Origin: Rhizomicrobium sp.
GTDB lineage: Bacteria > Pseudomonadota > Alphaproteobacteria > Micropepsales > Micropepsaceae
DNA length: 64,000 bases
Direction of reading: 5' to 3'
Assembly: GCA_031291635.1 (NCBI GenBank)
Contig: JARLIR010000008.1
Location: 1-64,000 of the forward strand
The translations under genes and the position numbers were made by a program. Shown piece after piece: positions 1 through 64,000 of the stretch; positions within the stretch are counted from its first letter, which is position 1, and each line of letters opens with the position of its first letter. Below the pieces are notes generated by a model, which saw nothing but the letters and a program-made list of their open reading frames with translations, was not told the DNA's origin and searched no databases.

Positions 1-555
1 GCCGATCACGGCATGACAAAGGTCGATAAGGTCATCAATCTCGGCAAGCTGCGTGCCCGCCATCATTTCGAAGCCGATGTCGCTTACGGCTCTGGCTCAG
101 CCATGCTGTATTTGAAGCCCGGCCAGAACGCGGCCCGTATCGCCAAAGGCTTGTCGCGCTATCGCAGCGTCTTCGAAACCTATCGCAAAGGTCATTTCCC
201 GCCTTATGTTCACATCGGCGACAGTGGCCGGGTGGGCGATATTCTGCTCATCACCCGCCCGCCCTACGCTTTCGAAGGCCCGGAATTGATGAAGCCGGAA
301 ATCGCGGCGCTCAAAGAAAACACCAGCGGCCCCGCCATCTACGAGCCCAAGGTGAAATGGTTTCACTCCATGCACGGTTTCAAGCCCGACGTGGAAGCGA
401 TGCACGCCATCTTTTACGCTTGGGGCGCCGGTATCGCGCCCGGTAAAGTCTTGCCGCGTGTGGAGATGATCGATGTGGCGCCGACGGTGCTTGGCCTGAT
501 GGGGCTTAAGCCGGGTGCAGGCAGTGATGGCAAGGCGCTGGCCTTGGCGCCATAA
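1..555 (+). CDS. Ectonucleotide pyrophosphatase/phosphodiesterase (alkaline phosphatase superfamily), C-terminal part, truncated by window start
   Basis: Frame is open from base 1 (ADHGMTKVDKV...); motif HGFKPDVEAMHAIFYAWG and ...VEMIDVAPTVLGLMGLKP typical of NPP-type phosphatases. Confidence 0.7.
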   Translation, partial: ADHGMTKVDKVINLGKLRARHHFEADVAYGSGSAMLYLKPGQNAARIAKGLSRYRSVFETYRKGHFPPYVHIGDSGRVGDILLITRPPYAFEGPELMKPEIAALKENTSGPAIYEPKVKWFHSMHGFKPDVEAMHAIFYAWGAGIAPGKVLPRVEMIDVAPTVLGLMGLKPGAGSDGKALALAP

Positions 556-557
556 AA

Positions 558-581
558 AAGGCGGACCGCAAGGCCCGCCTT
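558..581 (-). terminator. Rho-independent terminator between convergent genes
   Basis: AAGGCGGACC-GCAA-GGCCCGCCTT hairpin; A-run on + strand (T-run when read from the OmpA gene). Confidence 0.7.
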
Positions 582-602
582 AGTCACTCTAAACTTCTGG
601 TG

Positions 603-1658
603 TTACTTGCCCAGATCGATCACGGCACGGCGGTTCTGCGGTTCGCGCACGCCGGGGCCAGTGGGGACCAACGGGTCATGGAAGCCCTTGCCGTCAACAC
701 CGATGCTGTTGCCATCAAGGCCTTCACGCACCATTTCGTCTTTCACAGCGGCGGCGCGTTGCAGCGACAGCGCCATGTTGTATTTGTCGGAACCGACCGT
801 ATCGGTATGGCCGACGATCTGCACTTTGACAAAGCCATTGGTCTTGCTGACTTTCACCGCTTCCACCACGACAGCCTGAGCGGCCTCGGTGAGGTTGGCT
901 TTGTTGAAGTCAAAGAAGACGATGTAGGTAGTCATCGGCGGCGCCATCACAGGCATTGGCGGCGGCGGCGGCGGGGCGCTGACAACAGCCGGCGGCTGCG
1001 GCATCGGGGTGGCGTCCGGCTGATCGAAATACCAGCGCAGGCTCAGCATGGCGTTGTTGGAAGCGACGTTGACCTTGTGGCCACTGTCAAAATTCTCCAA
1101 CCCGCTGGTCTTGATATAACGGTAATCGAATTGCAGATCGGTGGTGCGGCTCAGCTTGTAGGTGATGCCGGCAATACCCTGCCAGGTCAGGCCAGCGGAT
1201 TTGATTTTGGAGCTGCCGAGATAAAGGTCGGTCCAGTTCCAGCCACCACCACCGCCGACGGTGAGATACCAACGCTCGGAAATCGGCAGGTCATAGAGCA
1301 AATTGCCCATGGCGGTGAATTCGCGATCGTCGGCGCTGCTGATCGGTGTCTTCAGACCGCGCAGACCGAGCGAACTCAACTTGGGGTCGGTGTAACCGCC
1401 TTCGGCTTCAAAGCGGAAGTGATCATTCCAGGCATAACCAACCGTCGCGATACCGCGCCAGGTGTTTTTGAACTGGGCCTCATCAGCCAGCACCGGCACG
1501 CCATTGGCATTGACGCTGGCGACGGTGGGGAAAGTGACCGCCTGAGGCATGCTGTAACCAGCGCCCAGACCGACATACCAGCCACTGTCGGCGGCGAATG
1601 CCGAACTCGTCAGCGCAAACAGTGCTACGCCCGCAAGCGCACAACCACGGATTCTCAT
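603..1658 (-). CDS. OmpA-family outer membrane protein (beta-barrel plus OmpA peptidoglycan-binding domain)
   Basis: Signal peptide MRIRGCALAGVALFALTSSAFA, N-terminal barrel, Pro-rich linker, C-terminal VQIVGHTDTVGSDKYNMALSLQRAAAVKDEMVREGL...NRRAVIDL; start trimmed from the longer ORF. Confidence 0.9.
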   Translation of the reverse strand: MRIRGCALAGVALFALTSSAFAADSGWYVGLGAGYSMPQAVTFPTVASVNANGVPVLADEAQFKNTWRGIATVGYAWNDHFRFEAEGGYTDPKLSSLGLRGLKTPISSADDREFTAMGNLLYDLPISERWYLTVGGGGGWNWTDLYLGSSKIKSAGLTWQGIAGITYKLSRTTDLQFDYRYIKTSGLENFDSGHKVNVASNNAMLSLRWYFDQPDATPMPQPPAVVSAPPPPPPMPVMAPPMTTYIVFFDFNKANLTEAAQAVVVEAVKVSKTNGFVKVQIVGHTDTVGSDKYNMALSLQRAAAVKDEMVREGLDGNSIGVDGKGFHDPLVPTGPGVREPQNRRAVIDLGK

Positions 1659-1918
1659 TTTGCTCTCTCTATTTTCTGTTGTCCCCAATCCAAACAGGCA
1701 AGCAGGCTCTGGCGCCGCAAGGGCGTTTTGATCTGTTGGCCGTTTCGGGCTGGTCAGGCGGGCATCCCGCCGCATGTACGCGAAGTCACGTACCTTATGG
1801 CTCGCATCCCGAAGCTACAGTAGGCTCGGAATGTACTCACACGCGCCGAAGTCGCCGCGCGCAATGGCTTTTGTTACCCTCTATCCGCGATGACGCGCGC
1901 CGCCGTCGATTTGGGAGA

Positions 1919-2791
1919 ATGGCAATGATCGACACTGTTGGCAGTTTTTCTCTCGGTCACCGTAGCGTAAAGCGCTTAGGCTATGGTGCCATGCAACTGG
2001 CTGGCCCTGGGGTCGTTGGTCCACCCAAAGATCGCGCAGAGGCCATAGCCGTCTTGCGTGAGGCCGTTGCCCAGGGCGTCAATCATATCGACACCAGCGA
2101 TTACTACGGCCCACACGTCACCAATCAGATCCTGCGCGAAGCCCTGCATCCCTATCCGGAAGATCTGGTGATCGTCACCAAATTAGGCGCCAAACGCGGG
2201 GAGGATGCCTCCTGGCTGCCAGCTCTGACGCCGGGCGACTTGGAACGGGGCGTGCACGACAATTTGCGCCATCTGGGGCTCGAGGTGTTGGAGGTGGTCA
2301 ATCTGCGCCTAATGGGGCGGGTGCACGGTCCGGCCGAAGGCTCACTGGCGGAGGCTTTGCAAGTCCTGTTGGCGTTGCAGCGCCAGGGCTTGATCCGCCA
2401 TCTCGGCCTTAGCAATGTTACTGCCACGCAAGTGGCCGAGGCGCGCGCTATGACCGAAATCGTTTGTGTGCAAAACCATTACAATCTGGTGCACCGCGCC
2501 GACGATGCCTTGATAGACGAGCTCGCCAAGAGCGGAATTGCGTACACGCCTTTCTTTCCGCTTGGCGGCTTCACGCCGCTACAGTCCGAAGTGCTTTCGC
2601 AAGTCGCAGGTGAACTCGGCGTGACGGCGATGCAGGTGGCGTTGGCCTGGCTGCTGCAACGCGCCCCCAACATCCTGCTGATCCCCGGCACCGCCTCCCG
2701 TGCCCATTTGCGGGAAAATTTGGCGGCGGCAGAGCTGACCTTGCCGGCTTCCGTTCTGGCGCGGTTGAACGCCATTGGGGCAGCGGCCTAA
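1919..2791 (+). CDS. Aldo/keto reductase
   Basis: KRLGYGAMQLAGPG...AVAQGVNHIDTSDYYG...KLGAKR...IRHLGLSNVTATQVAEA...LLIPGTASRAHLRENLAA; start at ATG 1919 or 1925. Confidence 0.88.
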   Translation: MAMIDTVGSFSLGHRSVKRLGYGAMQLAGPGVVGPPKDRAEAIAVLREAVAQGVNHIDTSDYYGPHVTNQILREALHPYPEDLVIVTKLGAKRGEDASWLPALTPGDLERGVHDNLRHLGLEVLEVVNLRLMGRVHGPAEGSLAEALQVLLALQRQGLIRHLGLSNVTATQVAEARAMTEIVCVQNHYNLVHRADDALIDELAKSGIAYTPFFPLGGFTPLQSEVLSQVAGELGVTAMQVALAWLLQRAPNILLIPGTASRAHLRENLAAAELTLPASVLARLNAIGAAA

Positions 2792-3306
2792 CTGGTGCGC
2801 CGTTCGTGCTGGGCGAACAGCAGCAAATGATCGACGGTGTTGTCGTTTTCGCCGAGCGGCAGGAACACCGCTTCGCTGTCGGAGAAATTGGTTTCGGGCA
2901 GATCGTGACCGGCGCGGGTGCGCACCGCCACCGGCAGGCCCGTCGCGAGGATTTCGCCGAAAATGCGCCGCCAGCGGCTGGCCATCAACGGCAGATCGCT
3001 GGCGATATCGCTGATCAGGCGGCCATTGAGCGGGGCGCGATAAGCGCAATTCATGGCGTCCCCGGCGATGCGCACTTCAAAATCACTGCCGCCATCCCAC
3101 ACTTTGATGAGTGAGGAATGACTGAGGGCGGCAACGATTTCGTTGGGCCGGATCTGCCCGCGGGCAGGAAATTTGCGCGTGCCTTGCAGGCGCTGCCAAT
3201 AGGCAAAGCCCAGCTTCACGGCGCGCTGTTCAAGCTCCGTCACTGGCACAAAGTTGATCGACGTCAGACCGGGAAAACGACGGTCGGGAGCGCCAGCCGC
3301 AGACAT
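2788..3306 (-). CDS. PAS domain-containing protein (PAS_5-like)
   Basis: FAYWQRLQGTRKFPARGQIRPNEIVAALSHSSLIKVWDGGSDFEVRIAGDAM architecture; start uncertain (3306 or 3360). Confidence 0.6.
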   Translation of the reverse strand: MSAAGAPDRRFPGLTSINFVPVTELEQRAVKLGFAYWQRLQGTRKFPARGQIRPNEIVAALSHSSLIKVWDGGSDFEVRIAGDAMNCAYRAPLNGRLISDIASDLPLMASRWRRIFGEILATGLPVAVRTRAGHDLPETNFSDSEAVFLPLGENDNTVDHLLLFAQHERRTS

Positions 3307-3531
3307 GCACGCCACTCCATTCTGCTGAACCACCGGGCGCCAACCGTTCGACTGGAGCAACCGCGAACAGCTACGCTAGCGCGTAAATCGTTCCTTTTTC
3401 CGTAACGGAATTGCCGCTGCGGCCAAGTTCCATGCCCGTATATCTACGACCCGCGTTTTCACTACATCCTTTGAAATGCGTCTACTTTGCTCTGGCTTGT
3501 TCAGGCCCAGCGTCGCTAACTGTTGCGCGGC

Positions 3532-6500
3532 CTACTGCTTCAGCGGTTTGGAGAAGTCCAGCATGAAGGCCTTCAGCGTATCGACCGAGGCCACCTTGGC
3601 GGCGGCGTCACGGAAGGCAATGCCTTGCAGATCGATGCGTTCGGTCACCACGGCAAAGGCAGTGGCGTCGCGGCTGGCTTTCATCTTGGGCGTGAAGTTG
3701 CTGCGCAAGCGGTCGAGACTGGTCTGGTCCCCCGCCAAGGAATAGGACACCGCCGCCCGCATCACGCATTCGCGTTCGGTATCGCTCAGCGGCTTGTCGT
3801 CTTTGAAGCGTTCGCCTAAGGCTTCTTCGGCTTTCTGCCCGGCTACCGGCCAATTGCCGCTCTTCCAATAGATCTCGGCCCGCATAGCGATGGTGTCGGG
3901 CAGCTGGTCCACCGCGATCAGATCCAATGCGCGGTCGAAATGTTTTTGATCCGCCAGGGCGCGCGCTTCCATGAGCAGGCGTTGATGGGCGATGTCGTCA
4001 GGCAGGGTGGAGATTTGCGTCGTGCGCAAAGTGTCGAGCACCGCTTCCGGCTTGTGGTCCATCAACTGCACCATGGCGAGCCTTGTCGCCACTTGCGCCC
4101 GCGCCACGCCGTCGAGGCGCTTGGTGACCTGGTAATTGAGGAGGTCCGCGGCCGGCCCGAGTAAATCGACTTTGACCAGCCGGTCGGCCATGCGCCGGAT
4201 CATCTCGTCGCCTTCGCTGCCGATCGGCGTCAACTCGATGAAGTCATAGAATAGACCCAAGGCTTGCACCGGCGGCAAGGTGTCGGCTTTGCCGTGCAGG
4301 AAAAGTTCGATGAAGGCGGTACGCATATCGTCCGTCGCCTGAATAGCGGCGTCGTTGTTGGGGAAATTGGTCGCCGCCGCGCGCAAGGTCAGAAAGCCTT
4401 CGCGGTAGCGCTTTTCCCCAAAGTAAATGGCGGCCAGTTTGCGCAAGGTCTTGAGCTCGAGGCCGTCGCCGCGCCAACGATAGCGCAGACGTTCGAGCCC
4501 ATTGATCGCTTGCTGCGGCTTCAGCGTGTTGTTCTGCAGCCCGGTGACGATGCGATAATAGATCGCTTCCACCGCAAAGCCTTCATTGCCGCTCTTCTCA
4601 ATCTCATCGAACATGGCATCGGCGCGTTCAAAGCGATGTTCGGCGGCATAAAGCTTGGCGCGACCAAGTTTGGCCGCCAGTCCGAGCGAACCGGGCAGCT
4701 TTTCAGAGACCCGTTCCATAGCGGCGTCGGCCAGTTCCAGATGGCCGGTTTCGATGGCAGCTTGTGCCACGGCGAGGTTGACGCGGGCTTGGGTCTCGGC
4801 GTCATAGGTATTGAGCACCGGCTCAGCGCGCTCCAGATTGAGCCGGGCATCTTCCCACGCTTCCAGCCCAGCACTCGCCAATCCGCGCCACAGCGCGGCA
4901 TGACGGTCTTGGTCGAATTGTGACCCGGCCAGCGCGTTGTGAGCATCGCGATAGCGGCCCATTTGATAACTTGCCGCCGCTTTCATGGTTTGCAGCTGCA
5001 TGTCGCTTTGCAGACCCGGATCGACGGCTTGCATGAAATTGATGACGCCCAAAGCTTCGGCGGCAAAGCCGTTGCTGAGATAGAATTTGGCTAGCGCCAG
5101 CCGCGCTCTGCGGGCGGCGTCAAATTCAAGCCGGGCGGTGGCGCCGCGCAAGCGCCGTTCGGTGGCCAGGAACGAGCCGCCGGTGACCGCCTTCCACTTG
5201 GCAAAGTCGAGGAAGCAAGGACTGCCGGCATTGGCGGCCAGCGCCTCCGGCGACGACGCTGACATGGCAGGCGGGGTCAGCGACAAGCCTGTGGGGCGGC
5301 CAATGGTGACGCGCGGCGCTTGAATGCCGACCGAGAGATCATCGACAAACGGCATCACCACCAGCCCGGCCGCGCTCGGCAGGATCGAGAATTCGACATA
5401 GCTGCGCTCGCTCGGCACCGCGCGGCCCGGTCTGCCTGGCACCACCAGCAGTTCGTCGCCTGCGGTGGGATCGACGATGCGTTCCAGGCGCATGGCGCCG
5501 CTCAACAAAGTCGACAGGCTGGCGCGTTGCGGCGTTTCTTGATTGCGGGCAAAGCCCAGCGCCACCGCCGTCGGATTGGTTTCGCGGGCGATCACCACCT
5601 TCAGACTCGAGCCGTCAGCGAAGGCGGCGATGGAAAGCGGCTGACGCAAAGCGATTCGCAGCCTTGTGGTGCCGCCGCCGCTGGAGGCATCAACTTCGGT
5701 CGGAAAGGCCCCGAGCTGGGCTTTTAGCCGCACGATGTCGAGTGGCGGCGAATCCTGCAAAATGATCCAGGCATTGAGCCCGCGCATGAAGACGGCGACA
5801 CTTTGCTGCCCAGCCCCAGGAAACATCAGCACGGCGCCGTCTTTGGTCAGATGGCCATCGGCGACTTGCGTCATCGTGGTGGCGGCATCGGTAGGTGTGG
5901 TCGGTTGGGCAGCGGCCGTTTCCGGTTGTGCAGGGGCCGGTGCCGGTGCAGCCTTGGCTGCGGCTGGCGGCGGCGGTGACGGTTTGCTGGGCGGCGTCAG
6001 CTTGGCCGGGGCGCCCGTGGCCGCCATGGCTTTGGAGGCATCATTGATCGCCGCGACGACCCCTTTGACCGGCAGCAGTGGTGTCACGGTCGGTTTGGTA
6101 TCGCCCGGCGGCTTATAGGCATCGGCATCAGTTTTTGGGGCCAGCACGTCGATGACGACATGGGTACCATCGCGGAAATCGTGAAAGCCGGAGGCCGAAT
6201 CGATGGTGAAATCGATGATGGTGGAGCCACCCGCGATATGCCATCCGGCCGACTTCACCCAAGGCGGTGCTTGGCGGTCGAGGGCCGAGAAATCGGGATT
6301 GACCAGGGCATCGAAGCGCACCGTCAATTTGCCGGAGCCGGGAAAGACATTATAGGGCACGGACTTCGGCCAATCGAAGACCACGCGCGTGAAGTTGTGA
6401 TAGGCGCCGGAGCGCACCTTCAGCACCGGCATTTTAGTAATGTCGGTCTCTTTGGGCGGTGGTGCGGGCGGCTGGGGCAGATCGGGCGGCGTGCCAGCAA

Positions 6501-6873
6501 AACTCTGGGGCGCCAGATCAAGGGCAAATTTGCCCGGCGCTGCGCTGGTATGCAGCTTCACCGTCTGGCTCAAGGCAAAGCGATAAGTCTTGCCGTCGGC
6601 ATCCATGCGACCGCTGGCGAGATAGCCGGGCAGGGATTGGGCGATGCCTTCGGGCGTCAATCCCATTTTGCGGTTGAAGGCGATGGTCAGCACTTGGCCG
6701 CTGATTTGCGCTGTCACCTGATCGGCAGCGCCGGTAGCAAAGGTCAGGCGGCCATAACCGTCCTTGGTACTGGCGGAAACGGTATCGGCCGCGCCAGCCG
6801 GCGACGTCACGCAGAAAAAACCTGCGAGGGCGATCACGGCAAAGCGGCGCACAATCCCAACCATGCTCGGCAT
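3532..6873 (-). CDS. Large secreted/periplasmic protein with AMIN-like N-terminal beta domain and TPR-rich C-terminal half, flagellar-cluster associated
   Basis: 1113 aa; signal peptide ...FFCVTSPAGAAD; two beta-rich repeats, Pro/Ala linker, then helical repeats (ARLALAKFYLSNGFAAEALGVINFM, AASYQMGRYRDAHNAL...). Confidence 0.65.
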   Translation of the reverse strand: MPSMVGIVRRFAVIALAGFFCVTSPAGAADTVSASTKDGYGRLTFATGAADQVTAQISGQVLTIAFNRKMGLTPEGIAQSLPGYLASGRMDADGKTYRFALSQTVKLHTSAAPGKFALDLAPQSFAGTPPDLPQPPAPPPKETDITKMPVLKVRSGAYHNFTRVVFDWPKSVPYNVFPGSGKLTVRFDALVNPDFSALDRQAPPWVKSAGWHIAGGSTIIDFTIDSASGFHDFRDGTHVVIDVLAPKTDADAYKPPGDTKPTVTPLLPVKGVVAAINDASKAMAATGAPAKLTPPSKPSPPPPAAAKAAPAPAPAQPETAAAQPTTPTDAATTMTQVADGHLTKDGAVLMFPGAGQQSVAVFMRGLNAWIILQDSPPLDIVRLKAQLGAFPTEVDASSGGGTTRLRIALRQPLSIAAFADGSSLKVVIARETNPTAVALGFARNQETPQRASLSTLLSGAMRLERIVDPTAGDELLVVPGRPGRAVPSERSYVEFSILPSAAGLVVMPFVDDLSVGIQAPRVTIGRPTGLSLTPPAMSASSPEALAANAGSPCFLDFAKWKAVTGGSFLATERRLRGATARLEFDAARRARLALAKFYLSNGFAAEALGVINFMQAVDPGLQSDMQLQTMKAAASYQMGRYRDAHNALAGSQFDQDRHAALWRGLASAGLEAWEDARLNLERAEPVLNTYDAETQARVNLAVAQAAIETGHLELADAAMERVSEKLPGSLGLAAKLGRAKLYAAEHRFERADAMFDEIEKSGNEGFAVEAIYYRIVTGLQNNTLKPQQAINGLERLRYRWRGDGLELKTLRKLAAIYFGEKRYREGFLTLRAAATNFPNNDAAIQATDDMRTAFIELFLHGKADTLPPVQALGLFYDFIELTPIGSEGDEMIRRMADRLVKVDLLGPAADLLNYQVTKRLDGVARAQVATRLAMVQLMDHKPEAVLDTLRTTQISTLPDDIAHQRLLMEARALADQKHFDRALDLIAVDQLPDTIAMRAEIYWKSGNWPVAGQKAEEALGERFKDDKPLSDTERECVMRAAVSYSLAGDQTSLDRLRSNFTPKMKASRDATAFAVVTERIDLQGIAFRDAAAKVASVDTLKAFMLDFSKPLKQ

Positions 6874-6882
6874 TTCTTGACC

Positions 6883-7575
6883 TTACTTCCCCGCTTTCGG
6901 TGCAGCGGGAGCCGCGGCAGCACCGGTTTGCGGGCCGGGTGCGGTGCCGGGCACAACCGGGGCCGGGGTTGGTGCAACTGCGGGCGGGGGTACCGGCATC
7001 TTCAAGCGATCGGCCAGTTTTTGCGTCAGGCGCTGGGCGTTGTCGGCGGTCATGGCAGCCAACACTGGTGCCAAGACGTCCGATTTCATCTGTTGCGCCA
7101 CCGGCACCAGGACTTCATCAGGCAAAGTATTGAAGATGCGCGCGGCATCTTTGGATTTCATCGCCGAATAGGTTTTCACCAGAGAAGCGACCTGTTTTTG
7201 CTGATCGGCATCGCGCTGTGTCACCAGCGTGTTGATCTGCTCCTGGAGCTGTTTCAGGGTCGCGATCTTGGCATCGACGCGGGCCTCGGCCGCTTGCAGC
7301 ACTTGGGCGCGCATCTCGATATCGCCTTCGCGCGTGTCCAAGGTGGCGCGGCGCTTGGCCAGACTCGACATCACGTCGACTTCCGAAGGGCTTTCATTGC
7401 TGGCTTCGTCAGAGGCCGGATCGGCGGCCAAGGGAGCCGTATCCTGCGACAGCTGATTGTTACCCGCCGTTTTTTGCTCTTGCGCCCAAGCACCCCGAAT
7501 CAGGCCTTCGCCTTTGAGGCCGAGTAGCGCCACGCTCACCACGATGACGGCGGGCAGGAGGCGGAAATATCTCAT
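6883..7575 (-). CDS. motE: MotE-family protein (signal peptide, coiled coil, MgtE_N/FliG-like domain)
   Basis: LVKTYSAMKSKDAARIFNTLPDEVLVPVAQQMKSDVLAPVLAAMTADNAQRLTQKLA; located in flagellar operon. Confidence 0.75.
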   Translation of the reverse strand: MRYFRLLPAVIVVSVALLGLKGEGLIRGAWAQEQKTAGNNQLSQDTAPLAADPASDEASNESPSEVDVMSSLAKRRATLDTREGDIEMRAQVLQAAEARVDAKIATLKQLQEQINTLVTQRDADQQKQVASLVKTYSAMKSKDAARIFNTLPDEVLVPVAQQMKSDVLAPVLAAMTADNAQRLTQKLADRLKMPVPPPAVAPTPAPVVPGTAPGPQTGAAAAPAAPKAGK

Positions 7576-8003
7576 CGCACAGCCTTCAGAGAGGAGAGGC
7601 GATTCATCACACTACCGGAGGGCAGCGGCTGGCTGCCGCCATTGCTGGCGGTGCCGCGGGCGGGGCTAGTCGGGGTGGCGCGATCATAACGTTGGGCGAT
7701 GCGCTCGCCGGAATTGGAGAGCAGCGCCAACTCGTCGGAAATCGCCCGGGCCCGCTTCATGCGGTCATCCAAGGTCTCGGCGGCATCGGCGGCAGCGCTT
7801 TTCAAAGCGCGTAGCGAAGCGCCGGCTCCGGCGATTGCCCCGTTGAGTTCGCCGATTATCTTTTTCAGGCCATCTTGGCCCTTGCGCACGGAGGCCAGAC
7901 GCCGCTCCAGCACGATGCAATAGAGCAGTGTCAGCGCCAAAAGACCCGACAACAGCAATTCGACGCCCATCGATAAGCTGATTTGAGAGAGGATGCTTGG
8001 CAT
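7572..8003 (-). CDS. DUF6468-type single-pass membrane protein of flagellar operon
   Basis: MPSILSQISLSMGVELLLSGLLALTLLYCIVLERRLASVRKGQDGLKKIIGELNGAI; start trimmed to ATG 8003; overlaps motE by 4 bp. Confidence 0.65.
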   Translation of the reverse strand: MPSILSQISLSMGVELLLSGLLALTLLYCIVLERRLASVRKGQDGLKKIIGELNGAIAGAGASLRALKSAAADAAETLDDRMKRARAISDELALLSNSGERIAQRYDRATPTSPARGTASNGGSQPLPSGSVMNRLSSLKAVR

Positions 8004-8016
8004 GGCTTGCGTCTCC

Positions 8017-9111
8017 TTAAAGGGCGCGCGAGGCGTCGGTACGTTCGATGGCTTCTTCCACCCGGACAGCGACCGATGATCCGGCCCGGCCCATCCGGCC
8101 ACGCAGCAGCGGCACGCCGCGGCAGCGCAATTCGACTTTGGATTCCGGTGTCGCGTTCAGAAGATAGGTGTCGCCGACATTCAGATTCATGATCTTGTTG
8201 AGCGACATGATCTGCTCGTCGAGGATGGCGTCGATATCCACGGTGGTGGACCACAATTCGGTGGCCAGATGGCCTTCCCAGATCGAATCGCGCCCGAACT
8301 TCTCGCCCATGAACTGCTGCAACAGCAATTTGCGGATGGGCTCTAAGGTGGCATAGGGCAACAAGAGCTCGGTGCGGCCGCCGCGGTCTTCCATGTCGAC
8401 GCGCAGTTTTACCAGAATGGCCGCGTTGGCGGGCCGGGCAATGGCGGCAAACCGCGGATTGGTCTCCAGCCGGTCGAGCTGAAAGGTGATCGGCGCCAAA
8501 GGCTCGAAGGCCTGCACCATGTCCTGCAGGATCACTTCGGTCATGCGCTGGACCAAAGTGCGTTCGATGGTGGTGTAGGGTCGCCCCTCGATGCGCATCG
8601 CTGAAGAGCCGCGCCGTCCGCCCAGAAGCACGTCCACGATGGAATAGATCAGGTTCGAATCGACCGTGAAGAGGCCGTAATTGTCGAGCTGTTCGGCGTG
8701 GAACACGGCCAGGATGGCGGGCAGTGGAATCGAATTCAGATAATCGCCAAAGCGGATGGAGGTGATGTTGTCCAAACTCACTTCGACGTTGTCCGAGGTG
8801 AAATTGCGCAGGCTCGTCGTCATCAAGCGGACCAGCCGGTCAAAGACGATTTCCAGCATCGGCAGGCGTTCGTAAGAGACGAGCGTGGAATTGATGATCG
8901 CCCGGACGCCGGATTTGTCCTGAATCTGATCGGTGGCGACATCGAAGCCCAAAAGGGAGTCGATTTCATCCTGGTTGAGGATGCGCTCAGCCGGTGCCGC
9001 GCTGGAGCCGCCCAGATCGTCATCCAGCGACGGAACGTTGGCCGCCGCCGCCGCAAAAGCGGCGTCGATCTCGGCTTGGGAGCCCATTGGTTTTTCGGTG
9101 TTGTCAGCCAT
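8017..9111 (-). CDS. fliM: Flagellar motor switch protein FliM
   Basis: LNQDEIDSLLGF N-terminal CheY-binding motif, C-terminal SpoA domain (LNLNVGDTYLLN...VELRCRGVPLLRGRMGR). Confidence 0.95.
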   Translation of the reverse strand: MADNTEKPMGSQAEIDAAFAAAAANVPSLDDDLGGSSAAPAERILNQDEIDSLLGFDVATDQIQDKSGVRAIINSTLVSYERLPMLEIVFDRLVRLMTTSLRNFTSDNVEVSLDNITSIRFGDYLNSIPLPAILAVFHAEQLDNYGLFTVDSNLIYSIVDVLLGGRRGSSAMRIEGRPYTTIERTLVQRMTEVILQDMVQAFEPLAPITFQLDRLETNPRFAAIARPANAAILVKLRVDMEDRGGRTELLLPYATLEPIRKLLLQQFMGEKFGRDSIWEGHLATELWSTTVDIDAILDEQIMSLNKIMNLNVGDTYLLNATPESKVELRCRGVPLLRGRMGRAGSSVAVRVEEAIERTDASRAL

Positions 9112-9128
9112 GGCGGTTTATTGGCGTC

Positions 9129-9665
9129 CTATTGGATGATCATTTCTTTGAGCAACACATCACGCACGTGATAGGGCGCGGCCGCCACATTGGTACGGCG
9201 CAGCAGTTCTTCTTTGACCCGCATGATCCCCGCTGAACCCTTCAGATCATCGGGGCGCAGTTCGCGCAGATAGCCTTGGAATTGGTCGACAATGCGCGGC
9301 ATCAAGACCTGGATCCCGGCTTTTTCTTCAGGCGAGCCGAGCTCCAGAGAAAGCGAAAGCTTGAGATAGACCGGATTACCGTCAGCGCTCTGGATGTTGA
9401 CGATAATGTCCGGAATTTCGAAATAGGTGACTTGCGGGGGCGTCAGCGGAAGCTCCGCCGCGGTTTTGGCGGGCTCTGCGGGCTTGGCCAGCACCAAGAA
9501 ATAGAGTGCCGCGCCGCCGCCGCCCAAAATAAGCAGCAAAGCCGCCGCGACGATGATCAGCATCTTCTTGTTGCCAAGCAGCTTCTTAACAAAACCTTTC
9601 TTTTCGGTCGCGGCTGCGGCCGCGCCGTCTTGGGTCTCGTCGTCTTGCGTATCGGTGTTGGCCAT
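9129..9665 (-). CDS. fliL: Flagellar basal body-associated protein FliL
   Basis: Single TM (KKMLIIVAAALLLILGGGGAALYFLV), ...VTYFEIPDIIVNIQSADGNPVYLKLSLSLEL; adjacent to fliM. Confidence 0.92.
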   Translation of the reverse strand: MANTDTQDDETQDGAAAAATEKKGFVKKLLGNKKMLIIVAAALLLILGGGGAALYFLVLAKPAEPAKTAAELPLTPPQVTYFEIPDIIVNIQSADGNPVYLKLSLSLELGSPEEKAGIQVLMPRIVDQFQGYLRELRPDDLKGSAGIMRVKEELLRRTNVAAAPYHVRDVLLKEMIIQ

Positions 9666-9750
9666 GGCCGTCCCACTCAGAAGATGAAGGGACGTTAGGC
9701 GGACGTGGTTAAGGAGTCGTTCAAAAACACCCGACCGGCAGACTTCTCCC

Positions 9751-9763
9751 GGCAAGTTTTGCC
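9751..9763. promoter_or_regulatory. Palindrome GGCAAgttTTGCC, candidate enhancer-binding-protein site upstream of flgF sigma-54 promoter
   Basis: Perfect 5-bp inverted repeat with 3-nt spacer about 50-65 bp upstream of the -24 element. Confidence 0.4.
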
Positions 9764-9814
9764 GCTATGCGCATTGCGCCGACCAAAAAGCCCGGAAATG
9801 GCGGCTCGGGCAGC

Positions 9815-9830
9815 TGGCACGGAGCGTGCA
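9815..9830 (+). promoter_or_regulatory. Sigma-54 (RpoN) -24/-12 promoter for flgFGAH
   Basis: TGGCACGGAGCGTGCA: GG-N10-GC spacing exactly kept, close to TGGCACG-N4-TTGCA, 41 bp upstream of flgF ATG. Confidence 0.8.
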
Positions 9831-9871
9831 ATCCCTAGGATCGTCAGAGGACCAGAAAGGATCTTCGTTCC

Positions 9872-10606
9872 ATGGACAATGTGTCCCTCCTCAGCCTGTC
9901 CTACCAGCTTGCGGCGTACCGCTCGATGGACGTGATCGCGAACAACATCGCGAACATCTCCACGCCCGGCTACAAGCGCGAGAGCGTGAAATTCGAGGAG
10001 CTGATCCAGCAGGTCAAGCCGAGCGAGGATCAGAAGGGCTCCGCGACAATGAGCTTTGTGCGCGATGCCGGCATCATGCGCGACATCAGCGGCGGACGCA
10101 TGGATCAAACCGGCGCTCCTCTGGATCTGGCCTTGAACGGCAACGGTTATTTCGCGGTCCAGACCGCTAACGGCGAACGCTATACCCGCAACGGCCATTT
10201 CACCCTGAGCGCCGAGGGCACCATCGTCACCGAATCCGGTGATCAACTGCTCGGGGACGGCGGCGCCATCACCATCGCCCCGGACGACGGCGCCATCAGC
10301 TTCGGTGCCGACGGCACCATCAGCGGCAAGCAAGGCCAGATCGGCAAGCTGAAGCTGGTCGATTTTGCCAATCCCCGCGATCTGCAGAAACAGGGCGACA
10401 GTCTTTATTCGACCAGCCAGTCACCGACCGCCGCCACGGAAGCCGTGGTTTCGCAAGGCATGTTGGAAAGTTCCAACGTCCAGCCGGTGGTGGAAATTTC
10501 GCGCATGATCGAGGTCATGCGCTCTTACGAAGCCACCTCGTCGCTGGAAAAAAGCGATTCGGAAATGAAGCGCCAAGCGGTTCAAAAGCTCGGCACCGTT
10601 CAATAA
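9872..10606 (+). CDS. flgF: Flagellar basal-body rod protein FlgF
   Basis: MDNVSLLSLSYQLAAYRSMDVIANNIANISTPGYKRE; C-terminal SNVQPVVEISRMIEVMRSYE. Confidence 0.93.
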   Translation: MDNVSLLSLSYQLAAYRSMDVIANNIANISTPGYKRESVKFEELIQQVKPSEDQKGSATMSFVRDAGIMRDISGGRMDQTGAPLDLALNGNGYFAVQTANGERYTRNGHFTLSAEGTIVTESGDQLLGDGGAITIAPDDGAISFGADGTISGKQGQIGKLKLVDFANPRDLQKQGDSLYSTSQSPTAATEAVVSQGMLESSNVQPVVEISRMIEVMRSYEATSSLEKSDSEMKRQAVQKLGTVQ

Positions 10607-10617
10607 GGACCTAAACT

Positions 10618-11406
10618 ATGCGCGCTCTTTCGATCGCCTCCACCGGCATGCTGGCTCAGCAGACCAACGTCGAAGTCATCGCCAACAACCTCGCGAACAT
10701 GAACACCACGGGCTACAAGGCCCAGCGCGCCGCCTTTCAGGACCTTCTCTATCAGAACGTTCAACAGGCAGGCGCCCAGTCCTCCGATACAGGCACTTTG
10801 CTGCCGTCTGGCGTCCAACTCGGCGCCGGCGTGCGCACCGCCGCCATCTATCGGATGACCAAAGCGGGCGACATGAAGAACACCACCAACCCCTATGACA
10901 TGGCGGTCAACGGCGCAGGTTACTTCCGCATCCAGATGCCGGACGGCACCGACAGCTACACTCGTGACGGCAATTTCTCGCTGTCCTCGTCCGGCCAGCT
11001 GGTGACCCAGGACGGCTATACCGTGCAGCCCGGTATCAATGTGCCGCCCACCGCCATTGGTGTGACCGTCAACGCGCAAGGTTTGGTGCAGGCGACCATT
11101 CCCGGCCAGACGGCAATGCAGACGGTCGGCCAGCTCGAACTGACGCGGTTTCCCAATGAAGGCGGATTGCGCGCCCTGGGCGACAACCTGCTCGCCGAAA
11201 CCTCGGCTTCGGGCAGTCCCCAGGCTGGTGTCCCCGGTTCGACCGGCTACGGCACCATTCAGCAGTATTTTTTGGAAACCTCCAACGTCGACGCTGTGAG
11301 CGAGATCACCTCTTTGATCGCTGCCCAGCGCGCATACGAGATGAATTCCAAAGTCATTACCAGCGCCGATCAGATGCTGGCCGAAACCGCCAAGCTGGGA
11401 GGTTGA
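10618..11406 (+). CDS. flgG: Flagellar basal-body rod protein FlgG
   Basis: MRALSIASTGMLAQQTNVEVIANNLANMNTTGYKAQRAAFQDLLYQ; 262 aa. Confidence 0.97.
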   Translation: MRALSIASTGMLAQQTNVEVIANNLANMNTTGYKAQRAAFQDLLYQNVQQAGAQSSDTGTLLPSGVQLGAGVRTAAIYRMTKAGDMKNTTNPYDMAVNGAGYFRIQMPDGTDSYTRDGNFSLSSSGQLVTQDGYTVQPGINVPPTAIGVTVNAQGLVQATIPGQTAMQTVGQLELTRFPNEGGLRALGDNLLAETSASGSPQAGVPGSTGYGTIQQYFLETSNVDAVSEITSLIAAQRAYEMNSKVITSADQMLAETAKLGG

Positions 11407-11873
11407 TGATGAAAAAGTGGCTTTTGGCTTTTGCCTTGCTGTCTGTGGTGCCCGCCTTCGGCGGCGTCCGGGTGGTGGTTCCGTCCCACGACGTCGCGCG
11501 AGGCTCCGTCATCGGCGCGGCCGATCTGACCTATGCCATCGTCGCCACCACGGTGATGGGCGGAGTTGCTACCTCGGCTTCCGAAGTGGTCGGCCTGGAA
11601 ACCCGCCGCACCTTGCACGCTGGGGAAACCCTGCGGGTTCAGGATTTGCGCCGTCCCGTGCTGATTGCGCGCGGCTCGACCGTGACGATGACCTTTGAGG
11701 CTCCCGGGATCGTCCTGACCTCGTCGGGGCGCGCCATCACCGAAGGTGGGCTCGGCGACACCGTGACCATCCAAAATCCCGCTTCGTTTCGCCAGATCAC
11801 CGGCGTGGTCATCGGCCCGGGTCAAGTGCGGGCTGAAGCCGGCGCCGCGCGTCTGGCCAGCATCGATCCGTAA
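11406..11873 (+). CDS. flgA: Flagellar P-ring assembly chaperone FlgA
   Basis: Signal peptide plus SAF-like domain (VPSHDVARGSVIGAADLTYAIV...VVGLETRRTLHAGETLRVQDLRRPVLIARGSTV); ATG overlaps flgG stop. Confidence 0.88.
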   Translation: MMKKWLLAFALLSVVPAFGGVRVVVPSHDVARGSVIGAADLTYAIVATTVMGGVATSASEVVGLETRRTLHAGETLRVQDLRRPVLIARGSTVTMTFEAPGIVLTSSGRAITEGGLGDTVTIQNPASFRQITGVVIGPGQVRAEAGAARLASIDP

Positions 11874-11905
11874 ACGGCCTGTCTTAGTTGAAGAGAGAAC
11901 CAGCC

Positions 11906-12628
11906 ATGTTGTTCCGTCATATTGTGCTTCTGGCCGCCACCGCCACCCTTCTGTCCGCTTGCAGCACGGTGGATCGCCTCAAAGATGTCGGTAATGGCGG
12001 GCCGAAGCTCGCGGCCATGACCAATCCGGCGCCGCAAGTCTCGGTGCCGATGCCGCAGCCCCCCGCCGAGCCGCGCGGCCGTGATTCGCTGTGGCAGCCG
12101 GGTGCCCGCAGTTTCTTCCACGATCCGCGCGCCAGCCGGGTTGGCGACATCATCACCGTCAATGTCGCGGTCGCCGATGGGGCCAAGATGTCCAATTCGA
12201 CCGCCCGTTCGCGCACCAATTCCGACAACGCCAGCATGAACAATCTGTTCGGTCTGGAAAACGTGATGCCCAGCGTCGGTTTGACCCCGGGAAGCCTGGT
12301 GAAGATGGGTTCGGACACCTCCAATGTCGGCGCTGGCACCATCGCCCGTTCAGAGGCGATCAATATGACCCTTGCGGCCTTGGTCACCCAGATCCTGCCC
12401 AACGGCAATATGGTGATCGCTGGCCATCAGCAGATGAAGGTCAATGGCGAGCTGCGCGATCTACAGGTCACCGGCATTGTCCGCACCGAAGACATCACCA
12501 GTTCCAACATGATCGATTTGACGCAGATCGCGGAGGCGAGGATTTCCTACGGCGGCCGCGGCACGGTCACAGACGTCCAGCAGCCGCGCGTCGGCAGCCA
12601 GCTCTTCGATATCCTGATGCCGTGGTAA
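11906..12628 (+). CDS. flgH: Flagellar L-ring lipoprotein FlgH
   Basis: Lipobox LLSACS; SLWQPGARSFFHDPRASRVGDIITVNV; C-terminal VTDVQQPRVGSQLFDILMPW. Confidence 0.95.
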   Translation: MLFRHIVLLAATATLLSACSTVDRLKDVGNGGPKLAAMTNPAPQVSVPMPQPPAEPRGRDSLWQPGARSFFHDPRASRVGDIITVNVAVADGAKMSNSTARSRTNSDNASMNNLFGLENVMPSVGLTPGSLVKMGSDTSNVGAGTIARSEAINMTLAALVTQILPNGNMVIAGHQQMKVNGELRDLQVTGIVRTEDITSSNMIDLTQIAEARISYGGRGTVTDVQQPRVGSQLFDILMPW

Positions 12629-12715
12629 GAACGGGAAATGGTGAGTAGTCGGTAGTGAGTAGAGAAGCGGGCCAGTCCCTATTCGCTACTCACTATTCCC
12701 TACTCACTCCCGTTC
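12629..12715. repeat. Long imperfect inverted repeat built on GTGAGTAG units between convergent flgH and dksA; likely bidirectional terminator
   Basis: GAACGGGaaatgGTGAGTAGtcGgTAGTGAGTAG ... CTACTCACTATTCCCTACTCACTCCCGTTC; ends at the dksA stop. Confidence 0.7.
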
Positions 12716-13130
12716 AGTCGTCGCGATAGACTTTTTCGCGGCGCTCGTGACGTTCCTGGGCTTCGATCGACAGCGTTGCGATCGGTCGCGCGTCGAGCCG
12801 CTTCAGTGAGATTGGCTCGCCGGTGTCTTCACAAAACCCATAATTGCCTTCTTCAATCCGCCGCAACGCCGAATCGATCTTCGCAATCAATTTGCGCTGA
12901 CGATCACGGGTTCGCAGTTCGAGTTGGCGTTCGGCCTCGGTCGAGGCGCGATCCGCCAAATCGGCGTGCGGTACGGTTTCGGATTGGAGATTCTGGATCG
13001 TCTCGCGGCTTTCGCGCAGAATCTCATCTTTCCAGCCGAGTAGCTTGCGCCGAAAATACTCGCGCTGCTTCTCGTTCATAAAGGGTTCGCTTTCCGATGG
13101 CTTGTAGCCAGGCGGAAGTTGGGTACCCAT
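12714..13130 (-). CDS. dksA: RNA polymerase-binding transcription factor DksA (alphaproteobacterial, degenerate zinc finger)
   Basis: LADRASTEAERQLELRTRDRQRKLIAKIDSALRRIEEGNYGFCEDTGEPISLKRLDARPIATLSIEAQERHE. Confidence 0.9.
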   Translation of the reverse strand: MGTQLPPGYKPSESEPFMNEKQREYFRRKLLGWKDEILRESRETIQNLQSETVPHADLADRASTEAERQLELRTRDRQRKLIAKIDSALRRIEEGNYGFCEDTGEPISLKRLDARPIATLSIEAQERHERREKVYRDD

Positions 13131-13406
13131 ATAGGCTCCTTCGCAGTGCCCCTCGTCGGCGGGCCTTATAGCGGCCAATAGGCCAAGCATCAATGAAGAT
13201 TGAGAGAAGTTGTTAAGAACAAAACAGCGAGGCGTCAAAACGGCATTTTCCTAAATCCTTGTTAAGGTTTACGGGGGAGCAAGCTATGCCGCAGCCGCCT
13301 CTTTGCCGTCCCATCAGGCGGCCCAGCGGTGAGCGGCGATAAAACTCCAATTGCGGGGTGGACAGGGCTGGGGCGATGTCCTATATCCCGCCACCCTTCA
13401 AGGCGA

Positions 13407-13483
<77 letters not shown>

Positions 13484-13598
13484 ACCTGGAATTTCCAGGT
13501 TTCGCCTCTCTAAGCAGCCGTCGCTGCGAGTAGGGATTTAGTAGCTGCTGCGGCGTGTATATAAGACGCCGGTCCCCCAGAGCTCGATCACCCATCCC

Positions 13599-16500
13599 AT
13601 GTCCAACAAACCGATCTTCTTCGATGAAACTGGCCGCAGAGCTGCGCGCCTGTCGCTCTTGGGCTGGGCGGGCGCCATTGTCAGCACGGTGCTGGGCGTC
13701 GCTTTCCTCGCCAGCATTGTTTTTGCGCAAAACACCTCGTCGCCCGATTTGCGCTTCAAGCGCATCCCAAACAATGCCCTGGCCCGCCGGGCCGCGGATC
13801 CCGCCCTGCTGAAATCCGCCGCCCAGCTATCGACGGAAGCCAAACGGCGCGAGGCCCTGATTCGGAGCTGGAAAACGCGGATGGCCCATCAAGGCCTTCC
13901 GGCGCGCGAACTCTCCGCCGCTCTACGTCCACGCTCCGACCGGCCCTTGGCGATGGGTTTTTACGCCAGCTCGGAAAATGATGACGTCAGCTATCCCGCC
14001 CTCAAGCGGGCGTTGCCCAAGCTCGATTGGTTCCTGCCCTGCTGGCTGACGGTTTCCGGTCCCGAGATGGCACTTAAGGTCGATGTCGACCACGAGGCGT
14101 TGAAGCTGGTCCGGGGCGAGCGCCCCGGCGTGCCTATTCTGCCGGTGTTGCAGAACATTAGGGATGGCGAATGGGACGGTGCCAATCTGCAGCGCGTTCT
14201 GGCCGATCCACTGCGCCGCGCCGGGCTCGAAAAGAGCATTGTCGATTATATCAAGGCCAACAAATTCCAAGGCGTCATCATCGATTTCGAGACGGTGCCG
14301 CCCGCCGCCTATAACGATCTCGATGCCTTCCTTAAGGAGCTGTCGGCCGTCTTTGCTCCTAACGGCTGGGTGTTGGCACAATGCGCCCAATACGATGATG
14401 ACAACTGGCCGTTTGCCGAATTCGCCAAGTCCATCGATTACACCATCCTGATGGCTTACGATCAACATGACGAAACCGGGAGCGCGGGGGCTATCGCAGC
14501 CGAACCTTGGTTCGAAGATATCCTCGACAAGCGCATCAAACTCCTGCCGCCGAGTCGAACCATCATCGCGCTTGGCAGCTATGGCTACGATTGGCACGGC
14601 GCTCCCATTGCGACGGACCTCACCTTCCAGAACGCCATGGTGGCCGCGAAAGACTCTGACGCCCGTATCGATTTCGATCCGGATACCAACAATCCGCACT
14701 TTTCGTATATCGAAAACGACAATGTGAAACACGACATCTGGTTTCTGGACGCCGTCACCGTCTTCAACCAGATCCACGCGGCCGATGTCTATCAGCCGGC
14801 AGGCTATGCTCTATGGCGCATCGGCAGCGAGGACCCCACCGTCTGGTCGGTGTTTGGCGCCCGTTACGGCGCCCCGGCTCCAGCGGGCTTGCGGCAAATT
14901 CCTACCAACGAAGATGTAGATTTCGAAGGGTTGGGGGAAATCTTGCGGGTTATGGCGTCTCCTGCTGAGGGCGCACGAACGCTCGAAATCGATGCCCAGT
15001 ATGGCGACATCAACGATGAGACCTATACCAGCCTGCCAACCAGCTACGTCATTCGCCGCGTCGGTGCTATCCCCAAGACGTTGTCTCTCACCTTCGATGA
15101 TGGCCCCGATCCGGCCTACACGCCGGCCATCCTCGACATTCTCAAAGCCAAGAACGTCAAGGCCACCTTTTTCATCATCGGCGCCAATGTTGAAGCCCAT
15201 CCGGCATTGTTACAGCGCATCCTCGCCGAGGGGCACGAGATCGGCAACCATACCTTCACCCATCCCAATCTCGCCGAGACATCGCCTGAAGCCGACAAGA
15301 TTGAATACAACGCCACGCAGCAGTTGATCGCAGCGCTGACGGGCCGCCGCATGGTTTTGTTCCGTCCGCCTTATCTCGGTGATGCCGAGCCGGTGAACAA
15401 AGATGAAATCATTCCGGTTCAGATCGCCCAAGATATGGGCTATCTGACGATCGGTGTGCATGTCGATCCGTTTGATTGGCAGCAGCCGCCGGTCAGCGAG
15501 ATGATGAAGCGTATCCTGACCTCCATCTCCGATCCCGATCCGGACCAGCGCGGTAACATCATCTTGTTGCACGATTCCGGCGGAGACCGCTCGAAAACCG
15601 TGCAATTGCTGCCGCATCTGATCGATGATCTGCGCGCCCGCGGCTACAAGTTTGTGCCAGTGTCCGAGCTTGCCGGGTTGACCCGTGATCAAGCGATGCC
15701 GCGCTTGGCACCCAGCCTGACGCTGTTTGCCAATCGCATCGTCTTTCTGACCTTCAGTTGGATCGGAAGCTTCTTCTATTACTGTTTCCTCATCGCCATC
15801 GTGCTTGGCATCGGACGGTTGCTGCTGCTCTGCGGCCTCAGCTTGTGGCACTATAGACGCGCCCACCAATTGGATGATCCAGCCCCGCCCGAACAACACA
15901 TTCCTGTCTCGGTTCTGATCCCGGCCTACAACGAAGAAAAAGTCATCGCCGCCACCATCTCGCGGATTCTCGCCAGCGATTATCACGATCTCGAAGTGTT
16001 GGTGATCGATGATGGCTCGCAAGACGGCACCGCCGCGGTGGTGCGCAAGGATTTCGGCCATATCGCCAATGTGAAGCTCATCAGCATTCCCAATGGCGGT
16101 AAAGCGCGCGCACTTAATTTTGGCATGACCGAGGCCAAGAGCGAAGTCATTGTTGCCCTCGACGCCGATACCCATTTCGATCGCGACACGATTTCACGGC
16201 TGGTGCGCTGGTTTACCGATCCCAAGCTCGGCGCCGTCGCCGGCAATGCCAAGGTCGGTAACCGCTTCAACATGATCACACGCTGGCAAGCGCTGGAATA
16301 TATTGTGGCGCAAAATCTGGAACGCCGCGCTCTGGCTACGCTGGGCACGCTGACGGTGATTCCGGGCGCCGTGGGCGCCTGGCGGCGCGAGGCTTTGCTC
16401 GCCGTTGGTGGCTATCCCACCGACACGCTGGCGGAAGATCAGGACCTCACGATCGGTCTGCAACGGGCAGGCTACACAGTGCGCTTCGATTCCTCCGCCA

Positions 16501-17018
16501 TGGCTTGGACCGAAGCCCCGACCACCTTCGGCACCTTGGCCAAGCAGCGCTTCCGCTGGGCCTTTGGGACGCTGCAATGCTTGTGGAAATATCGCGGCAT
16601 GACCTTCAACCGGCAGTACGGCGCGCTCGGCATGATTGCTTTGCCTCAGGTCTGGCTGTTTCAGATCCTGCTTACTGCGCTGGCACCGGTCGCTGATCTG
16701 ATGTTGATCTGGCAGCTGATCACCCAATGGGTCGCTTATGTCCAGCACGGCTCGGAATATTCCAATCAAAACCTTGTCACTGTCGGCATCTATTATGTGA
16801 TCTTCATGGTGGTCGATCTGGCCGCCGCCTTGTTCGGCTTCCTGATGGAGCGGCGCGAGAATTGGAGCCTGCTGTGGTGGCTGATGTTGCAGCGTTTCGG
16901 CTATCGCCAGCTGATGTATTATGTGGTGATGCGTTCGATCTCGACGGCGCTGCGCGGCGCCGTGGTGGGCTGGGGCAAGCTGGAACGCACCGGCACGGTG
17001 ACCGAACGGCGCGCCTGA
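13599..17018 (+). CDS. Trifunctional GH18-like / polysaccharide deacetylase (NodB) / processive GT2 fusion protein
   Basis: 1139 aa; GVIIDFETVPP (GH18-like DxxxDxE variant), LSLTFDDGPDPAYTPAIL...GHEIGNHTFTHPNL (NodB), SVLIPAYNEEKVI...DADTHFD...EDQDLTIGLQRAGY...KQRFRW (GT2) and C-terminal TM helices. Confidence 0.9.
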   Translation: MSNKPIFFDETGRRAARLSLLGWAGAIVSTVLGVAFLASIVFAQNTSSPDLRFKRIPNNALARRAADPALLKSAAQLSTEAKRREALIRSWKTRMAHQGLPARELSAALRPRSDRPLAMGFYASSENDDVSYPALKRALPKLDWFLPCWLTVSGPEMALKVDVDHEALKLVRGERPGVPILPVLQNIRDGEWDGANLQRVLADPLRRAGLEKSIVDYIKANKFQGVIIDFETVPPAAYNDLDAFLKELSAVFAPNGWVLAQCAQYDDDNWPFAEFAKSIDYTILMAYDQHDETGSAGAIAAEPWFEDILDKRIKLLPPSRTIIALGSYGYDWHGAPIATDLTFQNAMVAAKDSDARIDFDPDTNNPHFSYIENDNVKHDIWFLDAVTVFNQIHAADVYQPAGYALWRIGSEDPTVWSVFGARYGAPAPAGLRQIPTNEDVDFEGLGEILRVMASPAEGARTLEIDAQYGDINDETYTSLPTSYVIRRVGAIPKTLSLTFDDGPDPAYTPAILDILKAKNVKATFFIIGANVEAHPALLQRILAEGHEIGNHTFTHPNLAETSPEADKIEYNATQQLIAALTGRRMVLFRPPYLGDAEPVNKDEIIPVQIAQDMGYLTIGVHVDPFDWQQPPVSEMMKRILTSISDPDPDQRGNIILLHDSGGDRSKTVQLLPHLIDDLRARGYKFVPVSELAGLTRDQAMPRLAPSLTLFANRIVFLTFSWIGSFFYYCFLIAIVLGIGRLLLLCGLSLWHYRRAHQLDDPAPPEQHIPVSVLIPAYNEEKVIAATISRILASDYHDLEVLVIDDGSQDGTAAVVRKDFGHIANVKLISIPNGGKARALNFGMTEAKSEVIVALDADTHFDRDTISRLVRWFTDPKLGAVAGNAKVGNRFNMITRWQALEYIVAQNLERRALATLGTLTVIPGAVGAWRREALLAVGGYPTDTLAEDQDLTIGLQRAGYTVRFDSSAMAWTEAPTTFGTLAKQRFRWAFGTLQCLWKYRGMTFNRQYGALGMIALPQVWLFQILLTALAPVADLMLIWQLITQWVAYVQHGSEYSNQNLVTVGIYYVIFMVVDLAAALFGFLMERRENWSLLWWLMLQRFGYRQLMYYVVMRSISTALRGAVVGWGKLERTGTVTERRA

Positions 17019-17025
17019 CGCTCTA

Positions 17026-18426
17026 CTATTTGGGAAAGTAGAAGGTGCCGTACCAATCGCTGTGATGGATGCGATAGGCGCGCGCCATCGCATTGTGGGC
17101 ATTCTCGCCTAGAGAGGCGTCGGAACCCGGATCGAATTGGATAACGGCAAAGCGCTTGGCGTCGATCTCCGCGCTCAGCGCGGCGTCGCTGCGCGCGCCG
17201 GTCTCGAATTGCTGGCCGACATTGAAGAAATCGACGGTTGGCGCTTTGCCCGCCCAATAGCAAAAAGACAGCATCTCGCACAGCGCCGGACCTTGACGCT
17301 GTTTCAGCAAGGCGATGTCTTTGCCGGCAACCACGGCTTCTTCGCGAAAGGGCTGAAGCCGCCAATAAACAGCCTGCCAATCCTTGTCGGTGGCGCCATT
17401 GAAGAGCAGGGGCAAGGCATAGAGCGCTGCGGCCGCAACACCGCGATAGCCCGGCAGGCTGGCGATCAAGACGCCTGCGCAGAGCGCCAGCGCGATATCG
17501 GCTTCGAACATGGCATTGACGTCCACCCCGGCCCCGCCGAGGAAGACGATACCGAGCGCGATCGCGATCACCGCATAAAGGGCGCAAAATTGGACTTCAC
17601 GGCGGCGTCCATCACGGTAGAGCAAGACGCCTAGGCCGGTGAGGGGAAGGGCAAACCAGTGCAGCCAGGCGGTCAGGGCGGCGAAGAGTTGGTCAAAGGA
17701 ATAAAGCCGCGCCGTCGCCACCACGCTGAGAAGGCTGACACCGTAGACGAGGCGAAATAACACCAGACCGATAAGGCCAAAGCCGATGCCGAAAGCGGCG
17801 AAGCGCCAGGCGCTCTTGCGGTCCTGGAGAACCAGCCACAAACCGCAAGCCGCCGGCAGCGCCACGACGTTGTGTTTGACGAAAAAGCTGATGACGAACA
17901 GTCCCGCCGCCAGCGCCAGAAAGCGCGTTGTGCGCGGCGCCGCCAGCAGCACCCAGGCCCCGGCCAGACCAAAGGCCTGGGCCAAGAGCTGCGGATCGTC
18001 CATGCCGATATAATCGGAAAAAAAAGCCAGCCCGCAGACACAGATCAGGGCAGGAAACACCGCAATGCCGCGCGGCGCCCCCAGGCTGCGGCTGATCCCC
18101 GTCATGGCCACGGCGATAAACGCGACAGCGGCCAGTGAAACGAGGCGCCCAGCAAAGATGAAATCGCCAAGCAGCCGCCCCACCGCGCCGACGATGTAGA
18201 AAGAGAGCGGCGGATAATTGTTGACGAGATAGGCGTCGTGCGGCGGATAGAGGGCTGCGCCGCGCATCGCCGCCGCGCTGTGATAGGCGTTCCAGCCTTC
18301 GTTGGGATCGAGGGGCACCTGCACCCCAAGCCCAGCCAGCACCCGCCACAGCCCCACAGCACACAAGCCGCCCAAAGCGAGCGCCAGGATGCGTAAGGCG
18401 AGGCGTGGGGTCATGCTGGGGCGCAC
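17026..18426 (-). CDS. Polytopic membrane protein, GT39/ArnT-like glycosyltransferase
   Basis: 466 aa, many TM helices; early DPNEGWNAYHSAAAMRGAALYPPHDAYLVNNYPPLSFYIVG resembles GT-C first-loop region. Confidence 0.6.
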   Translation of the reverse strand: MRPSMTPRLALRILALALGGLCAVGLWRVLAGLGVQVPLDPNEGWNAYHSAAAMRGAALYPPHDAYLVNNYPPLSFYIVGAVGRLLGDFIFAGRLVSLAAVAFIAVAMTGISRSLGAPRGIAVFPALICVCGLAFFSDYIGMDDPQLLAQAFGLAGAWVLLAAPRTTRFLALAAGLFVISFFVKHNVVALPAACGLWLVLQDRKSAWRFAAFGIGFGLIGLVLFRLVYGVSLLSVVATARLYSFDQLFAALTAWLHWFALPLTGLGVLLYRDGRRREVQFCALYAVIAIALGIVFLGGAGVDVNAMFEADIALALCAGVLIASLPGYRGVAAAALYALPLLFNGATDKDWQAVYWRLQPFREEAVVAGKDIALLKQRQGPALCEMLSFCYWAGKAPTVDFFNVGQQFETGARSDAALSAEIDAKRFAVIQFDPGSDASLGENAHNAMARAYRIHHSDWYGTFYFPK

Positions 18427-19964
18427 ATGCCGGTGGGGTGGATCTTGTAGAGCGAGAAGAAGCTGCCGTTATGAACCAGCTGCATGAAGGCGGGCAGGTC
18501 AGCCTGCTGGCCACCACCATGCACCACCACAGCGTAATCGAAATGGCATTGGAAGTATTTCAGATAAGGGAAGACATCCTTGATGTCCGAATCCACGTCT
18601 TCGCGGCCTAGCGCCAAATTGGCGAGCTCGGTGGCGTCGGGCGGCGAGCCTTGCTGCGCGGTAGCCGCCGCAATCTGCTCGAAGGGCCGCTTCAGCTGCA
18701 CGATGTGCTGGCCTTTGGTGGTGAACATCAGCGGCGTAAAGCCTTCACGATCGACGATGGCGTATTCGGCCATGTGCCAATAAGGCTGGTCCGAGATGTC
18801 ACTCAGGGCATCACCATCCAGCACGGTGAAGAGTTTGGAGCCCAGCGGCATCACCTTGATGGCGGTGCGGAACTCGCGGAATTGGCGGTCATGTTTGAGC
18901 CAATCGGCGGTCAGAAGCGCGGCATTGGTGAGGGCAACCAGAATCACCAGCGCGCCCAAAGCGGCCGCCAGCCGGCGACCGGCGCGCAGTTCCAAGCTGG
19001 CAAAGGTGATAACGCCCAGTACCGGCGGCAGGCGCATGTCGACACCCCAGCCGCCCAGCGCCCATTCCGGGGCAATCATGGTGAGGATTGCCAGCCCGAT
19101 GACCAGCAGCTTCATCGCCGGATGCAGGCGGACTTTGCCGTAAGCAAGTCCTGCAAAAATCAAAATGGTGAGGCCGCCGATGACGAGATAAGCCGGCTGG
19201 CTGAAAGCCCATTGGGCGGCGCTGCCGAAGCGGTCACCGATCGTATCGCCGTAATTGAATTCGACACCGCCGCCTTCACCACCGGCAGATTTGAAGAACA
19301 GCGAAGCCAGTGCTGCGGGAACAAAAATCGCCGCAATGCACGCCAGCCGCGGCAACAGAGCCGGTAGAGAAAAATTCCGCGCCCGCAAAATCGCTGTCAG
19401 CTCAAAGCCGCCGATCAAGACCAGCAAGATGCAGGCGGCGAAGAGATGGCAGACATAGAGCAGGCACACCGCCAGGGTGAAGCCGGCCAGCGTCCAGGCC
19501 GTCAGCTTTTCGCGTTTGGCGATCCAAGCGGCGAAGACCAGAAAGCAAAGCCCGGCCCCAAAGGTGTAATTGAGGAAGCCCCAGGTGAAATTGGCATTGA
19601 TGGCAAACAGAGCGCCCGCCAAAGGGGCAACGCCGATACGTCCGGTCAGAGAGCGTTGGATCAGGGCCGCGCCGCTCACCCAAAACACCAGCGCCAAACT
19701 CAGGAACAGTTTGACCGCCCATTCCAGCGGCAGCAGCAAGGCGAACAGCGGCACCAGAAGGTCGGACGCCAGATTGGGCAACAGCCGCCAGTGAATGGCG
19801 TAGAAATTGGATGGCGTGCTGCTCGTCATAAGGTGAAAGCCCGCCAGATGCGCCGGATAATCGGGCATAGCGGGCGAGGTCACGCACCACAACGGTAGGA
19901 TGTATAATGCCGCCAGAAGCAGGAGCGCTGCGGTTGGCCAATCACGCCTTATGAATGCTTGCAT
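18411..19964 (-). CDS. Polytopic membrane protein, GT-C-like, unknown function
   Basis: Start trimmed to MQAFIRRDWPTAALLLLAALYILPLWCVTSPAMPDYPAHLAGFHLM; many TM helices; overlaps the next gene start. Confidence 0.55.
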   Translation of the reverse strand: MQAFIRRDWPTAALLLLAALYILPLWCVTSPAMPDYPAHLAGFHLMTSSTPSNFYAIHWRLLPNLASDLLVPLFALLLPLEWAVKLFLSLALVFWVSGAALIQRSLTGRIGVAPLAGALFAINANFTWGFLNYTFGAGLCFLVFAAWIAKREKLTAWTLAGFTLAVCLLYVCHLFAACILLVLIGGFELTAILRARNFSLPALLPRLACIAAIFVPAALASLFFKSAGGEGGGVEFNYGDTIGDRFGSAAQWAFSQPAYLVIGGLTILIFAGLAYGKVRLHPAMKLLVIGLAILTMIAPEWALGGWGVDMRLPPVLGVITFASLELRAGRRLAAALGALVILVALTNAALLTADWLKHDRQFREFRTAIKVMPLGSKLFTVLDGDALSDISDQPYWHMAEYAIVDREGFTPLMFTTKGQHIVQLKRPFEQIAAATAQQGSPPDATELANLALGREDVDSDIKDVFPYLKYFQCHFDYAVVVHGGGQQADLPAFMQLVHNGSFFSLYKIHPTGMCAPA

Positions 19965-20052
19965 GTGCGCACAGGGGTCCCCTCCGGCAAACCATTCCGG
20001 AACAGCCCTCCTAGCATGTTCTGGAAGGCAAGGCACAGTGCGACGCAGATGC

Positions 20053-21219
20053 TCAGGCGTGTACCAGCTCAACCTGGACGACATCCGTGCGCCCGACTTG
20101 GAAGGCCGCGGCGCAGATGGCGAGGTAATACTGCCAATTGCGCAGGAAGCGGTCATCATGGCCCATGGCCTTGATTTCCGTCGTTTTGGCCTGCATCCGC
20201 GCCGACCATTCGCGCAGCGTATCGGCGTAATCCCGGCCGAAAGCGAAGGCGTCCACCATTTTCAGCCCGGCGCGTTCCGCCTCGTCTTGGAAGCGGCGCA
20301 AGGATGGCAGCATCCCGCCCGGGAAAACATAATGGCGGATAAAATCGCTGCGCAGCCGGTATTCCGCGAAAAGCTCGTCGCGAATGGTGATGGTTTGCAC
20401 CAATGCCTTACCGCCCCGGCGGAGGCGCTCGGCTATAGCCTTGAAATATTGCGGCCAATACTGTTCGCCCACCGCCTCGAACATTTCGATGGAGACAATA
20501 TTGTCGAATACGCCTTTGGCCTTGCGATAGTCTTGCAGCAGAATATCGGCCGCCCCTTTAAGGCGCTCGGCGGCAAAGCGGTGCTGCGCTGGCGAAATCG
20601 TCAGTCCGGTGACGCGACGGCCCTGGCTAACGGCCCGCTCGGCAAAACCGCCCCAGCCGCAACCGATTTCGAGCACTGATTCGCCACCTGTGAGCCGTGA
20701 CAGGATGCGGTCGTATTTGTTGTGTTGCGCCGCTTCCAGACTGTTGGCAGTACCGCCGAACAAAGCCGAGGAGTAGGTCATGCTTTGGTCAAGCCAGAGC
20801 GCATAGAACTCGTTGCCGACATCGTAATGGGCTTCGATATTGCGACGGCTGCCCGACAGCGAATTGCGCCGCACGAAGCGGTCGCTGAGGACGAGTGCCA
20901 TGCGGTTGAAGAAGCCGCCATGCGAATAGCCGGAGAACACCGTCATGTTCAAAAGGAACAACGAAATCAGGCTTTCGATGTTGTCGGTCTCCCAGCCGCC
21001 ATCGACGTAATCTTCACCCAGCGCGATGTCGCCACGCTGCATAATGCGTCTGAGAACGTCCCAGTCGTGCAGTACAAAGCGCGCCGATGGTCCCGGCTGC
21101 GCCCCTTTGGCGAAATGCACCGCGCCATCTGGCGCCACAAATTCGAGACTGCCGAATTCGAGCCGCGACAAGGCCTCGAACCAGCGCTTTTCAATGAAGC
21201 TATGGGTGATCGAAAACAT
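20053..21219 (-). CDS. Cyclopropane-fatty-acyl-phospholipid synthase family SAM methyltransferase
   Basis: NIEAHYDVGNEFYALWLDQSMTYSSALF...LEIGCGWGGFAERA...GLTISPAQHRFA...VSIEMFEAVGEQYWPQYF. Confidence 0.93.
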   Translation of the reverse strand: MFSITHSFIEKRWFEALSRLEFGSLEFVAPDGAVHFAKGAQPGPSARFVLHDWDVLRRIMQRGDIALGEDYVDGGWETDNIESLISLFLLNMTVFSGYSHGGFFNRMALVLSDRFVRRNSLSGSRRNIEAHYDVGNEFYALWLDQSMTYSSALFGGTANSLEAAQHNKYDRILSRLTGGESVLEIGCGWGGFAERAVSQGRRVTGLTISPAQHRFAAERLKGAADILLQDYRKAKGVFDNIVSIEMFEAVGEQYWPQYFKAIAERLRRGGKALVQTITIRDELFAEYRLRSDFIRHYVFPGGMLPSLRRFQDEAERAGLKMVDAFAFGRDYADTLREWSARMQAKTTEIKAMGHDDRFLRNWQYYLAICAAAFQVGRTDVVQVELVHA

Positions 21220-21438
21220 GTTTCTCCCCCGCGGCGAAATGCTCTCGCAACCAGTATAACGCCGCTTCGATCTCACACGTCGGCTCTTAACCAAAAAATT
21301 CTTCTCCCCTACGACTGCGGAAACATTCCGTAACCCGCTATTCTGACTGGAGAATTCGGTGGGGAAGCGCTGCGGCCCGGCAACACTTGACGGCGCGGCC
21401 CCATAAGGTCACTAAGCCGCCCCTTGAGGATGCGTGCC

Positions 21439-22566
21439 ATGACCATTGCCACTATCGACACCCAAACCGCCGCCCAGGTGGTTCCGGAAACCGTTCTTTC
21501 GGTTGTTATTCCGACCTACAACGAGCGTGGCAATGTGGCGGAGCTGATCCGCCGCCTCGATCTCACCCTTGCCGGTGTGGTGTGGGAAGCGATATTCGTC
21601 GATGACAATTCGCCCGACGGCACCGCTGATGCTTTGAAGACCATTTCGCGTAGCGATCCGCGCGTACGCTGCATCCGCCGGGTCGGCCGTCGTGGTTTGG
21701 CTGGCGCTTGTATCGAAGGCATCCTGTCCTCCTCGGCCGCTTATGTGGCGGTGATGGACGCCGATCTGCAGCATGATGAGACCGTGCTGCCGGCGATGCT
21801 GGCCAAACTGCAATCGGGTCAATTCGATCTGGTGGCAGCGACCCGCTATGTCGATGGCGGCGATGCATCCTCGTTCAGCGCCAGCCGCGGCAAGATCAGC
21901 CGCCTCGCCACCAAGATTACACAGCGCGTGCTCGGCACTGAGCTCAGCGATCCCATGAGCGGCTTCTTCATGATGCGCCGCGCTTCCTTTGACGAAATGG
22001 CGCCGCGCTTGTCGCCAGTGGGCTTTAAAATTCTGCTCGACATCGCCACCGCCAGCGAAGGCCTGCGTATCACCGAACAGGCTTATGCCTTCGGCGAACG
22101 CTTCGATGGCGAAAGCAAATTTAGCATGCAGGTCGGGCTCGAATTCCTCGGCCTCTTACTCTCCAAGCTCAGCAATGGCTTGCTCGATCCCCGTTTCATC
22201 TTCTTTGCCATCGTGGGCGCGACCGGTATTGCGCTCAATCTGCTGGTCCTCAATCTCGCTTTGATCGCTTGGCCGCTGTCGTTTCAATTTGCCAAGACCA
22301 TCGCCACCGGCGTGGCCATGACCAGCAACTTCATCCTCAACAACTCGCTGACCTATCGCGACCGCCGCCTCAAAGGTTGGGGCTTGGTGCGTGGTTTCAT
22401 CGGCTTCTGCCTATTCGGCGCGATTGGTGCCTTCACCGACATCGGCTTGGCCAATCAGCTTTATGTCCATCATGAATTGTGGTGGGTTGCAGGCCTTGCT
22501 GGCTCCATCGTGGGTGTGCTGTGGAATTACGCCATGTCGAGCATGTTCATCTGGCGGACGCGGTGA
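21439..22566 (+). CDS. Glycosyltransferase family 2 (DPM-like) with C-terminal GtrA domain
   Basis: LSVVIPTYNERGNVAELI...FVDDNSPDGTADAL...VMDADLQHDETVLP; GtrA-like LLDPRFIFFAIVGATGIALNLLVL. Confidence 0.9.
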   Translation: MTIATIDTQTAAQVVPETVLSVVIPTYNERGNVAELIRRLDLTLAGVVWEAIFVDDNSPDGTADALKTISRSDPRVRCIRRVGRRGLAGACIEGILSSSAAYVAVMDADLQHDETVLPAMLAKLQSGQFDLVAATRYVDGGDASSFSASRGKISRLATKITQRVLGTELSDPMSGFFMMRRASFDEMAPRLSPVGFKILLDIATASEGLRITEQAYAFGERFDGESKFSMQVGLEFLGLLLSKLSNGLLDPRFIFFAIVGATGIALNLLVLNLALIAWPLSFQFAKTIATGVAMTSNFILNNSLTYRDRRLKGWGLVRGFIGFCLFGAIGAFTDIGLANQLYVHHELWWVAGLAGSIVGVLWNYAMSSMFIWRTR

Positions 22567-23996
22567 AATCACCGTTTCTGGCCGCGCTTGCTGTTCTTTT
22601 TCTGCTGCGGCTGGTGGCGGGGGCCTTGCTCCCCCTTTCCGCCGATGAAGCCTATTACTGGCTGTGGTCCCGCCACCTTGCAGCGGGCTATTTCGATCAT
22701 CCCCCGGCGGTTGCTTGGCTGATTGCGGCTGGCACCACGCTTTTTGGTCAGACGCCTTTTGGCGTGCGCGTGGCCGGGATCTTGCTCTCCTTCGCTGCCA
22801 GCGCCCTGATCTTCGATAGCGCCCGCCTTCTGCTTGGCAGCAAGCGGGCCGGCTGGCTGGCCTGCCTTTTCTTCAATCTGACCTTGATGGCCACGGTCGA
22901 AACCATGGTGGCCACCCCCGACACGCCGCAGATCGTGGCTGCCGCCTTGTTGTTCTGGACGCTCAGCAGAGTCGCGGTCACCGGCGATGGCCGCTGGTGG
23001 CTCGCCGTGGGTATCGCCGCCGGGCTCGGCCTGTTGTCGAAATATTCCACGCTGTTTTTGGGGGTTGGGGCGCTGCTCTGGCTCATGTTGTGTCCCCCGA
23101 TGCGGCGCTGGCTGGTCTCGCCCTGGCCTTATGCGGGCGCGGTGCTGGCAGCGCTGATCTTTGCCCCCAACCTGATCTGGAATGCCCATCACGGCTGGGC
23201 CACCTTCGCTTTTCAGTTCGGCCGCATTGGCGCCAGCCATTTCACCTTGAAGTATCTTGGCGAGTTCGTCGGCGCCCAGGCGGGCTTGGCCTCGCCCTTC
23301 ATCTTGGCGCTCGGCCTGCTTGGCCTCAGCCGCTTGCGCTGGGCTGACAAGAACGAAGCCTTGCTGGGCGCCCTGCTGTGGCCGTCGCTGGTCTATTTTC
23401 TTTGGCACAGCCTGCACGACCGGGTGCAAGGCAATTGGCCGTGTTACCTTTATCCAGTGCTGGCAGTGCTCGCCGCCAGCGCCTTCTTGCGCTCCGATTT
23501 TGCGGGCTGGCGCGCCGGGGTGCAGCGTTGGTCGGTCCGCCTTGCCATTCCGGTGGCGGCGTTGCTCGTGATCGTTGGCTATGCCCAAGCTTTGGCGGGC
23601 ATCGTCCCCATGGGCCGCAAGGACCCGCTGGCGCGCTTACTGGCCGTGGGCTTTCCCGAGGTGGTCACGAAGCTGGCGGTTTTGCGCCAAGGCGGCGAAG
23701 CCATTGTCACCACCGATTATGCCACAACGGCGTGGCTCGCCTTCTACAGCCCCTTCAAGATTGTCAGCTTTGGCGAAGATTATCGCTGGCCCAATGCAGC
23801 GCTGGCCGCATCACCCGCCTCGGCGCTCTATGTGGCCGAGGATCGCCGCGACCTGCATGGGGATTTGGCGGCCTGCTTTGCCAGCATTCGGCCCCTCGCC
23901 AGCATCGACCGGGCCCGCAATGGTATCGCCATCGCCCATTACCGGGTGTGGCGGCTCTCCAGCCCGAAAACGTCAAGCTGCGGCAGAATGCCTTGA
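22563..23996 (+). CDS. GT39-family (ArnT/PMT-like) glycosyltransferase
   Basis: GTG start overlapping preceding TGA; LLPLSADEAYYWLWSRHLAAGYFDHPPAVAWLIAAGTTLFGQTPFGVR, polytopic. Confidence 0.88.
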   Translation: MKSPFLAALAVLFLLRLVAGALLPLSADEAYYWLWSRHLAAGYFDHPPAVAWLIAAGTTLFGQTPFGVRVAGILLSFAASALIFDSARLLLGSKRAGWLACLFFNLTLMATVETMVATPDTPQIVAAALLFWTLSRVAVTGDGRWWLAVGIAAGLGLLSKYSTLFLGVGALLWLMLCPPMRRWLVSPWPYAGAVLAALIFAPNLIWNAHHGWATFAFQFGRIGASHFTLKYLGEFVGAQAGLASPFILALGLLGLSRLRWADKNEALLGALLWPSLVYFLWHSLHDRVQGNWPCYLYPVLAVLAASAFLRSDFAGWRAGVQRWSVRLAIPVAALLVIVGYAQALAGIVPMGRKDPLARLLAVGFPEVVTKLAVLRQGGEAIVTTDYATTAWLAFYSPFKIVSFGEDYRWPNAALAASPASALYVAEDRRDLHGDLAACFASIRPLASIDRARNGIAIAHYRVWRLSSPKTSSCGRMP

Positions 23997-24051
23997 GACT
24001 TAGCGTCCAAGCCCCTATTTTGCCCGCGCCTTCCTAACAAGAGATTCCCTC

Positions 24052-25455
24052 ATGGCCGAACAATTCGATGCCGTCGTCATTGGCGGCGGACCGGGCGGAT
24101 ACAACGCCGCCATCCGGTTGGGTCAGCTTGGCCTCAAAGCCGCCTGCATCGACAAGCGCGGCCGCTTCGGCGGCACCTGCCTGAATATCGGCTGCATCCC
24201 ATCCAAGGCGCTGCTCTTCGCCAGCGAGCGCTTTGAAGAGGCGGACAAGGAATTTGCCAAAATCGGCATCAAGGCCGCGATCAGCCTCGATTTACCTGCC
24301 ATGATGAAACAGAAGGAAAAGGTGGTCGGCGAGCTCACCAAGGGCGTCGAATTCCTCTTCAAGAAGAACAAGGTCGACGCCATCATCGGCGAGGCCAAGA
24401 TTGTGGCCCCCGGCAAGGTGGAGGTGCGCGGCCTTGATGGCGCCAGCCGCATCCTGGAGACCAAACACATCATCATCGCCACCGGTTCCGAGGTCATGCC
24501 GCTGCCGGGCGTCACGCCCGATGAAGAGCGCATCGTCACCTCGACCGGTATTTTGTCCCTGAAAGCGGTGCCCAAACGCCTGCTGGTGGTGGGCGCTGGC
24601 GTCATCGGCCTCGAACTGGGCTCAGTCTGGCGCCGTCTCGGCAGCGAGATCACCGTGGTCGAATTCCTCGACCGCATCACCCCCGGCCTCGACAATGAAA
24701 TCAGCAAGCAATTCCAGCGCATATTGACCAAGCAAGGCATGAGCTTTCAGCTTGCCACCAAAGTGGTCGGCGTCGATGTCAAAGGCGATGTGTTGAAAGT
24801 GACCGTCGAGCCAGCCGCTGGCGGGGCCCAGCAGGTGATCGAAACCGATGTTATGCTGGTCGCCATTGGCCGCCGCCCCTATACGGCGGGTCTGGGGCTA
24901 GCCGAGGCCGGTGTCGCCTTGGATGCGAAGGGGCGCGTCATCACCGATGGCCATTACAAGACCAATGTTCCCGGCATCTGGGCGGTCGGCGATTGCCGCG
25001 AAGGCCCCATGCTGGCGCACAAAGCCGAAGACGAAGCGGTGGCTTGTGCCGAGCGCATCGCGGGTCGGGCCGGGCATGTCAATTACGACGCCATTCCTTC
25101 GGTGGTCTACACCACGCCGGAAGTCGCCACCGTGGGCAAGACCGAGGAAGAGCTGAAAGCCGCCGGAATCGCCTACAAGATCGGCAAATTTCCTTTCACC
25201 GCCAATGCCCGCGCTAAGACCATCGTCTCGACCGAGGGCTTTGTGAAAATCCTCGCTGATGCCAAGACCGACCGCGTGCTCGGCGTCCATATCATCGGCC
25301 CGGAAGCGGGCAATCTGATCGCCGAGGCCACGCTCGCTATCGAGTTCGGCGCCTCTTCCGAGGATATCGCGCGCACCTGCCACGCCCATCCGACGCTGAC
25401 CGAAGCTGTCCGTCAGGCCGCCATGGGCGTCGAAGGCTGGACCATGCAGATGTAG
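24052..25455 (+). CDS. lpdA: Dihydrolipoyl dehydrogenase
   Basis: GGTCLNIGCIPSKALL redox motif, VVGAGVIGLELGSVWRRLGSEITVVE, C-terminal HAHPTLTEAVRQAAM. Confidence 0.96.
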   Translation: MAEQFDAVVIGGGPGGYNAAIRLGQLGLKAACIDKRGRFGGTCLNIGCIPSKALLFASERFEEADKEFAKIGIKAAISLDLPAMMKQKEKVVGELTKGVEFLFKKNKVDAIIGEAKIVAPGKVEVRGLDGASRILETKHIIIATGSEVMPLPGVTPDEERIVTSTGILSLKAVPKRLLVVGAGVIGLELGSVWRRLGSEITVVEFLDRITPGLDNEISKQFQRILTKQGMSFQLATKVVGVDVKGDVLKVTVEPAAGGAQQVIETDVMLVAIGRRPYTAGLGLAEAGVALDAKGRVITDGHYKTNVPGIWAVGDCREGPMLAHKAEDEAVACAERIAGRAGHVNYDAIPSVVYTTPEVATVGKTEEELKAAGIAYKIGKFPFTANARAKTIVSTEGFVKILADAKTDRVLGVHIIGPEAGNLIAEATLAIEFGASSEDIARTCHAHPTLTEAVRQAAMGVEGWTMQM

Positions 25456-25470
25456 CCAGGCTGGGGCGGC

Positions 25471-26499
25471 TCAGCCCCAGTTCGCGGCCTTGGTCTTCAG
25501 CCGCACCCGCGCCACGATGTCCGAGGCGGTGATGAACAGCGTCGAGCCATCTTCGCCAAAGGCGCAATTGGAAGTCGTGCGGCCGGTGACGTTGATGATG
25601 CCAAGCAGCTCGGCGTCTTTCGACAAAATCAAAATACCGCCGGGGCCGCTGACGAAGATATTGCCGTCCTGATCGACCTTGAGGCCATCGGGATTGCCTT
25701 TGGCTTCAGCCGTGAGCAGCGGCTTCATGTCGAACATCGTCTGAGACACTTGCGGCAGGCCGTCAGGCCCCAATTGATATTGCTTGAGGATGGGCTGGGC
25801 TTTGTCGGAGTTGGAGACAAAGAGGGTGCCTTCGTCCGGTGACAGCGCGATGCCGTTGGGCAGGCTCAAGGTCCTGTCGACTAGCGCCACAGCGCCGTCC
25901 GGGGCCAGACGATAGACCCCGCTATAGGGCAGCTCTTTGACTGCTGATTTTTCGATATCGGTCAGGCCATAGGGCGGATCGGTGAAATAGATGGCGCCGG
26001 ATTTGGCGACAACGAGATCGTTGGGGCTGTTGAAGCGCTTGCCCTCAAAATGGTCCGCCAAAACCGTGCGCTGCTTGGTCGTCAGATCCACACGGCTGAT
26101 ACAGCGCGAGCCGGAATCGCACAGCACCAGCGCGCCTTTGCCATCGATGGCCAAACCATTGGAACCGGCCTCACGCAAGGCCGGATCGGGCGCCCCGGCA
26201 TAACCGGACGGCTGCAGGAACGTGCTGACACCCGTGGCCGGGTCCCAGCGATACATGATGTTGGCCGCCGGATCGCTGAACAGCAGATAGCCGCCATTCT
26301 TCACCCAAACCGGGCCTTCGGACCATTTGTAACCCCAGCCGATCTGCTCGACCACGGCGTCATGGGCGATGATGGTGTCGAGCTCCGCGCTGCGGCGGCG
26401 GACCATGCCATAGGAGCCGGGCGCAGGCGCAGCCCAGGCGCCAGCAAGCGGCATCGCTGCAGCGCTCGCCAGAACAGTGCGACGCGAAATCAACGGCAT
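25471..26499 (-). CDS. SMP-30/gluconolactonase/LRE family protein with Tat-like signal
   Basis: SRRTVLASAAAMPLAGAWA; LLFSDPAANIMYRWDPATG...RFNSPNDLVVAKSGAIYFTDPPYGL...SLPNGIALSPDEGTLFVSNSD. Confidence 0.9.
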   Translation of the reverse strand: MPLISRRTVLASAAAMPLAGAWAAPAPGSYGMVRRRSAELDTIIAHDAVVEQIGWGYKWSEGPVWVKNGGYLLFSDPAANIMYRWDPATGVSTFLQPSGYAGAPDPALREAGSNGLAIDGKGALVLCDSGSRCISRVDLTTKQRTVLADHFEGKRFNSPNDLVVAKSGAIYFTDPPYGLTDIEKSAVKELPYSGVYRLAPDGAVALVDRTLSLPNGIALSPDEGTLFVSNSDKAQPILKQYQLGPDGLPQVSQTMFDMKPLLTAEAKGNPDGLKVDQDGNIFVSGPGGILILSKDAELLGIINVTGRTTSNCAFGEDGSTLFITASDIVARVRLKTKAANWG

Positions 26500-26625
26500 G
26501 GAATCCTCCTGAAGTCGTCTGGCCGAAAGCCCTCTCGGACGGGCTGGCGGCGAACACTAGTCGGGGCGCGAGCCGGGCGGAAGCGCCAGCGCGTGAATCT
26601 CAAGTAACATTTTGGCGGGACAAGC

Positions 26626-27465
26626 TTAATGCCGCTTGATGGCGACCAGCTTTTGGTAAAAGCCGCCAAAGTAAGAGGTTTGCCGCAACGTCATGGTGGA
26701 GGGCAGGCGCGCTGCCAAAGGGGTGGCAATCAGCGATAGGGTGAAGGGCTCCAGCACGGCCAGGAAGGGCGCCATCAGATAGCGCAGCGGATTCCACCAA
26801 GCGGCTTTGCCATAATCGACCAAGATCAGCTTGCCGCCCGGTTTCAGCACCCGCAAAGCCTCAGCGACGGTCTTTTGGCGCACCGCTTCAGGCTGCTCGT
26901 GCAGCAGAAAAAACAGCAGCACGGTGTCATAGCGTGCGTCGGGCATCTCAAGGGCGGTCGAATCCATCCGCAGCAGCCTCGCAGGCGTGCGCGACGGCAG
27001 CTTCCATTTCAGGTTTCTCAGCTGGATGGGCAGCACATCGATGACGTCCAAGGTGCCACCCGCTTCGCTGGCGCGTTTGGCCAGTTTGGGCGTGAGATTG
27101 CCGTAAACGCAGGCCAATTGCAGAAGCCGGCCTAGCGGAGCGGTCTCGAATTCGGCCAGCGCCGCGCACACCAGACGTTTGTAATTGCCCAACAAAATGA
27201 GATTGATGAGCCAGCCGCGGTCGAAAATTTTGACGCCGCGCGGATGCACGTATGCCCACCAATAATGGCGCAACAGATAGGGCGGGACGGAGGTGTCCTC
27301 GTGATAAAAGGCGCTCAGTGCGTCCACGTCGCGGTCCATGAGGGCCTTTCGCCAGGGCTGCCACTCTAAGATGAAGGCTGGCAGCTTGCCAAACAATGCG
27401 GCGCCTTCAGCTGCCCCTGCCATTGCCCTGTGCAACATGGCCGCGGCGGGCAAACTGAGCCCCAT
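26626..27465 (-). CDS. rquA: Probable rhodoquinone biosynthesis protein RquA (SAM-methyltransferase fold)
   Basis: PPYLLRHYWWAYVHPRGVKIFDRGWLINLILLGNYKRLV...LLQLACVYGNLTPKLAKR...LILVDYGKAAWWNPLRY; matches my memory of RquA, not searched. Confidence 0.7.
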   Translation of the reverse strand: MGLSLPAAAMLHRAMAGAAEGAALFGKLPAFILEWQPWRKALMDRDVDALSAFYHEDTSVPPYLLRHYWWAYVHPRGVKIFDRGWLINLILLGNYKRLVCAALAEFETAPLGRLLQLACVYGNLTPKLAKRASEAGGTLDVIDVLPIQLRNLKWKLPSRTPARLLRMDSTALEMPDARYDTVLLFFLLHEQPEAVRQKTVAEALRVLKPGGKLILVDYGKAAWWNPLRYLMAPFLAVLEPFTLSLIATPLAARLPSTMTLRQTSYFGGFYQKLVAIKRH

Positions 27466-27548
27466 TCCACCGCAGGCTAGGGCTCGCGAAGTCGCCCCAG
27501 GAAACGAATAAAACGCGCAAAAACAACGCCTTAATGGCGATGCCGCGA

Positions 27549-28238
27549 TTAGGAATCCTGCGCCCGCAAGCGATAGCCGACGCCTTGTTCGGTCAGGATT
27601 AGGCGCGGCTGTTCGGGATCAGCTTCCAGCTTTTGGCGTAACGTACGGACATAAATACGCAAATATTGCACGTCGGCTTCCGCGCCCCAGACTTCGTGCA
27701 GGATGAAACGGTGGGTCAGCACCTTGCCGGCATGGGCCACCATCAGGCGCAGCAAATCGTATTCGCGTGGCGTCAGTTTCACCTCTTGGCCAGCAACGCT
27801 GACAATCCGGCGCACCAGATCGACGGAAAGATCGCCGCTCTGGAACACCGGCTTCTCGCCCTCCTGCTGCAAGCGGTGGCGCATGGCGGCGCGGATGCGC
27901 GCCAAGAGTTCGTCGATGCCGAAAGGCTTGGTGACGTAATCGTCTGCCCCCAGATCAAGGGCTCTGACCTTACCTGCTTCATCAGCCCGCGCCGACAGCA
28001 CGATCACCGGCACCGTGGAGCCTGAGCCGCGCACCAAGCTTAAAACCTCAAAGCCGTCGAGGCCAGGCAAGCCAAGATCGAGCACGATCACATCGACCGT
28101 ATTGCGCTTCAGCGACTCCAGCGCTGCCTTGCTGTCTTCGGCTTCGATCACGCTATAGCCTTGGGTAGCGAGGCTGGTTTTGAGAAAGCGCCTTATGGCG
28201 GGTTCATCGTCCACCACCAAAATCTTCAGCGGGTTCAT
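27549..28238 (-). CDS. kdpE: Two-component response regulator KdpE
   Basis: OmpR-type receiver (VVDDEPAIRRFL...DVIVLDLGLPGLDG) and winged helix; overlaps kdpD stop by 4 bp. Confidence 0.93.
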   Translation of the reverse strand: MNPLKILVVDDEPAIRRFLKTSLATQGYSVIEAEDSKAALESLKRNTVDVIVLDLGLPGLDGFEVLSLVRGSGSTVPVIVLSARADEAGKVRALDLGADDYVTKPFGIDELLARIRAAMRHRLQQEGEKPVFQSGDLSVDLVRRIVSVAGQEVKLTPREYDLLRLMVAHAGKVLTHRFILHEVWGAEADVQYLRIYVRTLRQKLEADPEQPRLILTEQGVGYRLRAQDS

Positions 28239-30898
28239 GCGGCCTCAATCGGAATGGTAATGGCAAAGATGGTTCCGGAAGGATCGGTCCGGTGCCGTGC
28301 GATGATGGTGGCGCCCATGGCTTCGACAAAGCCGCGGCTGATGGCAAGGCCAAGCCCGGTTCCGGCGCGCTGGCGATCGCTGGCTTGCACGCGGAAGAAT
28401 TTGTCGAAGATACGCTCCAAATCCTCTGGCGGTACGCCTGGGCCTTGGTCGCGGATTTCGACCATCACTTGGCCGCCGATTTTTTCCGCCGCAACCTCGA
28501 CCACAGAGCCCGGCGTCGCATATTTTCCGGCATTGTCGAGCAGATTGAACAGCACCTGCTCAAACAGCACCGGGTCCAGCGGGACCAAAGGCAGGTTCGG
28601 CGCCAGCACCAGTTTCAGCGTGTGGTCGCCCAGAACCCGGCCCGCCCGGCGCAAGGCGCTGCCGATGACATCGCCAAGATCGGTGGCTTCCAGCTTGGGT
28701 GCCAGGGCGCCGGATTCCAGCCGCGTCATGTCGAGCAGATTGGCGATGAAGCGATTCAGGCGTTCGGCTTCGTCTTGGATGGTGCCCACCAGTTCGCGAT
28801 GATCCTCGGCACCCAGTGACGCTTCCAGCCCTTTCAGGCTCGAAGCCGCGCCCAGAATGACGGCTAAAGGCGTGCGCAAATCATGGCTGATCGAGGTCAA
28901 AAGCGCCGCCCGCAGCTTTTCGGTTTCGGCGGCGAGGCGGCCTTTTTCGATGTCATCGGCGAGCTGGATACGTTCAATGGCAAGAGCGGCCTGATCGGCC
29001 AAAGCATCAAACAGGCGGCGCTGTTCAGGCGTCAGCAGGGCGCCCGGCTTGTCACTGTCGAGGCCGATGACGCCGATAGTGCCGCGCCCAGTACGCATCG
29101 GCAGATAAAGCCGTTTGGCGCCGGGCAAGGAATCGGCGCCGCGCCCGGCCGGGGTGGCATGGTCCCCAACCCAATGGGCGGCGGCGATTTCCGATTCGTC
29201 CAGGCCGTCATCCGGCGGATAGCCGGCGCGCACCGTCAGATGTCCATTCTCCGGCAGCAAAATCACCACCCGCACCTTCAGCATCTGGGCGATTTGAAAC
29301 GAGGTGGCCCATAAGAGATCGTCGAGGGCAAAAACACCGGCCAATTTGCGGCTGAACTGGTACAGGCTGTCGGTTACCGCCGCCCGCTCGCGCGCCACAA
29401 TGGCTTGCGCCCGTACCCGCGCCGTCAGATTGCTGGCGATCACCGCGACAATGGCGAAGGTCACCAACACCACGACATTTTCCGGATCGGCGATGGTGAA
29501 GGTGTAAAGCGGCGGCAGAAAGAAAAAGTTGAAAGCCAACACCGCCACGATGCTGGCGAACAAAGATGGCCACAAGCCATAGCGCACCGCACTCGCCAGC
29601 ACCGCGATGAGAAAGACCAATCCGACATTGGTGACGCCGAGCGTGCGTTTGAGCACAATCCCGCTGGCCAGCGCCAAAGCGGCAAAAACAAAACTCTCCC
29701 AATAGCCGCGCCGCTCCACGGGCGGCAGCAAGCGTGTCACCGGCTCTTTGCCGCGCATCGCCCGGCTCAATTGCTCCGGCACGACATGGACGCTGACCCC
29801 ACCGGCGCGGCGGATGATTTCGTAGGTCGTGGAGCGCCGCAGCAGCGTCTCCCACCAGGAGCGGCGCGTGGTCGAGGTGACGATATGGGTGAAATTGTTG
29901 GCGTGGGCGTAAGCCACAATACCGTCCGCGACATTGGCGGCCGGAATGGTCACGGTCTGTCCACCCAGACGTTCCGCCACCCGCATAGCCTCGGCGACGC
30001 GGTCACGCTCCTCGTCGGAATAATGCTGCGCGGACGGGGTTTCGACGTAAGCCGCGCTCCAGGAGGCATGCAGCCGGTCGGCCAGACGCCTGCCATAACG
30101 CACCAGCGCGGCGCCGCCTGCCCGCTCGTTGACACGCACCAGCACCCGCTCGCTCGCCTCCCAGGGTCCTTGGATGGCATGGCTGCGCATGTAGCTGACC
30201 ATCTGGTCATCGACGCGCTGGGCGGTGCGGCGCAAAGCGATCTCGCGCAAAGCGGTGAGATTGCCGGGCACAAAATAATTTTGCGCCGCGCGCTCAGCGG
30301 CTTCCGGCAGATAAACCTTGCCCTCTTTCAAACGCTGGATCAGATCGTCCGGCGTCAGATCGATCAGCTCGACATCATTGGCGCGGTCCAGAACCTTGTC
30401 TGGCACCGTCTCGCTGACCCGCACCTTGGTGATGCGGGCGACGACATCATTCAGGCTTTCCAGATGCTGGACGTTCAGGGTTGAATAGACATCGATCCCA
30501 GCGGCCAGAAGCTCTTCGACATCGAGATAACGTTTGGGGTGACGGCTGCCTTCGACATTGCTGTGGGCCAACTCGTCCACCAGCACCAGTTTGGGGCGGC
30601 GCAGCAGGATGGCATCAAGGTCCATCTCATGCAGCACCCGGCCCTTGTAAGGGATGTGGCGCTTGGGGATGATTTCGAGATTGCGGGTGAGGTGTTCGGT
30701 TTCGACCCGCCCATGGGTCTCGACCACACCAATCACCACATCGACGCCTTCGAGCTTGCGCTGCCGGGCGGAGGACAGCATTTCGTAGGTCTTACCCACG
30801 CCCGGCGCAAAGCCGAGAAAGATTTTGAGCCGCCCGTGACCCTCTTGGGCGGCATCCGCCAAGAGGGCTTCGGGCGACGGGCGTGGGGCATCACTCAT
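28235..30898 (-). CDS. kdpD: Sensor histidine kinase KdpD
   Basis: GRLKIFLGFAPGVGKTYEML...DELAHSNVEGSRHPKRYLDVEELL; USP domain; HisKA TSISHDLRTPLAVILG. Confidence 0.97.
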   Translation of the reverse strand: MSDAPRPSPEALLADAAQEGHGRLKIFLGFAPGVGKTYEMLSSARQRKLEGVDVVIGVVETHGRVETEHLTRNLEIIPKRHIPYKGRVLHEMDLDAILLRRPKLVLVDELAHSNVEGSRHPKRYLDVEELLAAGIDVYSTLNVQHLESLNDVVARITKVRVSETVPDKVLDRANDVELIDLTPDDLIQRLKEGKVYLPEAAERAAQNYFVPGNLTALREIALRRTAQRVDDQMVSYMRSHAIQGPWEASERVLVRVNERAGGAALVRYGRRLADRLHASWSAAYVETPSAQHYSDEERDRVAEAMRVAERLGGQTVTIPAANVADGIVAYAHANNFTHIVTSTTRRSWWETLLRRSTTYEIIRRAGGVSVHVVPEQLSRAMRGKEPVTRLLPPVERRGYWESFVFAALALASGIVLKRTLGVTNVGLVFLIAVLASAVRYGLWPSLFASIVAVLAFNFFFLPPLYTFTIADPENVVVLVTFAIVAVIASNLTARVRAQAIVARERAAVTDSLYQFSRKLAGVFALDDLLWATSFQIAQMLKVRVVILLPENGHLTVRAGYPPDDGLDESEIAAAHWVGDHATPAGRGADSLPGAKRLYLPMRTGRGTIGVIGLDSDKPGALLTPEQRRLFDALADQAALAIERIQLADDIEKGRLAAETEKLRAALLTSISHDLRTPLAVILGAASSLKGLEASLGAEDHRELVGTIQDEAERLNRFIANLLDMTRLESGALAPKLEATDLGDVIGSALRRAGRVLGDHTLKLVLAPNLPLVPLDPVLFEQVLFNLLDNAGKYATPGSVVEVAAEKIGGQVMVEIRDQGPGVPPEDLERIFDKFFRVQASDRQRAGTGLGLAISRGFVEAMGATIIARHRTDPSGTIFAITIPIEAA

Positions 30899-30907
30899 AC
30901 CGGCATA

Positions 30908-31486
30908 TTAGCGGGCCGCCGCATCCAGCGCGAGGTTGAGCTTTAAGACATTCACATGTGGTTCGCCGATTAGCCCTGCCAGACGGGCTTCGGTATGGGC
31001 CGCCACCAGCTTGCGCAGTGTGGCTTCGTCCAGCTTTCTGGCCTTGGCGACACGCGGAATCTGAAACAGCGCCGCCGCCGGCGTGATGTCGGGGTCCAGG
31101 CCGCTGGCCGAGCTGGTGACCAGATCGACCGGCACTGGTGCTCCCGGATTTTCCGCCCGCAAAGCTTTGGTGTCCGCGGTAACGCGGTCGATCAGTTTCT
31201 TGGAGGTCGGGCCGAGATTGGAGCCGCCGGAATTGGTCGCGTCATAACCATTGCCCGCCGCAGAGGGGCGGCTATGGAAGTAGCGCGCCGAGGCGAAGTT
31301 TTGGCCGATCAGTTCCGAACCGATCACTTTGCCCTTCTGCGTGATCAGGCTGCCCTCGGCTTGGTGCGGGAACACCACCTTGCCGATGCCGGTAACGGCG
31401 AGGGGATAGAGAAAGCCGGTCAGCAGCGTCATCAGAACCAGCATGACAAGCGCGGGACGAATTTGCTTAAGCATCATAGACCTCAC
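30908..31486 (-). CDS. kdpC: Potassium-transporting ATPase subunit KdpC
   Basis: [26 protein letters not shown]...[40 protein letters not shown]. Confidence 0.95.
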
Positions 31487-33519
31487 ACCAATCCAAAGGC
31501 AGCAACGGCCATATCGATCAGCTTGATGCCGATGAAGGGCACGATGATACCGCCAAGACCATAGACAACGAGATTGCGCCCCAAGAGTGCTGCCGCACCG
31601 ATGGGCCGGTAAGTGACGCCTTTCAGCGCCAGCGGGATCAGCGCCACGATGATCAAGGCATTGAAGATGATCGCCGACAGGATGGCGCTTTGCGGCGAAT
31701 GCAGCCCCATGATGTTGAGCGCTTGCAGCTGCGGATAAAAGGCAATGAACATCGCCGGAATGATGGCGAAATACTTGGCCACGTCATTGGCGATGGAGAA
31801 GGTCGTCAGCGCCCCGCGGGTCATCAAGAGTTGCTTGCCGATTTCGACGATCTCGATGAGCTTGGTGGGATCACTGTCGAGATCGACCATGTTGCCCGCT
31901 TCGCGCGCCGCCATGGTGCCGGTATTCATAGCGACACCGACATCGGCTTGCGCCAAAGCGGGCGCGTCATTGGTGCCGTCACCGCACATGGCCACCAGCT
32001 TGCCTTTGGCCTGCTCCTCGCGGATCAGCGCCAGCTTCATTTCCGGCGTCGCTTGCGCCAGGAAGTCATCCACGCCGGATTCCGCGGCAATGGCGGCGGC
32101 GGTAAGCGGATTGTCACCGGTGATCATCACGGTGCGGATACCCATTTGGCGCAGCGCCGCAAAACGTTCCTTGATACCGCCCTTCACGATGTCTTTGAGA
32201 TGAATGACGCCGAGCAACTTGCCATTCAGCGCCACGGCCAGAGGCGTGCCACCTTGCTTGGCGATGCCATCGGAGATGACCTTAAGGGCATCGGCATTAG
32301 CGGCCAGCGGCCCGACCCAACCCATCACCGCATCGACTGCGCCTTTACGGATGGAGATGCCCTCCACATCGATGCCGCTGATGCGGGTCTGGGCGGAGAA
32401 GGGGACAAAAGCGGCTTGCACCACCTCGCGGCCACGGATGCCATAGCGCTCTTTGGCAAGAACGACGATGGAACGGCCTTCCGGGGTCTCATCGGAGAGC
32501 GACGCCAGCTGCGCCGCATCGGCGAGTTCGCGCTCCTCCACGCCAGGCACCGGCAGGAAAGCCGTGGCTTGGCGATTGCCCAGCGTGATGGTGCCGGTTT
32601 TGTCGAGCAGCAGCGTGTCGACATCGCCTGCCGCTTCCACGGCGCGGCCCGACACCGCCAGCACATTGAATCGCACCAGCCGGTCCATACCGGCAATGCC
32701 GATGGCCGATAACAGCGCCCCGATGGTGGTGGGGATCAAAGTGACGAACAGCGCCACCAGCACCAGCACGGTGATTTTCCCGCCCGCATAAGTGGCAAAG
32801 GCCGGAATGGTTGCTACCGCGAAGACGAAGATCAGCGTCATGCCGGCCAGCAAGATATTGAGCGCGATCTCGTTCGGTGTCTTCTGCCGTTCAGCCCCTT
32901 CCACCAGCGAGATCATGCGATCGAGAAAGGTAGAGCCTTGCGTCGCCGTGATCCGCACCACGATGAAGTCGGAGAGGACGCGGGTGCCGCCGGTCACCGC
33001 CGACCGGTCGCCGCCGGATTCGCGAATCACTGGGGCGCTTTCGCCGGTGATGGCCGATTCGTCGACCGAAGCGATGCCTTCGATCACCTCGCCATCAGAG
33101 GGGATCAACTCACCCACCTCCACCAGCACCAGATCGCCGCGCTCCAGTTGGAAGGCCGGGATTTTCTCCCACAATTTGGCCTTGGGCTCGACCAGGCGCT
33201 TGGCTGTCATGTCGACTTTGGAGCGGCGCAAATAAGCTGCCCGTGCTTTGCCTCTGCCTTCGGCCAAAGCCTCGGCGAAATTGGCAAACAACACCGTGAA
33301 CCACAGCCAAATGTTGATCTGCAGCGCGAAGGCAAAGGCGCCATTGCCCAGCATCGTGTCGCGGATGAAGAGAATGGTGGTGAGGGTCGCCACAATTTCG
33401 ACGACGAACATCACCGGATTCTTCACCATCGCCCGGGGGTCGAGCTTTTGCACCGCGCCAAGGATGGCGGGGAGGATGACGCGCTCACGCGGAGCGGCAA
33501 CTGTCACTAAATTGTCCAT
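31483..33519 (-). CDS. kdpB: Potassium-transporting ATPase subunit KdpB
   Basis: P-type ATPase [61 protein letters not shown]. Confidence 0.97.
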
Positions 33520-33528
33520 GGGTCTTTC

Positions 33529-35256
33529 TCAGTAAAGGGTGCCGGCCTGCATCGCGAAATGTTCCGCGAGCGGACCAAGGGCCAAGGCCGGTAAGAAGGT
33601 GAGGCCGCCAACGATCACCAACACGCCTGCCAAGAGGCCGACAAAAAGCGCACCGGTGGTAGGGAAGGTGCCTTCGGAGGGCGGCACGATTTTCTTGGCT
33701 GCGAGCGAGCCTGCCACCGCCAGCATCGGCACGATCCACAAGAAGCGTCCCAGCAGCATCGAGATGCCGAGCAGCAGATTGTAGAACACCGTATTGGCGG
33801 TCAGCCCGGCAAAAGCGCTGCCGTTGTTACCGGCAGTGGAACTGAAGGCATAGAGGATCTCGCTAAAGCCATGCGGTCCGGAATTGTTCAGCCCCGCAAG
33901 CCCCGCTGGCGCCACACTGGCAATCGCGGCTGGAACCAGCACCGCCAGAGGGGTGACGAGAATGGCCAGAATCGCCATCTTCACTTCTTTGGCTTCGAGC
34001 TTCTTGCCGAGATATTCCGGCGTCCGCCCGACCATCAGCCCGGCCACGAACATGGTGACGATGGCAAACAGCAAGATGCCGTAAAGCCCCGACCCCGTGC
34101 CGCCGAAGATGACTTCGCCAAGCTCTATATTGACCATGGGAACCAACCCGCCCAGCGGCGTAAAGCTGTCATGCATGGCATTGACCGAGCCGTTGGACGC
34201 ATCGGTGGTCGCAGTGGCCCAGATGGTGGAATTGGTGATACCGAAGCGGACGTCCTTGCCTTCCATATTGCCACCCGCCTGCGTCGCGCTGGCTGTTTGA
34301 TCGATATGAAGCGCCGCCAGTTTGGCGCTGGGCTGATTTTCGGCCCAGGTGGAAACGGCTTGGCCGCCGAGATAAAGCTGGCCCATCACGGCGAAGATCG
34401 CCCAGCCTTGGCGCGTGTTTCCCACCATCTTACCGAAGGTGTAGGTGAGCGCCGCGCTGATGGCGAAAATCGACCACAGCTCGATCAGATTGGTGAGGCC
34501 GTTCGGGTTTTCGAAGGGATGGGCCGAATTGGCGTTGAAGAAACCGCCGCCATTGGTGCCCAGCATCTTGATCGCTTCCTGGGACGCCACCGGTCCTTGG
34601 GCGATGATCTGCTTGGCGCCTTCCAGCGTTGTCGCCAGCGTGTAGCTGGCAAAGTTCTGCGGCACACCTTGCCACAAGATCACCAACGCCATCACGAAGG
34701 CCAGCGGCAGCAGCACGTACAGGGTCGTGCGGGTGAGATCGACCCAGAAATTGCCCACCGTCTTGGCTGAGCGCCGGGCAAAGCCGCGGATCAAGGCGAT
34801 GGCGAGCGCGATACCGGTCGCGGCCGAAACGAAATTGTGTGTCGTCAGCCCTACCATCTGGGTGAAATAGCTGAGCGTGGATTCGCCGCTATAGGATTGC
34901 CAGTTGGTGTTGGTGATGAAACTGACCGCGGTGTTGAAGGCCAGATCCGGTGTCACATTGGGCAAGCCCTGCGGATTGAAGGGCAGGTAAGCTTGGCAGC
35001 GCAGTATCGCATACAGCAGCGAAAAGCCTGCAATGCTGAAGGCCAGCATGGCCAGGGCATAACCGGTCCAATGCTGTTCTTCGTCTGCGCGGATACCGCA
35101 AAGCCGATAGATCAGCCTTTCGACGGGGCCGAAAATCGGGGAGAGGAAGGTGCGCTCGCCTTGAAACAAGGCGGCCATATAGCCGCCAAGAGGCTTCACG
35201 CTCAGGGTGACCAGCGCTGCGAACAGCGCGATCTGCAATAGGGCGTTGATGGTCAT
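33529..35256 (-). CDS. kdpA: Potassium-transporting ATPase subunit KdpA
   Basis: [22 protein letters not shown]...[26 protein letters not shown]. Confidence 0.97.
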
Positions 35257-35259
35257 GGG

Positions 35260-35349
35260 TCAGAACTTCTCGGGCTTGATCAGCGCGATGACGAGATAAA
35301 CGGCGATGATCACGGTCACCGCCGCGGCCAGGATGTAGTCGAAGCTCAT
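35260..35349 (-). CDS. kdpF: KdpF small subunit (29 aa)
   Basis: MSFDYILAAAVTVIIAVYLVIALIKPEKF immediately upstream of kdpA. Confidence 0.88.
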   Translation of the reverse strand: MSFDYILAAAVTVIIAVYLVIALIKPEKF

Positions 35350-35356
35350 CGCCGCC

Positions 35357-35440
35357 TCACAACCGGTCGCAGGCAAAAACATAAGCGGTGCAAAGGGCAA
35401 AAAAGCCCGTTCCGAGCACCAGCATGACGATATCGAGCAT
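35357..35440 (-). CDS. 27-aa single-TM microprotein at head of kdp operon (not in ORF track)
   Basis: MLDIVMLVLGTGFFALCTAYVFACDRL*, preceded by GGAGGTTCAC-ATG (strong Shine-Dalgarno); lies just upstream of kdpF. Confidence 0.7.
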   Translation of the reverse strand: MLDIVMLVLGTGFFALCTAYVFACDRL

Positions 35441-35568
35441 GTGAACCTCCGCAAGTTGGGGCGGAGGGTGGGCAAAGCTGCATATAAATTCGAGAGGGGG
35501 CGTGAGGCTAAGGCCTATAGATCCCATATAGAGGCGCCGGTCTTAGCAAGGCGTCGCAAGGGAAAAAT

Positions 35569-35601
35569 GATGGTGGAGCCCGGAGGGGAAGCCCCACCAT
35601 C
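35569..35601 (-). terminator. Rho-independent terminator downstream of the antiporter gene
   Basis: GATGGTGGAGC ... GCCCCACCATC stem with T-run on the minus strand (aaaaa at 35563-35567). Confidence 0.7.
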
Positions 35602-35622
35602 AGTTCGTCAGCGTTGAAAATG

Positions 35623-36927
35623 CTAGGCCTCTACCCCCACCGGAACCGCGTAACCGGCGCGGGGGAGAAGAAACCGCAGCAACGGGCCGGTCATCACCGT
35701 CGTCGTCACCGCCATGATCACCAGCATGGTGAAGACATTCTGCGGGATGAAGCCAAGATCGAAGCCGATGTTGAGCACGATCAGTTCCATCAAAGCCCGG
35801 GTGTTCATCAAGGAGCCGAGAATGGTCGATTCCTTGTGATTGAAACCGGCCAGCCGTCCGGCGACATAGACCGGAATGATCTTGCCCAGGATTGCTGCCG
35901 CTAAGACCAGCGCCAGCCATTGCCAATCCGAGGCGCTGACCAGCCCCAGCACATTGGTGCGCAAGCCCGTGTAGGTGAAGAAGACCGGCAGGAAAAAGAC
36001 CAGCACGAACTTGCCGATTTGGGCCCGCCAGGCTTCGACGAATTTGCGCTCATGATGAAACAGCAGCCCCGCCAGGAAGCCGCCGAAAATTGTGAAGATG
36101 CCGAGCTTGTAGGTGCAGATGCCAATGGCAAAGACGAAGCATAAGATCACCGTCATCAAATTGGGCGGGATATGGCCGTCGATCACCGGCAGCTTCACCA
36201 GCAGCTTGTGCGCCAGGGGGCGCAATACGAACCAGGACACCAAGGCGAGCAAAACGATGCCACCTACTTGCAAGCCAACCCCTTCGGCGGAAAACTTGGC
36301 GGAGGCGTAGGCCGAAATCGCTGCCAACAGCACCCACCCAACCACGTCATTTGCGGCGGCAGCGGAAATCGCAACGACGCCGATTTCCCGTCCTGTCAGG
36401 CCAAACTCCCGCAGAATACGGCCCAGAATCGGCACCGCCGTGATGGCCAGGCCAACGCCGAAAAACAGGCTGTAGGTCAAAGGATCGATGGTAGGCGCCA
36501 GATGGGGTGCCGAGATCTGGCCGATGCCGAAGCCGAGGGCGAAAGGAACCATGATGGAGGCAGCGGCAATGCCGATCACGCCATTGCGGTTCTTGGCATG
36601 GGCGAGGTGGCCGAATTCGAAATCGATACCGATCTGGAACATCAGCAAAACAAGCCCAATCTGGCTGATGATAGTGATCGGCGCGGAAGCTTTGGCGCCG
36701 AACAAAAATAGCGAGGCATCGGGAAAGAAATGCCCGAACAAAGAGGGGCCCAAAATGAGACCCGCGAGGATCTCGCCAATCACCCCCGGCTGGCCGAAGC
36801 GGCGCAGGAGCTGGTTACCCGCCCGCGCGGCGGCAATCATCACGATAAGCTGCAGCAAGACCGAAAACAGCAAACCTTCCGTCTGATGAACTGACGAATG
36901 CATCAATATCCTCCACAGCACGGCCAT
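35623..36927 (-). CDS. Cation:proton antiporter (CPA2 / KefB-like membrane domain)
   Basis: LLRRFGQPGVIGEILAGLILGPSLFG...GLVLLMFQIGIDFEF...SISAAAANDVVGWVLLA-type region; 434 aa. Confidence 0.88.
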   Translation of the reverse strand: MAVLWRILMHSSVHQTEGLLFSVLLQLIVMIAAARAGNQLLRRFGQPGVIGEILAGLILGPSLFGHFFPDASLFLFGAKASAPITIISQIGLVLLMFQIGIDFEFGHLAHAKNRNGVIGIAAASIMVPFALGFGIGQISAPHLAPTIDPLTYSLFFGVGLAITAVPILGRILREFGLTGREIGVVAISAAAANDVVGWVLLAAISAYASAKFSAEGVGLQVGGIVLLALVSWFVLRPLAHKLLVKLPVIDGHIPPNLMTVILCFVFAIGICTYKLGIFTIFGGFLAGLLFHHERKFVEAWRAQIGKFVLVFFLPVFFTYTGLRTNVLGLVSASDWQWLALVLAAAILGKIIPVYVAGRLAGFNHKESTILGSLMNTRALMELIVLNIGFDLGFIPQNVFTMLVIMAVTTTVMTGPLLRFLLPRAGYAVPVGVEA

Positions 36928-37066
36928 GACCGTGACGTTGTTGGCGGCACTGCAAAGGGTGCGCGCAACTGAGATTAATTTTCGGATTGGTTCGCCGCGG
37001 CCCTCGAGCGCGCGTGCGATCTCCTATATGCCTCAGTTTTATCATTGGTGCAATTCCAAAATCTGT

Positions 37067-37103
37067 AATATCAGCGCCTCATGACCAAAGTTGCGCTAAT
37101 ATT
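37067..37103. promoter_or_regulatory. Imperfect inverted repeat upstream of the first halogenase gene
   Basis: AATATCAGCGC - 15 nt - GCGCTAATATT (10/11 complementary), 20 bp upstream of ATG 37124. Confidence 0.45.
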
Positions 37104-37123
37104 GTTGCCAGGGGGCCACAACG

Positions 37124-38629
37124 ATGAACGGCAATAACATTCGCACGGTGTTGATCGTCGGCGGCGGCACCGCTGGCTGGATGGCGGCGGCGAGCCTCGC
37201 CAAATTCCTCGAAAACATGAACATCACCATCCGCTTGGTGGAGTCCGAGGAAATCGGCACCGTAGGCGTGGGCGAAGCCACCATCCCGCCGATCATCGAT
37301 TTCATCCGCGTGCTCGGCATCGACGAAAACGATCTCATCCGTCAGATCAAAGCCACCTTCAAACTTGGCATCGGCTATCGCGATTGGACACGGCCGGGCC
37401 ACAGCTACTTCCACCCCTTCGGACCGACCGGCTTTGGTATGGGCCCGGTCTCCTTCAACGCCTATTGGTTGAAGATGTATCTGGCGGGCGAGGCGGCGCG
37501 GCTGGAGGAATATTCCATGCAGTCCGTGGCCGCCGAGCAAGGCCGCTTCATGCGTCCGGTGCATGCCCCCAACACCCCGCTCAACAAGATTACTTACGCG
37601 CTGCATTTCGATGCCTCGCTGTTTGCCCGCTATCTGCGCGGTTATGCCGAAAAGCGCGGTGTGGTGCGCAGCGAAGGCAAAGTGCGCACCGTCACGCTCA
37701 AGCCTGAGGACGGCTTCATCGAATCGGTGACGCTGGAAAACGGCGACACCATCGCCGCAGATCTCTTTATCGATTGCAGCGGTTTTCGCGGCCTCTTGAT
37801 CGAGCAGGCGTTGAAGACGGGTTACAATGATTGGACACATTGGCTGCCCTGCGACCGCGCCTTGGCCGTGCCCTGTGCTGCTAGTGGTCCGCCCGCCTCC
37901 TACACCCTGGTCACGGCGCGTGAGGCCGGTTGGCAATGGCGCATCCCGCTACAGCACCGTGTCGGCAACGGCCATGTCTATTGCAGTGGCTTCACCTCCG
38001 ACGAAAAAGCGCAGGATATTCTGCTTGCCAATCTGCAGGGCAAGCCGTTGGCTGATCCTTTGCCGCTGCGCTTCACCACAGGCAGCCGCAAAAAGGCCTG
38101 GAACAAAAACTGTGTCGCTTTGGGTCTGGCCTCGGGGTTTTTGGAGCCGCTGGAATCAACCAGCATCCATCTCATTCATCGCGGCATCGCCATGCTGCTC
38201 AAATTCTTCCCGGATCGTAGTTTCCAGAAAGCCGACATCGATCGCTACAACAAGATTTTCGAATTCGAATTCAGCCGGGTGCGCGATTTTCTTTTGCTGC
38301 ACTATACCCAAACGGAACGTGAGGGGGCGTTCTGGGAGCATTGCCGCAACATTCCCTTGACCGACAGCCTGCAGGAAAAGCTCGACCTCTTTCGGAGCCA
38401 CGGCCGCATCCTGCGCGAGGATACCGAGCTTTTTCCGGTGCAGAGCTGGCTCTTCGTCATGATCGGCCAGAATATCATCCCGCGCGGCTATGACCCTCTC
38501 GCCGACACGCTGGACCCGGAGAAGATCAAAACCAATCTGAAGGACATTCGCGCTGTGGTGAAACGCTGTGCCGAGTCCATGCCGACGCATCAAGCCTTCA
38601 TCGCACAGAACTGCGCCATGAAGACCTAA
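37124..38629 (+). CDS. Flavin-dependent tryptophan 7-halogenase-like protein (paralog A)
   Basis: VLIVGGGTAGWMAAASLA, VGVGEATIPPI, ATFKLGIGYRDW, GWQWRIPLQHRVGNGHVYCS (WxWxIP), SGFLEPLESTSIHLI. Confidence 0.92.
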   Translation: MNGNNIRTVLIVGGGTAGWMAAASLAKFLENMNITIRLVESEEIGTVGVGEATIPPIIDFIRVLGIDENDLIRQIKATFKLGIGYRDWTRPGHSYFHPFGPTGFGMGPVSFNAYWLKMYLAGEAARLEEYSMQSVAAEQGRFMRPVHAPNTPLNKITYALHFDASLFARYLRGYAEKRGVVRSEGKVRTVTLKPEDGFIESVTLENGDTIAADLFIDCSGFRGLLIEQALKTGYNDWTHWLPCDRALAVPCAASGPPASYTLVTAREAGWQWRIPLQHRVGNGHVYCSGFTSDEKAQDILLANLQGKPLADPLPLRFTTGSRKKAWNKNCVALGLASGFLEPLESTSIHLIHRGIAMLLKFFPDRSFQKADIDRYNKIFEFEFSRVRDFLLLHYTQTEREGAFWEHCRNIPLTDSLQEKLDLFRSHGRILREDTELFPVQSWLFVMIGQNIIPRGYDPLADTLDPEKIKTNLKDIRAVVKRCAESMPTHQAFIAQNCAMKT

Positions 38630-39630
38630 TGCCCGCCACGCAGCAGATGCATGACATAGGCGCGCAAGCGGCCGTAATTGTCGGGCTTGAGCGGGCCTAA
38701 CAATCCGTGTTCCTGCGGCGGCAAATGGCGCAAAGGGTGGCCTTCGCTGCGAAAGACATAGTGATCGAACCACGCCTTCCAAGCGGTCCGCTCGGCGGGT
38801 GGGCGCTCGGCAATAGCAATCAGCGCCAGCAACATGGCGGTGTAAGGCGCATCCGGACCGCTGCGAAACGCGTCCCACCAATAATTGACCAGGCAATTGA
38901 AGGGCGCCGTGCCTTCGACTTGGTGCCACCAAAGCTTGGGCAGAAAGATTGCATCGCCTGGGCCAAGCTCGGCGATCAGGGCCGAGTCGCGCAATGGCTC
39001 GAACAGCGGAAATCTTTCGGCATCTGGTGCCGAGGAGGCGGCGAGGCTGACCGGCTGGCCCGCCATGGTGCGGTCGATCGGGCCGATATAAAGTTTTCCG
39101 ATCAACTCCGGTGGATAGAGCGTGAAGCGCCGCGTTCCGGCCGTAACACAAGCAATGTTCTCCATGGCATCGTAATGACTGGAGACATTGGAGGCGTGGC
39201 CGATCCAGATCCGCGGGTTCACCCCCTCTAACAAAGGCATGGTATTGGCAGCGGTGAACCCCGGCAGGTAATCATCCACCGGTACCGACCCGGCATAGAC
39301 CGATGGCGCTCCGGGCGTCGCCAAATTTCCCACCACGGCTTTGACCGTCGCCGCAAAGCCCATCTGCTTGCGCTCGAAATTGAAAGCCCCAAAGCCCGAA
39401 TCGTAGAAGTATTTGCCGTGGATTTCCGGCGGGCCGACAAAGGCATCCATCGCCAAGCCGCGATCGAAGGCCAACACATAATCGCAGAAGGCTTGGGGCC
39501 CTTGGCGCCCGGCTTGCACCGCGGGCCAGTCCGCCACCTGGCCGCGCAAAATCAGCGGCTGGCAGCTTTCCAGAATGGCCTGGAATTCCTCAGGGCGGGC
39601 AGCTCCGCGCTCCGCCACGGGGCTGGTCAC
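38626..39630 (-). CDS. Cupin-like (JmjC / Cupin_8) domain protein
   Basis: QPLILRGQVADWPAV...IWIGHASNVSSHYDAMENIACVTAGTRRFTLYPPE...LGPGDAIFLPKLWWHQVEG. Confidence 0.88.
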   Translation of the reverse strand: MTSPVAERGAARPEEFQAILESCQPLILRGQVADWPAVQAGRQGPQAFCDYVLAFDRGLAMDAFVGPPEIHGKYFYDSGFGAFNFERKQMGFAATVKAVVGNLATPGAPSVYAGSVPVDDYLPGFTAANTMPLLEGVNPRIWIGHASNVSSHYDAMENIACVTAGTRRFTLYPPELIGKLYIGPIDRTMAGQPVSLAASSAPDAERFPLFEPLRDSALIAELGPGDAIFLPKLWWHQVEGTAPFNCLVNYWWDAFRSGPDAPYTAMLLALIAIAERPPAERTAWKAWFDHYVFRSEGHPLRHLPPQEHGLLGPLKPDNYGRLRAYVMHLLRGGH

Positions 39631-40313
39631 GAAAGCCCTGTCACGCCCTCAAGCAGGCGGCTGTTTTTCTTGTTCGCCAGGATCGACACCTGTTTCAGCG
39701 AAGCGGTCATCAAATAGATCAGCTCCAGATAACCACGGCGGAACAGGTTCAGCACCTCGGCATCAGGCAGTTCGCGCAAGGCTTCCCGATTGATGGTGTA
39801 AAGCCCGGCGAGGGAGCGCGCGCTGCCGTCATCAAAGCTCACCTTGATGTCGATGGGTTCGATCAGCTTGAGGCCGAGCAGTGTCTCGGTAAATATCCGC
39901 GTGCGTTCGATGCCCGGTACCAGATCGCGAAACAGCCCCAGCATGGATTTGAGATAGGCGGTGGGCTCGCCGGACGCCTCGAACAGGGCTTCGCCGCTTC
40001 CCACACTGGGCGAATCAAGATCGATGGCGAGCTCAGTGCCTGCCGCGAAAAACGGCCCACGCTGCAAATTGAGCGGGCGGTAGACTTTGGCGCCGTCCGC
40101 AGCGAAAAGGTTTTCCTCCAGGTCAAAGCCCAGCATCGCGCCGCAATAAAAGGTGCCGGTGTCGGCATCCTTGGAGAACAGGATCGGATAATGCAGCGCC
40201 AGATGCGAAAATTCGTTGACGATGACGCCGATGAAATTGCGCTTCTCGGCGCCTAAAGGCTGCACCCGCAAGCCGCGGTGTTCGGTGTTGTTCAGAACGA
40301 CGATGTTGGTCAC
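39627..40313 (-). CDS. SapC family protein
   Basis: NFIGVIVNEFSHLALHYPILFSKDADTGTFYCGAMLGFDLEENLF; 228 aa. Confidence 0.88.
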   Translation of the reverse strand: MTNIVVLNNTEHRGLRVQPLGAEKRNFIGVIVNEFSHLALHYPILFSKDADTGTFYCGAMLGFDLEENLFAADGAKVYRPLNLQRGPFFAAGTELAIDLDSPSVGSGEALFEASGEPTAYLKSMLGLFRDLVPGIERTRIFTETLLGLKLIEPIDIKVSFDDGSARSLAGLYTINREALRELPDAEVLNLFRRGYLELIYLMTASLKQVSILANKKNSRLLEGVTGLS

Positions 40314-40319
40314 GGGTCC

Positions 40320-41864
40320 TCAGATCGGCTGTAAGCCAAAGGTGCGAATCTTCTCCACCAGCGTACGGTTGCTGGGCAGTTCGGCGCGCATCCGCGCCGT
40401 CATCACGCTATTCTGGCGCATCAGTTGTGCCGCCAGCCGCGCCGTCGGCGCGGTTTCATCGACATCGATCTCCGTGCGGAAGCCCATGCCGTAGAGCACA
40501 TATTGATAGCTGGCGGCGGGGAACACTTCTTCCAGGCGATCGAATTCGTCGAAGAACCAGGGCGAGCGATAACGCCACACTTTCAACAGCTTCTGCAAAC
40601 GCTCAGGGATGCTGGCGGGGTCGGCATTGTCGATCCAGAACTGGCTGTCGGTGCGCTTGGTTAGGCAATAATGCAGCTTGAGGAAGTCAATGATGCGGCC
40701 CCAGCGATAGAGGGTCACCTCATTGAATCGGTCAGCCACGATATCCATCACCTCGCGATTGGCCGGCATCTGCTCGGCGATCAGCTTGGCCGACAATTCG
40801 CCCAGTACGATGGCCGAGGATTCCAGCGGCTCCAAAAAGCCCGCTGCCAGCCCCACCGCGACGCAGTTGTTCTTCCAGAAGGTGGCGCGATGGCCCGAAC
40901 GGATCGGAATCTTGCGCACCTTCAGATCTTTGATCTTGGGGCCGACATAAGCAGCGAGGGTTTCCTGCGCTTGTTCCTCGCTCATATAGCGGCTGGAATA
41001 GACATGGCCCACGCCGCGGCGGGAGGGCAGACCGATATCCCAGATCCAGCCCGCTTTCTGCGCGGTGGCATTGGTTTGGGACGCCATCGGGGCATCGGGG
41101 CGGTCATAGGGCACCTGCACCGCGAGCGCTGTGTCGGCGAAGAGCACATCGGAGCAATCCTTGAACGGCACGCCCAAGGTCTTGCCCAGAAGCAGCGAGG
41201 CAAAGCCGGTGCAGTCGACAAAGAGGTCGCCCGTCACTGTGCCCGCTTGCGCGGTTTGCAGGCTTTCGATGTCGCCGTTGTCTTTCTGCTTTACCGCGGT
41301 GACATCGGCTTGAATATGACGCACGCCCAACATCTTGGTGGCATGGCGCTCCAAGAATGGGGCGAATTTTCCGGCATCAAGGTGATAGGCGTAATTGGCG
41401 GCGCCTTCATATTCGGCGGTGGCAATGGTTTTGGGCGCCAGGCCGTCGTCGCACAGCGCGCCTTGTTCACACACCGCATCGCAGAAGCTGCGGCCGTCCT
41501 CAGCGGCCAGCCAATGCGGCACCAGATTCACCTCGTGGAAGCCTTGAGGCAGAACCAGCGGGTGATAATAGAAATCATTGTCTTCGCCAGTGGTCCAGCG
41601 CGCGAACTTGCCGCCTTGCTTGAACGAGGCATCGCATTCGCGGAAGAAATCGGTTTCCGAGACGCCGATCTTTTTCAGCGTGCTGCGGATTGTCGGCCAA
41701 GTGCCTTCGCCGACCCCGATGATCGCCACCGAAGGTGATTCGACCAGCGTGACGGAAAAGCTTCCAGCTTTAATGCGGGTCTGATGACGGGCGGCGATGA
41801 CGGAGGCTGCAAGCCAGCCTGCGGTGCCGCCGCCTACCACCACGATATCTTTGATTGGCTGCAT
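40320..41864 (-). CDS. Flavin-dependent tryptophan 7-halogenase-like protein (paralog B)
   Basis: IVVVGGGTAGWLAASVIA, IGVGEGTWPTI, ASFKQGGKFARW, GWIWDIGLPSRRGVGHVYSS, AGFLEPLESSAIVL; start trimmed to MQPIKD. Confidence 0.92.
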   Translation of the reverse strand: MQPIKDIVVVGGGTAGWLAASVIAARHQTRIKAGSFSVTLVESPSVAIIGVGEGTWPTIRSTLKKIGVSETDFFRECDASFKQGGKFARWTTGEDNDFYYHPLVLPQGFHEVNLVPHWLAAEDGRSFCDAVCEQGALCDDGLAPKTIATAEYEGAANYAYHLDAGKFAPFLERHATKMLGVRHIQADVTAVKQKDNGDIESLQTAQAGTVTGDLFVDCTGFASLLLGKTLGVPFKDCSDVLFADTALAVQVPYDRPDAPMASQTNATAQKAGWIWDIGLPSRRGVGHVYSSRYMSEEQAQETLAAYVGPKIKDLKVRKIPIRSGHRATFWKNNCVAVGLAAGFLEPLESSAIVLGELSAKLIAEQMPANREVMDIVADRFNEVTLYRWGRIIDFLKLHYCLTKRTDSQFWIDNADPASIPERLQKLLKVWRYRSPWFFDEFDRLEEVFPAASYQYVLYGMGFRTEIDVDETAPTARLAAQLMRQNSVMTARMRAELPSNRTLVEKIRTFGLQPI

Positions 41865-41897
41865 CGAGGTGCCCCGCTGATTGTTGACATCATAGTC

Positions 41898-41930
41898 AAA
41901 AAAAAGAGGGGCCGCCAAGGGCGACCCCTC
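41898..41930 (-). terminator. Rho-independent terminator between TonB receptor and halogenase B
   Basis: Minus strand: GAGGGGTCGCC-CTT-GGCGGCCCCTC followed by TTTTTTTT. Confidence 0.8.
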
Positions 41931-41947
41931 CCAGTACCGAGGGTATG

Positions 41948-44860
41948 CTAGAGTTTGAAGTGGGCGCCGATCTTAAACTTGCGGCCATAATCCACGACAT
42001 CCAGGAGCTGGTTCGAATAGCGCCCATGCGTGGAGTAGGTCGCATCGGTCAGATTGTTCGCCTCGAAGAACACCGTCACCTGGCTGGTAATGTCGTAGCT
42101 GGTGCTGAAGTCCAGGTTCCAGTTGGTATTCACGAAGGTCGGCTCGGTGCCGAACGCCGAACCGTTCTGGATTTGGCCGAAATGATCCAGATAGCTATCC
42201 TGCCAGTTGGCGGCCAAACGCGCCTGGAAGCCGTCTTTGTCGTAGAAGGCGACGGCGTTGAAGGAGTCCGACAGACCGGTGACCGAGAAGCCACTGACGC
42301 TGAGATCCGCGGGGTTATACGGCTTGTCGGTGCCGACGATGGTACCGTTGACCTGGTAACCGAAGCCCGAATCGCCAAAGACATGCTGCCAAGCCAGTTC
42401 GAGACCGTACACATTCGCCGCCGGGCCGTTGGCCGGCTTGGTGACGGTGTAGGGAACATCGACCGTGATACAAGGCGTGTAGGCGACCCCGGTGGCCGGG
42501 TTTTGGCATTCGGTACCGACAACGCCGTAATCGGCAGAGGCGGATTGGTTGACGATGAAGTTGTCCACCGACTTCAAGAAGACACCGGCCGACAGATAGG
42601 AGTTCTGGGCGTAGTACCACTGCGCGCTGACATCCACGTTGTCAGCCAGATAAGGCAACAGATTGGAGTTGCCGCCGCTGGTGGTGACAGTGCCGATACG
42701 CGAGCTGTTAACACTGGTAACGGGGTTGAGCTGGCTGATCGGCGGGCGCGTCAAGGAGCGCGAGGCGTCGAAGCGCAGATCGAGATCGTCCGTCACGGCC
42801 AGGGTCATATCGAAATTTGGTAGCAGGTATTGGTACTGATGCTGGGCCGAAATCGGAACAATGCCGCCCGCATAGTTGACCTGCCACGCGGTCTTATCGC
42901 TCGACTGCTGCGTGAAGGATTGAACGATTTGGCCGAGACCGGTGACGCTTTCATTGGTGATGTCGTAACGCGTGCCGACATTGACCTTCAACGGCAGGCC
43001 GCCGACCGTGGTTTTGAAATTGGCCTCCACATAACCGGTGTAGGTCTCTTCTTTTAAGACGTGGTAATTGCCCGGATTGAACGCCACCTGATAGGTGCCG
43101 CTGAAGGGCTGCCCGGCATGGGCAGGATCACTCGCACTGGCGCCTGCCGGCAAGGCGCAGCAATTGCCGGCACCTACGCCATGAAGGCTGTTCAGGTAGT
43201 TGAGGGTCGGCCAGGGATCGTACTGCAGAATCTGCGACGGCAGGTTGCCCGCGCCGCTCCAGCCATTGATGAAGTCCGAGGTGCTGAAGGTCTTGCTGAA
43301 GAAGTTCTGGGGCAGCGCGACACCGTTACCAGGGGTATTACCCGATGCCGGGCCGTAGCCAGCATAGGCCTGCCAGTTGTTGTTTTGAAAGCTGTCCCAG
43401 CTCGTCTCGTTCTTGTGCTCGGCAACATATTGGAAGCCGACTTTGAAACTGATGTTGTCTTCGGTCCAATTACCCTCAACCTTGGCTTGGTTGATGGTGT
43501 CGAGGTTCCAGCCCTGCGTCATCGGCAGCACATGCGAGCCGATAATGCCGTTGTTGATGAACTGGGCCTTGTTGTTGCCGGGGCCGTAATTGCTCGTGTA
43601 AGGCAGGCCATGGCCGTTGGGCAAAGTGATGCCGACGCTCGCGTTGTCCGAGCCATTGCCGTTGCCATAGCCGACGTCGACGTCGATACCAATTTCATGG
43701 CTCGGATTGGACCAACCTTCGGCGTGGTCATAGTCCAGCAAAATGGCGAACTTGTCGGTCAAGCTCCACTTCACATTGGCGCCGATGTCGTTGAACTGCA
43801 GGGTCTGGGGATTATATTGGCCCTGGAAGTCGGTCGGGGTGCCGGGCTGCACGAAATTCACCACAGTGCCATTGCTGTCGAGCTGTGTATTCTGCATGCC
43901 GGTGGTATTGAACCACACGCTGTAGCCGTACTGGGCTTGGTGGGTATGGTCGCGACTGAAGTTGTCGTTTAGCGTGACCTCGAAGGCATCGGTCGGGCGC
44001 CATTGCAGTACCAAACGGCCCTGCGTGCGCTCGACATTTTGTTGCTCGTGATAGATGCCGAAATCCTGGATGAACCAACTCGGCACGCCCACTTGCTCAG
44101 TGTTGACGCCACCGACGTTGTGATAGCCGCCTTTCGTGCCTTCCCAACCCTGGATGTTGATGTGGTTCATGCGGGTCTGGGTAGACGAATAAGACAAGTC
44201 CGCCAGAATACCGAAGGTGTCGTGCGCGAAAGTATCGCTGATGAGCAGGGCGCCGCTCGGGCTCCACTTGCCATCTTCCGGAGAAATCATGCCCGCGGCC
44301 GAACCAGCGATGACAAGGCCGGGATGATCGAAGGGTTTGGGAAATTTGACGTTGATCGTCGCGCCGATGGCACCGGAGGACAGCGAGGCGTCCGGCGACT
44401 TTAGGACATCGACCTGGCCGACGAAGTCGGGCGAGATCGAGCTGAAGTCGAAGGCGCGGTCGCCGGTGCCGGTGGCAACCTGACGGCCATCAAACAGGGT
44501 CTGGTTGAAGGTCGGGCCGAAGCCGCGCACCGTGACTTCGGTGGCTTCGCCGTTGGTCGACACGCCGCCCGTGCCGCCCATCGTGGAGGCAGCGCGGCTG
44601 ACGGTGACACCCGGGATGCGCATCATCGATTCGGCAAGGTTCACATCGGGGAATTTGCCGATGTCTTCCGAGCTGATGGCGTCCACCAAGCCCGACGATT
44701 CGCGCTTGACGTCCAGCGAGCGCTGCAAGGAGCCGCGCAGACCGGTGACAACCACTGTCTCCATGTCCTGCGCGGTCGCCGGCAGCGGCAGCAATGCGGC
44801 AATACAAGCCCCGCCCAACAAACTGCTGCGTAGCAGCGTAGCAAAAGTTCTATTTTTCAC
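41948..44860 (-). CDS. TonB-dependent receptor (Xanthomonas/Caulobacter carbohydrate-type)
   Basis: Signal peptide; ETVVVTGLRGSLQRSLDVKRESSGLVDAISSEDIGKFPDVNLAESMMRIPGVTVSR; C-terminal RYSNQLLDVVDYGRKFKIGAHFKL. Confidence 0.95.
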   Translation of the reverse strand: MKNRTFATLLRSSLLGGACIAALLPLPATAQDMETVVVTGLRGSLQRSLDVKRESSGLVDAISSEDIGKFPDVNLAESMMRIPGVTVSRAASTMGGTGGVSTNGEATEVTVRGFGPTFNQTLFDGRQVATGTGDRAFDFSSISPDFVGQVDVLKSPDASLSSGAIGATINVKFPKPFDHPGLVIAGSAAGMISPEDGKWSPSGALLISDTFAHDTFGILADLSYSSTQTRMNHINIQGWEGTKGGYHNVGGVNTEQVGVPSWFIQDFGIYHEQQNVERTQGRLVLQWRPTDAFEVTLNDNFSRDHTHQAQYGYSVWFNTTGMQNTQLDSNGTVVNFVQPGTPTDFQGQYNPQTLQFNDIGANVKWSLTDKFAILLDYDHAEGWSNPSHEIGIDVDVGYGNGNGSDNASVGITLPNGHGLPYTSNYGPGNNKAQFINNGIIGSHVLPMTQGWNLDTINQAKVEGNWTEDNISFKVGFQYVAEHKNETSWDSFQNNNWQAYAGYGPASGNTPGNGVALPQNFFSKTFSTSDFINGWSGAGNLPSQILQYDPWPTLNYLNSLHGVGAGNCCALPAGASASDPAHAGQPFSGTYQVAFNPGNYHVLKEETYTGYVEANFKTTVGGLPLKVNVGTRYDITNESVTGLGQIVQSFTQQSSDKTAWQVNYAGGIVPISAQHQYQYLLPNFDMTLAVTDDLDLRFDASRSLTRPPISQLNPVTSVNSSRIGTVTTSGGNSNLLPYLADNVDVSAQWYYAQNSYLSAGVFLKSVDNFIVNQSASADYGVVGTECQNPATGVAYTPCITVDVPYTVTKPANGPAANVYGLELAWQHVFGDSGFGYQVNGTIVGTDKPYNPADLSVSGFSVTGLSDSFNAVAFYDKDGFQARLAANWQDSYLDHFGQIQNGSAFGTEPTFVNTNWNLDFSTSYDITSQVTVFFEANNLTDATYSTHGRYSNQLLDVVDYGRKFKIGAHFKL

Positions 44861-44986
44861 GTGGTTCCCTCCTGCATGGCACTTTTTTGGCCATGATTAC
44901 GAATCCGATTAATCAGCACTCGCAACACATATTGCCGAGGGGGTGTTCCGCCTCGCCGTTACATGCCTGCTGCGGAAAACGGTTCC

Positions 44987-44998
44987 GACAGCGTTTTC
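44987..44998. promoter_or_regulatory. LacI-type operator-like site (GACAGCGTTTTC)
   Basis: Near-identical to site at 45281; near GGAAAACGGTTCC (44974-44986), upstream of TonB receptor 1. Confidence 0.4.
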
Positions 44999-45280
44999 AT
45001 ACCCTGGCTTTTTTTTGGTAAGCGCTGGCCCAGTAGAATGACCTAGCGCTGACCTCTTTTTTTCTACTCTGACGGTGGGAACGCTAACAAAGCAATTCCG
45101 GAGGCACAATATGGAATTATTATAATACCAATGCTTTTCCCACTAACCCGTTGCACTTTTACATCGAAATTTTCCGCGGTTTTCCTGGAAAAAATATAGA
45201 CACCGGTCCCAACTACCAGCTTTATTGTCGGACAAGAAGCGCGCTTGCCACAAGAAGATCAGAATGGCGCCAGTCTTTCT

Positions 45281-45292
45281 GACAGCGCTTTC
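45281..45292. promoter_or_regulatory. LacI-type operator-like site (GACAGCGCTTTC)
   Basis: Palindromic GAnAGCGCTnTC in the intergenic region upstream of lacI-type gene. Confidence 0.4.
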
Positions 45293-45551
45293 GAACTTCG
45301 CGCCCCTGTTGGAGTACCTATGTCGGTTACTAGGAATATACATAATTACTGTATGGGTATTGCCGCCCGGCCCGCGCTCATCCGGGCTCGGCAGTTCTTA
45401 GCATGGCGTGCCCAACTCGCGCGGCAGCGCGGGCCTCGCGCCGATCCCGTGTTCCGCATCGCCCAGCGAGCCCAGAGGCCTCTTTCTTTGGCGGCTTGCC
45501 CTCAAACAGCCTGACAGCGTAATCCCTTGCGAGAACAAGGACGCAGCGCCG

Positions 45552-46592
45552 ATGTCGACAATCAAAGATGTGGCCAAAAAGGCGGGGGTCGGGATCGGCA
45601 CCGTCTCACGGGTGATCACCGGCAAAGGCTTTGTCTCGGAGCAGACCGCCAAGCGGGTGCAAAAGGCTGTCGATGCTCTGGGCTATCGACCATCGCCGAC
45701 CGCGCGCAAACTGCAGGCTGGCAAGTCTCAAACCATCGGCGTTTTTCTGCCTGTCATCCGCGGCTCCTTTTACGCCCCGATCTTGCACAGCCTTTATACC
45801 GAACTGCAGGCGCGCGGACGGCATATGGTGGTGGCCTTCGGTCAGACCGTCACCAATGAAAGGCAGGAGGCGCTCGAAGGGGCGCAGTTTCTCATCGACC
45901 ATGGTTGTGACGGTCTCATTTTGATGGCCACGGCGCTGAAACTGCGTGATGTCGAAAATCTGATTGTCGAGCAACCGCGCTTGGCCCTGCTGAACAAGCA
46001 TTTCGATCGTTATGCAGAGATGTGTTTTGTGCCCGATCACGAAGCCGCTGGCGCAGCCGCGGCGCGCGCCCTTTGGCAATTGGGTCACCGCCGCTTCGCC
46101 ACCATCGAAGGCCCTGAGATCTCGGCGGATAACGTGCTGCGTATGCGTGGCTTCTACAAAGAACTGACGGCCCTGAGCGTCGATGTCGAGCGCATCCCGC
46201 GTTTCTATGGCGACTTCATGCCCAAAGGAGGCTGGGCCGGTGCGCGCGCCTTACTGGCGGGCAAGGTCCGTTTCACCGCCTTGTTCTGCGCCAATGACGA
46301 AATGGCTTTGGGCGCTTTGTCTTATCTTAGCCATGAGGGCGTGGCGGTGCCGGACGACATCTCGGTGATGGGTTATGACGGCTTGGATATCACCACCTAC
46401 ACCGTGCCGCCGCTCACCACCATCGGCGTGCCGTGGACCGAGATCGTCCTGAGCACCGTCAATTATCTGCTCAATTGCTGTTACGGCACCAAGCTGCCGG
46501 TCGAGCGCAATCCACCCGCCACCATTTTGTGGCGCGGTTCGGTGGCGGCGGTGGGGACAGCAAAGAAGGTCAAGCAGCAGCCGGCCTCCTGA
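45552..46592 (+). CDS. LacI family transcriptional regulator
   Basis: MSTIKDVAKKAGVGIGTVSRVITGKGFVSEQTAKRVQKAVDALGYRPSPTARKLQAGKSQTIGV; start trimmed. Confidence 0.95.
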   Translation: MSTIKDVAKKAGVGIGTVSRVITGKGFVSEQTAKRVQKAVDALGYRPSPTARKLQAGKSQTIGVFLPVIRGSFYAPILHSLYTELQARGRHMVVAFGQTVTNERQEALEGAQFLIDHGCDGLILMATALKLRDVENLIVEQPRLALLNKHFDRYAEMCFVPDHEAAGAAAARALWQLGHRRFATIEGPEISADNVLRMRGFYKELTALSVDVERIPRFYGDFMPKGGWAGARALLAGKVRFTALFCANDEMALGALSYLSHEGVAVPDDISVMGYDGLDITTYTVPPLTTIGVPWTEIVLSTVNYLLNCCYGTKLPVERNPPATILWRGSVAAVGTAKKVKQQPAS

Positions 46593-46815
46593 GTCGGGCC
46601 ATGGTGGCGGTCGCCCATTGCGCGCGCAGTGGGGCGCACCCGTCTCGATAGCAAACTGTCCGCAAACGGACCGATCCGATCGCGCGCCAGCGGTGCTTGT
46701 CACAAATCTCAGCGATCCTGCGTCTTAGCGACCAGTTTTGAGCGGTTCGCAATGGTATCGCTACCGTCACCTGCAACAACCCCCCTTTTTCTCCAAGCCC
46801 TGCGGCGCAAGACAT

Positions 46816-46827
46816 GGAAAGGTTTCC
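46816..46827. promoter_or_regulatory. LacI-type operator-like palindrome 1 upstream of TonB receptor 2
   Basis: GGAAAGGTTTCC inside TGGAAAggTTTCCA. Confidence 0.55.
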
Positions 46828-46916
46828 ACTTTTTCCGTTGAACCGCGTTCGCAGGGGCGGCAAATTTGGCTATTCCCTCCCTGTGTCGTCCAAACAACAG
46901 CGCCGCTGCGACGTGT

Positions 46917-46928
46917 GGAAACGCTTCC
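46917..46928. promoter_or_regulatory. LacI-type operator-like palindrome 2 upstream of TonB receptor 2
   Basis: GGAAACGCTTCC inside GTGGAAacgcTTCCAC, followed by TTGACT (46938) as possible -35. Confidence 0.65.
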
Positions 46929-47006
46929 ACTTTTCTGTTGACTTGGCGTGCAACTGGTTCGATTTCTGTCGTGGGGGCGAAACGAAAAAACTATCTGCAC
47001 CGCCCA

Positions 47007-47018
47007 GGAAACGTTTTC
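47007..47018. promoter_or_regulatory. LacI-type operator-like palindrome 3 upstream of TonB receptor 2
   Basis: GGAAACGTTTTC, 27 bp before the ATG. Confidence 0.55.
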
Positions 47019-47044
47019 ACGGAACAGGACAGGGGAGAAATAGC

Positions 47045-49963
47045 ATGTCCAACAAGTGGCTTCCGGCCGCATTGCTAAGCGCAACGTCGGTTCTCGCGTT
47101 GTGCCCGGCCGCTTTTGCACAGTCCGCATCGGGGCAACTCGAAACCGTCACCGTCACGGGCTTCCGCCAGTCGCTGCGGACATCCCAGGAGATCAAGGAA
47201 ACCTCGAGTGGCGTCGTCGATGCCATTACCGCTGAGGATATCGGCAAGTTTCCCGACACCAATTTGGCGGAATCGATTCAGCGTATTCCCGGTGTGACCA
47301 TCGACCGTGTCAACGGCGAAGGCGCCCGCATCACGGTGCGTGGCTTCGGCCCGGAATACAATCTCATCACCTTGAACGGCCGCTCGATGCCAGGCTCGAT
47401 CAACGGCAACACCCAGTCGGCGACGCGCTCCTTCGACTTCGCCAATCTGGCCTCGGATAATATTGCCGGCATTCGTGTCACCAAGACCGGCCGCGCCGAC
47501 GTCGCCTCGGGCGGTATCGGTTCCACCATCGACATCAAGACGGCGCGTCCCTTCGACCATGAAGGCTTTGTCGCGGCGGGTTCGGCTAAGGTTGGTTACG
47601 ACACCACCAATCGCGAAGGTGACGACTACACCCCGAATTTCTCCGGTCTGGTCAGCGATACCTTTTTTGGCGGCAAGCTCGGCGTTTTGGTCAACGGTTC
47701 TTATTCGGTCCGCAACAGCGGGCTGGAATCGGCGAGCAATGGCGGCTGGTTGCTGCTGCAGCACAAAAACCCTGACAACAGCCTGTCGACCAATTTGTGG
47801 AACGGCACGGTCAGCGGCAGCAATCAGAACCCGGAAAGCAACATCTGGGGCCCGCGCAGCATGGGCTACGGCTATCAGGAAGATCAGCGCGTCCGCACCA
47901 ATGCCCAAGGCGTGATCCAGTACCGTCCTTCCGAAAGCGTTGTCGCCACGGTCGATTTCACTTATGCCTTGTACAAGGATCATCAGACCCAGCACACCTT
48001 CGGTCTGTGGTATACCTATGACGCCGACTTCACCTCGGCAACCGTCAACAAAGAAGGCACACTGACGGATGTGAAGGATGCGGGCAGCGATCTGTCCTAT
48101 TCGACCTTCGATGATCACATTCGCAACGAGCTGACCTCGGCCGGCCTCAACCTGAAATGGGATGCAACGCCCTATTTGGCGATCACCTTCGACGGTCATC
48201 ATTCGGTGATGATGTCGGGTGGCGATCCCTTGGGTAACAACACCTTCGCCATTCAGGGTCAAACCCCTTCAATCACGACGCCCGGCCAGAGCAAATACTT
48301 CCACAGCGGCGATACGTTCATTCCGCAAGGATGGTTCGATTTTGTTCCGCCGTACACGAAGGACAATCTGACCTCGTCGACGATTTCGCCGCTGTTCTTC
48401 CAGGCGAACAACAACGTTTTCAACACCAAAGTCGACGAAGCCCGCCTCGACAGCGTCTGGACCAACACCAACAAGGGTCTGACCAGCGTTCAATTCGGCG
48501 TCCAGGTGAAGAAGCTGCAAACCCATGCCTCGGCTTGGAACAGCTTCATCGGTACCGGCTTCTATGATTCGCACGATGCGGGTCTGGTCCCGGCCAGCGC
48601 CTACACGAAAATTCCGACCAGCGGCCTGCTCAACTCCTTCTCGGGTGGCGGCAGTGGCATCAAGACGGCCCCTTACTACTTCGCCTTCAGCCTGGCGGAT
48701 TTCGTCAAAGCAACGGAGCCGAAATACGGTCCTTACAGCACTTTGCCGCCGTCCTCACCGACCAGCGACAACAACATCCAGGAAGTCACCAAGGCGTTCT
48801 ATGGTCAGGCCAACTTCGACCTCGACCTCTATGATCGCCCCTTCAAGATGACGGCTGGCCTGCGCTACGAATCGGTGGATGTCACCGCCCGCAGCCTGGA
48901 GAAGATCGCCACCGCGATTTCCTGGGATAATCCGACAGAGTTCCACACCATCTATGCGCCGAGTGCGACCTTCTCGAAGGTCAAGGCGCACAATTACGAG
49001 TTCCTGCCGAACTTCGATGCCAGCTTGGAAGTGATGCCGGGCTTCTTGGTGCGCACCTCCTTCAGCAAAACCGACACCCGTTCCGACCTCACGCAAATGG
49101 TCGGTACGACCAGCGTTGGTCTGACACCGAAAGTGGGTTCGCGCCCGGCCTCGGCTGGTAACCCCGGTCTTCTGCCGTATGAATCCTACAACTACGACGC
49201 CACGGCCGAGTGGTATTACAACGTCGATAGCTATGTCTCGATAAACTACTTCAGCAAGGACGTGGTGAACTTCCTGACCACTACGACCACCTCGGTCGCG
49301 ATCAACGGCATCACCGACCCCTATATCGGTGCGCAGAAGAACGCTGCGGTGACCTACCTCCACGCGCATGGTGTTGCGAGCCCAACTGACGCGCAGACCT
49401 TCGCACAGATGCTTGCCATGAACCCGGGCCAGACCTCATTCCCGGGCCAGGCAGGTGATCCGCTCGCCTATTTCACTCTCACCATTCCGACCAATGCCAA
49501 CAAGGTCAACATTCATGGCTTTGAGTTTGCTTGGCAGCACATCTTCGACGATAGCGGCTTCGGCGTGCAGGCGAGCTGGTCTATCCCGCTCGGCGGCGCC
49601 AGGTTCAATCCGCTGACAGTCGACACGCAGTTCGCCGTTGGCGGCCTCAGCAAATCCTATAGCGCCATGGCGTTCTACGAAAAGTACGGCTTCCAGGCGC
49701 GTGTAGCCTTCACGCATCGTGATGCCTTCCTGGCCGGCATTGGTCAGGCCCAGGCGACGACACAAGAGCCGACTTACACCGACGCCTACAATCAGGTTGA
49801 CGCCAGCGCCAGCTACGACATCACCGACAATATTTCGGTGGTGTGGGACGGCATCAACTTGACCGGCGAATCGAGCAGCCAGCATGGCCGCTACAAGGAT
49901 CAGTTCCTTGCCGCGTACCAAGGTGGCGCCCGCTTCGAGTTGGGCGTGCATGTGAAGTACTAG
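47045..49963 (+). CDS. TonB-dependent receptor (carbohydrate-type)
   Basis: Signal peptide MSNKWLPAALLSATSVLALCPAAFAQ; ETVTVTGFRQSLRTSQEIKETSSGVVDAITAEDIGKFPDTNLAESIQRIPGVTIDR. Confidence 0.95.
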   Translation: MSNKWLPAALLSATSVLALCPAAFAQSASGQLETVTVTGFRQSLRTSQEIKETSSGVVDAITAEDIGKFPDTNLAESIQRIPGVTIDRVNGEGARITVRGFGPEYNLITLNGRSMPGSINGNTQSATRSFDFANLASDNIAGIRVTKTGRADVASGGIGSTIDIKTARPFDHEGFVAAGSAKVGYDTTNREGDDYTPNFSGLVSDTFFGGKLGVLVNGSYSVRNSGLESASNGGWLLLQHKNPDNSLSTNLWNGTVSGSNQNPESNIWGPRSMGYGYQEDQRVRTNAQGVIQYRPSESVVATVDFTYALYKDHQTQHTFGLWYTYDADFTSATVNKEGTLTDVKDAGSDLSYSTFDDHIRNELTSAGLNLKWDATPYLAITFDGHHSVMMSGGDPLGNNTFAIQGQTPSITTPGQSKYFHSGDTFIPQGWFDFVPPYTKDNLTSSTISPLFFQANNNVFNTKVDEARLDSVWTNTNKGLTSVQFGVQVKKLQTHASAWNSFIGTGFYDSHDAGLVPASAYTKIPTSGLLNSFSGGGSGIKTAPYYFAFSLADFVKATEPKYGPYSTLPPSSPTSDNNIQEVTKAFYGQANFDLDLYDRPFKMTAGLRYESVDVTARSLEKIATAISWDNPTEFHTIYAPSATFSKVKAHNYEFLPNFDASLEVMPGFLVRTSFSKTDTRSDLTQMVGTTSVGLTPKVGSRPASAGNPGLLPYESYNYDATAEWYYNVDSYVSINYFSKDVVNFLTTTTTSVAINGITDPYIGAQKNAAVTYLHAHGVASPTDAQTFAQMLAMNPGQTSFPGQAGDPLAYFTLTIPTNANKVNIHGFEFAWQHIFDDSGFGVQASWSIPLGGARFNPLTVDTQFAVGGLSKSYSAMAFYEKYGFQARVAFTHRDAFLAGIGQAQATTQEPTYTDAYNQVDASASYDITDNISVVWDGINLTGESSSQHGRYKDQFLAAYQGGARFELGVHVKY

Positions 49964-50059
49964 GCCGGGCTAACGAGGCAAGGGGCCGTTCCCGCGAGCG
50001 GCCCTTCCGCCAAAGCTCCTGGCTGCCGTCCTGCGCTTAGCAACAGGCGGTCGTTTCTG

Positions 50060-50100
50060 AACCAGCCCCGGCAACGAAAGCGTGCGCCGGGGCCGGTTTT
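50060..50100 (+). terminator. Rho-independent terminator after TonB receptor 2
   Basis: AACCAGCCCCGGC - 13 nt - GCCGGGGCCGGTTTT; 12/13 bp stem and T-run. Confidence 0.8.
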
Positions 50101-50311
50101 ATCAAGACCATTTGCTGTTCAGGTTTGTGATGATTGCTGTCCTGCCGATCAAACAGTGCGCATGTGGGCCTTGTCAGTCCAAGCTTACCCGGGTGTCCTC
50201 CCCGATCACTGGCTCCGCCCTGCCAACCATCAGGGCGGAGCATTTTTCCCAAAACCGCACAGCGCCAAACACCGCCCGTGCTCGCGTGTCCGCACACAGC
50301 AGGAGAGTTCC

Positions 50312-51694
50312 TTGAACACCAAGCCATCGTCGCTGATCGGGCGCATCTCTTTCGGCGAAAAAATCGGTTATTCGCTGGGCGACGCGGCCTCGAATCTGTA
50401 CTGGAAGACCTTCGAATTCTACTTGATGATTTTCTACACCGATGTCTTCGGTATCTCGGCCGCCGCCATCGGCACCATGTTGCTGGTCACGCGCCTGGCC
50501 GACGCCGTCGCCGATCCGATCATGGGCTCGATCGCAGATCGCACCATCACGCGCTGGGGCCATTTCCGCCCTTATCTGATTTGGTTCGCGGTTCCTTTGG
50601 CAGTCGCGGGTGTTCTGACCTTTTCCACGCCCCATTTGAGCGGCGGCGGCAAGGTGATTTACGCCTACATCACATACTCTTTGCTGATGTTCCTCTATAC
50701 CGCGGTCAATATTCCCTACACCGCCTTGATGGGGGTGATGACCTCGAACTCGCTGGAGCGCACCGCGATCTCGTCGATCCGCTTTATCGGCGCCTTCACC
50801 GCCGGCATTTTTGTGCAGTATCTGACGCCGAGCTTTGTGCGCCTCTTTGGCCATGGCAATGACGTGCTGGGCTGGCAGATGACCATGGTGCTTTATGGCG
50901 TCCTGGCCGTCGCCATGCTGATCCTCTGCTTTGCCACGACCCGTGAGCGCGTTGCGCCACCACCGCAGCAGAAGTCCGATTTGAGCGGCGACTTGAAAGC
51001 TTTGGTCGGCAGCCGCTCGTGGCAGGTGCTGATCGGCGTGTTGCTGCTGGTGCTCGCCGCTTTCGCCATCAAGGGTTCGGATTCGGCTTATTACTTCAAA
51101 TATTTTGTGCAAAACGAAAAACTGCTGCCGCCGTTTTTGGTGTCGAATGGTTTGGCCTTCGTTGCCGCGGTTTCGGTGGCGTCTTATCTCGCCAAGATTT
51201 TCGGCAAGAAGGCGCTGTTCATGTTTGCCATCGGTGCTGGCGGTCTGGTCATCGGTGGCTTTTGGATGGTGGGGCCGGCCGACATCGCCGCGATCTTTGC
51301 CCTGCAAATTGTGTCCAGCTTCATCATCGGTTTCAACTCGCCTTTGGTCTTCGCCATGTTCGCGGATGTGGCCGATGAAGCAGAATGGCGGGCTGGGCGG
51401 CGCAACACTGGTCTGGTCTTTGCCTCAGCCATTTTCTCGACCAAAGCCGGTTGGGCTATTGGCGCTTGGATGTTCGGCTTGCTGCTGAGTTATTTCGGCT
51501 ACATCCCCAATGTGGCGCAAACGGCGCGCTCGCTGTTCGGGATCATCCTCGCCACCAGCTGGGTGCCTTGTCTCCTGCTGCTCGCCGCTGCCGCCTTGAT
51601 GCAGCTCTATCCCTTGACCGAAGCCCAGATGGTGAAGATCGAAGGCGATCTTGAGCTGCGGCGGGCCAAGGCGTCTGAGACCCCCACTTCGTAA
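50312..51694 (+). CDS. MFS glycoside-pentoside-hexuronide (GPH) family sugar transporter
   Basis: Likely TTG start after AGGAGAGTTCC; FGEKIGYSLGDAASNLYWKTFEFYLMIFYTDVFGISAAAIGTMLLVTRLADAVADPIMGSIADRT. Confidence 0.9.
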   Translation: MNTKPSSLIGRISFGEKIGYSLGDAASNLYWKTFEFYLMIFYTDVFGISAAAIGTMLLVTRLADAVADPIMGSIADRTITRWGHFRPYLIWFAVPLAVAGVLTFSTPHLSGGGKVIYAYITYSLLMFLYTAVNIPYTALMGVMTSNSLERTAISSIRFIGAFTAGIFVQYLTPSFVRLFGHGNDVLGWQMTMVLYGVLAVAMLILCFATTRERVAPPPQQKSDLSGDLKALVGSRSWQVLIGVLLLVLAAFAIKGSDSAYYFKYFVQNEKLLPPFLVSNGLAFVAAVSVASYLAKIFGKKALFMFAIGAGGLVIGGFWMVGPADIAAIFALQIVSSFIIGFNSPLVFAMFADVADEAEWRAGRRNTGLVFASAIFSTKAGWAIGAWMFGLLLSYFGYIPNVAQTARSLFGIILATSWVPCLLLLAAAALMQLYPLTEAQMVKIEGDLELRRAKASETPTS

Positions 51695-51733
51695 CATTCG
51701 TTCGTAGCGTAGAGCACAGCGTAAGGACATCCC

Positions 51734-54700
51734 ATGACAGCGCAACCCATTGCCGAAGCCGTCGAGGCAGGAGGGCCATTCGAGGCGCAAGGCGACCTGG
51801 TCGAGATTGGTGGCGAACGTTATTTCCGCATCAGCCAGTGTGATGCCATGGCACCGTTTTTGATGAGCCTGGTGTCAAGCTCTGATCAATGGTTGTTCGT
51901 CTCCAGCACTGGGGCATTAACAGCGGGTCGCCGCGACACCGATCAAGCGCTGTTCCCCTATTATACCGACGACAAAATTCACGACAGCATCGATCTCTCT
52001 GGTGGCAAGACCATCATTGCGCTGCTGCGCGGCGGCCAGCGCATGTTGTGGGAGCCCTTGTCTCCGCGTCAGGCGGGGCTTTATCGCGTTACCAGAAGCC
52101 TCGCCAAATCGGTCTATGGCAACAAGCTGATTTTTGAAGAAGTGAATCACGATCTCGGCCTCGTCTTTACGTCGGCTTGGATGTGTTCTGACCGCTTCGG
52201 CTTCATCCGCCGTGCCTCGTTGCGCAATCTCACTCTTGAGCCGGTCGAGCTCGATCTGCTGGACGGCATCCAGAATTTGCTCCCAGCCGGGCTGACGCAA
52301 CGCTTCCAACTGGAATATTCGACCCTTGCCGATGGCTATAAAGAAAGCGAATTGCACCGCCCAAGCGGTTTGGGTTTGTTTCGCCTCAGCGCCATTCCCG
52401 CCGATCAGCCGCGACCGCGTGAGGCTTTGCGTGCCACCACGGTGTGGTGCGAAGGCTTAAAGCCGCTGGCGCATTTGTTATGTGCCGCCCAGCTTGACGC
52501 CTTCCGCCACGATCAGGCGCTAACCGACGAAACTTTGGTGCGCGGTCGTCGTGGGGCTTATTTCGTGCAGAGCGTGATATCCTTGGCGCCGCGGCAAAAG
52601 CTGGAATGGAGCATCGTCGCCGATGTCTCGCGCGATGCCTCGGGCGTCGCTGCCACAGTGGCCTTGCTGCGCTCCGGTATCGATCTCCGCGCCGAAATCG
52701 ACCGCGACATTGCCGCTGGAACCGAAGATCTTTGTCGCATTGTCGGCAATGCTGACGGGCTGCAGCAGACCAGTGATCAGCGCAATGTTTGGCGCCATTA
52801 TTCCAACACGCTGTTCAATGTCATGCGTGGCGGTGTGCCGGAAAGCGGCTATCGCCTTTCGCGACAGGATTTTGCCGCCTTTGTCGGCGCGGCCAATCGG
52901 GCTTTGGCCAAGAAACACACGCCGTTTCTGGCCACCCTGCCGGAAAATCTCAGCCGCGACACGCTGCTGGCGTTGGTTGGCCGCGAAGGCGACAGCAATC
53001 TTGAACGTCTGGCCTATGAATATTTGCCGCTGACCTTCAGCCGCCGTCATGGCGATCCCAGCCGCCCCTGGAATATCTTCACCATCGACGTCAAAGGCGC
53101 CCATGGCGAGCGCATCCTTAACTATCAAGGCAATTGGCGCGACATCTTCCAGAATTGGGAAGCCTTGGCTTATTCCTTTCCCGGTTTTGTCGAAGGCATG
53201 ATTTTCAAATTCCTCGATGCCTCCACCGCCGATGGCCACAACCCTTATCGCATCACTCGCGACAGCTTCGATTGGGAAGTCTTCGACCCGCACGACACCT
53301 GGACCTATATCGGTTATTGGGGCGATCATCAGGTCGCCTATCTGCTCAAGCTTTTGGAAGTCGCGGCCCGTTTTCATCCCGCGTCCTTGCCGGGTCTCTT
53401 GGCCCGCCGCCTCTTCACCTATGCCAATGTGCCTTATCGCATCAAACCTTATGCGGCGATTCTGAACGATCCTCACGCCACCATCACCTTCGACGAAGCC
53501 CTCGATCAAAAGGTCCGGCAGCGGGCCGCGATCACGGGCGCCGATGGCAAAGCGCTGCTGGGCGCCGACGGTGCGCCCCATCAGGTTAATCTCGCCGAGA
53601 AGCTGCTCGTCCTCATCTTGGCGCGGCTGTTCAATTTCGTTCCCGATGCGGGCCTCTGGATGAACACCCAGCGGCCGGAGTGGAACGACGCCAACAACGC
53701 CCTGGTCGGCAGCGGCGCTTCGATGGTGACGCTGTGTTATCTGCGCCGCTTTCTGGCATTTGCGCGCCCACTGTTTGCCGCGGCGGAGACGTTGGAGGTT
53801 TCCAGCGCAGTTGCTGCAGCCTTCGCCCGCGTCAATGGCATTCTCGAGGCCCATGCCGGTCTCCTGAACGGCGTCGTCACGGATGCGGAGCGCAAGACCG
53901 TGCTGGATGCCTTAGGGCAGGCGGGCAGTGATTACCGCGAGGAGGTCTATGCCAATGGGCTCTGCGGCGCCGTGCCGGTAAGTGGACCCGCGCTCGTGGC
54001 GCTGTGCGATACCGCCATCCTCTATATCGATCACGCCATCCGCGCCAACCGGCGACCGGACGGGCTTTATCACGCTTACAACATCTTGGAGTTTGCCGCG
54101 GGCGGTGTCGCCATTCGGCATTTGCAAGAGATGCTGGAAGGGCAGGTCGCGGTTCTCAGCTCTGGGGCTTTGGCGCCCGCAACGGCAGCGGATCTGATCG
54201 ATGCCTTGCGCAAGAGCAAACTCTACCGCGCGGACCAAAACAGCTATCTGCTCTATCCCGACAAAATTCTTCCCGGCTTCTTCCAGAAGAACAACATTCC
54301 CGCTGAGGGCTTGGCCGCTTGCCCGACCTTGGTGGCAATGATTGCGCGCGATGACCGGCGCATTGTTCTGCGCGATGTCAACGGCGTTGCCCATTTCAAC
54401 GCCGCCTTTGTCAACGCCGCGGTACTGGAACAGGCGTTGCTGCCGCTGAGCTTGCCGCCCGAGGAGCAAGACCGCATCCTGGCGCTTTATGAAACGGTGT
54501 TTCAGCACAAATCCTTCACGGGCCGCTCCGGCTCCTTCTACAAATACGAAGGCCTCGGCTGCATCTACTGGCACATGGTCTCCAAATTGCTCTTGTCGGT
54601 GCAGGAGGCGATGTGGTCTGCCAGTCGTGAGGACAGTCATGCCCTCGACCGTTTGCGGGTCCAATATCGGGATATTCGTGATGGTCTGGGCGTGCACAAA

Positions 54701-55147
54701 TCGCCCTCGCTCTATGGCGCGGTGCCGCTCGATCCTTATTCGCATACACCCGGCTTTGCGGGTGTGCAGCAGCCCGGCATGACCGGCCAGGTCAAAGAGG
54801 ATATCATTTCGCGTCTTGGCGAGATGGGGGCTTCGGTGACGGGCGGTTCTTTGGTGTTCTCTGCCGCGTTGATCAAGCGCGACGAATTTCTCAGCGAAGC
54901 AGCGCGCTTTGACTATTTCGACGTTCACGGCGTCAAGCAATCGCTGGCCCTGGCGCCGGGCAGCCTTGCCTTCACCATCTGTCAGGTGCCCGTGGTGGTG
55001 CACCGCAATGGTGGCGGCGAAATCACCGTCACTGCATCGGATGGCTCCCATCGCTCGCAGCCCGGTCTCAATCTGGAGGCGCAAATTAGCCGCGCCATTT
55101 TTGAGCGCGACGGCTCGGTGATTCGGCTGGATGTGAGAATAGGCTAG
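51734..55147 (+). CDS. Large cytoplasmic carbohydrate-active protein, GH94-like (candidate 1,2-beta-oligoglucan phosphorylase-like)
   Basis: 1137 aa, no signal peptide; LFVSSTGALTAGRRDTDQALFPYYTDDKIHDS; (alpha/alpha) barrel-like second half with PEWNDANNALVG (cf. GH94 DWND motif); between GPH transporter and GH3. Family assignment is inference. Confidence 0.5.
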   Translation: MTAQPIAEAVEAGGPFEAQGDLVEIGGERYFRISQCDAMAPFLMSLVSSSDQWLFVSSTGALTAGRRDTDQALFPYYTDDKIHDSIDLSGGKTIIALLRGGQRMLWEPLSPRQAGLYRVTRSLAKSVYGNKLIFEEVNHDLGLVFTSAWMCSDRFGFIRRASLRNLTLEPVELDLLDGIQNLLPAGLTQRFQLEYSTLADGYKESELHRPSGLGLFRLSAIPADQPRPREALRATTVWCEGLKPLAHLLCAAQLDAFRHDQALTDETLVRGRRGAYFVQSVISLAPRQKLEWSIVADVSRDASGVAATVALLRSGIDLRAEIDRDIAAGTEDLCRIVGNADGLQQTSDQRNVWRHYSNTLFNVMRGGVPESGYRLSRQDFAAFVGAANRALAKKHTPFLATLPENLSRDTLLALVGREGDSNLERLAYEYLPLTFSRRHGDPSRPWNIFTIDVKGAHGERILNYQGNWRDIFQNWEALAYSFPGFVEGMIFKFLDASTADGHNPYRITRDSFDWEVFDPHDTWTYIGYWGDHQVAYLLKLLEVAARFHPASLPGLLARRLFTYANVPYRIKPYAAILNDPHATITFDEALDQKVRQRAAITGADGKALLGADGAPHQVNLAEKLLVLILARLFNFVPDAGLWMNTQRPEWNDANNALVGSGASMVTLCYLRRFLAFARPLFAAAETLEVSSAVAAAFARVNGILEAHAGLLNGVVTDAERKTVLDALGQAGSDYREEVYANGLCGAVPVSGPALVALCDTAILYIDHAIRANRRPDGLYHAYNILEFAAGGVAIRHLQEMLEGQVAVLSSGALAPATAADLIDALRKSKLYRADQNSYLLYPDKILPGFFQKNNIPAEGLAACPTLVAMIARDDRRIVLRDVNGVAHFNAAFVNAAVLEQALLPLSLPPEEQDRILALYETVFQHKSFTGRSGSFYKYEGLGCIYWHMVSKLLLSVQEAMWSASREDSHALDRLRVQYRDIRDGLGVHKSPSLYGAVPLDPYSHTPGFAGVQQPGMTGQVKEDIISRLGEMGASVTGGSLVFSAALIKRDEFLSEAARFDYFDVHGVKQSLALAPGSLAFTICQVPVVVHRNGGGEITVTASDGSHRSQPGLNLEAQISRAIFERDGSVIRLDVRIG

Positions 55148-55218
55148 CTAATTTACGACGGATTATCGACCGCATGGCACAGCAGATGCCGGGTCGTTCA
55201 AAAACAGGAGGGCATGCG

Positions 55219-57471
55219 ATGTTCAGGGGATGGATGCTGGCCGCAGCGGCGGGCACGATGATGGCAGCCAATGCCGAACCGGCGATGCCGTGGCTTGATC
55301 CTGGCAAACCCGCCGAGCAGCGCGCCGCTGCCGCGGTTGACGCCATGACGCTCGACGAAAAGCTGACGCTGATCCTCAGCTATAGCGAGCCGGACAATCT
55401 GGATAAAGAACCGGAGGACATCGTTCCCGCCGCGGTGAAAGCGGAAGTGCGCGCCAAGATGGTGCCGCAATCGGCCGGTTATCTTCCCGCCATTCCGCGT
55501 CTCAAAATTCCCGGCCAGTGGTTTGGCGATGCCTCGATTGGCGTGCATGTCGGCAATCAAGGCCGCACCGCTTTGCCCTCTTCGCTCACCACCGCCGCCA
55601 GCTTCGATCCCGCCGTCGCCGAAATGGGCGGCAAAATGATCGCAGGCGAAGCGCGCAAAACGGGCTTCAACATTCTGCTGGCGGGCGGCATCAATCTGGC
55701 GCGGGAGCCGCGCAATGGGCGCAATTTCGAATATGTCGGCGAGGATCCCTTGCTCGCCGGTGAGATGGTCGGTTCGGCGATCCGCGGCATTCAGTCGATG
55801 CACATCGTCTCCACCATCAAGCATTACGCCGTCAACAGCCAGGAAACCCATCGCAAGACGGTCAACGCCACCATCTCGACCGAAGCCATGCGCCAATCCG
55901 AATTGCTGGCTTTCGAGCTCGCCATCGAAAAGGGCAATCCCGCTTCGGTGATGTGCTCCTACAACCTCATCAATGGTGTCTGGGGCTGCGAGAATGATTA
56001 CCTCCTCAACAAGACCTTGAAGCAGGATTGGAAGTACAAAGGCTATGTCATGGCCGATTGGGGCGCAGTGCATTCCACCGCTGATGCCGCCAATCATGGC
56101 CTGGATCAATTCACCGGTTATCCTTGTTGCGGCATGAAAGGGGCCTATTTCGCGCCCAAATTCTTCAAGCCCGCATTGGCCAGCGGTGCGATTGCGCAAG
56201 CGCGTCTGGACGACATGGTCAAACGCATCCTCACCGGGCTTTATGCTTCCGGCACCTTCGATGACCAACCCGTTGTCGGCAAAATCGACTTCCCTAAGGA
56301 TTTTCAGGTTTCGCAAAACGCCGCCGAACAATCCTTGGTATTGCTCAAAAACGAAGGCGGTCTGTTGCCGTTGAAAAACGCCAAGACCATTGCTGTGATC
56401 GGTGGCCATGCCGACAAAGGTGTGCTCTCAGGCGGTGGTTCGGGCAATGTCATGCCGGTGGGCGAGAATGCCGTGCCTGGGCTTGATCCCGTCAACTGGC
56501 CGGGGCCGGTCATCTATATCCCGTCACCGCCGTTGGCGTCTCTGCAGCAGGAGCTGCCGCGCACTACCATCGCTTATGATGACGGCAGCGATATCGCGCG
56601 CGCGGTGGCAGCGGCGAAAAAAGCTGATGTCGCCATCGTCTTCGTCACCAAATTCAACACCGAAGCCTTCGATGGCGCGCTGGAACTCGATGGCAATCAG
56701 GACGCCTTGGTTGCCGCTGTCGCTAAGGCCAATCCCAACGTCATCGTCGTTACCGAGACGGGTGGGGCAATTTTGATGCCTTGGCTTGGCTCTGTGAAAG
56801 CCGTGCTCGCGGCGGGCTATCCCGGCGCCTCGGGCGGCAAAGCCATTGCCCGCATCCTCAGCGGCAAGGTCAATCCCTCGGGCCATCTGCCCATCAGCTT
56901 TCCGGCTGGCAATGAACAGCTCGCCCATGCCGTGGTGGCCGGGCTCAATATTCCTGATAGCATGACCGCTGATCCCGCTGCCGCCGCCGCCATCACTTAT
57001 GATGAAGGCGCTGCCATCGGTTACAAATGGTATGATGTGAAGGGCTTCAAACCGCTCTTCGCCTTCGGCCATGGCCTTAGCTACACCAGCTTCGCCACTT
57101 CTGATCTGAAAGCGGTACGCGACGGCAATGCGCTGACGGTCAGCTTCACGGTGAAGAATATCGGCAAGCTGGCGGGCAAAGCGGTGCCGCAAATCTACCT
57201 TGCCCCCGCCGATTATAAAGCCGCGGGCTGGGAAGCGCCCAAGCGTTTGGTTGGTTTCTCCAAAGTCGCACTCAAGCCAGGCGAGGCGCGCAGTATCACG
57301 CTCAAAGTCGATCCGCGCTTGCTCGCCACTTACGCCACCTCGGCCAATAGCTGGCAGATCGCCGAAGGCAGCTACCGCGTCTTACTGGGGCAGGCGTCTG
57401 ACGCCCTGGCCCAGAGCACCGAACTCAGCTTACCAGCCTCAAGCTGGAGCGCTGTCCACGGCGAACCATGA
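55219..57471 (+). CDS. Glycoside hydrolase family 3 beta-glucosidase, exported
   Basis: Signal peptide; LAREPRNGRNFEYVGEDPLLAGEMVGSAIRGIQS...IKHYAVNSQETHR...VMADWGAVHSTADAANHGLDQ; C-terminal Fn3-like. Confidence 0.95.
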   Translation: MFRGWMLAAAAGTMMAANAEPAMPWLDPGKPAEQRAAAAVDAMTLDEKLTLILSYSEPDNLDKEPEDIVPAAVKAEVRAKMVPQSAGYLPAIPRLKIPGQWFGDASIGVHVGNQGRTALPSSLTTAASFDPAVAEMGGKMIAGEARKTGFNILLAGGINLAREPRNGRNFEYVGEDPLLAGEMVGSAIRGIQSMHIVSTIKHYAVNSQETHRKTVNATISTEAMRQSELLAFELAIEKGNPASVMCSYNLINGVWGCENDYLLNKTLKQDWKYKGYVMADWGAVHSTADAANHGLDQFTGYPCCGMKGAYFAPKFFKPALASGAIAQARLDDMVKRILTGLYASGTFDDQPVVGKIDFPKDFQVSQNAAEQSLVLLKNEGGLLPLKNAKTIAVIGGHADKGVLSGGGSGNVMPVGENAVPGLDPVNWPGPVIYIPSPPLASLQQELPRTTIAYDDGSDIARAVAAAKKADVAIVFVTKFNTEAFDGALELDGNQDALVAAVAKANPNVIVVTETGGAILMPWLGSVKAVLAAGYPGASGGKAIARILSGKVNPSGHLPISFPAGNEQLAHAVVAGLNIPDSMTADPAAAAAITYDEGAAIGYKWYDVKGFKPLFAFGHGLSYTSFATSDLKAVRDGNALTVSFTVKNIGKLAGKAVPQIYLAPADYKAAGWEAPKRLVGFSKVALKPGEARSITLKVDPRLLATYATSANSWQIAEGSYRVLLGQASDALAQSTELSLPASSWSAVHGEP

Positions 57472-57511
57472 GCCAAGGGGGCGCACAGCAGGGTTCGGCA
57501 TAGTGGGGGAG

Positions 57512-57534
57512 CGCGATCAGCCTATCTGATCGCG
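57512..57534. terminator. Hairpin downstream of GH3 gene (weak T-run)
   Basis: CGCGATCAG-cctat-CTGATCGCG, perfect 9-bp stem. Confidence 0.4.
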
Positions 57535-57771
57535 GACAGTGGGGGCGTTTGCCGAACTTTCCGTAACAGAAAGCGGCAGCGTCCCCATTCTCAGTCTTCG
57601 CCTCTTCCTGCGCGGTCAAAGCCATTTACCATCAAAGCATTGTGCGCCAGCAGGCGGCCGCTTCGGTGCCCCCTTCGCGGCTCTCGCACAGGCGCACACA
57701 ACACTCTGTGACTTCGGCCTCGTCCGGAGCAGTAGCGCAATCGGCTCGAACTCCGTATAGGATTAGGACCG

Positions 57772-58164
57772 ATGACAAAGACGACCGGATCCCTGTGGCC
57801 TGCCGCGACGCGCGTTTGCGTCGCACGGCGCCGGATTCCCGCTTGGATCACCTGGCTCGCGGTCTTCGCCTTTGCCTTGCAGTCCTTCGTCGCGCAAACC
57901 CATATCCATCTGCAAACCATCGACCAGGCTGCCGCGACGACCCCGCTTACGCCAGGGCACAGCAAATCCCCGGCCGATGACGGCAGCGCGGCCTGTCCTT
58001 TGTGCCAAGCGGTCGCCAATGCCGGGGCTTATTTCGCGCCCACCACACCGCTGCTCTTGCCGCCCGTTCTCCAGAGCAACGCTGTTGCTTTGCCGCTTCT
58101 CGCTGCCCTGCTTGGAGTTGGCACCACGCACAGTTGGCGCAGCCGCGCCCCTCCACAGCTCTAA
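57772..58164 (+). CDS. DUF2946-like small membrane/periplasmic protein at head of efflux operon
   Basis: N-terminal TM, HIHLQ..., CPLCQAVANAGAYFAPTTPLLLPP; adjacent to RND efflux genes. Confidence 0.6.
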   Translation: MTKTTGSLWPAATRVCVARRRIPAWITWLAVFAFALQSFVAQTHIHLQTIDQAAATTPLTPGHSKSPADDGSAACPLCQAVANAGAYFAPTTPLLLPPVLQSNAVALPLLAALLGVGTTHSWRSRAPPQL

Positions 58165-58252
58165 TCACCAAATGTGAAGGCGTGTCGCCGCTCGCGCGGT
58201 GCTGCACGTATTGCGCTCGTAGTGGGCGCCAGAGCAAGTCCTGGAGACGACC

Positions 58253-59746
58253 ATGTGGTATAGAGTTAAGGCAGGCGCGCAGCGTTTGGCTGTTCCAGTG
58301 AGCTTGTTGCTACTGGCGGGTTGCGCGGTTGGTCCCGATTATAAAAAGCCTGCCGCACCCGAGATTCACGACTATACCGCCCAGCCGCTCGCCCCCACGA
58401 CCGCCACGGCGGTGCCGGGCGGCGAGGCGCAGCGTTTCGCTCTCGACAGCGATATCGCAGGCGAATGGTGGAGCTTGTTTCACTCCAAACCGCTCAACGC
58501 CTTGATTGAACAAGCGTTGGCGGCCAATCCCGATCTCAAGGCCGCTCAGGCGGCGCTCTCGGTCTCGCGTGAAAATGTTCTGGCTCAGCGTGGTGTCTTC
58601 CTGCCCGCTGTTTCCGCGGGCTTTACCGCCACCCGCCAGTTGCAGCCGGGAACGCTGGCGCCGGTGCCAAGCTCCAACGCTTTTCAATACAATCTCTTCA
58701 CGCCGCAGCTCAGCGTCTCTTATTCCCCGGATGTGTTCGGTCTTAATCGCCGTGGCGCCGAATCGCTGGAAGCGCAGCAGCAGGCGGTCCGCTTTCAGAT
58801 GATCGCGGCCTACAACACGCTGACTGCCAATGTCGTCGTCACCGCGATTCAGCTGGCCTCGCTCGAGGGCCAAGTCGAAGCGACCCGCGAAATCATCGCC
58901 GCCGACGCCAGGCTGGTGGAGATCCTCGAATATCAACAGACCAAAGGTTATGCCAGCGGCCTCGATGTGGCCGCCCAAAAGTCTCAGCTGGCACAAGCCA
59001 ATGCCCAGCTGCCGCCGCTCCTCAAGCAACGCGCTCAGTTGCAGGATCTGATGGCCGCCCTCACGGGCCATTTTCCCAACCAAGCGCCGCCGGAAAAATT
59101 CGACCTCGCCAGCTTGCAGTTGCCGCAACAAGTACCGCTGAGTTTACCCTCCAAGCTGGTGGAGCAGCGTCCTGATGTGCTGCAAGCTGAAGCCAATCAG
59201 CATGCCGCCAGTGCCCAGATCGGTGTTGCGGTGGCCAACCGGCTACCCAATTTCGAACTCACCGGGAACATCGGCAACACCGCGCTCACGCTGGGCGAGT
59301 TGTTCACCCCCGGCACCGGCTTTTGGAGTTTGGGCGCTGCGGTGACTCAGCCGATTTTCCAAGGCGGCACCTTGTTGCATCAAGAGCGCGCCGCCCGCGC
59401 CAGCTATGACCAAGCTTCGCAGCAATATCGCAGCACCGTGCTGGCGGCCTTCCAAAATGTCGCCGACACGCTGGCGGCGCTGCAACAGGACGCCGAAGGT
59501 CTGAAGGCCGCCGCAGCCGCAGCAGATGCTGCCAAGACCACACTCGATCTGGCGCAGCGCCAATATCAAGACGGCTACGCCGGGTATCCGGCTTTGCTGA
59601 ATGCAGAACAGAGCTATCAGCAGAGCCGGATCGCTCTCATTGAAGCAGAGGCCAGCCGTTTCGCTGACACCGCCGCCTTGTTTCAGGCGCTTGGTGGCGG
59701 CTGGTGGAATCGCACCGAACTGGCCGGAGACGAACATGGCAAATAA
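58253..59746 (+). CDS. Efflux transporter outer membrane factor (NodT/OprM family)
   Basis: Lipobox LLLAGCAVGPDYKKP; two OEP repeats; GTLLHQERAARASYDQASQQYRSTVLAAFQNVADTLAAL. Confidence 0.93.
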   Translation: MWYRVKAGAQRLAVPVSLLLLAGCAVGPDYKKPAAPEIHDYTAQPLAPTTATAVPGGEAQRFALDSDIAGEWWSLFHSKPLNALIEQALAANPDLKAAQAALSVSRENVLAQRGVFLPAVSAGFTATRQLQPGTLAPVPSSNAFQYNLFTPQLSVSYSPDVFGLNRRGAESLEAQQQAVRFQMIAAYNTLTANVVVTAIQLASLEGQVEATREIIAADARLVEILEYQQTKGYASGLDVAAQKSQLAQANAQLPPLLKQRAQLQDLMAALTGHFPNQAPPEKFDLASLQLPQQVPLSLPSKLVEQRPDVLQAEANQHAASAQIGVAVANRLPNFELTGNIGNTALTLGELFTPGTGFWSLGAAVTQPIFQGGTLLHQERAARASYDQASQQYRSTVLAAFQNVADTLAALQQDAEGLKAAAAAADAAKTTLDLAQRQYQDGYAGYPALLNAEQSYQQSRIALIEAEASRFADTAALFQALGGGWWNRTELAGDEHGK

Positions 59747-60905
59747 GCACGCAACGTCTTTCCTCCGCAGCGGACGTCTCGCCTTCGCGCTCGGCATTTC
59801 CGTGCTGGTGGTTTTGCCGCTGGCCGACTGCTCACCAAAATCCGATGACAGCGCCAAAGCGTCCGATACGGCCAGCAACGTCACCCTGACAGAGGCGCAA
59901 CGGCACAATATCCATCTCTACACCGTCGCCCTCACCAAGTTTCACAGCACGATCGAGACCAGCGGCATCGTCGATTTCGACAATGATCAAGCCACCAGTG
60001 TGTTGGCCCCCTTCTCTGGTCCGGTGTCGCGCATTCTCGTTGCCCAAGGCCAGCAAGTGCGCAAAGGCGAGGCTTTGGCGGAAGTCGACTCCTCAGACTT
60101 CGCGGCGGCCATCGGCAGCTATCGCAAGACCTTGGCCGTGGCAGGAACTGCCCGCCGCCTTGCCGATCTCGACAAGGATCTGCTGGCCCATCAAGGCGTC
60201 TCGCGGCGCGAAGAAGAGCAGGCGCAATCGGATGCGGCCGGTGCCGAAGCCGACCGCGATGCGGCGCTGCAAGCTTTGGTCTCGCTGCATGTCGATCCCG
60301 AAACGATCAAAGGTATTCAAGCCGGCAAAGCCGTGGCCCGAGCCCAAGGCACCATCCGCGCGCCCTTTGCGGGCACTGTCGCGGAGCGGCTGATCACCCC
60401 TGGCGCCTTTCTCACGGCTGGCACCACGCCTTGCTTCACCGTTGCCAATCTTTCGCGCGTTTGGGTGATGGCGCAGGTCTTTGGCGCGGATGTCGGAAGC
60501 ATTGCGCCCGGCGACAGTGCTGAGATCGAAACCGGCCAAGCGAAAAATCTCAGCGGTAAGGTGGAAAACATCGCCGCTGTGGTGAATCCCGACACCCGCT
60601 CAGTGGCCGTGCGTGTCACTGTCGACAACCCCGGCGAGCTGCTGAAAAAGCAGATGTATGTCCGCGTCCTCATCCATTCCCGCCAGGAAAATTCCGGTCT
60701 CTTGGTGCCGGTCTCCGCCGTGCTGCGCGATGACGAGAATTTGCCCTTCGTCTACCTCGCTTTGCGCGACGGCAGTTTCGCGCGCCGCTCCGTCACTTTG
60801 GGGCCGCAAACGGGCGAGCGTTACGCCATCAGCGCTGGTCTGAAGCCTGGTGATAAAATCGTCAGCGATGGCGCCCTCTTTATTCAGTTCATGCAGGCCC
60901 AATGA
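59736..60905 (+). CDS. Efflux RND transporter periplasmic adaptor subunit
   Basis: VLAPFSGPVSRILVAQGQQVRKGEALAEVDS...GTIRAPFAGTVAERLITPGAFLTAG; start trimmed to ATG overlapping previous gene. Confidence 0.92.
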   Translation: MANKHATSFLRSGRLAFALGISVLVVLPLADCSPKSDDSAKASDTASNVTLTEAQRHNIHLYTVALTKFHSTIETSGIVDFDNDQATSVLAPFSGPVSRILVAQGQQVRKGEALAEVDSSDFAAAIGSYRKTLAVAGTARRLADLDKDLLAHQGVSRREEEQAQSDAAGAEADRDAALQALVSLHVDPETIKGIQAGKAVARAQGTIRAPFAGTVAERLITPGAFLTAGTTPCFTVANLSRVWVMAQVFGADVGSIAPGDSAEIETGQAKNLSGKVENIAAVVNPDTRSVAVRVTVDNPGELLKKQMYVRVLIHSRQENSGLLVPVSAVLRDDENLPFVYLALRDGSFARRSVTLGPQTGERYAISAGLKPGDKIVSDGALFIQFMQAQ

Positions 60906-63900
60906 GCGATCCCTTTTACGAACCGCCGCCGCCGCGTACCGCTTCGTTCATGAACCGGATCGTAGCTTCGTCTCTGAGCCAGAGGCTTCTGGTTCTCATC
61001 GTGACGATCCTGCTGGTCGGCGCTGGTGTGCGCTCGCTCGCCCGTCTGCCAGTGGATGCTTATCCCGATTTGTCGCCGCCGATGGTCGAGATCATCACCC
61101 AATGGCCGGGCCACGCGGCCGAAGAGGTCGAGCGCCTGATCAGCGTGCCGATCGAACAAGATATGAACGGCGTTCCCAAAACCACGGCGGTGCGTTCGAT
61201 CTCGCTTTATGGCCTCTCTGACGTCGTGCTCACCTTTGCCGACGGCACCGACAATTATTTCGCTCGTGAGCAGGTCTTCAACCGCATGGCCGGACTCGGT
61301 TTGCCCGATGGTGTGTCGCCGTCGGTCTCGCCGCTCGCCTCACCCTCGGGCTTGATTTACCGCTACGTGCTGCAAAGCCCCGACCGCTCCCCCATGGAGT
61401 TGAAGACCTTCGAGGATTGGATCGTCGCGCCGCAATACAAATCGGTGCCCGGCGTTGCCGACGATTCCGGCTTTGGCGGCGGCACGATGCAGTATCAGGT
61501 GCTGCTTGATCCCACCCGCATCGCTGGGCTGGGCTTGTCCGTGGCGCAAGTGCAAAGCGCGCTGGCCGCCAACAACAGCAACGCGGGCGGCGGCTTCTAC
61601 ACCCAAGGCGCCCAATTCTATTATGTGCGCGGTAAGGGCCGGCTCAACAGCTTGGACGATATCGGCAATGTGGTGCTGGCAGTGCATAGCGGTACGCCGG
61701 TACTGGTGAAAGATGTCGGCCGCGTCGTCATCGGCAACGCGCCGCGTCTTGGCGAATTCGGTTTCGAAAAACAGGACGATGCCGTCGAAGGCGTCATCCT
61801 CATGACCACCGGGGAAAAGACCCAGGACGTCTTGAAACGCGTCGAAGCCAAAACCGCCGAACTCAACGCCCATATCTTGCCCAAAGACGTCAAGATCCTG
61901 CCCTTTTATGATCGCAGCGATCTGATCGCGCTGACCACCCAGGTGGTGGTCGACAATCTGCTCCGCGGGGTCTTTCTGGTTCTCGTCGTTCTCATCTTTT
62001 TTCTTTACGATTTCCGTGCCGGCTTGATCGTTGCCGTCACCATTCCGCTAGCTTTGCTCTTCGCTTTTGTCTTCATCGATCAACAAGGCGCCTCCGCCAA
62101 TCTGCTTTCCATTGGTGCGGTGGATTTCGGCATCTTGGTCGATGGCGCCGTCTTCATGGTGGAAAACATTTTCCGCCAGATCGCCCTGCACAAAGAGCGT
62201 CCGCTCAATGTGATTGCGATCATCAAAGAGGCCGCCGCCGAAGTCGACCGCCCGCTGTTCTTCGCCGTGGCGGTGATCGTCGTCAGCTTCTTGCCGATTT
62301 ATGTTCTCACCGGACCTTCCGGCACGCTGTTCAAGCCGATGGCGGATACCATGGTCTTCGCCTTGGTGGGCTCGCTGATCATCACCCTGATGCTGCTGCC
62401 AGTGTTGTGCTCCTGGTTCATGCGCCATGGCGTGGTGGAGCGCCACAACAGGATCTTTGAAGCCATCAAAGAGGCCTATATCAAAGGTCTCGATTTTTGC
62501 CTCGCCCGGCCGTGGCAAACGACTATGGCCTCAGGCGCATTGCTGGCGGTCTCGTTGTTGCTGCTGCCCAGCATCGGCGCCGAATTCATGCCGCGTCTGG
62601 ATGAGGGCGCGTTGTGGGTTCGGGCCACCATGCCCTACACCATCTCTTTCGACGAAGCCGCCAAGATCGCGCCCAAGGTGCGGGACATTCTGCGCTCCTT
62701 CCCGCAAGTCACCACCGTGACCTCGGAACTCGGCCGCCCCGATGACGGAACCGATCCTACCGGCTTCTATAATGTCGAGTTCTATGTTGGCCTCAAGCCT
62801 TACGCGCAATGGACCGGTGCCTATCGCACCAAGCCCGAGCTGACCAAAGCCATCGACGCCAAGCTGCAGCAGTTTCCCGGCATCCAATTCAATTACACCC
62901 AGCCTGCCGAGGACGCGGTGGACGAAGCCGAGACCGGCCTGAAAAGCGCGCTGGCGGTAAAAATCTACGGTACCGATCTCAATACGCTGCAGCAGAAGGC
63001 CCTCGCCATCAAGCGCGTCCTCGGCAGTGTGCGCGGCATCACCGATGTCACCTTGGTCAAGGAACTGGGGCAACCGAGTCTGACCATCGACATCGATCGC
63101 GCCAAGATCGCGCGCTACGGTATCAACGTCGCCGACATCAATGGGCTTATCACCACCGCGGTCGGCGGCGACGTCGCCACCCAAGTGGTGCAAGGCGAAA
63201 AACAGTTCGATCTTGTGGTCCGCCTCGAACACCGCTTCCGCGATAACGCCACAGAGATCGGCAATATCCCGGTGCCCACTCCAGCCGGGCAGCAGATTCC
63301 GCTGAAGGAGTTGGCGACCATTCAAGTTACCAATGGCGCTTCGGTGATCTACCGCGAAAACAATTCGCGATACATCGGCGTGCAGTTCTCGGTTGAGGGG
63401 CGCGATCTTGCCGATGCCGTGGGCGACGCCATCCGCAGCGTCGATCGCAAGGTCACGCTGGCGCAAGGCTATCGTTTGGATTGGGGTGGTGAGTATACCG
63501 AATACACCGCGTCCAGCCGACAGCTCAGCGTCATCCTGCCCCTCACCCTAGGCCTAATCTTCCTGCTGCTCTTCATCCTCTACAGCAATTTCAAATTCCC
63601 TTTCATCACCTTGGCGGGCGTCATGTTGTCGGCGCCGGTGGGCGGTCTTGTTGCCCTCTGGATTACGGGCACGCCGCTGTCGGTCAGTTCCGGCGTCGGT
63701 TTCCTTGCCTTGTTCGGGGTCTCGGTGCTGACCGCGGTGGTCTACATCTCTTATGTCAACGAGCTGCGCCGCGGCGGCGTGCCTTTGGCCGAGGCCATTC
63801 GCCAAGGTGCTATTCTGCGGCTGCGCCCGATCATGATGACGGCGCTGGTGGCATCCCTGGGCCTCTTGCCTGCGGCGCTGGCCTCTGGTGTCGGCACCGA

Positions 63901-64000
63901 TTCGCAAAAGCCCTTCGCACTGGTGATTGTTGGCGGGCTGCTGACGCGGCTGCTGATCAGCGTCTTCCTGATGCCCGTCCTCTACGCCCTGGTAGCCCGC
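60902..64000 (+). CDS. HME-type (CusA/CzcA) RND heavy-metal efflux transporter, truncated by window end
   Basis: Open frame to base 64000 (absent from ORF track); MSDPFYEPPPPRTASFMNRIVASSLSQRLLVLIVTILL...DAYPDLSPPMVEIITQWPGHAAEEVERLISVPIE; VDFGILVDGAVFMVENIFR. Confidence 0.93.
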   Translation, partial: MSDPFYEPPPPRTASFMNRIVASSLSQRLLVLIVTILLVGAGVRSLARLPVDAYPDLSPPMVEIITQWPGHAAEEVERLISVPIEQDMNGVPKTTAVRSISLYGLSDVVLTFADGTDNYFAREQVFNRMAGLGLPDGVSPSVSPLASPSGLIYRYVLQSPDRSPMELKTFEDWIVAPQYKSVPGVADDSGFGGGTMQYQVLLDPTRIAGLGLSVAQVQSALAANNSNAGGGFYTQGAQFYYVRGKGRLNSLDDIGNVVLAVHSGTPVLVKDVGRVVIGNAPRLGEFGFEKQDDAVEGVILMTTGEKTQDVLKRVEAKTAELNAHILPKDVKILPFYDRSDLIALTTQVVVDNLLRGVFLVLVVLIFFLYDFRAGLIVAVTIPLALLFAFVFIDQQGASANLLSIGAVDFGILVDGAVFMVENIFRQIALHKERPLNVIAIIKEAAAEVDRPLFFAVAVIVVSFLPIYVLTGPSGTLFKPMADTMVFALVGSLIITLMLLPVLCSWFMRHGVVERHNRIFEAIKEAYIKGLDFCLARPWQTTMASGALLAVSLLLLPSIGAEFMPRLDEGALWVRATMPYTISFDEAAKIAPKVRDILRSFPQVTTVTSELGRPDDGTDPTGFYNVEFYVGLKPYAQWTGAYRTKPELTKAIDAKLQQFPGIQFNYTQPAEDAVDEAETGLKSALAVKIYGTDLNTLQQKALAIKRVLGSVRGITDVTLVKELGQPSLTIDIDRAKIARYGINVADINGLITTAVGGDVATQVVQGEKQFDLVVRLEHRFRDNATEIGNIPVPTPAGQQIPLKELATIQVTNGASVIYRENNSRYIGVQFSVEGRDLADAVGDAIRSVDRKVTLAQGYRLDWGGEYTEYTASSRQLSVILPLTLGLIFLLLFILYSNFKFPFITLAGVMLSAPVGGLVALWITGTPLSVSSGVGFLALFGVSVLTAVVYISYVNELRRGGVPLAEAIRQGAILRLRPIMMTALVASLGLLPAALASGVGTDSQKPFALVIVGGLLTRLLISVFLMPVLYALVAR

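Follow-up and report, generated by a model that had tools for sequence, protein, structure and literature searches.

Many soil, plant-associated, and host-associated bacteria take up K+ with high affinity through the Kdp pump, a model P-type ATPase. In a 64,000-nucleotide stretch of Rhizomicrobium sp. DNA (contig JARLIR010000008.1; hereafter, the window), a frame of only 27 codons lies immediately ahead of kdpF, which raises the question of whether it is a gene and, if so, whether its product belongs with the pump. A sequence-only reading of the window had proposed that the frame encodes a membrane microprotein, serving as a second small accessory subunit or a regulator of KdpFABC in addition to KdpF. 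Here, we studied this open reading frame (ORF) by homologue searches, profile comparisons, and a survey of kdp loci.

A short ORF at the head of the kdp operon

The ORF consists of 27 codons followed by TGA, and its translation is exactly MLDIVMLVLGTGFFALCTAYVFACDRL. The region 5' of its ATG reads TTGCGGAGGTTCACATG, and the window sequence confirmed what had been claimed for it, namely, a 27-codon frame directly ahead of kdpF, its ATG preceded at a spacing of 5 nt by GGAGG (Table 1). Its stop codon is followed after 7 nt by the kdpF start, and the GAGG Shine-Dalgarno sequence of kdpF is partly made of that stop codon (TGTGAGGCGGCGATG). The program-made ORF list also holds a longer in-frame version (56 aa, start at 35527), which is short of the customary 60-aa limit. 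Of the two starts, the inner ATG is the more probable one, as it has the Shine-Dalgarno sequence and as 27 aa is the modal length of the homologues (120 of 194 distinct loci).

Table 1. Features of the kdp region of the window
Feature	Coordinates	Strand	Basis
Microprotein gene (unnamed), MLDIVMLVLGTGFFALCTAYVFACDRL	35357..35440	minus	ORF; kdpF-side conservation; pN < pS; cross-phylum profile match
GGAGG Shine-Dalgarno of microprotein gene, 5 nt from ATG	35446..35450	minus	direct from sequence
kdpF, 29 aa	35260..35349	minus	PF09604, E 1e-8, 35.3 bits, over cut-off
kdpA, 575 aa	33529..35256	minus	PF03814, E 2.6e-249
kdpB	31483..33519	minus	translation inspected; operon position
kdpC	30908..31486	minus	inspection; operon position
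kdpD sensor kinase	28235..30898	minus	PF02702, E 4.6e-99
kdpE-like response regulator	27549..28238	minus	inspection; operon position
Probable promoter region of kdp transcript	35441..35567	minus	inferred from position between terminator-like hairpin and microprotein gene

A terminator-like hairpin at 35602-35568, 3' of the preceding antiporter-like gene, upholds the earlier placement of the microprotein gene at the head of the operon and points to it as the first gene of the kdp transcription unit; no sigma-70-like match was found in the putative promoter region between the two. By inspection, the gene just upstream of the operon on the same strand (35623-36927) resembles cation:proton antiporters, and the stretch farther upstream (37124-44860) holds two tryptophan-halogenase-like flavoproteins, a cupin-like protein, a SapC-like protein, and a TonB-dependent receptor.

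The family consensus is M-x-D-hydrophobic-F-F-hydrophobic-Y/F-x-x-x-C-D/E-R/K-L/I. The N-terminus has Asp and no basic residues, and the C-terminal end has Arg or Lys (RLRRR in some groups), a combination for which the positive-inside rule predicts an outside N-terminus and a cytoplasmic C-terminus. The product is thus probably a single-span, N-out/C-in membrane protein, with charges and hydrophobicity that would fit any one-span membrane peptide.

Conservation, spread, and possible loss

Whether so short a frame is maintained as protein can be judged from how its codons change. Across 25 independent close pairs, pN was 0.133 against a pS of 0.336 (Fisher p about 6e-23), with codon position 3 holding 192 of the 366 differences, so that the sequence-based outcome named beforehand as refuting the proposal, a lack of amino-acid conservation or of synonymous bias, was looked for and is absent. 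Among 77 members from the alphaproteobacterial class, Asp3 is invariant (77/77), and Tyr20 (76/77) and Cys24 (71/77) are nearly so. Such a pattern marks the ORF as a genuine protein-coding gene whose product is under selection.

When genomes of class Alphaproteobacteria were first searched with the peptide, 36 of 289 had a match; the better-scoring matches directly precede kdpF-kdpA and are nearly all 27 aa long, whereas most of those in the weak tail do not lie there. A profile matched in 49 of 96 genomes of the taxonomic family. In a draw of 299 pseudomonadotal genomes, 41 alphaproteobacterial genomes had KdpA, and the ORF adjoins kdpF/kdpA in 40 of these (two, G457 and G509, weakly; the exception is G026). 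For other pseudomonadotal classes, we scanned several hundred bases ahead of kdpA, which is the basis of all our absence calls, and found the ORF in 29 of the 55 KdpA genomes examined and not in the other 26. It is present in f169, f175, f176, f180, f204, and others, and absent from all ten f177, all eight f182, and all three f179 genomes. Strong matches away from kdpA are almost nonexistent in the 299 genomes. One orphan copy (L029; G037 contig 9, 84620-84697) has no kdpA within 1.5 kb, the single kdp operon of that genome being on another contig, and is perhaps a remnant.

A scan of genome contigs with a KdpA alignment yielded 80 loci, skewed to Alphaproteobacteria, 79 of them with upstream DNA. 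A matching ORF sits beside kdpF in 78 of the 79 (weak in L197, L256, and L266), and the carriers include Acidobacteriota, Gemmatimonadota, Myxococcota, Chloroflexota/Thermomicrobiales, Melainabacteria, Coriobacteriia, and Bacillota. Further carriers came from plasmid records, namely, Deinococcus radiodurans, Bacillus badius, and Rhodococcus; in the stretch scanned, the records of Listeria, Lactiplantibacillus, Tsukamurella, Picosynechococcus, Comamonas, and Cupriavidus had no such ORF. Judged by these matches, which beyond Pseudomonadota come from a non-random sample, the family spans about ten bacterial phyla.

Since the alignment of members from outside the class was built by position and by eye, we checked it with decoys and with a model of class members only. 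Compared by hhalign, the alphaproteobacterial profile and a profile built from 29 members outside the class, other phyla included, gave a probability of 98 (E 1e-13) and a score of 50.6, versus 8.9 +/- 2.0 (maximum 21.6) for 300 column-shuffled decoys. The class-only model (77 members) placed the kdpF-adjacent ORF at the top of about 68 ORFs in 27 of 31 out-of-class loci; the scripted count was 28, which we lowered by one because the ORF that scored in L256 (1 bit) was another one nearby.

An E. coli kdp operon, examined in the record of a large plasmid, lacks the ORF. In a KdpA tree of 125 rows, the ORF is found in 115 and the absences are scattered, such that the supported branches require six changes or more, in what is a quick tree with several long branches and one "absent" row (L260) that is a contig ending early. 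E. coli falls within a supported group together with ORF-bearing Betaproteobacteria, which suggests that its lineage lost the gene. E. coli-type KdpFABC is functional and structurally complete without the microprotein, and the pump presumably also works without it in the Pseudomonas-like and other non-carriers; its absence from E. coli-type and Pseudomonas-like genomes implies that it is not universally needed. A PDB search with KdpA returned only 557-residue chains (25 entries), which we take to be E. coli KdpA.

Relation to known small proteins

Searches of Pfam, NCBIfam, and PDB with the peptide and with a 37-member alignment found no credible family, and we rejected chance-level matches such as BcsF (E 0.002, two members). 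The sequence-only reading had stated that similar peptides ending in YVxACDRL precede kdpF in other bacteria, mostly unannotated, and both the homologue searches and the annotations of the records bear this out. For instance, the Azospirillum lipoferum member is a "hypothetical protein" in RefSeq, and most of the listed Rhizobium plasmid copies correspond to no annotated feature in a gene table that is incomplete but lists kdpF beside unannotated copies. RefSeq protein WP_212667346.1 of Mycetohabitans endofungorum (34 aa) overlaps the kdpF start and matches the profile at 31.7 bits, which makes it a member of the family. Its name, "potassium ABC transporter ATPase," is a misnomer, as 34 residues leave no room for ATPase or ABC features and no NCBIfam model stands behind the name. 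Our literature searches, mostly of non-subscription literature, found no named gene or small protein beside kdpF; further kdp gene letters had only unrelated meanings among the matches listed, and kdp goes unmentioned in the main text of the paper on the small proteome of Sinorhizobium meliloti.

The nearest comparison is KdpF itself, which is likewise a tiny single-span membrane protein, with a similar arrangement of acidic and basic residues that includes a basic C-terminal end, encoded next door in the same operon and often translationally coupled to the microprotein. However, alignments show that the microprotein lacks the mid-helix Y-L and the P-E-K/R-F C-terminus of KdpF, and the KdpF models (PF09604 and TIGR02115) do not match the peptide, whereas the next ORF scores 35.3 bits. 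Against KdpF, hhalign gave a probability of 1.7 with the alphaproteobacterial profile and 23.6 with the out-of-class profile. An origin by duplication of KdpF is unsupported, given the weak profile comparison. The out-of-class profile scores 16.3 against KdpF, with shuffles at 7.7 +/- 1.9, and a very remote common origin may exist. CydX, AcrZ, and MgrB are small single-span accessory proteins of membrane machines, and the microprotein may work like them, its short helix stabilising or modulating a much larger partner in the membrane; it differs in its operon and presumed partner and in matching no Pfam or NCBIfam model.

A probable accessory subunit of the Kdp pump

The original proposal is strongly supported in so far as the ORF encodes a conserved membrane protein with one span that belongs to the kdp operon, as seen from its spread, the purifying selection on it, its coupling to kdpF, and its near-exclusive linkage. 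Over 194 distinct loci, the gap to kdpF has a median of 10 nt and is within 50 nt in 187, start and stop overlap in 33, and the ORF has a Shine-Dalgarno-like motif in 182; the kdpF Shine-Dalgarno sequence shares the ORF stop codon in 58 of 190 loci. The gene is a conserved member of the kdp structural operon and is selected at the protein level. Its linkage to kdpF/kdpA, its translational coupling, and its membrane-span sequence together make it likely, as far as sequence comparison can tell, that the microprotein is an accessory subunit or an assembly or stability factor of KdpFABC. A second small subunit besides KdpF is the best-supported of the roles suggested, with a regulator of pump activity not separable from a stabilising subunit. 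The microprotein would be translated just ahead of kdpF from the same message, and the two tiny proteins would be made together when K+ is scarce. It would then bind the membrane part of KdpFABC, in analogy to KdpF and with no recognisable homology to it, its helix placing the acidic N-terminus with the invariant Asp3 outside and the Cys-Asp/Glu-Arg end at the cytoplasmic surface; Asp3, Tyr20, and Cys24 could contact helices of KdpA or KdpB. The bolder version, to which we give an even chance, is that the common Kdp pump has a fifth, single-helix subunit in about ten phyla, which was lost in the E. coli lineage and is absent from Pseudomonas-like groups. In that case, the textbook KdpFABC complex and its structures would represent a reduced machine. 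If most lineages do have an extra subunit, work on E. coli KdpFABC concerns a version missing one part, and kdpFABC constructs from other species have omitted the microprotein. The gene is so short that annotation misses nearly all copies, and it offers three conserved residues to mutate.

The place of the gene also admits a partner other than the pump. Small single-span regulators of sensor kinases are known, and a peptide made first, from a gene heading an operon under KdpD control, might feed back on KdpD as MgrB does on PhoQ; in the Pseudomonadota draw, KdpD is present in almost every genome that carries the ORF. However, the ORF stays by kdpF/kdpA and not by kdpD in every gene order, and the two are found apart in both directions: G536, a complete genome, has kdpA and the ORF with no KdpD match, and the ORF is missing from E. 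coli-type and Pseudomonas-like genomes, where both KdpD and kdpA occur, and from f177 and f182 genomes, which retain KdpD. In G110, KdpD is accompanied by neither kdpA nor a strong ORF match. As the ORF occurs without KdpD in G536 and KdpD without the ORF is common, the ORF appears to follow the pump and not the sensor, and we regard a KdpD-directed role as unlikely, and less likely than one at the pump.

It is quite improbable that the peptide acts near but outside the Kdp complex, for example, as a general effector of K+ limitation or membrane stress. The orphan copy away from kdpA would suit such a role, and so would the effects on host cells that a paper on mycobacteria ascribes to KdpF overproduction (PMC3618439). 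The near absence of other strong matches away from kdpA and the linkage across about ten phyla point instead to the pump.

Translation of the ORF could itself be the function, setting the translation or transcription of kdpF/kdpA through coupling or attenuation, with the peptide as a by-product. The layout would suit this, in that the ORF is the first cistron and, in many loci, its stop codon overlaps the Shine-Dalgarno sequence or the start of kdpF. A short hairpin with six T also lies within the ORF (35417-35405, coding strand), and about 100 nt before kdpF in Caulobacter has been described as a structured 5' UTR in a paper on cold (PMC8552747). That region could hold a microprotein ORF, and some presumed 5' untranslated regions before kdpF may be coding. 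Against a mere leader stand the selection on amino acids (pN 0.133 vs. pS 0.336), the invariant Asp3, and the same residues being kept across phyla. Position does not fit either: the ORF follows kdpF in the order kdpF-ORF-kdpA (L190, L156, and L157), and it lies between kdpB and kdpF/kdpA in L181 and L173. The order is kdpB-ORF-kdpF-kdpA in D. radiodurans, where kdpBAC is reported to be one operon (PMC5716572), and kdpB-ORF-kdpA in L173 of G600. No separate kdpF was recognised in L173, and its ORF scores 24.8 bits on the new profile versus 12.9 on KdpF. The ORF thus keeps to kdpF/kdpA despite changes in gene order. The T run consists of two Phe codons that are mostly TTC in relatives (87 TTC, 37 TTT), and with TTT not kept in most of them a conserved attenuator at the hairpin is unsupported. 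A function as leader alone is therefore very unlikely, and coupling may exist alongside a function of the peptide. That the ORF is a chance frame or an annotation artefact, for which one could cite its 27 codons and the longer chance frame spanning the same stretch, is barely credible when pN is so far under pS and about ten phyla conserve the ORF.

Other small frames occur in these operons. At L236 (Thermomicrobiales, about 2030-2360), an ORF of ~100 aa lies between kdpF and the microprotein ORF, the end of which it overlaps. L254 (a Deltaproteobacterium, about 2205-2440) has kdpF first and then a small hydrophobic ORF, MIYFIAGLIIIGIFYWITAIFVDFTDKI, which falls below the profile and is possibly a diverged relative in swapped order. 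Between kdpF and kdpA, roughly 120 to 4 nt before kdpA, a small frame with a hydrophobic product of 31-38 aa (for example, MLLLAKLLLADAALVAGLLALLLPLLRRTQCLKG) is found in L109, L110, L112, L113, L214, L220, L221, L225, L238, and L243, several of them Bradyrhizobium, and may encode a third small protein of the operon that lacks annotation. In a Rhizobium leguminosarum plasmid, a 51-aa hypothetical protein is annotated between kdpA and kdpB (L178:2414-2569).
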